Made by a program: the position numbers and the translations under genes
Virus record (IMG/VR): IMGVR_UViG_3300020185_000141
Span: 1-34,688 of that record
DNA length: 34,688 bases
Source: a virus
Strand: one strand, 5' to 3'
Shown: positions 1 to 34,688 of the stretch, one piece after another
How the letters are laid out: each line of letters starts with the position of its first letter
Position numbering within the stretch: position 1 is the first letter of the stretch
The notes under the pieces: generated by a model
The model's input: the letters and a program-made list of their open reading frames with translations, nothing else
Told to the model about the DNA's origin: nothing
The model's database searches: none

Positions 1-209
1 TACTCATATTTTTCTCCGTAGATATCAGCAAAGATTTTATCAACCTCTTGGGCAGTCAAAGTATCATCAACGACGATACAATCGACATCACCATTGAGTT
101 CCAAGAACTCCATCTTGTCGACGAACACATCCTTGGTTCGGTTGTAGTAGTAAACAAAAGTGTTTTCGGTTTTGTTCCTATAGACGGTCATAGGGAAATA
201 CGGTTCCAT
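1..209 (-). CDS. Hypothetical protein, 3' end cut by window edge
   Basis: This minus-strand frame is open from an ATG at 209 to the window edge, so the C-terminus is missing. About 69 residues are visible, beginning MEPYFPMTVYRNK, with a cluster of tyrosines (FVYYYNRTKDVF) and an acidic stretch. The ATG shares one base with the TAA stop of the gene upstream, the tight coupling seen throughout this window, which supports the start. I recognise no family. It is the last visible member of a run of three small genes probably transcribed from the promoter near 753-781. Confidence 0.75.
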   Translation of the reverse strand, partial: MEPYFPMTVYRNKTENTFVYYYNRTKDVFVDKMEFLELNGDVDCIVVDDTLTAQEVDKIFADIYGEKYE

Positions 210-421
210 TATACATTTACCTCAATATTTGAAGACTTCACGTTCATTCGTGACATCGCATCACTATCGAGGAAGTGTCTATCCATCAGATTAGTACCCG
301 TCGCAATACTGTAGTAGTCAACACCATCGCCTGCAATGTCCTCATGGACAAATACTATCTTACCTGAAAGGATACCACGATAGGTATCCCATTGAATTGT
401 CTCACCAACTGAACCGTACAT
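209..421 (-). CDS. Hypothetical protein, 70 aa
   Basis: This small soluble protein starts MYGSVGETIQWDTYRG and has no recognisable motif, signal peptide or membrane segment. Its ATG shares one base with the stop of the 99-aa gene upstream, and its stop shares one base with the start of the next gene, so the three are translationally coupled. Position behind a sigma70-like promoter and small size suggest an early accessory phage gene; function unknown. Confidence 0.75.
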   Translation of the reverse strand: MYGSVGETIQWDTYRGILSGKIVFVHEDIAGDGVDYYSIATGTNLMDRHFLDSDAMSRMNVKSSNIEVNV

Positions 422-720
422 TATGCTCTCCTCTTTCGTGGTTTGAAACCAATAGACTCCATTGCTTCCATCGGACTAGTGTTTCGAGTCAACTCAATAT
501 ATTGTTCAACTGTACAGTTCTTAACTAGGTAATTCATCCACGACTTCCACGGCTTAGAACCATACTTGAATCGTGCGATGAAGGTGCGTTCTGGCATACC
601 GTGCCAAGATGGGTGACAGTTCGGAGATACTTCTTCCATAGTACGTGAACCTTCGAACTTACCTTGATACATCAAGTACATACCGTCCCAACTAAACAGG
701 TCTTTATCAAATGCAGTCAT
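421..720 (-). CDS. Hypothetical protein, 99 aa
   Basis: The protein begins MTAFDKDLFSWDGMYLMYQG, is rich in aromatic residues and ends in a basic tail (FKPRKRRA). No membrane segment or known catalytic motif is seen. It is the first gene after the sigma70-like promoter at 753-781, with a short leader, and overlaps the next gene by one base. Probably an early accessory gene; function unknown. Confidence 0.75.
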   Translation of the reverse strand: MTAFDKDLFSWDGMYLMYQGKFEGSRTMEEVSPNCHPSWHGMPERTFIARFKYGSKPWKSWMNYLVKNCTVEQYIELTRNTSPMEAMESIGFKPRKRRA

Positions 721-752
721 AATCTATCTCTCTATCAGTCAATTAGGTGTAC

Positions 753-781
753 ATTATCTCATACTTGTTTCCATAACGCAA
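753..781 (-). promoter_or_regulatory. Probable sigma70 promoter
   Basis: On the minus strand TTGCGT (776-781) is separated by 17 nt from GATAAT (753-758). The -10 matches consensus at five of six positions, the -35 mainly in TTG. It lies in the gap upstream of the 99-aa gene. The spacer contains GAAACAAGT, also present in the spacer of the stronger promoter at 17814. Confidence 0.5.
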
Positions 782-812
782 GTAGTAAACACGACTCAAA
801 CAAAGAAATTGG

Positions 813-1247
813 TCACGATACTAGAGTGTCTACTAGGTTCATTAGTACTGCTGTACCTGATATAGAACTTCCTATCATGATTGCTTTGTCGTTCCAACAA
901 TGGCCCACATAAACCCATGCAGAAGCAGCTGTCGCATAACATATCTGACCACTAATACTGAACCCAGCACTCATAGTAAACACTCCAACCACACCAAGTA
1001 CAGTTGCACCCCACTTGACATAACTATCAATGGTACCCGTTGGTGTTGCTGGTTTCAGATCCTCGACTTCTAGTTGAAGTTCTTCCATCTCTTGTTTGAG
1101 ACGTTTACGTTCAACGTTAAGTTCCATTGCAAGTCTCCCTGCTCTGGACATCGTACTTCCGGCGAACTCTTCTTTCACCTCCGGACTGATTTGACTTTCT
1201 ACCTTTGCTACACGTTTCTCTTCTTCGGGGGAACTTTTACTCATCAT
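813..1247 (-). CDS. Membrane protein with N-terminal coiled coil, 144 aa
   Basis: Residues 1-70 are highly charged and predicted coiled coil (VERKRLKQEMEELQLEVEDL). Residues about 75-144 hold two or three hydrophobic segments (WGATVLGVVGVFTMSAGF, then ICYATAASAWVYVG and IMIGSSISGTAVLMNLV). The layout suggests an inner-membrane protein with a cytoplasmic coiled coil. Holin-like or superinfection-exclusion roles are possible but unproven. The ATGATG start overlaps the stop of the upstream gene, indicating coupling. Confidence 0.8.
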   Translation of the reverse strand: MMSKSSPEEEKRVAKVESQISPEVKEEFAGSTMSRAGRLAMELNVERKRLKQEMEELQLEVEDLKPATPTGTIDSYVKWGATVLGVVGVFTMSAGFSISGQICYATAASAWVYVGHCWNDKAIMIGSSISGTAVLMNLVDTLVS

Positions 1248-1540
1248 CTTCTCATAGACGCTAGGTCTTTCATCTGCTGTTCATCAATGACGGGGATGGC
1301 ATTGGACTTGTGCATGGTACCGATACCCTTGACTAGGGTTCCGGTGTAGTTCATTCTTTCTTTCTTTTCGGTACTGAGAGTACCCGAATCGTGAGATTTG
1401 TAAACCGGAGTTTCCCTTCGATAGGGTTCGACCTTGACTTCCATAGGTTGGAATCGGGGGGTGGGGTTCTTCTTGGTAGACCAAGCATTGTACGTCTTCT
1501 TTCTACCAGTGGTGGTATGTCGCATTGAACCGTGAATCAT
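1244..1540 (-). CDS. Conserved phage hypothetical protein, 98 aa
   Basis: I choose the ATG at 1540 because GAGAG lies about six bases upstream; an in-frame TTG four codons earlier is less likely. The protein has a basic N-terminal half (TTTGRKKTYNAWSTKK), a PYRRETPVYKS segment, and a C-terminal motif GIGTMHKSNAIPVIDEQQ ending in a short basic tail. From memory, very similar proteins occur in T4-like marine phages, with no function assigned. It is the first gene after the strong promoter at 1579-1608, pointing to early expression. Confidence 0.85.
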   Translation of the reverse strand: MIHGSMRHTTTGRKKTYNAWSTKKNPTPRFQPMEVKVEPYRRETPVYKSHDSGTLSTEKKERMNYTGTLVKGIGTMHKSNAIPVIDEQQMKDLASMRR

Positions 1541-1578
1541 AATAACTCTCAATTTGTTTCATAAAGTATACAATGTAC

Positions 1579-1608
1579 ATTATACGACACACTCTAGGGT
1601 GCTGTCAA
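1579..1608 (-). promoter_or_regulatory. Strong sigma70 promoter (early type)
   Basis: Both hexamers are perfect on the minus strand: TTGACA at 1603-1608 and TATAAT at 1579-1584, with an 18-nt spacer. It lies about 40 bp upstream of the start at 1540 and would be read by host sigma70 RNA polymerase immediately after infection. Confidence 0.85.
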
Positions 1609-1749
1609 GTGTACAATCTTCTTGCATTCATTAAATCGTCGGATACTGGTAAGTACACCGAACAGGTCATCGTCCGCCTTCTGAGCAAATCCCAACCAAA
1701 GTATTAGTAAGATACGAAGTACCCAAACACTTATTTCTCTAGGAACCAC
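1594..1749 (-). CDS. Possible small signal-peptide or membrane protein, 51 aa
   Basis: A GTG-started frame runs from 1749 to a TAG at 1594-1596, overlapping the end of the preceding gene by 19 nt. GAGG lies seven bases before the GTG. The product starts with a short basic head, then a hydrophobic segment (VWVLRILLILWLGFAQ) that resembles a signal peptide or anchor, then a charged tail. Its 3' end runs into the spacer of the promoter at 1579-1608. It fills an otherwise empty gap, but the GTG start and short length leave real doubt. Confidence 0.45.
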   Translation of the reverse strand: MVPREISVWVLRILLILWLGFAQKADDDLFGVLTSIRRFNECKKIVHLTAP

Positions 1750-2279
1750 TTAGGAACCTCACGATTGGTCCACTTGGCAAAATATTTTTTCTCTTCACGA
1801 TAGTACTTGCGGTACCCTTCGGTAACGACAGTCTCCTTGCAGTAGTCAGGCATACACTGAGGCATGACAGTCTCTCTGCTAAACTGATTAATGTTGCGTG
1901 GAGAGAACCACAGAAGTCCGGACAATTTCTCATAGGTAGCATGGACACGGTCGTATCGGTGAGTGTACTCTTTTGCACACGCAACGAAGTGGTTGTACAA
2001 CCATCGGTAGTTTTCGTTGGTCTCACGACACCAGATAGCAGATGGGTGGTTTTTATGTGCTACCTTATATAGTAAATTCTCACGTGCTTCACCTTCGACT
2101 ATATAATGGTCTACCATCCGTTTTCCGGACTTGGAAGGTCGACGATCAACCGTACCGTCAAGGACACGATGTGCAGTCGATAGTAGCTGACCGTATTCGG
2201 TAACCATCTTGACTACGTGCTTGTCACACATCATCTGTGCAGAAATGACTGGATCGTCGTGTAATCTAAAAATATTCAT
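1731..2279 (-). CDS. Conserved phage protein with CDKHVVKM motif, 182 aa
   Basis: The start at 2279 (MNIFRLHDDP) is chosen because the run GGGGG lies just upstream and this N-terminus fits relatives I remember; the frame stays open further upstream but crosses the promoter. Conserved-looking blocks are AQMMCDKHVVKMVTE near residue 20, LLSTAHRVLDG, KNHPSAIWCRE and NYRWLYNHFVACAKEYTHRY. Many His, Cys and acidic residues suggest a metal-binding or enzymatic protein. Homologues occur in T4-like marine phages without assigned function. Transcribed from a perfect sigma70 promoter 28 bp upstream. Confidence 0.9.
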   Translation of the reverse strand: MNIFRLHDDPVISAQMMCDKHVVKMVTEYGQLLSTAHRVLDGTVDRRPSKSGKRMVDHYIVEGEARENLLYKVAHKNHPSAIWCRETNENYRWLYNHFVACAKEYTHRYDRVHATYEKLSGLLWFSPRNINQFSRETVMPQCMPDYCKETVVTEGYRKYYREEKKYFAKWTNREVPKWFLEK

Positions 2280-2306
2280 ATAGTATATCCCCCATTGAGT
2301 TAAGAT

Positions 2307-2335
2307 ATTATACCACCAAAATTTGCATCTGTCAA
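2307..2335 (-). promoter_or_regulatory. Perfect sigma70 promoter (early type)
   Basis: TTGACA (2330-2335) and TATAAT (2307-2312) are separated by exactly 17 nt on the minus strand, driving the gene that starts at 2279. It is back-to-back with the late promoter at 2346 on the plus strand, only about 10 bp away. Confidence 0.9.
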
Positions 2336-2345
2336 ATCTTTTTTG

Positions 2346-2353
2346 TATAAATA
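2346..2353 (+). promoter_or_regulatory. T4-type late promoter
   Basis: TATAAATA is an exact match to the T4 late promoter element. The expected transcription start, five or six bases further on, falls on or next to the A of the ATG at 2359, so the mRNA may be leaderless (see findings). Confidence 0.7.
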
Positions 2354-2358
2354 AACAT

Positions 2359-2613
2359 ATGAATAAAGAACTATTTGATTTCGGTTTCACCGTAGTAGAT
2401 GAGTCAGAACTCGAATCTGTCCAACAGTTAGAGACAGTCTCGGATGCAATCGATGCAACCACCACACGTCTCGACGACTTGTACAATGCAATTCAACCAC
2501 TCTTGACTAACCTCAAGATGAACCCTGAGAAGGAGTACATACTGTGGCCGAATCGTTTGGACAAAATCGAGGAATTCGAAGAATACATACAAAAAATATA
2601 TAAGGGATCCTAA
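2359..2613 (+). CDS. Conserved T4-like phage protein, 84 aa
   Basis: The start is MNKELFDFGFTVVDE; the in-frame TTG upstream overlaps the promoters and is rejected. The N-terminal half is helical and acidic; the C-terminal half has LYNAIQPLLTNLKMNPEK followed by YILWPNRLDKIEEFEEYI, a pattern I recognise from small conserved proteins of T4-like cyanophages and pelagic phages. No function is known to me. There is no Shine-Dalgarno sequence before the ATG, consistent with a leaderless message from the adjacent late promoter. The next gene begins three bases after its stop. Confidence 0.88.
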   Translation: MNKELFDFGFTVVDESELESVQQLETVSDAIDATTTRLDDLYNAIQPLLTNLKMNPEKEYILWPNRLDKIEEFEEYIQKIYKGS

Positions 2614-2616
2614 CCA

Positions 2617-3462
2617 ATGTTTTTTAATACGAAAGATGAATCAGTTTTAAGAGATGGTGTCATACAGACCACCATGCAAGGATTTGTAAAAGGACACATG
2701 GCATCTTCAATGAATGCAGTGTTGTCTAAGTCAAATTCCAGAAAAGGTAAATATCTAAGACACGCTTCTCCTGAAGTAAACATGTCTGAAGAAATGATAT
2801 CACGTGGACCAATGTTCTGTAATGCCTTGACATATAAAGGGTATAAAAATATCTTGTTTGTAGGTCATTTCAATGATGGACAAACTCACTGGATGTTAGA
2901 TAAGTTTGCTGGACGGTTAATAGACTTGATTCCACCAGAACGTGAATCTTCACATTCATTTCCAGATATGAACATTATTGCTCAGTCTATACCTCTAATG
3001 ATGAAGATGTATGGATACGAAATTGATTTCACGGTTGCTAGACCACCAGAGTCAAAACATAAAGGTTCTATGCACGAACTATACGAAGCCTTTGGTATAG
3101 ACAAATGCTCGATAGAATCTTCACATCAATACAAACATGGACAAACATCTTGGAGTCTAAATGGTGAACACGAGAAGTTCGACGCAGTCGTATTCCTTGG
3201 TGTACCTATGCAAGACCAAGGAGTTGGTTTCGAAGAAGATCAAGTCCGTGAGATATTTGCACCTATGTGCACACCAGAATTTGATATGGTTGACATTTAC
3301 TACGGTGTACCTTCCGCAGTTAAATGGTTCAATGGTGAAGAGAAAGATAGCAAGACAATGGTCGACACCGCATTTGCCCTACGTTCAGCATGGGACGATG
3401 AAATGTCAGAAGGCCGCCCGGAAGAATGCGACATCATGCAAAGAATGATTAAAGTATTCTAA
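2617..3462 (+). CDS. Hypothetical protein, 281 aa
   Basis: The ATG at 2617 is preceded by AAGGGA at good spacing. The protein starts MFFNTKDESVLRDGV and alternates hydrophobic and charged segments, for example NILFVGHFNDGQTHWMLDKF near residue 85 and a mixed alpha/beta region with FDAVVFLGVPMQDQGVGF near residue 195. It has no membrane segment or signal peptide. The beta-strand/loop pattern could fit a Rossmann-like or SAM-binding fold, but no motif proves it. It shares the late transcript with the 84-aa gene and ends just before a strong terminator. Confidence 0.85.
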   Translation: MFFNTKDESVLRDGVIQTTMQGFVKGHMASSMNAVLSKSNSRKGKYLRHASPEVNMSEEMISRGPMFCNALTYKGYKNILFVGHFNDGQTHWMLDKFAGRLIDLIPPERESSHSFPDMNIIAQSIPLMMKMYGYEIDFTVARPPESKHKGSMHELYEAFGIDKCSIESSHQYKHGQTSWSLNGEHEKFDAVVFLGVPMQDQGVGFEEDQVREIFAPMCTPEFDMVDIYYGVPSAVKWFNGEEKDSKTMVDTAFALRSAWDDEMSEGRPEECDIMQRMIKVF

Positions 3463-3483
3463 GGAACTTACCCGACAGTAAGG

Positions 3484-3512
3484 AAAAGGGGACTTTCGAG
3501 TCCCTTTTTTTT
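3484..3512. terminator. Bidirectional rho-independent terminator
   Basis: GGGACT and AGTCCC flank a TTCG loop, with A-run before and T-run after, so the hairpin has a U-tract in either direction. It separates the plus-strand pair of genes from the converging minus-strand operon. The minus-strand U-tract side overlaps the TAA stop of the 47-aa gene. Confidence 0.92.
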
Positions 3513-3654
3513 ATATCCAGAAAAGTATCAATCCGAAGATTGCGCACCAGATGAGAACATTAGGTCGGTAACCCCAGACTATTGCGAAGTCTACCGCAGT
3601 ACACTTAACGAATTCTTTTGTGGAATTCCATACTTCTTTAAATATCTGTTGCAT
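3511..3654 (-). CDS. Small membrane protein, 47 aa
   Basis: An ATG at 3654 lies inside the 3' end of the upstream gene (17 nt overlap) and reads to a TAA at 3511-3513. The product starts MQQIFKEVWNSTKEFVK, an amphipathic basic helix, and ends with a hydrophobic segment (NVLIWCAIFGLILFWI), so it is probably a C-terminally anchored inner-membrane peptide. It is the last gene of the operon and its stop codon sits in the terminator's base. Function unknown. Confidence 0.65.
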   Translation of the reverse strand: MQQIFKEVWNSTKEFVKCTAVDFAIVWGYRPNVLIWCAIFGLILFWI

Positions 3655-4279
3655 TACTAACCTCTACTTTAGCATTTGTGGGTAAACTTAGTTTTATATC
3701 TGCGTGAACATGATGAATAACAAATTGAACATCACTGAATTCTCTGAAGAACCCAGACCAAATAGGACGCCAGTTACTTGCCATACGGTGTACGTTCAGT
3801 GCACTCCTATCACTCTTTAAGAAGTTATCTGTGAAACTTGTTAGGTTCATATCAAATATCGAATCAAACCCATATAGGTGCACTTCCTTTGCCTTCATGA
3901 TACGACACGCATAATCCACTGCCATATGACCGCATGAATAGTTAGTCGCAGCCTCTTCTAGTTTATTTCCTGGTAATTGCGCATAAGGTGGGACGTACGT
4001 GTGAAACCCTTTAATGTTCACAGAGTGTTTCAGGTAGAATGTCGGACTCTTCTCCATCCATCGACGAGGACGTGTGCCTAGAACCCAGTCATACTCATCT
4101 AGTTTAACTTTACCTTCTTCAAGTGCGATCATCATCTTAAAATCTACCATGCAAGATGCATAGACTTCTTTTTTGGTCAATGGTATAGGTGGCATATTAC
4201 AGACCAACAACTCTCCCTCGGTGCCCCTTTGGAATATCGTCGAGTTATCTCCGTTGCCCAGTATGTTAACTCTTTTCAT
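3638..4279 (-). CDS. Putative sialyltransferase/DUF115-like glycosyltransferase, 213 aa
   Basis: The N-terminus has a nucleotide-binding-like strand and loop, MKRVNILGNGDNSTIF. Near residue 115 comes NYSCGHMAVDYACRIMKAKEVHLYGFDSIFD, which matches in style the G-x-x-A-...-A-...-G-x-x-(D/E)-(I/V)-x-L-x-G-(F/M)-D pattern of GT42 sialyltransferases and the DUF115/MAF family. The likely role is sugar transfer from a nucleotide donor, or binding of such a donor. It overlaps the HExxH lipoprotein gene by 4 nt. The fold assignment is an inference from two short motifs; the acceptor is unknown. Confidence 0.55.
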   Translation of the reverse strand: MKRVNILGNGDNSTIFQRGTEGELLVCNMPPIPLTKKEVYASCMVDFKMMIALEEGKVKLDEYDWVLGTRPRRWMEKSPTFYLKHSVNIKGFHTYVPPYAQLPGNKLEEAATNYSCGHMAVDYACRIMKAKEVHLYGFDSIFDMNLTSFTDNFLKSDRSALNVHRMASNWRPIWSGFFREFSDVQFVIHHVHADIKLSLPTNAKVEVSNATDI

Positions 4280-4638
4280 TTCGGTTCCTTGTGATATGTA
4301 CCGTATACACAGTGTGCTAGTTCATGACCCCATGTCATAGTATGGTTGTCATCGACACCATTTGGAACCACGACATGAATCTCACAACGAGACATCTGGT
4401 TTGTTTTTTTATTTAGGAACCATAAGGACAGACCTTCTACAGGTTGACCATGACCACTTTTATTTTTTACTGCCTTGTTCAATTCTGTACTAGTTTCATA
4501 TGTATAAACAGTAATAGGAAACTGTATATTACTATAGTCTTGTGTGCCAGATATTTTTTTCTCAGGTGAAGGTTCACATGATACTATAAAAAGTATCAGT
4601 ACAGTCAGTAATATTTTACTTTTGATATTCTGTAGCAT
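4276..4638 (-). CDS. Lipoprotein with C-terminal HExxH metalloprotease motif, 120 aa
   Basis: A signal peptide of about 20 residues (basic, then ILLTVLILFIVS) ends in a lipobox IVSC with Cys21, so the mature protein should be a lipoprotein in the envelope. The C-terminus has HELAHCVYGTYH at residues 105-116: HExxH zinc-binding and catalytic residues plus a third histidine, like a metzincin site with one extra residue before the glycine. The protein therefore looks like a minimal zinc peptidase or a peptidase relative. It overlaps the SNase gene by 23 nt and the next gene by 4 nt. A lysis or envelope-processing role is possible; substrate unknown. Confidence 0.75.
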   Translation of the reverse strand: MLQNIKSKILLTVLILFIVSCEPSPEKKISGTQDYSNIQFPITVYTYETSTELNKAVKNKSGHGQPVEGLSLWFLNKKTNQMSRCEIHVVVPNGVDDNHTMTWGHELAHCVYGTYHKEPK

Positions 4639-4966
4639 GACCTTCCTCTACCAACAGGTTGTTTATACACGTCAATTCATTGTACTCAGTCTCGATAAAA
4701 ACCTCTGCGAGGATTCTACCGTACTTACCTGTCTTATGAGTGATAATGCTTACCGTGGTTCCTACCGGAGCCATCTTGTTGACATAATCTTTTGCTTCCA
4801 AACCTTTCTTCTTCTCGTCAAGGTTTCTAGTGCGTGACTCGTAAGCATCAATACCGTATAGACGTAGGCGCTGATTACTATAAACAAGACCGAACCCAAG
4901 ATCAATATCAACGTCAACGGTATCCCCGTCAACCCATCTGCGGATTGTTGCTTCATAGTTATACAT
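4616..4966 (-). CDS. Staphylococcal-nuclease-like (thermonuclease) domain protein, 116 aa
   Basis: This is a compact SNase (OB-fold) domain. DGDTVDVDIDLG gives the calcium-ligand aspartates, RLRLYGIDAYESR supplies the first catalytic arginine (about residue 35), Asp40 and Glu43, and GKYGRILAEVF supplies the second arginine. All catalytic positions of the family look intact, so calcium-dependent phosphodiesterase activity on DNA or RNA is likely. There is no signal peptide, so it should act in the cytoplasm. Host DNA degradation is a plausible role. Confidence 0.9.
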   Translation of the reverse strand: MYNYEATIRRWVDGDTVDVDIDLGFGLVYSNQRLRLYGIDAYESRTRNLDEKKKGLEAKDYVNKMAPVGTTVSIITHKTGKYGRILAEVFIETEYNELTCINNLLVEEGHATEYQK

Positions 4967-4974
4967 GTCCGACC

Positions 4975-5196
4975 TTATAAGATATCTTGTGCGACTTCCA
5001 GAATATCTTGATACTCTGCAATCTCTTTCATTTCAGAAACAAGTGATTCCATGACATCCGGATGTTCTCCGATGCCCGCTGGGTTCTCCAGATAAATTTC
5101 TACGTTTGCTCGATGGTATGCAATCTTACCCTCTACGTGTGCGATTGCAGCTTGCAACATACACCACCTCAAACTTGTCTTCTTTTTACTACTCAT
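4975..5196 (-). CDS. Conserved small phage protein, 73 aa
   Basis: Starts MSSKKKTSLRWCMLQ. The core HRANVEIYLENPAGIGEHPD, followed by a helical tail (VSEMKEIAEYQDILEVAQ), is a pattern I recall from many small T4-like marine phage proteins. It is likely all-helical and soluble. Function unknown. It sits between the SNase gene and a Cys-containing small protein in a tightly packed minus-strand run. Confidence 0.82.
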   Translation of the reverse strand: MSSKKKTSLRWCMLQAAIAHVEGKIAYHRANVEIYLENPAGIGEHPDVMESLVSEMKEIAEYQDILEVAQDIL

Positions 5197-5213
5197 AATC
5201 TATTCCTATAGTG

Positions 5214-5450
5214 TTAACTACACTTGCCCTTGATTTCATTATACAGTTCATCTGCATAACCTTCTGGGTTTTCGATATGTTCCTTAGTGGATTGGATCTT
5301 CTTTATCAAACACTTCTTAAAGTGCTTTTCACCTTTACCGTTAAGCAAGGTTTCTTCTGCACATGCTTTCATCCATCCTCTTGGGTCATTCCCTTGAACA
5401 GATGTTTTTACATCATTGATTGCTTCAAGACAAATTATCGGATTCACCAT
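5214..5450 (-). CDS. Hypothetical protein, 78 aa
   Basis: Starts MVNPIICLEAINDVKTSV and contains four cysteines, ending in KGKCS. No transmembrane segment or export signal is obvious. Predicted helical and soluble. It lies immediately downstream of the holin-like gene (9 bp gap), so it is probably co-expressed with it. Function unknown. Confidence 0.75.
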   Translation of the reverse strand: MVNPIICLEAINDVKTSVQGNDPRGWMKACAEETLLNGKGEKHFKKCLIKKIQSTKEHIENPEGYADELYNEIKGKCS

Positions 5451-5459
5451 AATATATTC

Positions 5460-5939
5460 CTACTTCTTAGTAATGTGATAGTTTTCTCTTGCTTTCTCTA
5501 CTGCACGAGAACCAAACCAGAACGAAATGATTGCGGCAAAGATTGCCTTAGTGTCTTCGTCCCATAGTGTCTCTAAAGCTTGTGTCAGTGGTACATCACT
5601 AGACAATGCTTGATACAGTAGGTTTACTTCTATTACTGCGAAGAGAACAAAAAAACAATACGTGATTACAGGTCTTACGGACTTCTGTAGTCCGGAAATA
5701 AACCCTTTCCCTTTGTTGATAGAGATGTCGTGTGCGATTAGTCTGGCATGTTCATCATCTGCCGCCTTCGTCTCGAACATCTTCATATCATGGTCGAATC
5801 CGGCTGCACGTAATTCAGCCATCTTCTCCATCTTTTTTAATTCAAACTCGTTGTTTCGCTTTGATGCAAAATGATCGGTCACTGCTGGTACAATAGAACC
5901 TGTCAAACCAAGTAGTGAACCTAATAGTCCGCTTAACAT
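5460..5939 (-). CDS. Holin-like membrane protein (3-TM holin family), 159 aa
   Basis: The ATG at 5939 is preferred over one at 5960 because GGAGG lies seven bases before it. An N-terminal hydrophobic segment (LSGLLGSLLGLTGSIVPAV) is followed by a charged helix (residues about 30-75) and two further membrane segments (VITYCFFVLFAVIEVNLLY and TKAIFAAIISFWFGSRAV). This order matches the GTA-type three-TM holin family. A holin would form the inner-membrane lesion that times lysis, though related phage proteins are sometimes structural. The lysozyme gene is 9 kb away. Confidence 0.75.
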   Translation of the reverse strand: MLSGLLGSLLGLTGSIVPAVTDHFASKRNNEFELKKMEKMAELRAAGFDHDMKMFETKAADDEHARLIAHDISINKGKGFISGLQKSVRPVITYCFFVLFAVIEVNLLYQALSSDVPLTQALETLWDEDTKAIFAAIISFWFGSRAVEKARENYHITKK

Positions 5940-5940
5940 A

Positions 5941-6621
5941 TTATATCCTCCAAAAATCACTTACCCACTTTTGTGGTTCATAATTTCTTATCGGTGTATT
6001 TATCGTTTCACTCATAGACTGGATAATACTAGGTCTTCCGTGAAAACATATAATAGAGGTACCCTCTAATTTATCAGGGTACACTTGATACTTATATGAT
6101 TTTATCTCGTTAGGATATATGTCCTGAAGTAGTACTCTATTAAATTTACCAATCATAGAGTCTAAGTATTCACCGTCACCTCTAAAAACGGTCGTCACCT
6201 TTGACTGAAGAAACTTAAACTCGTTGTACACCCAAGTCATGTCGGTTGAGTCCCATGACATGATACCACTCTGAAGTTTACCTTTAAGATGTGGTTGATG
6301 AGAGTTGACTGAACCTAGATCCTCGATGCCAGCAAACCTTCCATCGTATTCTAACAACCAGTCGATATTATTGGTTATTAGTGTGTCTAGGTCTAGGTAT
6401 ACAATACGTCCTGTGATTCTACCATCAAAGAGTTGCAACTTGTTCCACCAACCTTCCATACCTTCCTTGAGAATGACTGTTCTAACACCTTCAATCTGTC
6501 GGTCACTATAACATACAAACTCGTGGGGCACAGTCGTGTTTCTCTCCACACCAGACTTCAGGTGATGTACATAGTCGGTAGAAAACTTATTCCCCCAAAG
6601 AACACAACATACTGTGATCAT
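5941..6621 (-). CDS. Putative glycosyltransferase, GT-A fold (DxD), 226 aa
   Basis: The N-terminal strand MITVCCVLWGNKFS and the region GWWNKLQLFDGRITGRIVYLDLDTLITNNID (with DLD near residue 97) resemble GT8-like and small GT-A transferases, in which the DxD binds metal and nucleotide sugar. HGRPS near the C-terminus may supply a further metal-binding histidine. Length is short for GT8. It overlaps the GT25-like gene by 4 nt, so both are probably made together and may act in turn on one glycan. Confidence 0.78.
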   Translation of the reverse strand: MITVCCVLWGNKFSTDYVHHLKSGVERNTTVPHEFVCYSDRQIEGVRTVILKEGMEGWWNKLQLFDGRITGRIVYLDLDTLITNNIDWLLEYDGRFAGIEDLGSVNSHQPHLKGKLQSGIMSWDSTDMTWVYNEFKFLQSKVTTVFRGDGEYLDSMIGKFNRVLLQDIYPNEIKSYKYQVYPDKLEGTSIICFHGRPSIIQSMSETINTPIRNYEPQKWVSDFWRI

Positions 6622-7259
6622 AATATTTCGTAATTCTTATCGTAGTTATGTTTTGTCAAACACCCATATTTCTTTTGTACCGTAGTGAACTCGTCTTTCG
6701 CATATGCGCAGTAGGGGTAGTTTTCCTGTAACCAATCAAACCTGCTTCGAGATAAGTAGATGTCTGGAGTTCGAGCTTCCTTATTTGATGTCCTGATAAG
6801 AATTTCTGCTCCCATAGGTGTCACTATGTATGCGTGACAACCTGGAAAATAAGACTTAGATACTAACTTTCCCCATCCTAAAGTGGTCGGTGTTTTAAAC
6901 TTACCGTATGATGGTTGTCCTATATTACCAACAAAGTTGGGTAGTGTGGAGGGCAAAGGGTTAGTGATAATTGCATCATGTTCGAAGATGGCAATAGGTT
7001 CATTAATGTCTTGACAAGTTTTCCATAAGGTATAGTGAGATAAGAAACATGCAATAGAATTTTCTAGCCTAGAGTACCTGTCCGAGAAGTTTCCGGTGTT
7101 GATGTCTAGATCCTTGCATATTTTTAAAACGTCTTGTTCAGGTGTTATGGCATCAAACTTCTCGATAGATAGTCCGTTTAACCTACCAGACTCAATACAT
7201 CGGTCAGCAACACTCTGTGATTTTTCATGACCCTTTATAGTGATAACAAAAGATTTCAT
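6618..7259 (-). CDS. GT25-type glycosyltransferase (LPS-type), 213 aa
   Basis: Starts MKSFVITIKGHEKSQ. The segment LENSIACFLSHYTLWKTC near residue 68 and PIAIFEHDAIIT near residue 90 are hallmarks of the family 25 glycosyltransferases used in lipooligosaccharide synthesis, where the acidic motif binds the donor. PGCHAYIVTPMGAEILI near residue 140 also fits. In a phage it may alter host surface sugars or a virion glycan. It overlaps the next glycosyltransferase by 4 nt. Confidence 0.88.
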   Translation of the reverse strand: MKSFVITIKGHEKSQSVADRCIESGRLNGLSIEKFDAITPEQDVLKICKDLDINTGNFSDRYSRLENSIACFLSHYTLWKTCQDINEPIAIFEHDAIITNPLPSTLPNFVGNIGQPSYGKFKTPTTLGWGKLVSKSYFPGCHAYIVTPMGAEILIRTSNKEARTPDIYLSRSRFDWLQENYPYCAYAKDEFTTVQKKYGCLTKHNYDKNYEIL

Positions 7260-7274
7260 AAATTTCTCATAAAC

Positions 7275-7308
7275 AAAAAAAGACGAGAAAGTTTCCTAAC
7301 TCGTCTTT
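7275..7308 (-). terminator. Rho-independent terminator
   Basis: On the minus strand AAAGACGAG and CTCGTCTTT form a nine-pair stem around a 12-nt loop, followed by a T-run. It lies 25 bp after the stop of the sulfotransferase-like gene and separates it from the glycosyltransferase run. Confidence 0.88.
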
Positions 7309-7332
7309 ATATATCACTGAATTAAATATGGA

Positions 7333-8046
7333 TTATAAGCTTGCGATAAACTCTTCCACTTCACCAATTTGTTCTGATGACAAGAACTGTTTGTATACAC
7401 CAACACTATCTAGTAGACCTTCAGAGTGTCCGTCACGTAATGAACGTACCTGAGACTCTTCTACAACTTGATCGATACAATCTAGATTGATACGTCTTTT
7501 TGGATTTCCAAAAGAAACGAATTCCGGATTGTCTTGACGTGGCAGTAGGTGATCGACTATGGTAGTTAAACCACGGTGCGGTGACTTAACTAGTTCTTCG
7601 TATGACATTTCCATATCATATGTGAACTGGGAAGCATCTTCTTCGAATTCTGTGATTAACTCAAAACCTAATGATCCATCACGGAACTCTTCCCAAGATG
7701 ATTCTGGTTCCCAAGTCTTCCACACAGATACTAGAACATCTCTATAGTCACGAGTGATTTTTAACAACTGATTAGTTGCGACAGATCCTACATCTTGACC
7801 TTCGATTATACTATCAGATACTATATAATCACTTCCTAGTTGGTGACCCAAAGAAGTTGCTATAAGAGGTTTATAAAGTTGTTCATAAGCAAAGTTGGAT
7901 ATGTATAAATTAGTCTTATCGGTCTTCATCTTCTGTTCGAAACGAATGTACATACCATACATGTTTTGAACGAAGTCATGACCAGATGCAGCACTACCGA
8001 CCATAAAGTGGTCGTTCAGTGTTACAATGCTGTGTTGATTTTCCAT
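7333..8046 (-). CDS. Sulfotransferase-like P-loop protein, 237 aa
   Basis: I choose the ATG at 8046, preceded by AAGGG, over an upstream ATG at 8124. The layout resembles PAPS-dependent sulfotransferases: GSAASGHDFVQNM at residues 17-29 in place of the 5'-phosphosulfate loop, ITRDYRDVLVSVWKTW in the middle like the 3'-phosphate-binding RxxxDVxxS motif, then YEELVKSPHRGLTTIVDHLL and a C-terminal HSEGLLDSVGVYKQFLSSEQ like the final sulfotransferase motif. The usual P-loop lysine or arginine is absent (Ala-Ala-Ser-Gly), so activity is uncertain. Expressed from its own late promoter and closed by a terminator. Confidence 0.6.
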   Translation of the reverse strand: MENQHSIVTLNDHFMVGSAASGHDFVQNMYGMYIRFEQKMKTDKTNLYISNFAYEQLYKPLIATSLGHQLGSDYIVSDSIIEGQDVGSVATNQLLKITRDYRDVLVSVWKTWEPESSWEEFRDGSLGFELITEFEEDASQFTYDMEMSYEELVKSPHRGLTTIVDHLLPRQDNPEFVSFGNPKRRINLDCIDQVVEESQVRSLRDGHSEGLLDSVGVYKQFLSSEQIGEVEEFIASL

Positions 8047-8086
8047 TGTTTTTATCCCTTTGGAGTCTTTAAAGATTATCCTTATC

Positions 8087-8121
8087 CGCACGTGCGAAAT
8101 AAAATCACTTAACTGGCCAGT
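8087..8121. repeat. Two 10-bp palindromes in a late-gene leader
   Basis: CGCACGTGCG (8087-8096) and ACTGGCCAGT (8112-8121) are both perfect palindromes in the leader between the late promoter at 8143 and the start at 8046. They may be operator sites or RNA hairpins. An imperfect pairing of CTTATTCCG with CGGATAAG would enclose both. Confidence 0.45.
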
Positions 8122-8142
8122 CAAATACGGAATAAGTCCTAT

Positions 8143-8150
8143 TATTTATA
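8143..8150 (-). promoter_or_regulatory. T4-type late promoter
   Basis: TATAAATA on the minus strand exactly matches the T4 late element. It lies in the 138-bp gap upstream of the sulfotransferase-like gene, giving a leader of roughly 90 nt. Confidence 0.75.
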
Positions 8151-8184
8151 AAAACAGACTCTCTAAAAATCAGTTTTATTTGAA

Positions 8185-8388
8185 TTATTTCTGTTGTTGC
8201 CACATTGTCCATAGACCGTACAGAACACCGGCATATGCACCTAGAGTAATAATCGAATCAAACAAGATGTAACTACCGCAGATTGCGACGATAACTACAC
8301 CGTCGTATGTTGTGCGTTCACTCAGTCTTGCTTGCAACCAAGTCTTTGCCATCATGCCATAAAAAGATAGTTTTGAAAAATTAAACAT
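8185..8388 (-). CDS. Small membrane protein, 67 aa
   Basis: Starts MFNFSKLSFYGMMAKTW. Residues about 30-62 are hydrophobic (GVVIVAICGSYILFD and LGAYAGVLYGLWTMW), giving one or two membrane spans with a short charged C-terminus. Its size would suit a small holin or antiholin, but no family is recognised. It directly follows the radical SAM gene (2 bp gap). Confidence 0.7.
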   Translation of the reverse strand: MFNFSKLSFYGMMAKTWLQARLSERTTYDGVVIVAICGSYILFDSIITLGAYAGVLYGLWTMWQQQK

Positions 8389-8390
8389 AG

Positions 8391-9380
8391 TTAGTCCCTA
8401 TAATCGTTAAGTGTAAAATTAGTTCCGTGCATCTTCATCAGATCACGTTCGTGGTTTGTGTATACTAATACTTCGGGGTCATCTACCAAGAAGTCACAAC
8501 TCTTACAGAAATCTGGGTAGTCTTCGGTACGGTGTTGCTCACGTAAAGTCTCATACTCTTCACCAAAGAATATATCTAGTATGTTGTTCTCTGAGGCGTG
8601 ACCTAATACTGCTTCTTCGTCACGTCCCAATACTTGACAACATGGATGCACTGCACCCGTCTTCTTGTCTAGACCACCAGCACGTATCACTACGTCCGGT
8701 GAAAACGGTCGTCCACAAGTCTTCTTCTTACCTTCACGTACACCAGATTCGGTGATGTCTTGAACACCGGACCAGTTGTGCATTTTCCATATTTCAGTCT
8801 TGACTCCTAACTCATCAACCAATGTCTTGTACTTATCTAGTTCTTGGTCGATGTTGTCGTTGTCTGTTATTAGGTGATATGTTGATATCACGCATTCTGA
8901 ACCAGACTCTTTTACATACGCAACCATCTCTTCGATGTTACGTCTAATCTGTGCGTAGTGTCCACCCACAGCATTGTACATCCACTTACTATAATCTTGT
9001 TCATCTGCACCAATGAATGAGAATCGATAGAAGTCAAGTCCAGCATCGACACAGTCGCGCATGTACTTACCAGTCATCTTGAACCCGTTAGAGAAGATGA
9101 ATGCCTTGGCATTGTACTTCTTTACTACCTTGATGTACTCAGGTAGGTTCTTTGCCATAGTGGCCTCACCAGAACCATCTAGGTTGACAACATTGAGTCC
9201 GTACTGTGCACAATCCGCAACATACGTTTCGAACTCAGCAAGTTTCATGATGCGACGGAAACCTTTGTGTCGTCCACCTTCACGCAAGTCTTGCGGACAC
9301 ATTGAACATGAGTAGTTACATCCACCTGCGACCTCAATTACTGCACGGTCAATCTGAAACGTTTCTCTAGTCATTTCCAT
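8391..9380 (-). CDS. Radical SAM enzyme with SPASM-type C-terminal domain, 329 aa
   Basis: CNYSCSMC at residues 21-28 is the CxxxCxxC cluster that binds the 4Fe-4S centre used to cleave SAM; NLDGSGEATM and AFIFSNGFKM are typical barrel motifs. The C-terminal third has CGRPFSPDVVIRAGG, HPCCQVLGRDEEAVLGH, and finally DFCKSCDF, the spacing of a SPASM or twitch auxiliary-cluster domain. Such enzymes modify peptides, sugars or nucleosides; the substrate here is unknown. It overlaps the GT9-like gene by 14 nt and lies in the same run as the carbamoyltransferase, suggesting a role in glycan or base modification. Confidence 0.92.
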   Translation of the reverse strand: MEMTRETFQIDRAVIEVAGGCNYSCSMCPQDLREGGRHKGFRRIMKLAEFETYVADCAQYGLNVVNLDGSGEATMAKNLPEYIKVVKKYNAKAFIFSNGFKMTGKYMRDCVDAGLDFYRFSFIGADEQDYSKWMYNAVGGHYAQIRRNIEEMVAYVKESGSECVISTYHLITDNDNIDQELDKYKTLVDELGVKTEIWKMHNWSGVQDITESGVREGKKKTCGRPFSPDVVIRAGGLDKKTGAVHPCCQVLGRDEEAVLGHASENNILDIFFGEEYETLREQHRTEDYPDFCKSCDFLVDDPEVLVYTNHERDLMKMHGTNFTLNDYRD

Positions 9381-10251
9381 AATAAGTCTTCATCCTCTCT
9401 TCATACTCTACTGATTTTCTTTTGGTTTGATGTAATAGTTGTTCTATATTTTCTATCCACCACCAGACACCCATTTCTTCTTTGGATAATTCCGGATTGA
9501 TTCTTAAAGCATTCGGTGTGTGGTATTTAGTCACACCTTCACCACTGATTACTGCGAGAGGTCGTGCAAAGTTCTTTGCGACATAATGCCAGATACCGTC
9601 GTAACAGATGACCATCCTCGATGTGGATATAAGATGCATTGCCTCAGATGCAGGTGTACGATATGACAACTCGTGCATTTTAAAACCCAGACTTGTAAAG
9701 TGATTGATCAGATGGTCCCAGTCAGAGTTGTCAAAGATTCGTTTCCATGTACGGGGTTTCTCAGCATTCCACGTAGGACGCCAGAACACAATTCGATCTG
9801 GGTCATAGTCTTGAAATGCGTCCTGTCGGAATATCCAATCATTGCAAGGAGCATCTCCTCCAATCGCATCGGTATAATATCCCGACTCGAACATAAAACG
9901 ATTCTTTTGTCCATGACTGTTTATCGCTGCAATTCTACGTTCACCATTTGTTTCCAAAACAACATCATCATTAAACTTCCAGTGTTTGTATCGACCTTGA
10001 GCATTGAAGATGTGATGTACCTCCACACGTTCTTTCTGGTGATAAAAGTTGTGGATGTAGTCGCATCGTTCTATAATAGTTTCAGGGTCTTCGAAGTGAT
10101 GTAGATAGTCTGGTCCGTGCTCCCAGTGAAGTTCTAAGTTTATCTTACTGACATCGTGGTCGGCCGCATATTTGTGACACGAATTGAGTGCCCACATAAA
10201 ATCACCGACACCTGGAGTTCCTCTCCAAGTAACTAGTTCAGATGGTCTCAT
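9367..10251 (-). CDS. GT9-like glycosyltransferase (heptosyltransferase type), 294 aa
   Basis: The N-terminal glycine-rich turn TWRGTPGVGDFMWALNS matches the start of ADP-heptose:LPS heptosyltransferases (GxGDxLxxxP region). The C-terminal part has ASEAMHLISTSRMVICYDG followed by WHYVAKNFARPLAVISGEG, the donor-site pattern of GT-B family 9. The likely role is transfer of a sugar to a lipopolysaccharide-like or virion acceptor. The start (MRPSELV) shares one base with the upstream stop. Similar genes occur in T4-like cyanophages. Confidence 0.82.
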   Translation of the reverse strand: MRPSELVTWRGTPGVGDFMWALNSCHKYAADHDVSKINLELHWEHGPDYLHHFEDPETIIERCDYIHNFYHQKERVEVHHIFNAQGRYKHWKFNDDVVLETNGERRIAAINSHGQKNRFMFESGYYTDAIGGDAPCNDWIFRQDAFQDYDPDRIVFWRPTWNAEKPRTWKRIFDNSDWDHLINHFTSLGFKMHELSYRTPASEAMHLISTSRMVICYDGIWHYVAKNFARPLAVISGEGVTKYHTPNALRINPELSKEEMGVWWWIENIEQLLHQTKRKSVEYEERMKTYYGND

Positions 10252-10607
10252 TAACTAGTCTTAATACTTTTGACTTTACGAGCAGAACCTGTAGATGTGT
10301 ATAGACCGAACCATGCGGCACCAGCACCGACTACGACAGATATTAATCCTGCCTGTGATGCATTGGGTTCAGGTATAGTCATGAACCACTGGGTGACTTC
10401 GATGAGTAGATACAAATAAGTAGCAATGAAGGCTCGAGGGAAAAGTCGAAATGCATCGATAACGTCTGCGAACTGTAGTAGAGGTTCGAAACGACTTGCC
10501 TTGACTTCTTTGTTCGATGTATCAAATTCTACTTCAAGTTCAATCTTCTGTTTGAATGGTTTTGCTTCTGGAGTTGGGGTGCTTATTGGTTGTTCTGTTG
10601 AAAACAT
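10251..10607 (-). CDS. Phage membrane protein, 118 aa
   Basis: Residues 1-50 are polar (Pro-rich start, then KQKIELEVEFDTSNKEV). Two hydrophobic segments follow: AFIATYLYLLIEVTQWFM and ASQAGLISVVVGAGAAWFGLY, with a basic tail. I recall this FRLFPRAF...PEPN arrangement from marine T4-like phages. It may be a holin-type or other inner-membrane protein. Coupled by one base to the GT9-like gene downstream. Confidence 0.78.
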   Translation of the reverse strand: MFSTEQPISTPTPEAKPFKQKIELEVEFDTSNKEVKASRFEPLLQFADVIDAFRLFPRAFIATYLYLLIEVTQWFMTIPEPNASQAGLISVVVGAGAAWFGLYTSTGSARKVKSIKTS

Positions 10608-10612
10608 GTTAA

Positions 10613-10924
10613 TTATCTAAACCTCTTTTGTAACCATTTAAATATCGCATATATGGTCAATCCATAAAATGCTAATACACTCATCGGTAATGCTATGTAT
10701 GCAAGCTCCCACGGTGAGAGAAATAGAACCTGCCACGTAAATTCTGCTATTGCTTCTGCGTCACCTTGACGTTCTGCCGTATTATTTACGGAGTCCCACG
10801 CCAGTTGGTTTTCTTCTAATAGTCTATCCCATTCTTCTCTAGGAATACACATGAGTTCTGGGGGACAGATATCTTCTCTGTATGTTGTACCAACAGGATT
10901 ACCATATATGTCTAGATCTGCCAT
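10613..10924 (-). CDS. Single-span membrane protein, 103 aa
   Basis: Starts MADLDIYGNPVGTTYRED, with a soluble acidic region of about 65 residues, then LSPWELAYIALPMSVLAFYGLTIYAIF and the basic end KWLQKRFR, which predicts an N-out, C-in anchor. No family is recognised. It sits between the DUF6356-like gene and another membrane protein in a probable late operon. Confidence 0.78.
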   Translation of the reverse strand: MADLDIYGNPVGTTYREDICPPELMCIPREEWDRLLEENQLAWDSVNNTAERQGDAEAIAEFTWQVLFLSPWELAYIALPMSVLAFYGLTIYAIFKWLQKRFR

Positions 10925-11085
10925 TACTTCACCTTGAAATCTTGTGGGTCACCGTTGATTATATCTTTTGCTTTGTGTTCCCATACGGTAGGAAACAGTC
11001 CATGAACTATACAGATGAATGCGAGTGACCACGCCCTGTACAGATGTTCAAAATAGTTCAGTCCCGTTTCCCGTAAATGTTTCAT
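10924..11085 (-). CDS. DUF6356-like small protein, 53 aa
   Basis: An ATG at 11085 overlaps the stop of the carbamoyltransferase gene (TGATG) and reads to a TAA at 10924-10926, overlapping the next start. The product, MKHLRETGLNYFEHLYRAW followed by SLAFICIVHGLFPTVWEHKAKDII, has the G-x-x-Y-x-x-H-...-A-...-H-x-x-x-P pattern of the DUF6356 family, which is found in phages and proteobacteria. It carries one hydrophobic helix. Function unknown. Confidence 0.75.
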   Translation of the reverse strand: MKHLRETGLNYFEHLYRAWSLAFICIVHGLFPTVWEHKAKDIINGDPQDFKVK

Positions 11086-12593
11086 CAGAACACCTTAACG
11101 TCATACTTCTGTTCCCATAAGTCTGCGTCATGTTCGTCATTGACCATTGGACGACCCCTTATGTTCAGACTAGTATTTAGTAACATCGGAACCCCAGTGC
11201 GATCATGGTATTCTTCGATAACCTTGCGGAAGATTGACTCACAGTCCTTCTTCACGATCTGTACACGTGCAGTTCCATCTACGTGCGTCACAGGTGCGTA
11301 GTCATGTAATGCCTTAGAGGTGAACTGCATATGATCATTCATAGGACCACTGAAGTATTCTTCTGCATACTCTTCTAGGATAGCAGGAGCAAACGGACGG
11401 TACTTCTGTCTACGTTTGATTCCATTCACAGTGTCCTGTACGTCATACCTCACGTCTGCGATGAGGGATCTGTTACCTAGTGCACGTGGACCGAACTCTG
11501 CCTTACCGTTTGCGATACCACATACCTTATGACTGAGAAGATGATCTACGATCTCACTAGGGTCGACCTGACGTTCAATATCGTACCCACAGTACGGAGA
11601 CCAGACCAACTTGTCCTTACCTGTTGCCTTTGACCATGACCGTGCGGCAGTACCTAGACCAGACCCTGCGTCTGTAGGTGAACATGCGATATGTACCTCA
11701 TCGAACAGTTCGAACAACCTAGAGTTGATCACCACGTTCTGTGCGCACCCACCAGAGTAACATAGTTTCTTACCGTACTTGGATGCTTCGGTCATGATTT
11801 TCATGATGGCATAGTCTGCGAAGTCTTGGGTAGCACGTGCTGCAACCTTATCTTCTACCGATAGGATTCTGCGTTTGAATTCTCTTCTGAACCGTAAACG
11901 ATCATGTTCACGTTGAGATTCATCACCCCCTACCTCAATACCCATTGCAACTTCTGGTGCGATGTCTTCTAGGTTATCATACCACCGAATCAACCAGTCG
12001 GTTATTGCTTTGGACTTTGGACAGGTTTCGTGGTACGCAGATAGACCCATGACCACGTACTCATCTTCGAGTGGACGTAGACCAAGGAATTTAGTAGTGA
12101 GGGTATAGACTAGACCTACTGACTTAGGGTAGTGCCATTCTTTGATTAGGTTGAACTCAGAGTCCATGATACAAGCAGTCTGTAACTCACCAACACCGTC
12201 GATCGATACTAGGACAGTGTCCTCTTTCGAATCCCACGGACGCGTGTAGAAAGCAGAAGCGCAGTGTGACTCGTGGTGTAGGTGGTGTGCGTCATAAACA
12301 GATGCTTCTGGATAAGGGAATGTCTCGAATGACTCAGATGATTGAATTTGTTCTGGACTTCTTGCAGTGGCATTGACGCCACCACGCATATCGAACTTGA
12401 TCTTGTGATCCTCATAGAACGACACGTGATCGTCGTCTCGAATCATATCCCAGAGTACATCGGGAATGTTCGGGTCGTTCTTCTTCTTGGAGTAACGTTC
12501 TCCGTGTGTTGCGAACTCTACCGTACCATCCTCATTGATGATAGCTAGTCCGGCATCATGGTAAAATTCACTGTAACCTACGTATCTCATCAT
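11085..12593 (-). CDS. Carbamoyltransferase, NodU/CmcH/TobZ family, 502 aa
   Basis: The N-terminal domain starts MMRYVGYSEFYHDAGLAI and contains DAHHLHHESHCASAFY (about residue 100), the metal-binding histidines of the Kae1/YrdC-like ASKHA domain, plus SIDGVGE and PLEDEYVVMGLSAY. GGCAQNVVINSRLF follows. The C-terminal domain has EFGPRALGNRSLIADVR, QKYRPFAPAILEE and LLNTSLNIRGRPMV, the family signatures. These enzymes make carbamoyl-AMP from carbamoyl phosphate and ATP and transfer the carbamoyl group to a hydroxyl of a sugar, or in one described phage enzyme to 5-hydroxymethylcytosine. The target here is unknown. A late promoter lies 27 bp upstream. Confidence 0.95.
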   Translation of the reverse strand: MMRYVGYSEFYHDAGLAIINEDGTVEFATHGERYSKKKNDPNIPDVLWDMIRDDDHVSFYEDHKIKFDMRGGVNATARSPEQIQSSESFETFPYPEASVYDAHHLHHESHCASAFYTRPWDSKEDTVLVSIDGVGELQTACIMDSEFNLIKEWHYPKSVGLVYTLTTKFLGLRPLEDEYVVMGLSAYHETCPKSKAITDWLIRWYDNLEDIAPEVAMGIEVGGDESQREHDRLRFRREFKRRILSVEDKVAARATQDFADYAIMKIMTEASKYGKKLCYSGGCAQNVVINSRLFELFDEVHIACSPTDAGSGLGTAARSWSKATGKDKLVWSPYCGYDIERQVDPSEIVDHLLSHKVCGIANGKAEFGPRALGNRSLIADVRYDVQDTVNGIKRRQKYRPFAPAILEEYAEEYFSGPMNDHMQFTSKALHDYAPVTHVDGTARVQIVKKDCESIFRKVIEEYHDRTGVPMLLNTSLNIRGRPMVNDEHDADLWEQKYDVKVF

Positions 12594-12619
12594 TCACCCG
12601 TGTCGTCAGATTAAATCTA

Positions 12620-12627
12620 TATTTATA
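12620..12627 (-). promoter_or_regulatory. T4-type late promoter
   Basis: TATAAATA on the minus strand lies between the terminator of the upstream early operon and the carbamoyltransferase start, giving a leader of about 20 nt that includes GGGTGA as ribosome binding site. Confidence 0.78.
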
Positions 12628-12635
12628 TCAAACAT

Positions 12636-12659
12636 AAAAAAAGGACTCCGAAGAGTCCC
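12636..12659 (-). terminator. Rho-independent terminator with TTCG loop
   Basis: GGACTC-TTCG-GAGTCC followed by seven T residues on the minus strand. It closes the HAD nucleotidase operon 30 bp after its stop and insulates the late promoter at 12620. Confidence 0.93.
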
Positions 12660-12688
12660 AAAAACTAAAACAAAGGAAATGAATTTGT

Positions 12689-13264
12689 TTACTTTCCTGT
12701 TACGTACTCATATATATCTTTCCAGTTACGCATCAGGGGGAAATCTGTATCTTTATTGTAAGTATGTTCCATAACGACAGACTCAAGTCCCAGTCGTGCT
12801 CCAACTTCTGCATTCTCAACTTTATCTTCTACCCATAGGCATCCACTATCACGGTAGAATTCCAGTGCTTCGTCTTTATCGGCTCCAGTATCTAGATAGA
12901 TATATTTCTCAAAGACGGTAGGACCAAACAACTCGCATAAGTTCTTGGTGCGTAAGTGTTGTGCATATTCGTCGTTACTCAGAGAAGTGATTGCGTGGAA
13001 CACATATCCGTGTTCTTCATGCAACTTCCGGACATATTTGATTGCGTCTCTTAGAGGTGGCAACTTTCGAATCTGCGCACTCTCATTAAACATGCGACAC
13101 AATCTCTTTCTAGCAACACGGTCTACAATTCCAAACATTTCTCCTATATCGTATACTTCTGGTTTAACGATATTGAAGTCATGATGGTTCATCCATTGAT
13201 GAAAACTGTACATCCAGTCCAACAGTACTCCATCACAGTCTACTAATATTACTTTATCTTTCAC
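12689..13264 (-). CDS. HAD-family 5'(3')-deoxyribonucleotidase-like phosphatase, 191 aa
   Basis: Motif I is VDCDGVL with the catalytic Asp9 and Asp11. Motif II is AITSLS near residue 93, the lysine of motif III is in TGADKDEAL, and motif IV is WVEDKVENAEVG near residue 148. These are the four HAD motifs in order, and length fits NT5C-type deoxyribonucleotidases, which dephosphorylate nucleoside monophosphates. It may tune the nucleotide pool alongside the NrdA/NrdB pair. It overlaps the 58-aa gene by 4 nt and ends at a terminator, forming a two-gene early operon. Confidence 0.9.
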   Translation of the reverse strand: MKDKVILVDCDGVLLDWMYSFHQWMNHHDFNIVKPEVYDIGEMFGIVDRVARKRLCRMFNESAQIRKLPPLRDAIKYVRKLHEEHGYVFHAITSLSNDEYAQHLRTKNLCELFGPTVFEKYIYLDTGADKDEALEFYRDSGCLWVEDKVENAEVGARLGLESVVMEHTYNKDTDFPLMRNWKDIYEYVTGK

Positions 13265-13437
13265 ACAACACCCTCTTCTCTGACTTTGTTCATTATAACA
13301 TACACTTCCTTAGAAGTAAAGCCCTCATTCATCAGGGAAATCATTAATTGCCCCCAGTCGGGGTTCTCTAGTTGATATATGTAGTGGTTAACTAGGTCGG
13401 TGGCCAACTCTATCTTGGTGGCATTTGAATCTTTCAT
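13261..13437 (-). CDS. Hypothetical protein, 58 aa
   Basis: The ATG at 13437 is chosen: AGAGG lies seven bases upstream, separated by a T-run. The in-frame GTG at 13452 lies inside the hairpin arm and is less likely. The protein, MKDSNATKIELATDLVNHY followed by a helical tail with GFTSKEVYVIMNKVREEG, looks like a small helical, possibly DNA-binding protein. It leads the early operon with the HAD nucleotidase. Its ribosome binding site lies in the 3' arm of a terminator-like hairpin (see findings). Confidence 0.78.
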   Translation of the reverse strand: MKDSNATKIELATDLVNHYIYQLENPDWGQLMISLMNEGFTSKEVYVIMNKVREEGVV

Positions 13438-13486
13438 AAAAAAACCTCTCACATTTGAAGTACCATTATACTACTATATGAGAGGT
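13438..13486 (-). terminator. Terminator-like hairpin that also masks a ribosome binding site
   Basis: Minus-strand arms at 13476-13486 and 13442-13452 pair over 11 positions (AACCTCTCATA with TGTGAGAGGTT, one G-U), with a 23-nt loop and a run of six T residues. In a transcript arriving from upstream it could terminate transcription and hide the AGAGG of the next gene. Confidence 0.7.
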
Positions 13487-13492
13487 TTGTCA
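13464..13492 (-). promoter_or_regulatory. Perfect sigma70 promoter inside the hairpin loop
   Basis: TTGACA (13487-13492), 17-nt spacer, TATAAT (13464-13469) on the minus strand, preceded by AATAAGTG. The 5' arm of the hairpin is the promoter spacer, so transcripts begun here lack that arm and cannot form the hairpin. Confidence 0.9.
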
Positions 13493-13513
13493 ACACTTAT
13501 TTTGAAAATATAT

Positions 13514-13678
13514 TTAATTAATTTCGGTTTCTATGCGGTTACGAAGTGACTGTAATAAAGATATCTTTTGAGCAATGATATAAAAATTAGGGTTAGAGTT
13601 TTCGGTAGAATTCATCTCTTCCATACAGTTAAGATGTTCTTCTTGTATGATGGACAACACATTTTCTTTACATGTCAT
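13514..13678 (-). CDS. Hypothetical protein, 54 aa
   Basis: The start MTCKENVLSIIQEEH at 13678 forms an ATGA overlap with the stop of the upstream glycosyltransferase and is preferred over an in-frame ATG at 13699. The product is acidic and helical, with a likely short coiled coil (IAQKISLLQSLRNRIETEI). It is the last gene before the hairpin at 13438-13486. Function unknown. Confidence 0.68.
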   Translation of the reverse strand: MTCKENVLSIIQEEHLNCMEEMNSTENSNPNFYIIAQKISLLQSLRNRIETEIN

Positions 13679-14523
13679 GGTACTAGTGCCCTTTGCCAAA
13701 ATGTAGTTTTGAAACGTCTATTCTTCCAGTGCTGTACCATGTCGACCTTCCACTCACCACCTGTGTAGTGACAGAACTTTGCCTTCTCAAAGAACTCATC
13801 TTCGGATGAATAGTGAGGACTGTCGTTCCATGTCTGGTCGATGGTCTCCACATCGAACTCATGTTTCATCAACTGCGCAGAGATGTACGGTTGATCGTTC
13901 ATGATAGACATGTGGAAGTCACCAGTGTAACACCAGTCTTCCCATGACATGAAGAGTTCTCGTGCACGTAGACGTGCCTCCTTGGACCACAAGACTACAC
14001 CTGTATTCATGATAGTTAGTTTGGATGGACGGTTAGGTGGCATTGCAGGGACTATAGGACAGTCATGCATTTCAAACTTGCGACAGAAATTACGGTAAGT
14101 GTCTTCTTTGTAATCCCATGAGTTGTATCCACCACCACTTGCAGTAACGAAATCTGACTCCAGTACACCGTAGACTTCTGCTCCCGAATCCATCTGATCA
14201 AAGATGTTCTCTTCAGTGTTGACTACAATGTCTGTGTCAACGAACAGTAGGTTATCGTACTGGTCAAATATAGGATCTAACCAGACACGTGCGCATTCAT
14301 GCAATAGTGATGTCGAACATCCATGTCCCTTTGTCGCAACACGTTCATCAGAGTAGATGTGCGATGCTCCAATCTTTTCTGCGTACTCCTCGAATGAAGT
14401 ACGTGAAATATCTGCCACTTCTTTATATAGTGAAGAACGAGAACCGTCCCAACCTTTTATGTCACCACGTTCGTCAACGGCATCACTCACGATCATATAT
14501 TGAAATATTACATTATTTGACAT
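13675..14523 (-). CDS. Putative glycosyltransferase (GT-A, DTD motif), 282 aa
   Basis: The ATG at 14523 has GAGAAGG upstream; the TTG two codons earlier is rejected. LLFVDTDIVVNTEENIFD near residue 95 has the DxD of GT-A glycosyltransferases. MNTGVVLWSKEARLRARELF and DQPYISAQLMKHEFDVETID resemble GT8 and GT34-like acceptor-side motifs, and FCHYTGGEWK may provide a metal-binding histidine. The transferred sugar is unknown. It overlaps the lysozyme gene by 11 nt. Confidence 0.8.
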   Translation of the reverse strand: MSNNVIFQYMIVSDAVDERGDIKGWDGSRSSLYKEVADISRTSFEEYAEKIGASHIYSDERVATKGHGCSTSLLHECARVWLDPIFDQYDNLLFVDTDIVVNTEENIFDQMDSGAEVYGVLESDFVTASGGGYNSWDYKEDTYRNFCRKFEMHDCPIVPAMPPNRPSKLTIMNTGVVLWSKEARLRARELFMSWEDWCYTGDFHMSIMNDQPYISAQLMKHEFDVETIDQTWNDSPHYSSEDEFFEKAKFCHYTGGEWKVDMVQHWKNRRFKTTFWQRALVP

Positions 14524-15010
14524 TTTCAAGCCTTCTCATTAAACGTGCGGAACGGAAACCTACCTGATGATACCAACGTGAATCTCTACCCTCTTCAGAA
14601 GCAGTCTTCCAATCACCTTTCTCAATTGCGGCATTCATCTTCTTGAACTTACTTAGTCTTGGTCTACCTAGGTTGAACATCATGTTAACCAAGATTTGTT
14701 GGACTTCGTCTGGTAGACAAGTAAACCTTTCTCCGTATAGTACGACACACTCTGAGATTGCGATGTCGAGGTCTTGTTCAAATGCCTCTGCAACTCTTTC
14801 GGGGGATATCTTAGTTCCGACCTTACTTCCGAACTCTCCATCACTCTCCTTGATGAGGTGACCGACACCAAATGTTGGGTAGTTGAGATGGTCGAGGTAA
14901 ACCTCATAGACAACTCCTTCGTCAATTTTGAGTTGTTGAAATACTGCTTCACGATTCATAACATTTTTCACTTTAGGTTTGCACCATAATTTACGTATTA
15001 GGTCCATCAT
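14513..15010 (-). CDS. T4-type lysozyme (endolysin), 165 aa
   Basis: A GH24 muramidase that cuts the glycan of peptidoglycan to release progeny. Glu31, Asp40 and Thr46 in IDEGVVYEVYLDH and YPTFGVGHLI have the exact 9- and 6-residue spacing of T4 lysozyme Glu11-Asp20-Thr26. FNLGRPRLSKFKKMNAAI and SRWYHQVGFRSARLMRRLE match the C-terminal lobe. It has a 17-residue basic N-terminal extension relative to T4 lysozyme; an internal ATG at codon 18 would give a T4-length protein. No signal peptide is seen, so it needs a holin to reach the wall. Confidence 0.95.
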   Translation of the reverse strand: MMDLIRKLWCKPKVKNVMNREAVFQQLKIDEGVVYEVYLDHLNYPTFGVGHLIKESDGEFGSKVGTKISPERVAEAFEQDLDIAISECVVLYGERFTCLPDEVQQILVNMMFNLGRPRLSKFKKMNAAIEKGDWKTASEEGRDSRWYHQVGFRSARLMRRLENVK

Positions 15011-15201
15011 AACTTGACGGCAAGTACCACCAAGATAGCTGCCAACAAAATGTTGGTCGTCAAAATTTCAATAGCAAGTATAGTATGATACCATACCCAC
15101 CGTGTTTTATATGCATTTGCTACAGTTACTTCGTCTGGATTCGGTTCTCCCACTGGGTCGGCCGACGAGGGACCTGAACCCAACCATTTAAAAAAATTCA
15201 T
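15007..15201 (-). CDS. Small membrane protein, 64 aa
   Basis: Residues 1-35 are polar (KWLGSGPSSADPVGEPNPDE), then comes VTVANAYKTRWVWYHTILAIE and a hydrophobic segment (ILTTNILLAAILVVLAVKL). It is a one-span membrane protein overlapping the lysozyme gene by 4 nt, which makes a lysis-related role attractive, for example a holin or antiholin, but no family motif is recognised. Confidence 0.75.
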   Translation of the reverse strand: MNFFKWLGSGPSSADPVGEPNPDEVTVANAYKTRWVWYHTILAIEILTTNILLAAILVVLAVKL

Positions 15202-15205
15202 TCCA

Positions 15206-15448
15206 CTAAACCTTTATTGTGCTTTGTGCTCCTGCATTCTTCTTGATTGCAGTCAGTTTGTTCTCCCATTCTTTTCCTGCTATCCTCATAGTCGACTTAA
15301 CACCTGTCACCATTTTAGGTGCTGAGTTAGGTGGAAAGTAACGCACCCATTCGGGATTGTCTATTAACCATTGGTCATATTCGGAAATCCGGAGAGACAA
15401 TTCCTTGACCTCTCCGGTTTCTTTGTTTTTAAAATCATACTGTGGCAT
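15206..15448 (-). CDS. Conserved small phage protein (MPxYxFKNKETGE type), 80 aa
   Basis: The start MPQYDFKNKETGEVKELSL at 15448 matches small T4-like phage proteins I remember, so the upstream in-frame start is rejected. The N-terminus resembles FmdB-type putative regulators that have lost their zinc-binding cysteines; the rest has SEYDQWLIDNPEWVRYFPPN and a GVKSTMRI segment. Soluble. Function unknown. Confidence 0.78.
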   Translation of the reverse strand: MPQYDFKNKETGEVKELSLRISEYDQWLIDNPEWVRYFPPNSAPKMVTGVKSTMRIAGKEWENKLTAIKKNAGAQSTIKV

Positions 15449-15525
15449 TATAAGTCCATTCCAAATTATTTTCAATCACTACGACAGGCATCTCACAAAA
15501 CGCACCTGAAGAGATAATCACCCCC

Positions 15526-15696
15526 TTATCGAGAAAGTTGTTGAGTAGACGCATTCAGTATATTATAATACTGACTAAGTGTTTCCGTCCGATAATTTCG
15601 ATTACCTTGGGAATATATTGATTGTCGTCTGGTATCATGCACGAACTGTTGTAGTTCGTTAATATTTTGGTTCAACTGCTGTTCTTGACTCGACAT
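15526..15696 (-). CDS. Small polar protein, 56 aa
   Basis: An ATG at 15696 has AAGGAG six bases upstream, an excellent ribosome binding site. The product starts MSSQEQQLNQNINELQQFV and is rich in Gln and Asn, ending in LNASTQQLSR. It is likely helical. No family is recognised. It fills the gap between the DUF6433-type gene and the 80-aa gene. Confidence 0.7.
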   Translation of the reverse strand: MSSQEQQLNQNINELQQFVHDTRRQSIYSQGNRNYRTETLSQYYNILNASTQQLSR

Positions 15697-15732
15697 AGGA
15701 TTCTCCTTAGAAGTTAGTTAGTGTCGAAAAGA

Positions 15733-16164
15733 TCATTCTGTTATAAGATTTGGAAATGCCTCCTGTACTATTTTTTTGGTTATATAACGACATGGTGGTT
15801 TCTTTGCCACCATTTTTAAAATATATTCAGCATCCTCCGGATGAACGGATTCTAGAAGCTGAATAAATTTATTCTCTCTTTTGAACTGGGAAAGGTTATC
15901 ACCTTTTCCACCTTGAATATATAGTCCAAACTCTTTATGTTGCTTGAGTAGACTGGAAGGTACGGACTCCGGTTTATTCGGAGTGAAAGGAGGGCGTCCA
16001 GTTGGAAGATTGAATTCCAAAGAGTCATCAAAGGAACCTCGAAGGATATCTTTGAACGCCCAATTGTTTTCATATTTTTTCAAAACATCTAATCGGGACT
16101 CACGAGAATCTGCTTTCTTATATTCCTCGAACACCTCAAAGACTTCTTTACGAAACGTAATCAT
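15733..16164 (-). CDS. DUF6433-type conserved phage protein, 143 aa
   Basis: The pattern LKKYENNWAFKDILRGSFDD followed by LPTGRPPFTPNKPESVPSSL, then ENKFIQLLESVHPEDAEYIL and KKIVQEAFPNLI at the end, matches the DUF6433 family of T4-like phages as I remember it. The C-terminus contains LLESVHPEDAE, also typical. Function unknown; a DNA-metabolism role is sometimes suggested by neighbourhood in other phages. It follows the coiled-coil membrane gene by 3 bp. Confidence 0.88.
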   Translation of the reverse strand: MITFRKEVFEVFEEYKKADSRESRLDVLKKYENNWAFKDILRGSFDDSLEFNLPTGRPPFTPNKPESVPSSLLKQHKEFGLYIQGGKGDNLSQFKRENKFIQLLESVHPEDAEYILKMVAKKPPCRYITKKIVQEAFPNLITE

Positions 16165-16167
16165 TAC

Positions 16168-16437
16168 TTACACCTTATCAATTTTGTAACATACATAAGT
16201 TTTATTCATTATAATGATGTCGTATCTGAACTGACATCTCCAAGCAAGGTCTTTCAATGCTTGTTCATAATTGTTTAGTTGATTCTTACTTCTTTTGAGT
16301 TCCTTCTCTTTCTGACTGAGTTGGAACTCTTTTATTTGTACTATCTTTATATATTCATTAATTAAAAGTGCTGTGCCACCAATCCAAAGTAACGAGCACA
16401 GCAAGGCAGTTATTGCCACTGTGTGAAACTTGGTCAT
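16168..16437 (-). CDS. Single-span protein with coiled coil (i-spanin-like), 89 aa
   Basis: An N-terminal membrane segment (ITALLCSLLWIGGTALLI) is followed by a heptad-rich coiled coil (FQLSQKEKELKRSKNQLNN) and a C-terminal part with two cysteines. This N-in anchor plus periplasmic coiled coil is how inner-membrane spanins (Rz type) look, and they help disrupt the outer membrane at lysis. No overlapping outer-membrane spanin lipoprotein is seen here; the only lipoprotein is at 4276-4638. GGGGGAG precedes the ATG and a late promoter lies 25 bp upstream. Confidence 0.7.
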   Translation of the reverse strand: MTKFHTVAITALLCSLLWIGGTALLINEYIKIVQIKEFQLSQKEKELKRSKNQLNNYEQALKDLAWRCQFRYDIIIMNKTYVCYKIDKV

Positions 16438-16461
16438 TAGACTCTCCCCCTTGTCTAAAGT

Positions 16462-16469
16462 TATTTATA
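16462..16469 (-). promoter_or_regulatory. T4-type late promoter flanked by C-run and G-run
   Basis: TATAAATA on the minus strand. Upstream of it lie two runs of six C (16474-16479 and 16486-16491), and downstream the G5 ribosome binding site (16446-16450). Read-through transcripts could pair C-run with G-run; transcripts begun here could not. Confidence 0.75.
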
Positions 16470-16493
16470 ACGAGGGGGGTGTCTAGGGGGGAA

Positions 16494-16826
16494 TTATCTC
16501 ACACTATCCCATTCGGCAGGGGTGACATCATTTAGTCGTAAACTCATTTGAGGTTCATCGACTTCCCACGGCACTCCTAAGTCCTCATCATCTTCGATAG
16601 AATCTTTCAGTTGAGGTATACATTGACCAAAGGTATTGAACATCCTCTCAAACTTCATTTGATAGACATTCTTCAGACCCATCACAATGTTAGCAAGTCC
16701 ATCGGTGTCACTGGGTGACAATGATGTGTAATAATTATCGTCAATAATTTCCAGTAGTTGTTGGAGGTCATCCGTGATTCCCCAACACCCCATAATTTCT
16801 TGTTCTAAGTCAAATCGATCCTTCAT
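16494..16826 (-). CDS. Conserved phage protein, 110 aa
   Basis: Starts MKDRFDLEQEIMGCWGITDDL, a pattern recalled from small T4-like cyanophage proteins. It continues as an acidic helical protein with Met-rich VYQMKFERMFNTFGQC and ends NDVTPAEWDSVR. Soluble. It overlaps the DUF932 gene by 4 nt and so belongs to the early operon from the promoter at 17814. Function unknown. Confidence 0.82.
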   Translation of the reverse strand: MKDRFDLEQEIMGCWGITDDLQQLLEIIDDNYYTSLSPSDTDGLANIVMGLKNVYQMKFERMFNTFGQCIPQLKDSIEDDEDLGVPWEVDEPQMSLRLNDVTPAEWDSVR

Positions 16827-17779
16827 GCCGCCACCGCCATTTCAACAGCAAGTTCAGCAGCTTTCTTCTTCTTGACTTGGTTTGCACCGTACCATGCAGA
16901 AGTCATTCGACTGTCAGCGGTACGACCCAACTGGTGGTCAGTAAGATACGTAACTGAGTTAAATGCTTGCCACCATGTACCACGTCCGTACTCAGCACCC
17001 GGTTGTGTCTCCAACAACTCGTATGCTTTCTTTGCGTTAGGTGCGAGATCTTTGTAACCACGCACTTCTTCTTTAGGTGACTGTGAAGGGAACAGAGAGT
17101 TGTAGTACTGAATCAGAGTGTCAGCAGTGAACTGTCGCTTGGACAACAACTGTGCCATCTCTTTGTACTGGTCAAACTTCTCATGGGCAAGACCCATAGT
17201 GATCTTAACCTGTTCAGCATCAAACGCACGACGGTGGTTAATCTTAGTTGAGTTGACCGAAGTACCCTTCAGTGCAAGTGACAGACTGTTCATGCAAGTT
17301 ACACGAACCGGAGTGAATCGAACATCGATTGACTTACCGTACTCATGTGGGTTAGAGAATAAAAGGTATGAATCAACCTGATCACCACCAAGGATATCGA
17401 ACGACTCTTTGACCTTCGCCATTGCGTAGACCATCTTACCGTCCTTCAGAGAACCAGCAGAACTCATTTCCATATCACCGGCAGAGCAGTAATCGTTGAA
17501 AAACTCGAATGCCTGTTCGTTCTGTACTGGATTCCAGTTGCCACCCACCTGAGTGAGAATCTTGCTGTCAGTAGACCGCACAAGTGCTTCCATACCCGTA
17601 GGTACTTCAACATTGTTGTGTCGAGCATAAGTAGGGATCTTCTCAACCGACCAATCGACACCGGCCTTCTGCATCATCTGGATAGGAGTTAGATCATTGG
17701 AGACCTCGGTACCAATACCCCAAGGGCATTTACCAACAGTCGCAGAAGTTTCAATTTGAAGGACATCATTCATAGTCAT
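16823..17779 (-). CDS. DUF932 (phage/plasmid-like TIGR03299) protein, 318 aa
   Basis: The motif order fits DUF932: WGIGTEVSND at the start, then GVDWSVEKIPTYAR, STDSKILTQVGGNWNPVQNE near residue 75, SYLLFSNPHEYGKSIDVRFTPVRVTCMNSL near residue 140, and GRGTWWQAFNSVTYLTDHQL near the end. The family is widespread in phages and plasmids; its biochemical function is not established to my knowledge. It is the first gene after a perfect sigma70 promoter, so it is probably expressed soon after infection. The Lys-rich, Ala-rich C-terminus is ordinary for the family. Confidence 0.92.
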   Translation of the reverse strand: MTMNDVLQIETSATVGKCPWGIGTEVSNDLTPIQMMQKAGVDWSVEKIPTYARHNNVEVPTGMEALVRSTDSKILTQVGGNWNPVQNEQAFEFFNDYCSAGDMEMSSAGSLKDGKMVYAMAKVKESFDILGGDQVDSYLLFSNPHEYGKSIDVRFTPVRVTCMNSLSLALKGTSVNSTKINHRRAFDAEQVKITMGLAHEKFDQYKEMAQLLSKRQFTADTLIQYYNSLFPSQSPKEEVRGYKDLAPNAKKAYELLETQPGAEYGRGTWWQAFNSVTYLTDHQLGRTADSRMTSAWYGANQVKKKKAAELAVEMAVAA

Positions 17780-17813
17780 AATATAGTTTCTCTTTTCATT
17801 AATTTATACAGTC

Positions 17814-17842
17814 ATTATACACTTGTTTTCATTACTTGTCAA
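17814..17842 (-). promoter_or_regulatory. Perfect sigma70 promoter (early type)
   Basis: TTGACA (17837-17842), 17-nt spacer, TATAAT (17814-17819) on the minus strand. It is preceded by AATAAGTA and followed by TATAAATTAATGAAAAGAGA, a leader almost repeated after the promoter at 18448. TATAAATT at 17801-17808 is one base from the late consensus. Confidence 0.92.
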
Positions 17843-17871
17843 TACTTATTATGAAAATAAGTCAAATAATT

Positions 17872-18141
17872 TTAAGCAGCCTTCGCAGAGAACCGTGGAT
17901 ACAATCTAAACGGTGCCTGTTCATTAAGAGTTTCCATGTAGATAGTCGGTTCTGCCAGACCACGTTCGTCTAGTGCATCAAAGTATAACTGTGCATCACA
18001 ATCACACTCCAACCATACATGGTGGTTGTTGAAGAAAGAGTACTCAGAGATTTTGTTCATGAACCCTAGGTTCTCTACAGTGCGTACATCAATCTTCAGG
18101 TACGAATGACTTGGATCAGTTATATAAGTGATTGCTTTCAT
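17872..18141 (-). CDS. Hypothetical protein, 89 aa
   Basis: Starts MKAITYITDPSHSYLKIDV and contains FFNNHHVWLECDCDAQLYFD, a His/Cys-rich stretch that might bind a metal. No membrane segment. Its ATG shares one base with the upstream stop, so it is coupled to the 90-aa gene. Expressed from the early promoter at 18448. The pattern recalls small phage proteins encoded next to DUF932 genes. Function unknown. Confidence 0.78.
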   Translation of the reverse strand: MKAITYITDPSHSYLKIDVRTVENLGFMNKISEYSFFNNHHVWLECDCDAQLYFDALDERGLAEPTIYMETLNEQAPFRLYPRFSAKAA

Positions 18142-18413
18142 TACACGGACTCCTTTACTTTCAATTTAGAAGAACTGTGATCGATAATCAGATCACGGAC
18201 ACGTTCACGGTCAAGAGAGTCACCATGACCCCAAGACTCTGGTTGAGCAGGACTAGAACAGATTTCGATGTACTTAACGATAGCACGTTCAACAATCTCA
18301 ACGTTCAGACCTTCTACAGGGTAAAGACCGTCATACGCATAGAACGACAGAACGTAGTTGCGGAAGTTGGTGAACTCAGGGTTTTTTCTCAGACCGAAGT
18401 AGTTACTAGGCAT
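18141..18413 (-). CDS. Hypothetical protein, 90 aa
   Basis: The ATG at 18413 (MPSNYFGLRKNPEFTNFRN) follows a GAGAGA run; an in-frame TTG two codons earlier is rejected. The protein is soluble with VEIVERAIVKYIEI as a likely helix and ends with HSSSKLKVKESV. First gene after a perfect sigma70 promoter. No family recognised; probably an early host-takeover or accessory gene. Confidence 0.78.
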   Translation of the reverse strand: MPSNYFGLRKNPEFTNFRNYVLSFYAYDGLYPVEGLNVEIVERAIVKYIEICSSPAQPESWGHGDSLDRERVRDLIIDHSSSKLKVKESV

Positions 18414-18447
18414 ATTCAAATCTCTCTCTTCATTAATTTATGTACCC

Positions 18448-18476
18448 ATTATACTTGTTTATGAAACAAATGTCAA
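18448..18476 (-). promoter_or_regulatory. Perfect sigma70 promoter (early type)
   Basis: TTGACA (18471-18476), 17-nt spacer, TATAAT (18448-18453) on the minus strand, preceded by AATAAGTG as at 13464. It faces away from the plus-strand promoter at 18562; the approximately 200-bp region between 18414 and 18621 holds both and no gene. Confidence 0.92.
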
Positions 18477-18549
18477 CACTTATTTCCATAACATATAGAC
18501 CATTTTGTTATATACATCCCCCCTATATGCAAAAAGGTTCTAAAAAAAA

Positions 18550-18570
18550 TGCAATATCGCCTTGCAATAT
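18550..18570 (+). repeat. Direct repeat TGCAATAT overlapping a -35 box
   Basis: TGCAATAT occurs at 18550-18557 and again at 18563-18570, 13 bp apart, the second copy overlapping the -35 of the plus-strand promoter. It could be an operator for a phage or host regulator; no protein is known. Confidence 0.4.
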
Positions 18571-18590
18571 GTTTTCAAAAGAGGTATAAT
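18562..18590 (+). promoter_or_regulatory. Sigma70 promoter, plus strand
   Basis: TTGCAA (18562-18567), 17-nt spacer, TATAAT (18585-18590). The -10 is perfect, the -35 matches four of six. It drives four small overlapping plus-strand genes that start at 18622. Confidence 0.75.
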
Positions 18591-18621
18591 AGTTGTACAA
18601 ATTGAGTTAAGAGAGAAAATT

Positions 18622-18783
18622 ATGAATTATCAAGTCGGTCAAGAAGTTTGGGTCAAGTGTGTTGGTTCTGATACTTGGGTCTGCGGTGTTGTCACTGGTG
18701 TGACCGCCAAACGTGTTCGAGTCTATAATGAAGTTCGTGACCTTGAAGGTCTTTATGTTCCACAAAATGTCGAGGTGAAATAA
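18622..18783 (+). CDS. Small beta-barrel (SH3-like) protein, 53 aa
   Basis: The ATG at 18622 follows AAGAGAG at good spacing. The product starts MNYQVGQEVWVKCVGSD and continues with TWVCGVVTGVTAKRVRVYNEV, alternating strands and turns like a small SH3 or KOW-type barrel that often binds nucleic acid or protein. First of four genes joined by one- to four-base overlaps. Function unknown. Confidence 0.78.
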   Translation: MNYQVGQEVWVKCVGSDTWVCGVVTGVTAKRVRVYNEVRDLEGLYVPQNVEVK

Positions 18784-18920
18784 TGAATAACGAAATTGCT
18801 GATCTAATGAATGACCTTGTAATGCTAATCGAAGCACAAGAGTGTTACAATGAGACGTACTACAACAGTGAGTACAATCGAATCACCAATCGTATTGCTG
18901 AGTTAGGAGATATCAAATGA
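18783..18920 (+). CDS. Small helical protein, 45 aa
   Basis: The ATG at 18783 shares one base with the preceding TAA, and its TGA overlaps the next ATG as ATGA. The product (MNNEIADLMNDLVMLIEAQ, then a Tyr/Asn-rich middle and RITNRIAELGDIK) is helical, possibly a coiled coil. Too short for family assignment, but the coupled starts argue that it is real. Confidence 0.7.
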   Translation: MNNEIADLMNDLVMLIEAQECYNETYYNSEYNRITNRIAELGDIK

Positions 18921-19231
18921 ATAAAGTTGCTGTTATCCACACCGCGTTTGAAGATTCACCTCGTACCGTTGCCTTTGTTGAGGTCGGTATTCGTACTGGT
19001 GATGAAGCTCTAGAATATGCATATCACCGCACCCAGAACCTTGGTGGTTCATGGAGTCGTGATGACATCGAAAACAATCCGGACTATTCAGAAGATGTGA
19101 CTGTGATGGCAGATCTTCCGGTCTACGATGGCGTGATGTATGGTTTGCGGTCTACCTCGATGGGTGACCAGATGTTGTTCGGTGATAAGACTTACAAGGT
19201 CGCGATGTGCGGCTTCAAGGAAGTGAACTAA
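18917..19231 (+). CDS. Hypothetical phage protein, 104 aa
   Basis: Starts MNKVAVIHTAFEDSPRTVAFVEV. The middle DEALEYAYHRTQNLGGSWSR and the C-terminal YGLRSTSMGDQMLFGDKTYK resemble uncharacterised proteins I recall from phages and plasmids. It is likely a small alpha/beta protein. Coupled to neighbours on both sides. Function unknown. Confidence 0.78.
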   Translation: MNKVAVIHTAFEDSPRTVAFVEVGIRTGDEALEYAYHRTQNLGGSWSRDDIENNPDYSEDVTVMADLPVYDGVMYGLRSTSMGDQMLFGDKTYKVAMCGFKEVN

Positions 19232-19398
19232 TGTTTTATTACTACCGTCTATTGTGTATCAAGACTGATCGCCCCCTATGTGCTAAGGTGTTCTCTAGTG
19301 CGATGGCTGCTCATGAGTATGCAGAGAAGATTAACTTGCAAGTGCCTTGTAACCGCTCTCGGATGTCTTCTGATGAAGCGTATGTCGCACGGTTTTAA
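19231..19398 (+). CDS. Hypothetical protein, 55 aa
   Basis: The ATG at 19231 shares one base with the upstream TAA, making it the natural start; an upstream in-frame ATG is inside the previous gene. The product starts MFYYYRLLCIKTDRPLCAK and ends DEAYVARF. It ends the plus-strand cluster, 10 bp before the convergent GIY-YIG gene, with no obvious terminator. Function unknown. Confidence 0.7.
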   Translation: MFYYYRLLCIKTDRPLCAKVFSSAMAAHEYAEKINLQVPCNRSRMSSDEAYVARF

Positions 19399-19407
19399 GG
19401 AAGTGTC

Positions 19408-19824
19408 TTAGTCTTTAGGTAGATGCTTTGCGTGGATTTTGCATCCAATGAACGCATTGTAGAAATCGTCTCTGAGCAGAACGTCGTACTCGAACTGTAG
19501 TTTTGCTTCGTAGTACGAACACTCCCCTTTGGTGCGACAGAGTTTCAAGACCTCTCTCTTGAAATTCTCTGCACCTTTCTCTTCAACTAGGGTTTTGACT
19601 TCCTGACTTGACCCGTAGTACTTCTTCCAGTCTGATATGGCACGAGTCTTTATCTTTCGCTTACGTTTCTTAGTGACGGGTAGGGTCTTTGGTTTCCAGA
19701 AGAACTTCTTACCGATATACTTTTTATCTGTAGTCAGTTCTGTGATGATGTAAACGAACCCCTGATAATCTTCAAGAAAAGATTCTTCGGGGTCGAATAC
19801 TTTGTTTTCAAATGTCCATTCCAT
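19408..19824 (-). CDS. GIY-YIG nuclease domain protein (SegE-like), 138 aa
   Basis: GFVYIITELTTDKKYIGKK near residues 22-40 is the GIY-YIG pair of strands, and SDWKKYYGSS with a later KREVLKLC and CSYYEAKLQFEYDVLL fits the SegE-like GIY-YIG family of T4-like phages; the glutamate in CSYYEAK would be a catalytic metal ligand. Such proteins are nicking or homing-type endonucleases, although this small conserved version sits in line with neighbours and does not interrupt a gene. It lies at the end of the RNR operon. Confidence 0.85.
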   Translation of the reverse strand: MEWTFENKVFDPEESFLEDYQGFVYIITELTTDKKYIGKKFFWKPKTLPVTKKRKRKIKTRAISDWKKYYGSSQEVKTLVEEKGAENFKREVLKLCRTKGECSYYEAKLQFEYDVLLRDDFYNAFIGCKIHAKHLPKD

Positions 19825-19848
19825 GCACCTACTTATATGGACACTAAC

Positions 19849-19989
19849 TTACTCTTCTTCGTAGGTCGACACTGCGTCTGCGTCGGATCCACACATAGGA
19901 CAATGACGGGGCACCTCATCTTCATAAGGTACCCGTATCAAAGTTTCAATATCGCAGATAGGACATTCAATGGTGTACTCTTTATCCAC
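19849..19989 (-). CDS. Zinc-ribbon protein, 46 aa
   Basis: A GTG at 19989 directly follows the TAG stop of nrdB and reads to a TAA at 19849-19851. The product has CPIC at residues 9-12 and CPMC at 30-33, with an acidic C-terminus, a complete rubredoxin-like or zinc-ribbon knuckle pair. AGAGG lies about 12 bases upstream, and translation is probably coupled to NrdB. It may be a redox partner or nucleic-acid-binding peptide; function unknown. Confidence 0.72.
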   Translation of the reverse strand: MDKEYTIECPICDIETLIRVPYEDEVPRHCPMCGSDADAVSTYEEE

Positions 19990-20964
19990 CTATGCTACCT
20001 CTAATTCTATCTCATCCCAACCAAAGTCTTCACCTTCCATGCCGTTAACTGAATACTCGGTCACACGTTTTTCAAAGAAGTTGTCGTGTGATGCTCCGTT
20101 AAGAACCCAGTCCAACCACGGTAGTGGATTTTTCTTTTGTTTGAACAATGGTTTCAGACCCAACTGAAGTAGACGACGATCCGCAATGTGACGGATGTAG
20201 TCCCGTACTTCTTTCTTTGTCAGTCCCTGTACATTGTTACCTTTGAATGCAAGTTGAATGAACTTGTCTTCTAGTGCAACCGCATTCTCTGCCATCTGGT
20301 AGATTTTTGACTTGAGTTCATCATTGACAATCCGTGGATGTTCATCTGTGAACTCACGGAACAACTTTGCATTTCCCTGTACATGGATAGTCTCATCACG
20401 GATGGACCATTCCACAATTGTAGCCATACCCTTCATCTTTCCAAAACGTTGAAAGTTCAGTAGCATGACAAATGATGCGAATACTGACATACCCTCGTTG
20501 AACACAGACTGTGCCAACGCAAGTGCAAGACCCATATGACTAGAGATGTTCCCATCTTTCATAAAATCAATCTTGTCTGCCATCTCAGTGTATTCTAAGA
20601 ATGCATGGTACTCTTCGTCTGGTAGACCCAGAGTATCGTTTAGAAGGGCATACGCACGTTGGTGTACCCCCTCACGGTTTGCGAACGAGGACAACATGTT
20701 ACGCACCTCGTTATTCTTGAACTTCGGTATTAGAAGTTCGTGGTAGTTCTCACCTACCTGTACGTCTGACTGTGTAAACAATCGTAGTACGTGAGTGATG
20801 AATACTTTCTCATCGTCAGACAGTTTGGTTTTCCAATCCTGTACGTCTTCGGACAATTCTGCTTCATCTTCGATCCAATGTATCTCTTCATGTTTCTTTG
20901 TTAATTCGACCGCCCATGGATACAAGAACGGTTTGTATGTTTCTGAGAATTTTAGTAATGACAT
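19990..20964 (-). CDS. nrdB: Class I ribonucleotide reductase beta subunit NrdB, 324 aa
   Basis: This subunit houses the di-metal centre and tyrosyl radical used by NrdA to reduce ribonucleotides. Metal ligands visible are Asp67, Glu98 and His101 (EGVHQRAY), Glu157 (FNEGMS), Glu191 and His194 (DETIH); the radical tyrosine is Tyr105. The C-terminal tail FGWDEIELEV is the peptide that docks on NrdA. Sequence style is that of marine T4-like phages. It follows nrdA by 41 bp in a probable early or middle operon and supplies dNTPs for phage DNA synthesis. Confidence 0.96.
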   Translation of the reverse strand: MSLLKFSETYKPFLYPWAVELTKKHEEIHWIEDEAELSEDVQDWKTKLSDDEKVFITHVLRLFTQSDVQVGENYHELLIPKFKNNEVRNMLSSFANREGVHQRAYALLNDTLGLPDEEYHAFLEYTEMADKIDFMKDGNISSHMGLALALAQSVFNEGMSVFASFVMLLNFQRFGKMKGMATIVEWSIRDETIHVQGNAKLFREFTDEHPRIVNDELKSKIYQMAENAVALEDKFIQLAFKGNNVQGLTKKEVRDYIRHIADRRLLQLGLKPLFKQKKNPLPWLDWVLNGASHDNFFEKRVTEYSVNGMEGEDFGWDEIELEVA

Positions 20965-21005
20965 AATAGACCTGTATAATAAGTTGTATGTAAGGCGTGA
21001 TGCCT

Positions 21006-23000
21006 CTATCCTTCACAAGCTCGACATTCGTCCCCATCATCAACGGATAAAGTGATATCCGTCTTCAGTTGGAGCATAAGGTCTTCATAACCACCAATGT
21101 ATCTTCCTTCTATGTAAATTTGAGGGACGGTAGTAACATCTTTTCGACCAGTGACTTCTGCGGCAGTCTTCTTGATCACTTCAAGGTCTACGTAGTCGAA
21201 ATCGACTCCTTGCAACTGCAACTCTTCGATGGCCTTAGTGCACCACGGACAGTTAGATTTACCATAGATTATCGTCCGGTTGTCATCCATCAATGCAACT
21301 CGTTCGACTTTGTCTGATACCGTCTCCGCACGAGAACTTGCCTCTGTGCGTAGATAGTATAGACCCTTCAATCCTTTTCTCCAAGCGTTAAAATGTACCT
21401 TATTGACGTATCGCTTAGGTGCACCGGACGGGAAAAAGAGATTGACTGATTGACCCTGACATATAAATGGTTGTCGATCAGCAGCGTGGGTCACCACCCA
21501 ATTCTGGTCTAGTTCTTGCGCAGTCTTGTATATTGCCTTCTCACCTTCGTTAAGGAAAGGTAGGTGTTGCACCGATCCCTTCTTGGTGATAATACTAGTC
21601 CACGTAGATTCGTTATCATGACCCTTCTCTTTGAGGAGTTGGGTCAGATAAACATTCTTCACTAGGAAAGAACCAGCACGAGTTCTATGCGTATAAGCAC
21701 ATGCCTTCAGTGGTTCAATCGATGGTGACGTTGATAAAATGACTCCCGACGACGCGTTTGGTGCTATTGCTATTAAATGCGCATTACGCATTTCTGAACC
21801 TAAACCGTCTGAGTATTCACCTCGCTCTTTCGCAAGGAGCCGTGACTCTTCTGTTGCTTGTTTGTTGATATTCTCGAAGACAACTTTATTTATCTCTCGT
21901 GCTTTATCAGACTCCCAAGCGACAGAGTGTTTCTGTAAGAGTGAATGGAATCCCATTGCACCCAATCCAATCGAGCGTTCACGAGCAGCAGAGTATCTTG
22001 CACGTGAAATGCTGTCTGGAGCGTTCTCGATAAAGTACTCAAGAACATTATCCAACATGCGAATAAGGTCTCGCACGATGTTGGTATCTTTCCACTCATC
22101 ATAGTATTCTAGATTGAGTGATGAGAGACAACATACCGCAGTCCTGTCTGGACCTGTCGGCAAGTGAATCTCGTTACATAGGTTTGACCCGTGAATCTTG
22201 AGTCCCTTTTCCTTTAGTGGCATAGGGAGTGCACGATTCGCAGTGTCAATGAAATTCAAGTACGGTTCACCCGTACGGAAACGTACCTCAAGGATTCGTT
22301 CCCATAACTTACGTGCATTGATGGATTCTTTTACTCTACCACCTTTCGGATCACGCAAGTCAAAATCTGTGTTGTTTAAGACCGCAGCCATAAACTCATC
22401 GGTGATATTTATAGCATTGTGAATGTTCAGAGCTTTCCGTTGAACATCACCCGTTGGTATACGGATATTTAGGAATTCTACAATGTCTGGATGATGTACA
22501 TCTAGGTATGCCGCATATGACCCCTTACGTGTCTTACCCTGACGATACGCAATCATGTCCGCATCTACAGTGTGCATGAACGGAATCGGTCCTGGTGCAA
22601 TGTCAGAGACTGTACGTACGTCTCCCCAGTGTCCACCGACACCACCACCCATTACAGACAACCAACGCAACTCAGAAGAGTGCTCAATGAGTCCCTCTAG
22701 GGTATCCGGTACATAGGTAAGGAAACATGAGATAGGAAGTCCCTTTGACTTCTTATCCTCATCTGGTGCGTTTGAGAGCACAGGTGAAGCAAACATAAAC
22801 CACTTCTTAGAAACATACTCATAAAGTCTTCGTGCTAGGACCTCATCCAGTTGCCCTTTGTACATCGACCATGCAGTCGATGCTCTTGCATATGCATCTT
22901 GTGGTGAGTCTTCACCATCGACCATATAAAAGTCTTTCAACATACCTACGGCATAATCAGTAAGCAACATGTCTCTATCATAGTCTACATCAACTGTCAT
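21006..23000 (-). CDS. nrdA: Class I ribonucleotide reductase alpha subunit NrdA with embedded glutaredoxin, 664 aa
   Basis: The catalytic barrel shows Cys92 in PISCFL, Cys275 and Glu277 in SNLCNEI, the second redox cysteine in TAVCCLSSLNLE, and the radical-transfer pair Tyr548-Tyr549 in GLYYLRTE. There is no N-terminal ATP-cone, so dATP feedback inhibition is probably lost. Residues about 574-648 form a full glutaredoxin domain with CPWC (584-587) and TVPQIYIEG. The protein then ends in the NrdA-type redox tail CRACEG, so the glutaredoxin sits between barrel and tail. It reduces NDPs (or NTPs) with NrdB. Confidence 0.96.
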   Translation of the reverse strand: MTVDVDYDRDMLLTDYAVGMLKDFYMVDGEDSPQDAYARASTAWSMYKGQLDEVLARRLYEYVSKKWFMFASPVLSNAPDEDKKSKGLPISCFLTYVPDTLEGLIEHSSELRWLSVMGGGVGGHWGDVRTVSDIAPGPIPFMHTVDADMIAYRQGKTRKGSYAAYLDVHHPDIVEFLNIRIPTGDVQRKALNIHNAINITDEFMAAVLNNTDFDLRDPKGGRVKESINARKLWERILEVRFRTGEPYLNFIDTANRALPMPLKEKGLKIHGSNLCNEIHLPTGPDRTAVCCLSSLNLEYYDEWKDTNIVRDLIRMLDNVLEYFIENAPDSISRARYSAARERSIGLGAMGFHSLLQKHSVAWESDKAREINKVVFENINKQATEESRLLAKERGEYSDGLGSEMRNAHLIAIAPNASSGVILSTSPSIEPLKACAYTHRTRAGSFLVKNVYLTQLLKEKGHDNESTWTSIITKKGSVQHLPFLNEGEKAIYKTAQELDQNWVVTHAADRQPFICQGQSVNLFFPSGAPKRYVNKVHFNAWRKGLKGLYYLRTEASSRAETVSDKVERVALMDDNRTIIYGKSNCPWCTKAIEELQLQGVDFDYVDLEVIKKTAAEVTGRKDVTTVPQIYIEGRYIGGYEDLMLQLKTDITLSVDDGDECRACEG

Positions 23001-23019
23001 TAGTATTCCAAAGTTTGGA

Positions 23020-23334
23020 TCACTTCTCGTTCAGAGAGAGGTAACCACTTTCAAGTAATTTATGTTCTGGGAACAAGTCACGTACCCATTCTTCATATTC
23101 ATCTTTAGTTATGATAGTGAACTCTAAGATGACACCTTTATCTATACAATGTTCTTTTGCAAGATTCCAATCATCTCTCGTCTTTTCACCATCACCTATA
23201 ATGATGAAGAAAACGGTATTGCCTTCATATGTGCAATAGGAAACATTATACTCTGTATAGACCCTTTTGTCAATACCTGACAATGCATCATATAGAACTT
23301 TATTGTCCTTTAAGTGAGAAGGTAGACTGTTCAC
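23020..23334 (-). CDS. Hypothetical protein, 104 aa
   Basis: Starts MNSLPSHLKDNKVLYDALS and alternates beta-like segments (GNTVFFIIIGDGEKTRDDW, then GVILEFTIITKDEYEEW) with helices, giving an alpha/beta look. No motif is recognised. It is coupled by a 4-nt overlap to the 112-aa gene and precedes nrdA by 19 bp, placing it in the RNR operon. Function unknown. Confidence 0.78.
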   Translation of the reverse strand: MNSLPSHLKDNKVLYDALSGIDKRVYTEYNVSYCTYEGNTVFFIIIGDGEKTRDDWNLAKEHCIDKGVILEFTIITKDEYEEWVRDLFPEHKLLESGYLSLNEK

Positions 23335-23669
23335 TTGCTATAATCGTAGAACGGTTCGTCTTCCTGATAGTCGTAGTCTTCTATTACCATCTTCTTTCCG
23401 GTCTCCCAGAAATTTTTACAACACTTCTCGATGTACTGTGACTGTTCTTCAGGGTCAAAGAGGCCTTCCCACATTAGATGATTTCTAAATGAGTTCTGGG
23501 GATTTTTTACTAGGAATCTTTCGGGGTTAAGTTGCGAGGTAGACTCACCGTCCATTGGGACGTAGATACACTTGTCCTCATTAAACATGCTTTGCAACCT
23601 TTCGTAATCAGTGTCAAGAAGGTCTTCGAGCAAGACTATAAAATAGTCGACTTGGTCTATCACCAACAT
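23331..23669 (-). CDS. Hypothetical acidic protein, 112 aa
   Basis: Starts MLVIDQVDYFIVLLEDLLD; the C-terminus is strongly acidic and aromatic (EDYDYQEDEPFYDYSK). A central region FRNHLMWEGLFDPEEQSQY looks like a protein-interaction surface. First gene after the sigma70 promoter at 23696 and ahead of nrdA. Function unknown. Confidence 0.76.
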   Translation of the reverse strand: MLVIDQVDYFIVLLEDLLDTDYERLQSMFNEDKCIYVPMDGESTSQLNPERFLVKNPQNSFRNHLMWEGLFDPEEQSQYIEKCCKNFWETGKKMVIEDYDYQEDEPFYDYSK

Positions 23670-23695
23670 AATACAATCCTTAAATTAAGTGTAGA

Positions 23696-23724
23696 ATTAT
23701 ATAGTATTATGTTGCGTCTGTAAA
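23696..23724 (-). promoter_or_regulatory. Sigma70 promoter for the ribonucleotide reductase operon
   Basis: TTTACA (23719-23724), 17-nt spacer, TATAAT (23696-23701) on the minus strand. It lies between the late structural region and the first gene of the RNR operon and is the only obvious promoter for nrdA and nrdB. Confidence 0.85.
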
Positions 23725-23731
23725 GGGGAAA

Positions 23732-23917
23732 TTATGACTTTTTTTGAAATTTTTCTGGGAAAACTCTTCGAAGTAGTGCGGCTGCATCTTTGCGTTTCTT
23801 TTTGCGATCGTACTTCTTTCGAACGATGACAACTCTCTCTGGATTATCTCCAGCCCCAACAACGTCTTGCGTCGTAGTCATTTCAAACTGTTTTAAGAAT
23901 TCTTCGTAAGTCTTCAT
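23732..23917 (-). CDS. Small basic protein with capsid-targeting-like N-terminus, 61 aa
   Basis: The N-terminus MKTYEEFLKQFE is close to the T4 internal-protein capsid-targeting sequence (MKTYQEFIAE type). The rest is basic (RKKYDRKKKRKDAAALL), fitting a DNA-associated internal head protein. No [LI]xE cleavage motif follows directly, so processing is uncertain. It overlaps the virion-type gene upstream by 4 nt and ends just before the RNR promoter. Confidence 0.75.
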   Translation of the reverse strand: MKTYEEFLKQFEMTTTQDVVGAGDNPERVVIVRKKYDRKKKRKDAAALLRRVFPEKFQKKS

Positions 23918-24507
23918 TTTGTTATCTCGTTTGCCGAAAATAAAATACGTTTACTTGTTCTTAGGTGCGTACCTTCGAAAATTGAGATGCCTAGAACATC
24001 GTGACATAAGTTGTCCTCTGCGATGCGGATTTGGTCACCTTTACGCACCAGTTCATCCGCAGAGTCCGTCATAGAGTCATTACGCATACGGTACACCCCC
24101 TGTCCAACACACCCGTTCTCCAGTATATACCACTGAGAACTTTCCATTAGAATATCCATGACATCTATACCGGAAGCTTCATGAATCTTCTGGAGTTGTT
24201 TATCGGAAAGATCACCATGTTCTTTAATAAGTGCGAGTGCGGCACCATACCGTGCAACCACAGACGAACCACCAGGCACCTTTGCCATGATCTTTTTCAG
24301 ATTGAATACTAGACGATGAAAAGATGTGTAATGATCTCGGTATGCCTCACGATCATCCATCTTATCGGTAGTGAAATCTGGGTTTCTTTTACCGTCCTTA
24401 TCAATGATACCTGCTTTATACGCACCTGTATCCTCGAACTTAGTAACGAGTAGTTTTAAAAATCTAATTGTATAGACCACATCTGCGGCTGACTTTAGGA
24501 TGCCCAT
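23914..24507 (-). CDS. Conserved T4-like marine phage virion-type protein, 197 aa
   Basis: Starts MGILKSAADVVYTIRFLKLL, continues with VTKFEDTGAYKAGIIDKDGK and FHRLVFNLKKIMAKVPGGSS. This arrangement is familiar from a protein conserved in T4-like cyanophages and often labelled structural. The C-terminal half contains ENGCVGQGVYRMRND and beta-rich segments. It lies in the structural region and overlaps both neighbours. Virion location is inferred from context. Confidence 0.82.
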   Translation of the reverse strand: MGILKSAADVVYTIRFLKLLVTKFEDTGAYKAGIIDKDGKRNPDFTTDKMDDREAYRDHYTSFHRLVFNLKKIMAKVPGGSSVVARYGAALALIKEHGDLSDKQLQKIHEASGIDVMDILMESSQWYILENGCVGQGVYRMRNDSMTDSADELVRKGDQIRIAEDNLCHDVLGISIFEGTHLRTSKRILFSANEITK

Positions 24508-24863
24508 CTTATTTCTCTCAATTTATCTATTACGTATTTATCCATTTCGATACCTGTAATGTCATCATTTTTGATTGCTTGGAGAAAAACAAGAAAAGGT
24601 TTGATAGTTGGCCACTGTTCCAAAGGTATTTTTAGTGCCAACATCTCCACTCCTGCCTCATATCCAAACACATTGAAGATGACAATCAAATGGTTTAGGA
24701 TGAGTCTTTCTGCTAGGTCTCCACTCTGGTGGTATCGATTGACCAGTCTCTTTACATACTTGAATCGTTTGAGATCGTCGAAGAACTCTTCCCCATCGAT
24801 ATGTGTAGGGTTGTAGTAGTGCTTTGCAGCATAGACGACAAGATTATTTTTAGTTAACTTCAT
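24495..24863 (-). CDS. DUF7207-type conserved phage protein, 122 aa
   Basis: The ATG at 24863 (MKLTKNNLVVYAAKHYYNP) is used; the track-length alternative begins with TTG. The pattern HYYNPTHIDGEEFFDDLKRF, YVKRLVNRYHQSGDLAERLI and LNHLIVIFNVFGYEAG is characteristic of a helical protein conserved in T4-like marine phages and grouped, as I recall, as DUF7207. It is usually beside the 197-aa virion-type gene, as here (13 nt overlap). Function unknown. Confidence 0.85.
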   Translation of the reverse strand: MKLTKNNLVVYAAKHYYNPTHIDGEEFFDDLKRFKYVKRLVNRYHQSGDLAERLILNHLIVIFNVFGYEAGVEMLALKIPLEQWPTIKPFLVFLQAIKNDDITGIEMDKYVIDKLREIRWAS

Positions 24864-25806
24864 AATATGGATCTTCAAACTCCGGTAACCTGTACCCTTT
24901 GGGATACATTTCCATCTTATTTAGTTTATCAATAAGATCTTGAATCCAATCAAGATTAAGTTTTCCATAACGAGTTGTGCTATTAGTATCTTGCATATAC
25001 AGATAGGAATACTTGGGACGTTCATTACGAACTTGCATGTCCAGAACCCCATCATATGACAGTTTCTTCAACATGTAATACTGCAATGCATCCTCACCTA
25101 TCTTGTGCCTAGGGTCAAATTTGGTATGTTGTGCGGCCTTACGTGAGTAGAACACGAGTCGATTAAGAGTATTTGACATATCACCATAGTCTATGGTATA
25201 TCCTTCTGCGACCGTTCGGTTTCTCATCCATTGTCTGGCAGTCGATTCATCAATACCATGTCGCACCATTTTTTGTATGTCTTGTTCACTAACTCTAGGG
25301 ACATATGTATGTCGATTATCTCTTGAGGTTAGATCATGAGTCCAAAAGGCAGTGTGTTTTACAGGTATAAAGAAGTGATCTTTTTTCACGGATCTACTAT
25401 CCACTTGTTTCGAAAATAGATCGAAGAAGTCTTCTCGTGGAGTTTGAATGGACAGTTGATTTGCCAGACATATGATGTCTGGAGGAGAGTCACTTAGTGC
25501 AATGGCACGATAGAGGTTTCTACCGTAGGGGGTGATCACATCATCACCATCAACTTGTACCATGTACTCGTTATCACTTTCTAGGAACTTATCGAGTAGT
25601 GAGTTTTTACCTGTTGATGGAGTACCGTCTGATTCGGTTATGTGATGTTCTATATCGTTAGACGCACAAAAACTCGCAGCCTTTTCAACGTACTCTGAAT
25701 TCAGAGAGTTGATTATGACCACGGTCTCTTTTGTCTTTAAGGTATTAAATTGACGTTCTAATGTCCGTATATTACTACTGGTCAGAACATAATATTTAAA
25801 GGACAT
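24850..25806 (-). CDS. Glycosyltransferase family 2-like protein, 318 aa
   Basis: The GT-A Rossmann-like start MSFKYYVLTSSNIRTLERQF and NEYMVQVDGDDVITPYGRNL near residue 85 give the DGDD donor/metal motif of family 2-like transferases. Later EDALQYYMLKKLSYDGVLD resembles the E-D catalytic region. The protein is in the middle of structural genes, so it may glycosylate a virion component. It overlaps the DUF7207 gene by 14 nt. Confidence 0.82.
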   Translation of the reverse strand: MSFKYYVLTSSNIRTLERQFNTLKTKETVVIINSLNSEYVEKAASFCASNDIEHHITESDGTPSTGKNSLLDKFLESDNEYMVQVDGDDVITPYGRNLYRAIALSDSPPDIICLANQLSIQTPREDFFDLFSKQVDSRSVKKDHFFIPVKHTAFWTHDLTSRDNRHTYVPRVSEQDIQKMVRHGIDESTARQWMRNRTVAEGYTIDYGDMSNTLNRLVFYSRKAAQHTKFDPRHKIGEDALQYYMLKKLSYDGVLDMQVRNERPKYSYLYMQDTNSTTRYGKLNLDWIQDLIDKLNKMEMYPKGYRLPEFEDPYYEVN

Positions 25807-25809
25807 GGA

Positions 25810-26031
25810 TTATCCGTGATGAATCCCAGCTTCCTTTAGTTTAGCAACTAAGACTTCTTTCTTCCGACGACGATCCAATCGAACACCGTTTGCTTCACCT
25901 AGTTTATCTAACTCTCTTTTCGTCATGTCTTCTATCATACGAAGTGGTTCTGCCGGTGAAGACATAACCACTTTATTTGGTGGATCTTGACGAAATAGGT
26001 TCATGATGTAGTGAAAGATTTCTGATAACAT
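25810..26031 (-). CDS. Small protein with SAP/HeH-like helix-extended-loop-helix, 73 aa
   Basis: After an amphipathic N-terminus, residues about 36-70 (MTKRELDKLGEANGVRLDRR then KKEVLVAKLKEAG) form the two-helix pattern of SAP, HeH or Rho-N-like domains that bind nucleic acid. The function is probably DNA or RNA binding, maybe in the virion. Late-type location between the glycosyltransferase and the charged structural protein. Confidence 0.75.
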   Translation of the reverse strand: MLSEIFHYIMNLFRQDPPNKVVMSSPAEPLRMIEDMTKRELDKLGEANGVRLDRRRKKEVLVAKLKEAGIHHG

Positions 26032-26046
26032 AATATTATACCTATT

Positions 26047-26949
26047 TTATTTTTTAGGTGTTTTATCACCATTTGACAAATTGTCCGCACCACTTCTTGC
26101 CGGTGCTTGCTTCATGTCCTTACCACCTGCTTTGAAAGTAACATCGTGACTTTCTTCTTCTTGGTCTTCGATCTTCTTATCAGACTTCTTGTGCTTCTTG
26201 ATAACTTCCTTATCATGTTCAGAAGAATGGTCATCGTACTTCTCTGGAGCAGTTGCACCTTTCTTAGGATCGATAGATTCAGCAATCTCAGACCACATTT
26301 TTTCAAACGCAGAACGAGTATCTACACTTTCAATCTTAGAGATTTCTGCTTTCTTGTCGGCAGTTTTAGGATTCTTTTTGATATCAGAATCACCGTCAGC
26401 TTCTGGTTCTACTTCTGGTTCCTCTTCATCTTTCTTTTTAGGTGGGAAAGGTTTCTTCTTCTTGTCCTTTGGTTCTTCTTCGGACTCTTCTTCGTCTTCG
26501 TCTTTCTCTTCCTTCACAGCAGGCTTCTTGCCACCGTCGATTGCGTCGTCGGTTGCCTTACGTTTCTTGTGTAGGAATTCGTCCGAAGAATCTACGTCAC
26601 CGTCGTTATCGATGTCCTTGTCTTTACGATCTTTGAACTTCTTATCGTTCTCTGCATCGTCTACTGGATCAAGTTTCTTGTCTTCTTTCTTAGACTTCTT
26701 ATCGTAGTCGCCACAACCCTCTTCGAGTTCAACTTCTTCGAAAAGTTTACCCATTTCTTTAGCACTAACTGTTTTGAAATCACCAAACTGATTAGTTAAC
26801 TTGAAAGATAACTTACCTTTATCTTGGTTCATCTGGACAGTATATTGTTTACCGTCCTTACCTCGAACTCCACCTTTGGCTTCGTCTACAGTCTTTTCTC
26901 CGGAGACCATTCCCAAATATGCCTCCATAATTTTATTGATATTTGACAT
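26047..26949 (-). CDS. Highly charged virion-type protein with EF-hand-like loop, 300 aa
   Basis: Residues 1-80 are folded-looking (SNINKIMEAYLGMVSGEKT, then a beta-rich part) and contain IME and LEE, both of the T4 prohead-protease type [LI]xE. The middle and end are extremely rich in Lys, Glu and Asp and probably disordered. DIDNDGDVDSSDEFLHKKR near residue 110 resembles a calcium-binding EF-hand or dockerin loop. This composition fits a scaffold-core or internal head protein, as in other T4-like marine phages; virion location is inferred. Confidence 0.82.
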   Translation of the reverse strand: MSNINKIMEAYLGMVSGEKTVDEAKGGVRGKDGKQYTVQMNQDKGKLSFKLTNQFGDFKTVSAKEMGKLFEEVELEEGCGDYDKKSKKEDKKLDPVDDAENDKKFKDRKDKDIDNDGDVDSSDEFLHKKRKATDDAIDGGKKPAVKEEKDEDEEESEEEPKDKKKKPFPPKKKDEEEPEVEPEADGDSDIKKNPKTADKKAEISKIESVDTRSAFEKMWSEIAESIDPKKGATAPEKYDDHSSEHDKEVIKKHKKSDKKIEDQEEESHDVTFKAGGKDMKQAPARSGADNLSNGDKTPKK

Positions 26950-26970
26950 TGTCAGTCTCCGTTAAATAAT

Positions 26971-27282
26971 TTATGCGTCAAAGAAAATTTTGACGACTAC
27001 ACCAGCAAAGACGGTAGCGGACAATGTAATAATATATTGCATCACTTTGACGGTCTTTCCTTGTTCTTGAAGAGAGTCTTCCATATCATCCATTCGCATG
27101 GAGAAACGGTTCATCCTCTCGAAATGTTGTGAGTTTGCTTTCTCTATATTGATAAGTTTTTCTTCTGCTCTCGCAAGGTCAATCATTGCATCGGAAAGTT
27201 TATCGATCTTATCTTCGATTCTTGCGAGTCGTTGTTCTTCACGTTGCACATGGTCTATTAATGTTGTGTTATTATCTGCCAT
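26971..27282 (-). CDS. Tail-anchored coiled-coil protein, 103 aa
   Basis: A long coiled coil (LARIEDKIDKLSDAMIDLAR ... NIEKANSQHFERMNRF) fills residues 10-75, followed by a C-terminal hydrophobic segment (YIITLSATVFAGVVVKIFF). It resembles haemolysin-XhlA-like and other small phage coiled-coil membrane proteins. A lysis or envelope role is possible. It is expressed from the late promoter at 27388, with an AT-rich leader of about 100 nt. Confidence 0.8.
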   Translation of the reverse strand: MADNNTTLIDHVQREEQRLARIEDKIDKLSDAMIDLARAEEKLINIEKANSQHFERMNRFSMRMDDMEDSLQEQGKTVKVMQYIITLSATVFAGVVVKIFFDA

Positions 27283-27321
27283 TTCGATCAGCCCATTAAA
27301 TGTTTATAATATAAGTCGTAT

Positions 27322-27350
27322 TTGATATAATTAATATAAATTGATATAAT
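27322..27350 (+). promoter_or_regulatory. Sigma70-like sequence on the plus strand (antisense)
   Basis: TTGATA (27322-27327), 17-nt spacer, TATAAT (27345-27350). It points against the minus-strand genes. The region is very AT-rich and contains TTGATATAATTA twice, so this match may be chance. Confidence 0.35.
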
Positions 27351-27387
27351 TATTCTGTGTTGACTTATTAATTGAGTTTACGTGGTG

Positions 27388-27395
27388 TATTTATA
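27388..27395 (-). promoter_or_regulatory. T4-type late promoter
   Basis: TATAAATA on the minus strand, just downstream of the 105-aa gene and about 105 bp before the start of the coiled-coil gene. Confidence 0.72.
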
Positions 27396-27403
27396 AGTTT
27401 TAA

Positions 27404-27721
27404 TTACCACGCCCTACATGACCAATAACGTGCTTTCCATTTAGGGCCGGGATTTGCACAATTGTGTCTCGCCCTAAAACTTTTACGACGAGCAGGATTG
27501 TCTTTCTTGATTTCCATATTCGGATCACCGAATGAAACCTTGACAACATTACCTGACTCGTTCTTAGTATATACGTAGAACTTCTTAGACCCACCTCGTA
27601 CAGGTTTGTTCAAGGTGACCTTTCTACCCTGATGTTCTGCTTCAGTTATTTCGAGTTCCTCGTCAAGAGACGCACATGACTCGCAACAACCTTCATCTAT
27701 ATACTGCTTGAATTTTTTCAT
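27404..27721 (-). CDS. Conserved marine phage protein with capsid-targeting-like N-terminus, 105 aa
   Basis: Starts MKKFKQYIDEGCCESCASLD, with IDE and later LDE and ITE matching [LI]xE cleavage sites. After ITE, the segment QGRKVTLNKPVRGGSKKFYV, then KVSFGDPNMEIKKDNPARR and KSFRARHNCANPGPKWKARY, is strongly conserved in T4-like marine phages as I recall. The basic C-terminal part with two cysteines may bind nucleic acid. I infer that the N-terminus targets it to the prohead and is removed. Confidence 0.85.
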   Translation of the reverse strand: MKKFKQYIDEGCCESCASLDEELEITEAEHQGRKVTLNKPVRGGSKKFYVYTKNESGNVVKVSFGDPNMEIKKDNPARRKSFRARHNCANPGPKWKARYWSCRAW

Positions 27722-27723
27722 TA

Positions 27724-28806
27724 TTATCTTTCTGCTCTAATATCGCTAAGAGTTTTAAGTGCAGTAGACTCTTTCATTGAACCAAAGCCAGGATCGAACC
27801 CAGTAATGTCACGGAGGTTAGCACTAGCGAGAAGACGAAGATAACGTAACTTGACTCCCTTGGTCACAAACTCTGCGTGTTCAATCTCCCCTTCACTAGA
27901 TTTCTGAGACAGGTTATATAGAATACCTCTCTTAACATCAATCTTAACTAGAGGGAATATATCGCCTGCGACAGTACGTTTAGTAGCATAACGGAATACT
28001 GTTTGACCAGTCTTGACTTTTGCTTCCTTACCGACATATGCTTTGTCACCGGCATCCATACCGAACAATACAATACCATCTATCTTACCGTGACCACATA
28101 CTCCAATCTCTTTGTAACCTTTCTTGCGTCCATAAGAGATTGCTTTGTCTTCACCCCAGTTAGGAGTCTTATCCAAGAACTGCTGGTATGCTTCGTCCAG
28201 TTCGACAGACTCAGTAGCATACTTCTTCTTTAGTTCTGCATGACTTGCGGCACGATCCTTGGCACGTTTATCAAGATCAACACCGGACTTCTTTAGTCGG
28301 TTGGTCAATCGTGCGGCACCAGTCTTACCTTCTTCGACAGACTCTTTCATGTCTGCCATCAATTCTTTTACAGTCTTCATGTCTAGACCCATCTTCTTAG
28401 CAATCCACTGTGCAGATTTACCTTGGTCGATATAGTCATGAAACTCTTTCATCTTTCCTTCTTCGAGGTCTACAGACTCACGCTTAGACTTTTGATGCGC
28501 ATTGTATTCTTTACGTCTCTCTGCATCCGCTTTCTTCTCGGCAGGAGTCATCTGTGATACTGGTTTCTTACCTTCTTCAACAGACTCTTTGATGATCTTA
28601 ACTGGGTATAATGCAGAACCGCCAGTTTTAGGATCGATCTGCATAGCATATGGAACACCTTTCATCTTAGTCTTGTAATCTTTATGAACCTTGGCGTAGT
28701 TCTTCGCAGTCATCTCGATCTCGCCTTTGGCATTTAACTTGCCCATTGCTTCGTCAAGTTCAACTGATTCTACAAGACTTTCTCTTAAATCACTAAACTG
28801 TTTCAC
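27724..28806 (-). CDS. Modular internal-head-type protein with repeated ESVELDEA cleavage-like motifs, 360 aa
   Basis: After a capsid-targeting-like start (MKQFSDLRESLVE), five copies of an ES-V-(E/D)-x-x-E-(A/G) motif divide the first 205 residues: ESVELDEA, ESVEEGK, ESVDLEEG, ESVEEGK, ESVELDEA. LDE and LEE in these fit the T4 prohead-protease rule [LI]xE. Modules between them are basic and helical, one with a helix-turn-helix look (SAQWIAKKMGLDMKTVKELM). The C-terminal module (about 210-360) is alpha/beta with YGRKKGYKEIG and ends DIRAER. It resembles a polyprotein-like internal protein that would be cut and ejected with DNA. Confidence 0.8.
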   Translation of the reverse strand: MKQFSDLRESLVESVELDEAMGKLNAKGEIEMTAKNYAKVHKDYKTKMKGVPYAMQIDPKTGGSALYPVKIIKESVEEGKKPVSQMTPAEKKADAERRKEYNAHQKSKRESVDLEEGKMKEFHDYIDQGKSAQWIAKKMGLDMKTVKELMADMKESVEEGKTGAARLTNRLKKSGVDLDKRAKDRAASHAELKKKYATESVELDEAYQQFLDKTPNWGEDKAISYGRKKGYKEIGVCGHGKIDGIVLFGMDAGDKAYVGKEAKVKTGQTVFRYATKRTVAGDIFPLVKIDVKRGILYNLSQKSSEGEIEHAEFVTKGVKLRYLRLLASANLRDITGFDPGFGSMKESTALKTLSDIRAER

Positions 28807-28808
28807 GT

Positions 28809-28991
28809 TTAACTTCCTCTTGATGCGCCACGAATCATTTTCGTTGCTGCTCGGTTTGTATTATTTAGTTTAAGACTGGGGCCTTGCGACCCCGTCATGT
28901 TAAACTTATTATTTTCAGAACTAGTAGACTGCAACCTTTCTCGTTTCTCTTGAGACATCTTTTTGTTGCGAGGTTTCTTAGTCTTACTCAT
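28809..28991 (-). CDS. Small basic protein, 60 aa
   Basis: Starts MSKTKKPRNKKMSQEKRER and is rich in Lys, Arg, Asn and Ser throughout, ending MIRGASRGS; probably disordered and nucleic-acid binding. It lies 2 bp before the internal-head-type gene and after a terminator, so it may be transcribed with that gene from an unidentified promoter. Function unknown. Confidence 0.7.
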   Translation of the reverse strand: MSKTKKPRNKKMSQEKRERLQSTSSENNKFNMTGSQGPSLKLNNTNRAATKMIRGASRGS

Positions 28992-29003
28992 AAGGTATCC
29001 TTA

Positions 29004-29032
29004 AACATAATAAAGGGGGAGAACACTCCCCC
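29004..29032 (-). terminator. Rho-independent terminator
   Basis: Minus strand GGGGGAG-TGTT-CTCCCCC with a TTTATTAT tail, 13 bp after the stop of the receptor-binding-type gene at 29046. Confidence 0.85.
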
Positions 29033-29045
29033 ACAATAATAATTA

Positions 29046-30638
29046 TCACTCAGGAGCAGAGATAGTTACTGGTCTAGCAAATTTATCTGAGAACAATGTA
29101 AATTCATCCATATTAACAAACAACGTCGAAGGTTCGAAGTATGGGATTGAAGAACTATTCAAGGCAGAACTTGTGATATAATCCGCAGAAACAACTTCCA
29201 CCTGATTTTCATCAACATATTTTATAATACTATATCCTATTTGCTGGTTATCGCTATGCTGTTGGATCATATTACTGTGCAGATCTTCAGCCCAAATAAC
29301 CATAAAATGATCATCATTTAACCACATAGTTTGAATAGACGCAGATTGGGAAGATAAATTTATGTCATCATTTATGTTTGGTCCAGAAAAACTGTTAGGA
29401 TTTGTCCCTAGTTTTCCACCACCTTCTGCACCATTGACTATTATTTCTCTGGCTCCAACACTAATCCAAGTTTTACAATGTTGTTGATCATCATAAAACC
29501 GACTATCATCGATCATTGATTTACTAGAAACTGTATTTAATGGTAACCAACAAAATTGTTCATTGGTGTTGATGTTACTAGCGGTACCTGATCTTCGACT
29601 AGTGGTATGCCAAGTATTGGTAGATTTTTTATATGTGATTACGTACCATTGATTAATGCCTGAGTGATAATTAACATCACGGGACCATGCGCTAGTGTTA
29701 CTACTATGTTGACCCATCAGAACAAAATGAATACTATCACCATCTCTACTATGAGTGACATTAAACCACCCATTGTTACCCTGAGATTCCCAATTAGCTG
29801 GCATATCATAACCATTTCCGCCTTGTATGCCTGTCATCGAAGCAAGACCACTTATAACTGGAGCATAGGGAGATGACTTAACCGACACATTGTTTGAATC
29901 ATAAGCGTCAATTATATAGTGGTCACCTTTAAATTGTTGAAGTCTACCAAAATTAGTATGAGCAGACAATCCGGTACCAGTAAGAATATCTGTTACCGTT
30001 ACAGTTTTATTGACTGGGTCCCAATCAATTTGACTAAAACCACTGCGATATTGACGAGATCCCGCTGAATTGGGAGTAGTTACATACTCAGTATCATAAC
30101 TAGAATACATTACTATACAATTTTCTTTGACCGAATACATAAATTGTTGATATAGACCTCGGCCACGTAAATTTCCACTATAACTACCAGCGTCATAACA
30201 ACCACCTTTAGTTAAAGCTTCACCAACTTGATCATCTATATTAGTTACACTAACTGAATTGTCAGATTCATCAATCTCAAGAATAAAATGGTTTGAACTC
30301 TTCTGACCAGTGAAAATTTTCATATATGCTGTTGTGGAGTTTAACCTTCTTATTCTTAAATTATGAGTTCTATGATGATTATTACTGATATCACTGGTTG
30401 GTCGTGTAAGACCACCCAAATCAGAAAAGGTTGGAGTAGATGATTTAATATCATCAACTTCAAATACATGAGTATGGTAAAAGTTTGGTGAATTCTGGAA
30501 TCTTATAGAGATAAATTTATTACCATTATTACCCCCAACCCAAACATAACCATTGCCAGGCGAATTCCACAAAGATGATTCCGTCACGTTGCTTACTGAA
30601 CCGCCGTTAAACGGTATATCTATGTCCATAAGTGACAT
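29046..30638 (-). CDS. Putative receptor-binding or tail-fibre-associated protein, 530 aa
   Basis: The protein starts MSLMDIDIPFNGGSVSNVTES and is rich in Ser, Asn, Gly, Thr and Tyr, with recurring beta-strand and turn patterns (NFYHTHVFEVDD, RGLYQQFMYSVKEN, GNNGWFNVTHSRDGDSIHF, DDHFMVIWAEDLHSN), like a beta-propeller or beta-rich surface protein. No signal peptide or catalytic motif is seen. It has its own late promoter and terminator and follows the repeat-bearing fibre-type gene, so a host-recognition role is likely. The family is not recognised. Confidence 0.75.
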   Translation of the reverse strand: MSLMDIDIPFNGGSVSNVTESSLWNSPGNGYVWVGGNNGNKFISIRFQNSPNFYHTHVFEVDDIKSSTPTFSDLGGLTRPTSDISNNHHRTHNLRIRRLNSTTAYMKIFTGQKSSNHFILEIDESDNSVSVTNIDDQVGEALTKGGCYDAGSYSGNLRGRGLYQQFMYSVKENCIVMYSSYDTEYVTTPNSAGSRQYRSGFSQIDWDPVNKTVTVTDILTGTGLSAHTNFGRLQQFKGDHYIIDAYDSNNVSVKSSPYAPVISGLASMTGIQGGNGYDMPANWESQGNNGWFNVTHSRDGDSIHFVLMGQHSSNTSAWSRDVNYHSGINQWYVITYKKSTNTWHTTSRRSGTASNINTNEQFCWLPLNTVSSKSMIDDSRFYDDQQHCKTWISVGAREIIVNGAEGGGKLGTNPNSFSGPNINDDINLSSQSASIQTMWLNDDHFMVIWAEDLHSNMIQQHSDNQQIGYSIIKYVDENQVEVVSADYITSSALNSSSIPYFEPSTLFVNMDEFTLFSDKFARPVTISAPE

Positions 30639-30655
30639 TTTTTGTCTCCTAAAAA

Positions 30656-30690
30656 TTAAATTGTTGTTTTTTGTTAAATTGTTGTTTTTT
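30656..30690 (-). repeat. A-rich leader repeat
   Basis: A 17-bp sequence, AAAAAACAACAATTTAA on the minus strand, occurs twice with an 18-bp period between the late promoter at 30706 and the start at 30638. It makes an unstructured leader that could favour translation. Confidence 0.6.
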
Positions 30691-30705
30691 CGTTAATAAT
30701 AAGTT

Positions 30706-30713
30706 TATTTATA
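30706..30713 (-). promoter_or_regulatory. T4-type late promoter
   Basis: TATAAATA on the minus strand, about 70 bp upstream of the 530-aa gene's start, with a repeated A-rich leader between. Confidence 0.8.
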
Positions 30714-30730
30714 CCAAATATTTCTTATAC

Positions 30731-32560
30731 CTAATCATCATACTTACTAGTTGAAGCAAATGCTATGTTAGTTGCAACACCGATTGTTAGTGGTGCACTC
30801 CAGTCAGCAGAGACCGGAGGAGCAGATGTTACAATATGAACAGGTTCTCCAAATCTATCTATTGATGTGGCGTCAAATGGAACTAACTTAGTTGGTTGTG
30901 CAGTTAGATCATTTGCATCATAGACGTATGCTGCACCAGTTTGTTCTATACCACCTTCATAACGATAAGGAGAACCTACAAGTATCTTATCTGAAGTAGC
31001 GGAAACCGCTCCGAAGTAGTCACCAGAAGCTTCTCCACTTAGTTTAGTTGGTTGTGCATTTAAGTCAGTTGCGTCAAATACATAAACTGAACCACTATAG
31101 GATCCATTATCATCATCACCCTTGGCACCCATAATAATATGTTTAGAGGTTATAACAAGATCCAAACTAAATCCGTCATTCATCCATGCATCAAATGCTG
31201 TTATTTTAGTTGGTTGTGCAGTTAGATCATTTGCATCATAGACGTATGCTGAGCCTGCGCCTGTCATATCACCAGAATTGGTACTGACGGTATCCGCCCA
31301 AGAACCTACAACAAGATAGTCCGAGGATATTGCTATTGACTGACCATAACGAGCATTATCACCAGAAGTGCCATCAAATGCGGTTAACTTAGTTGGTTGT
31401 GCATTTAAGTCAGTTGCGTCAAATACATAGACCGCACCTTGTCTATCATCTCCCCAATGTGCCCCTACAGCAACGTACCTTGAAGAAACGCATACGTAAC
31501 TACCGAATCTTTGATCTGGATCGGAAGCCGAATCGAATGCGGTTAACTTAGTTGGTTGTGCAGTTAGATCATTTGTATCATAGACATAGACCGCACCATG
31601 TCCGGCATGGTTCATTGACCCCACAAACAAATTATCCGAGGAAGCGGAAATTTTATACCCGAAGAAGTCACCCGAAGCACCATCAAATGCGGTTAGTTTA
31701 GTTGGTGTAGCAGATAGATCATTGGCGTCATAGACGTAGACTGCTTCATCCTGCCAACAACCGATGAACACTTTATCTGAGTTAGAGGTTAGACTGCTAC
31801 CTGACGGTAAACCGTCTAAAAATAACTTAGTTGGTTGTGTAGTTAGATCATTTGCATCATAAACATAGGTCGAACCTTTATTGAGTCCACCATCATCATC
31901 GCCACTGGCGGATACGAGATAATATCTTGCGACTAATTCTGATGATGCGTTAGTTGTTGATGCTCCACCACCAATAGTAGCTCCACCTGTAACAGTAGAT
32001 CCATCAGCATTATATTTACTAGTTGCAGCAAATGCTGTGTTAGTTGCGACACCAATCGCTAATGGCGAACTCCAACGAGTTGTTGTTGATGTTCCACCAC
32101 CAATAGTAGCTCCACCTGTAACAGTAGATCCATCAGCATCATACTTACTAGTTGAAGCAAATGCTGTGTTAGTAGTTACTCCTATTTCCAGAGGTGAACT
32201 CCAACGAGTTGTTGTTGATGTTCCACCACCAATAGTAGTTCCACCTGTAACAGTAGATCCATCAGCATCATACTTACTAGTTGAAGCAAATGCTGTGTTA
32301 GTTGCGACACCAATCGCTAATGGTGATGACCATCTAGTAGTGGAACTCACACCACCACCTATAGTAGCTCCACCTGTAACAGTAGATCCATCAGCATCAT
32401 ACTTACTAGTTGAAGCAAATGCTGTGTTAGTTGCGACACTAACTAAAATAGGTTTAGTAGATGCTTTAGACCAGTTTGCGTCTTTAATAAAAGGAGTGCC
32501 CGTAGGGGAAAGTGTTACATTTCCTCCTAGTATCAGTCCAGGCTGTAACTTAAAAGCCAT
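30731..32560 (-). CDS. Tail-fibre-type protein with 43-aa repeats and seven-bladed propeller, 609 aa
   Basis: GGAG precedes the ATG. Residues 42-213 hold four tandem 43-residue repeats (VATNTAFASTSKYDADGS, then TVTGGATIGGG). Residues about 214-580 hold seven copies of a blade with YVYDANDLTAQPTKLTAFD, matching FG-GAP or integrin-type beta-propeller repeats. The final residues, SADWSAPLTIGVATNIAFAS followed by TSKYDD, are a truncated fifth copy of the N-terminal repeat. The likely role is a fibre or adhesin binding a host receptor. Late gene; the short repeat at the end may be a recombination scar. Confidence 0.88.
   Translation of the reverse strand: MAFKLQPGLILGGNVTLSPTGTPFIKDANWSKASTKPILVSVATNTAFASTSKYDADGSTVTGGATIGGGVSSTTRWSSPLAIGVATNTAFASTSKYDADGSTVTGGTTIGGGTSTTTRWSSPLEIGVTTNTAFASTSKYDADGSTVTGGATIGGGTSTTTRWSSPLAIGVATNTAFAATSKYNADGSTVTGGATIGGGASTTNASSELVARYYLVSASGDDDGGLNKGSTYVYDANDLTTQPTKLFLDGLPSGSSLTSNSDKVFIGCWQDEAVYVYDANDLSATPTKLTAFDGASGDFFGYKISASSDNLFVGSMNHAGHGAVYVYDTNDLTAQPTKLTAFDSASDPDQRFGSYVCVSSRYVAVGAHWGDDRQGAVYVFDATDLNAQPTKLTAFDGTSGDNARYGQSIAISSDYLVVGSWADTVSTNSGDMTGAGSAYVYDANDLTAQPTKITAFDAWMNDGFSLDLVITSKHIIMGAKGDDDNGSYSGSVYVFDATDLNAQPTKLSGEASGDYFGAVSATSDKILVGSPYRYEGGIEQTGAAYVYDANDLTAQPTKLVPFDATSIDRFGEPVHIVTSAPPVSADWSAPLTIGVATNIAFASTSKYDD
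31922..32437 (-). repeat. Four tandem 129-bp repeats within the fibre-type gene
   Basis: Each unit is 129 bp (43 codons); matching positions of the CCAATAGTAG-type core are near 31971, 32100, 32229 and 32358. The first unit on the minus strand is less similar at its end. These repeats can change in number by recombination. Confidence 0.95.
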
Positions 32561-32592
32561 TTTAATCTCCGTTAATTTTTTTGATTGTTATT

Positions 32593-32620
32593 GACCTAGA
32601 TCGTGATAAGGATCTAGGTC
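32593..32620. repeat. 10-bp perfect inverted repeat (hairpin) upstream of the fibre gene
   Basis: GACCTAGATC and GATCTAGGTC flank an 8-nt loop in the gap between the DUF5824-type gene and the fibre gene. There is no T-run on either side, so it is not a standard terminator; it could be an mRNA-processing or stabilising element. Confidence 0.6.
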
Positions 32621-32645
32621 ATCCTTATTATAATAATGTTGTAGG

Positions 32646-32918
32646 TTAAGCTAAATCTTTGTCGTGGTTAAGACCACCTTTTTTCTTTTTTACGATGAAG
32701 GCATTGACTCTTGCCATTCCCCACTGTTGTGGTGTTGTGCCAGGACGGTGACCTGTCTTCCATGCCGCAACTCCACGATTATAAACTTTTCGCAAAGTAT
32801 CTGAAGAAATACCAGACTTCTTTGATTTCGCAGCGATACCATCTGGACCTTCATCAAGGTCTAGGGTATCATACATTCCATACCTTTTTTCATCAAGGTA
32901 TTGCTTGAAACCTATCAT
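32646..32918 (-). CDS. DUF5824-type protein with capsid-targeting-like N-terminus, 90 aa
   Basis: Starts MIGFKQYLDEKRYGMYDTLD; LDE occurs at residues 8-10 and again in LDLDEG near residue 22, both fitting [LI]xE cleavage. The rest, AKKSGISSDTLRKVYNRGVA then AWKTGHRPGTTPQQWGMARV, is the pattern of the DUF5824 family, found in T4-like phages; its function is not known to me. The basic C-terminal part may bind DNA. It overlaps the nucleotidyltransferase-type gene by 4 nt. Confidence 0.85.
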   Translation of the reverse strand: MIGFKQYLDEKRYGMYDTLDLDEGPDGIAAKSKKSGISSDTLRKVYNRGVAAWKTGHRPGTTPQQWGMARVNAFIVKKKKGGLNHDKDLA

Positions 32919-34582
32919 GCCAAGTCTCCAATCATTTGTGCAAGTACTTTTCGGTCCATATCCAGTCCAAATTTACGAATTGCGTTCGCAGCATGGAAGT
33001 CGTGAGACCTTTTATCACCAGACTTGGACAGTTCCTTCTTAATGTACTGTGCAACTTTAGTGTATTTATTCTTATTGATAGTTTTAGAACCAATCTTATG
33101 CATCAGTTCTGTTGCCCAGTTTTCTAACAATTCATTTTCTTCTGCAACACAATTAGGGACCATCTTACCACCCTTCTTTTTCATACCGACTTCTTTATAT
33201 CCATCCCAACAATCTTCGTCGTACATGTCCTTAAATGACTTGGTGTACTTGGATGGTTTAGTCTTGGCAGTTGCATCACCTGGAGCAGGACCATCCTTCT
33301 TTGCTTTGAAGTGCGCATCACGTTTTGCCTTGGTGGACTTTGCAAGTCCCTTATGGTAACGTGCTGGTTGAGTACCTTCACGATCCTTGATGTCTGGATC
33401 TTGAGACTCATACTTAATTTCAGGACTCGTTGTCTTGAAATTCTTCTTACGCATGATAGTTTTGTTCACTACTTCGAACTCACCGTTCTTATAGTTCACC
33501 ACAACAGGGAGGTTTAGATCGGACTGCATATCTTTCAATACTGCTTCCGCATCTCCGTGTTTCTTTACGTCTTTGCCCTTGTTCTTTGCGATCTTCTTAA
33601 ACAGACGTTGGAGTTCTGTGACCTTGATAGCAGGGTCATTTCTTTTATCGTTCATACGGTCTGCGAAGTGTCGTGTAAATTCGATGTCAATGTTGAACTT
33701 CTTCAACAAACGATCACCGAACTTCTCTAAATCATTAAGTTGCTTCTGGTCAACGTCTTCGGAGATTAACTCAACAGACTCTAACCACTTGCGCATCTTC
33801 TTGCCATCGTTAGTCTCAACGATAACATAGTTCGCACCTAGAACTGATATAGTAGCAACTTCATCACTTTCTTTGATTACTACCATATCACCAACTTCAA
33901 ACAGTTCACCCTGCACGAACTTCTCTCGTGTTTCGGATACTGTCTCTAGTTCTATATGATTACGGAATTCACTGGCTTCCTTCAGTCCCATACCCTTACG
34001 CACGTCATTGAACAACTTACGTGTGTCTGGGTTAGACATTGACTTAGGAACCCCTTGCGAGAATGAAACGAAATCATTCTTCGATGCGTTCTCTCTTTGC
34101 TTAGAGGCAGACATACCTTCAACACCAGTAGCATCTGGATCTCTCTTACCGGCAGATACTATGTTGATATTCTTGAAGTTGTAGAAACCATGTCTGGCCT
34201 TTTGTCCGTTGTATTTTTTCAACAGGACATCGAATTCTGTAATGCGGTCGTCACCTACAACCATAGTTACTGACTTGTAACCTTGGTCATGTAGTGCGAC
34301 CATGGCGTTGATAGCGGTCTTTACCGACTTATCCACCATGATATTCCGTGCATGTTTCGGAAACATCTTACGAGTATGTTTGATTTTATCGGAGTACGAT
34401 AGAGGATTCTTCTTTGCGTCCTGTGATTGTGACACAAATACTTTATAGTCTGCTTTCCCAGACTTCTTCGCTAACGCATCCATTACCTTGCCGTGACCAA
34501 TCGTAGGAGGATTCATACGACCAAACGTGAAAAATACTTCTCTTTCTTCTTCGACAAGGTATTGACTAAAATTCTTAATCAC
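32915..34582 (-). CDS. Nucleotidyltransferase-domain protein with capsid-targeting-like N-terminus, 555 aa
   Basis: A GTG at 34582 overlaps the upstream stop (GTGA). The start MIKNFSQYLVEE resembles a capsid-targeting peptide with LVE. Residues 15-150 form a nucleotidyltransferase domain of the NMN-adenylyltransferase type: TFGRMNPPTIGHGKVMDAL with the TxGH motif, KKNPLSYSDKIKHTRKMF, and VTMVVGDDRITEF. The middle carries an RHF-x2-RMNDKRNDPAI region; near residue 460 is CWDGYKEVGMKKKGGKMVPN, conserved in T4-like marine phages. The C-terminus is basic and helical. Inference: packaged enzyme that makes or adds nucleotide cofactors; activity unproven. Confidence 0.85.
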   Translation of the reverse strand: MIKNFSQYLVEEEREVFFTFGRMNPPTIGHGKVMDALAKKSGKADYKVFVSQSQDAKKNPLSYSDKIKHTRKMFPKHARNIMVDKSVKTAINAMVALHDQGYKSVTMVVGDDRITEFDVLLKKYNGQKARHGFYNFKNINIVSAGKRDPDATGVEGMSASKQRENASKNDFVSFSQGVPKSMSNPDTRKLFNDVRKGMGLKEASEFRNHIELETVSETREKFVQGELFEVGDMVVIKESDEVATISVLGANYVIVETNDGKKMRKWLESVELISEDVDQKQLNDLEKFGDRLLKKFNIDIEFTRHFADRMNDKRNDPAIKVTELQRLFKKIAKNKGKDVKKHGDAEAVLKDMQSDLNLPVVVNYKNGEFEVVNKTIMRKKNFKTTSPEIKYESQDPDIKDREGTQPARYHKGLAKSTKAKRDAHFKAKKDGPAPGDATAKTKPSKYTKSFKDMYDEDCWDGYKEVGMKKKGGKMVPNCVAEENELLENWATELMHKIGSKTINKNKYTKVAQYIKKELSKSGDKRSHDFHAANAIRKFGLDMDRKVLAQMIGDLA

Positions 34583-34688
34583 TTCTTATCACCACCCTTC
34601 GACTTGTTTCTTTTACGTTCGATCTCTTGTTTACGAACAGTCTTCACAAGTTTTCTTGCTTGGCGGTCTATACGTGATTGTATGGCTG
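34579..34688 (-). CDS. Hypothetical protein, 5' end cut by window edge
   Basis: Only the C-terminal 35 residues are in the window, ending in a very basic run (KQEIERKRNKSKGGDKK) and a TGA that overlaps the GTG of the next gene. Likely a virion or DNA-associated protein judging from charge and position; the identity cannot be told. Confidence 0.6.
   Translation of the reverse strand, partial: AIQSRIDRQARKLVKTVRKQEIERKRNKSKGGDKK

Follow-up and report, generated by a model that had tools for sequence, protein, structure and literature searches.

The window analyzed here is a stretch of viral DNA of 34,688 nucleotides (positions 1 to 34,688 of IMG/VR record IMGVR_UViG_3300020185_000141). Its minus strand carries a two-gene unit. 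The first gene (13264 to 13437) is a 58-aa open reading frame (ORF) of unknown function, also found in relatives, with its ATG at 13437. The second (12689 to 13264) encodes a 191-aa phosphatase/nucleotidase-like protein that matches PHROG 420, and some of its tblastn hits are annotated as phosphatase or 5' nucleotidase. The unit is closed by an ordinary intrinsic terminator, GGGACTCTTCGGAGTCCT followed by a T run (12642 to 12659, minus strand), which was found by the terminator scan. Close behind this terminator, a copy of the late-type promoter motif TATAAATA at 12627 precedes a carbamoyltransferase gene; here terminator and promoter (12659 to 12620, minus strand) lie side by side and are not nested.

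Upstream of the unit, the same strand carries a lysozyme gene and a glycosyltransferase-like gene; the latter label comes from the earlier note on this DNA, and the gene product had no PHROG match. A small minus-strand ORF (13514 to 13699) is present at the end of the glycosyltransferase gene, directly upstream of the element described below; it occurs in some relatives and is absent from L006 and L007. By its motif, a late-type promoter, TATAAATA, is located at 16462 to 16469 (minus strand), upstream of the genes leading into the element, and the terminator scan listed no other minus-strand terminator between 16469 and 13493. Given this late-type promoter, the lack of a listed intervening terminator, and the closing terminator downstream, the element lies between what is probably a late unit and the two-gene unit, whose promoter is of the early type.

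A consensus promoter nested in a hairpin

On the minus strand, the element reads TTGACA AACCTCTCATATAGTAG TATAAT GGTACTTCAAATGTGAGAGGTTTTTTT ATG, and the whole cassette occupies a site of about 60 bp. The earlier note had claimed a perfect sigma70 promoter, and sequence matching confirmed an exact TTGACA-17-TATAAT consensus at 13493 to 13465 (minus strand), embedded in the extended motif TTTTCAAAATAAGTGTTGACA, which also occurs upstream of many promoters in relatives. There are five exact matches to this consensus in the window, all on the minus strand, and eight sites with at most one mismatch, compared to 0.44 expected from shuffling. Two more of the exact promoters, at 18476 to 18448 and 17842 to 17814 (minus strand), share an upstream AATAAGTRTTGACA motif with it. 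In both, ATAAATTA follows soon after the −10 box (17807 and 18441), resembling an overlapping late promoter, and the promoter at 18476 to 18448 has TTGTTTcatAAACAA in its spacer as well.

The inverted repeat around the promoter, also recovered by folding and by covariation, has 13-nt arms that form 12 Watson-Crick pairs and one G-U pair. The 5' arm, AAACCTCTCATAT (13476 to 13488, minus strand), consists of the last A of the −35 hexamer and 12 nt of the promoter spacer. The 3' arm, ATGTGAGAGGTTT (13442 to 13454, minus strand), holds a Shine-Dalgarno-like GAGAGG (13445 to 13450), 7 nt before the ATG, and the first three residues of a T7 tract (13438 to 13444); these three pair with A residues at the start of the upstream (5') arm. 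The T7 tract, which accompanies the hairpin in relatives, would serve both as terminator tail and as the spacer between the Shine-Dalgarno motif and the ATG. From promoter geometry, transcription is predicted to start about seven bases past TATAAT, at 13456 to 13458 (minus strand), in the hairpin loop. The earlier note had described an 11-pair repeat followed by six T residues. Its repeat was found but proved longer, at 13 pairs; the partner it gave for 13442 to 13452 was off by two and is correctly 13478 to 13488, and the T run counts seven (13444 to 13438). It was right in taking the promoter spacer as the upstream arm and in placing AGAGG (13449 to 13445) in the downstream arm ahead of the ATG (13437 to 13435).

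We then compared the predicted folds of the two possible RNAs. An RNA with both arms (13495 to 13430) folds at −20.5 kcal/mol, compared to −9.6 ± 2.2 kcal/mol for shuffled sequences (z, −4.9), and none of 200 shuffles was as good. An RNA starting at 13458 folds at −2.5 kcal/mol (z, +1.6), with the Shine-Dalgarno motif predicted to lie outside any stable stem. These values agree with the proposal in the earlier note that a read-through transcript folds and an internally started one stays open. Thus, the sequence and predicted fold contain a stable stem followed directly by a U tract, as in an intrinsic terminator, and the Shine-Dalgarno motif is predicted to be enclosed in the read-through stem and free in the internally started RNA. 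The hairpin loop is 21 nt long, which is large for an intrinsic terminator and counts against reading the element as a composite promoter-terminator, but the folding predicts an inner stem of 5 pairs within it. The standard terminator scan of the window did not report the nested hairpin, because that scan permits loops of 3 to 8 nt only. Rfam covariance models gave no match up to an E value of 1 between 13000 and 14000.

Conservation and decay of the hairpin in relatives

The same locus in viral contigs retains the element. Across 12 distinct relatives, which are kin, so that events counted within the family are nonindependent, 93.6% of alignment cells were paired and double-sided changes were seen at 11 of the 13 pairs; for example, CCTCTCA/TGAGAGG in the window corresponds to CCTCTCC/GGAGAGG in L012. 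The covariation score was 0.599, compared to 0.292 ± 0.042 after shuffling, with none of 500 shuffles as high, in an alignment from which loops were excised and in which the stem served to fix the 3'-arm register, a choice that leans towards pairing. When the alignment was slid by 1 to 3 columns, the score was lower in every case. The covariation that the earlier note had proposed to look for is therefore present, with pairing kept by compensatory changes beyond the shuffled range. The uncompensated mismatches in homologous arms that it held would speak against its reading do occur in L013/L485, so that this objection applies in part.

In L013/L485, the T tract is broken as well, and for this reason their element appears to have decayed, not to have been misread. 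In L019, hairpin and T tract are both gone and the Shine-Dalgarno motif is kept; in phage C48C1, the promoter stands where the same operon begins, but no such hairpin surrounds it. The hairpin is thus not essential, since C48C1 keeps the promoter without it and it is broken in L013 and L019. Judged by sequence comparison, the element is real and conserved by pairing.

Termination or hiding of the ribosome site

The earlier note left it open whether the hairpin terminates the read-through transcript or hides the ribosome site. To relate hairpin and tail, we used a scan fixed on the promoter and a CC in its spacer, with the downstream sequence unconstrained. Of 12 distinct promoters whose spacer and leader form a strong hairpin, 10 had a tract of at least six T residues, compared to 1 of 31 promoters without such a hairpin. 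Because a terminator needs a tail and hiding of the ribosome site does not, this co-occurrence favors the terminator half of the proposal, and the evidence leans to intrinsic termination by a hairpin that covers the ribosome site as well. Termination and covering do not conflict, as the same stem closes the Shine-Dalgarno motif in transcripts that escape termination.

A hairpin that only hides the ribosome site, on the pattern of T4 e and soc except that the promoter is an early one, would leave a full-length, untranslated read-through RNA without termination. Precedent exists in T4 e, soc, 49, and I-TevI, where RNA from the upstream promoter includes both arms and its ribosome site is concealed (PMC3014915), and the Shine-Dalgarno motif does sit in the 3' arm, as it does in 18 of 22 like elements (see below). 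Nonetheless, the T tract accompanies the hairpin, seven T residues would be superfluous for hiding alone, and where the hairpin decays, in L013 and L019, the T tract is broken or gone while the Shine-Dalgarno motif stays. We therefore regard hiding without termination as unlikely and prefer a terminator that also covers the ribosome site.

Recurrence in phages and bacteria

To find further elements, viral contigs were scanned for TTGACA-17-TATAAT followed by TTTTTTNATG, and the output was joined with other viral loci, which gave 92 dereplicated promoter/T6NATG sites. In 22 of these, the 5' arm lies within the −35/−10 region, compared to a mean of 1.6 and a maximum of 5 in 300 leader swaps; the 22 sites are partly kin, with six sharing the gene context of the window and others sharing gene families, such as L211 and L221 (PHROG 27048). 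In 25 further sites, the 5' arm starts between −10 and +1, a class whose pairing the leader-swap control does not address, and only 2 of the 92 have both arms downstream of +1. The 3' arm holds a Shine-Dalgarno-like motif in 18 of the 22 spacer-arm elements and in 2 of the 25 sites of the −10-to-+1 class; the motif is present in 7 of 43 hairpin-free sites. All but one of the 22 spacer-arm elements lie ahead of an ORF of 40 aa or more, and among the genes that follow are members of the endolysin, MazG, HNH endonuclease, and metallophosphoesterase families. Arm sequences are unrelated between the recurring phage elements. The same pattern in bacterial genomes gave 4 spacer-arm sites of 115, a number that shuffles also reach, in a set that looks Firmicutes-dominated, which qualifies the comparison with viruses. 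By these sequence counts, therefore, the spacer-arm layout is enriched in phages.

Among sites of the −10-to-+1 class, L306, L253, L215, L301, and others have a terminator whose 5' arm begins at the −10 box or just after it, so that transcription is predicted to begin in the loop or where the arm ends. Several of them follow an apparent psbA end, with the stop codon inside TTGACA. Four sites of the class follow psbA-like gene ends as judged by a crude motif, which suggests that the class is less independent than it appears. For two proteins encoded behind nested elements, no homologs were found in isolated phages.

Genome-wide counts found few nested elements in T4, KVP40, C48C1, and the L006 genome; the 151-kb L006 genome has one, and so does the window. 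We therefore dropped the idea of a phage that uses a nested element at every unit. Chance was likewise rejected as the origin of the element, since promoter matches, fold z score, covariation, and recurrence against leader swaps all stand above their controls. Whether this "start inside stop" device, a sigma70 promoter within a terminator, with the start in the loop and with spacer and Shine-Dalgarno motif as arms, evolved repeatedly and independently in phages is in our view evenly balanced. If it did, the device would terminate and silence all incoming transcripts except its own, and genes would switch transcription unit within about 60 bp.

A boundary between exchangeable modules

On the upstream side, relatives carry either the ORF at 13514 to 13699 (U1) or the end of the glycosyltransferase gene (U2), and on the downstream side either the 58-aa ORF (D1) or a 65-aa ORF (D2). 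All four combinations were found: U1-D1 in the window and L002, U2-D1 in L006, U2-D2 in L007 and L178, and U1-D2 in L027, in which the hairpin sequence differs. This is the pattern expected from recombination at the element, and by sequence the cassette marks a recombination boundary. The four combinations could also be taken to mean that the element serves chiefly for recombination, as a common promoter-hairpin block by which neighboring genes are swapped, and that regulation is secondary. That account, which we consider very unlikely, leaves the compensatory changes, the T tract, and the position of the Shine-Dalgarno motif unexplained; moreover, the single element in L006 offers no multicopy substrate for recombination. 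Least probable of all is a DNA operator, in which a dimeric repressor would bind the inverted repeat over spacer and leader and so turn the promoter off: its symmetry does overlap the promoter core, but we rejected it because the arm sequences vary freely while pairing is kept and are unrelated in other phages, the distance between the arms varies among relatives (L027 and L128 compared to the window), and the T tract persists with the repeat.

Proposed mechanism

We consider it likely from the sequence that the element is a composite promoter-terminator of the PeSL kind (promoter early stem-loop), which ends late read-through and starts a two-gene unit at one site in a T4-like phage. The model builds on the promoter, hairpin, tail, covariation, hairpin-tail association, and recurrence found in the sequence, and we infer the start position, the termination efficiency, and the early/late timing. 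Polymerase arriving from the lysozyme and glycosyltransferase genes would copy both hairpin arms, the 13-pair stem would form at the U7 tract, and most read-through transcripts would end just before the ATG; those that escape would hold the Shine-Dalgarno motif closed in the stem. Host sigma70 polymerase at the nested promoter would start in the loop, so that its RNA would lack the 5' arm, would not be terminated, and would keep the ribosome site open. The 58-aa ORF gene would thereby depend on its own early-type promoter, shielded from late read-through. The logic of "early on, late off" in the earlier note is plausible, with early and late assigned by motif only; it fits the late-type TATAAATA at 16469 and the lack of another listed terminator before the element.

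The model offers a testable rule for insulating phage genes from read-through, in which the origin of an RNA decides whether the hairpin exists. Phage operon maps may miss such boundaries, because terminator finders limited to short loops overlook them. Furthermore, the layout recurs before endolysin, MazG, HNH endonuclease, and phosphoesterase genes, which suggests that the design is common and could serve as a ready-made insulator for constructs.

Comparison with known systems

The PeSLs of T4-like phages, called "composite conserved promoter-terminator motifs" in a title by their authors (Arbiol et al. 2010, doi 10.1093/gbe/evq006; Comeau et al. 2014, doi 10.1093/gbe/evu129; both as cited in PMC4503421), are described as dense in regions of shuffling (PMC4503421). 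The window element resembles them in combining an early-type consensus promoter and, by sequence and fold, a stem-loop terminator within a single short intergenic stretch that marks a mosaic boundary, with genes swapped on either side. PeSLs occur in many copies per genome, whereas the window and L006 have one element each, and for this reason we say that the element works like a PeSL and do not file it as one.

Features of the same kind occur in RB49, which we take to be a PeSL phage. There, promoters lie inside terminator-like hairpins near record positions 3192 and 112351, and in the deposited record of an RB49 relative the site equivalent to 3192 is annotated as a terminator. In the window element, the spacer forms the 5' arm, the Shine-Dalgarno motif lies in the 3' arm, and the T tract directly abuts the ATG, whereas at these RB49 sites the Shine-Dalgarno motif is separate and follows the T tract. 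Many RB49 promoters (L434 to L436; e.g., record positions 121708, 115005, and 123266, minus strand) have a complete hairpin inside the −35/−10 spacer, such as TTGACA GGGGATCggtGATCCCC TATAAT, without a T tract. At 9453 of RB49, the 5' arm of a hairpin lies just downstream of the −10 box. This and the −10-to-start hairpins of other phages are like the window element in that transcription is predicted to begin in the terminator loop or where the 5' arm ends; they differ in that the 5' arm covers −10 to +1 and not the spacer, and the 3' arm is mostly without a Shine-Dalgarno motif.

The comparison with T4 soc and e drawn in the earlier note is apt for the hiding of the ribosome site in read-through RNA, but the closer known relative is the PeSL cassette. 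In T4 e and soc, the inner promoter is late, TATAAATA, and early or middle read-through is silenced, whereas the inner promoter of the window is the sigma70/early-type TTGACA-17-TATAAT, and its hairpin is followed by a U tract and is terminator-like. In I-TevI, the 5' portion of the structure has been described as late-promoter proximal (PMC3014915). Altogether, the mechanism is known in kind; what is new is an economical arrangement in which one arm is supplied by the promoter spacer and the other by the Shine-Dalgarno motif, together with its recurrence across phages.
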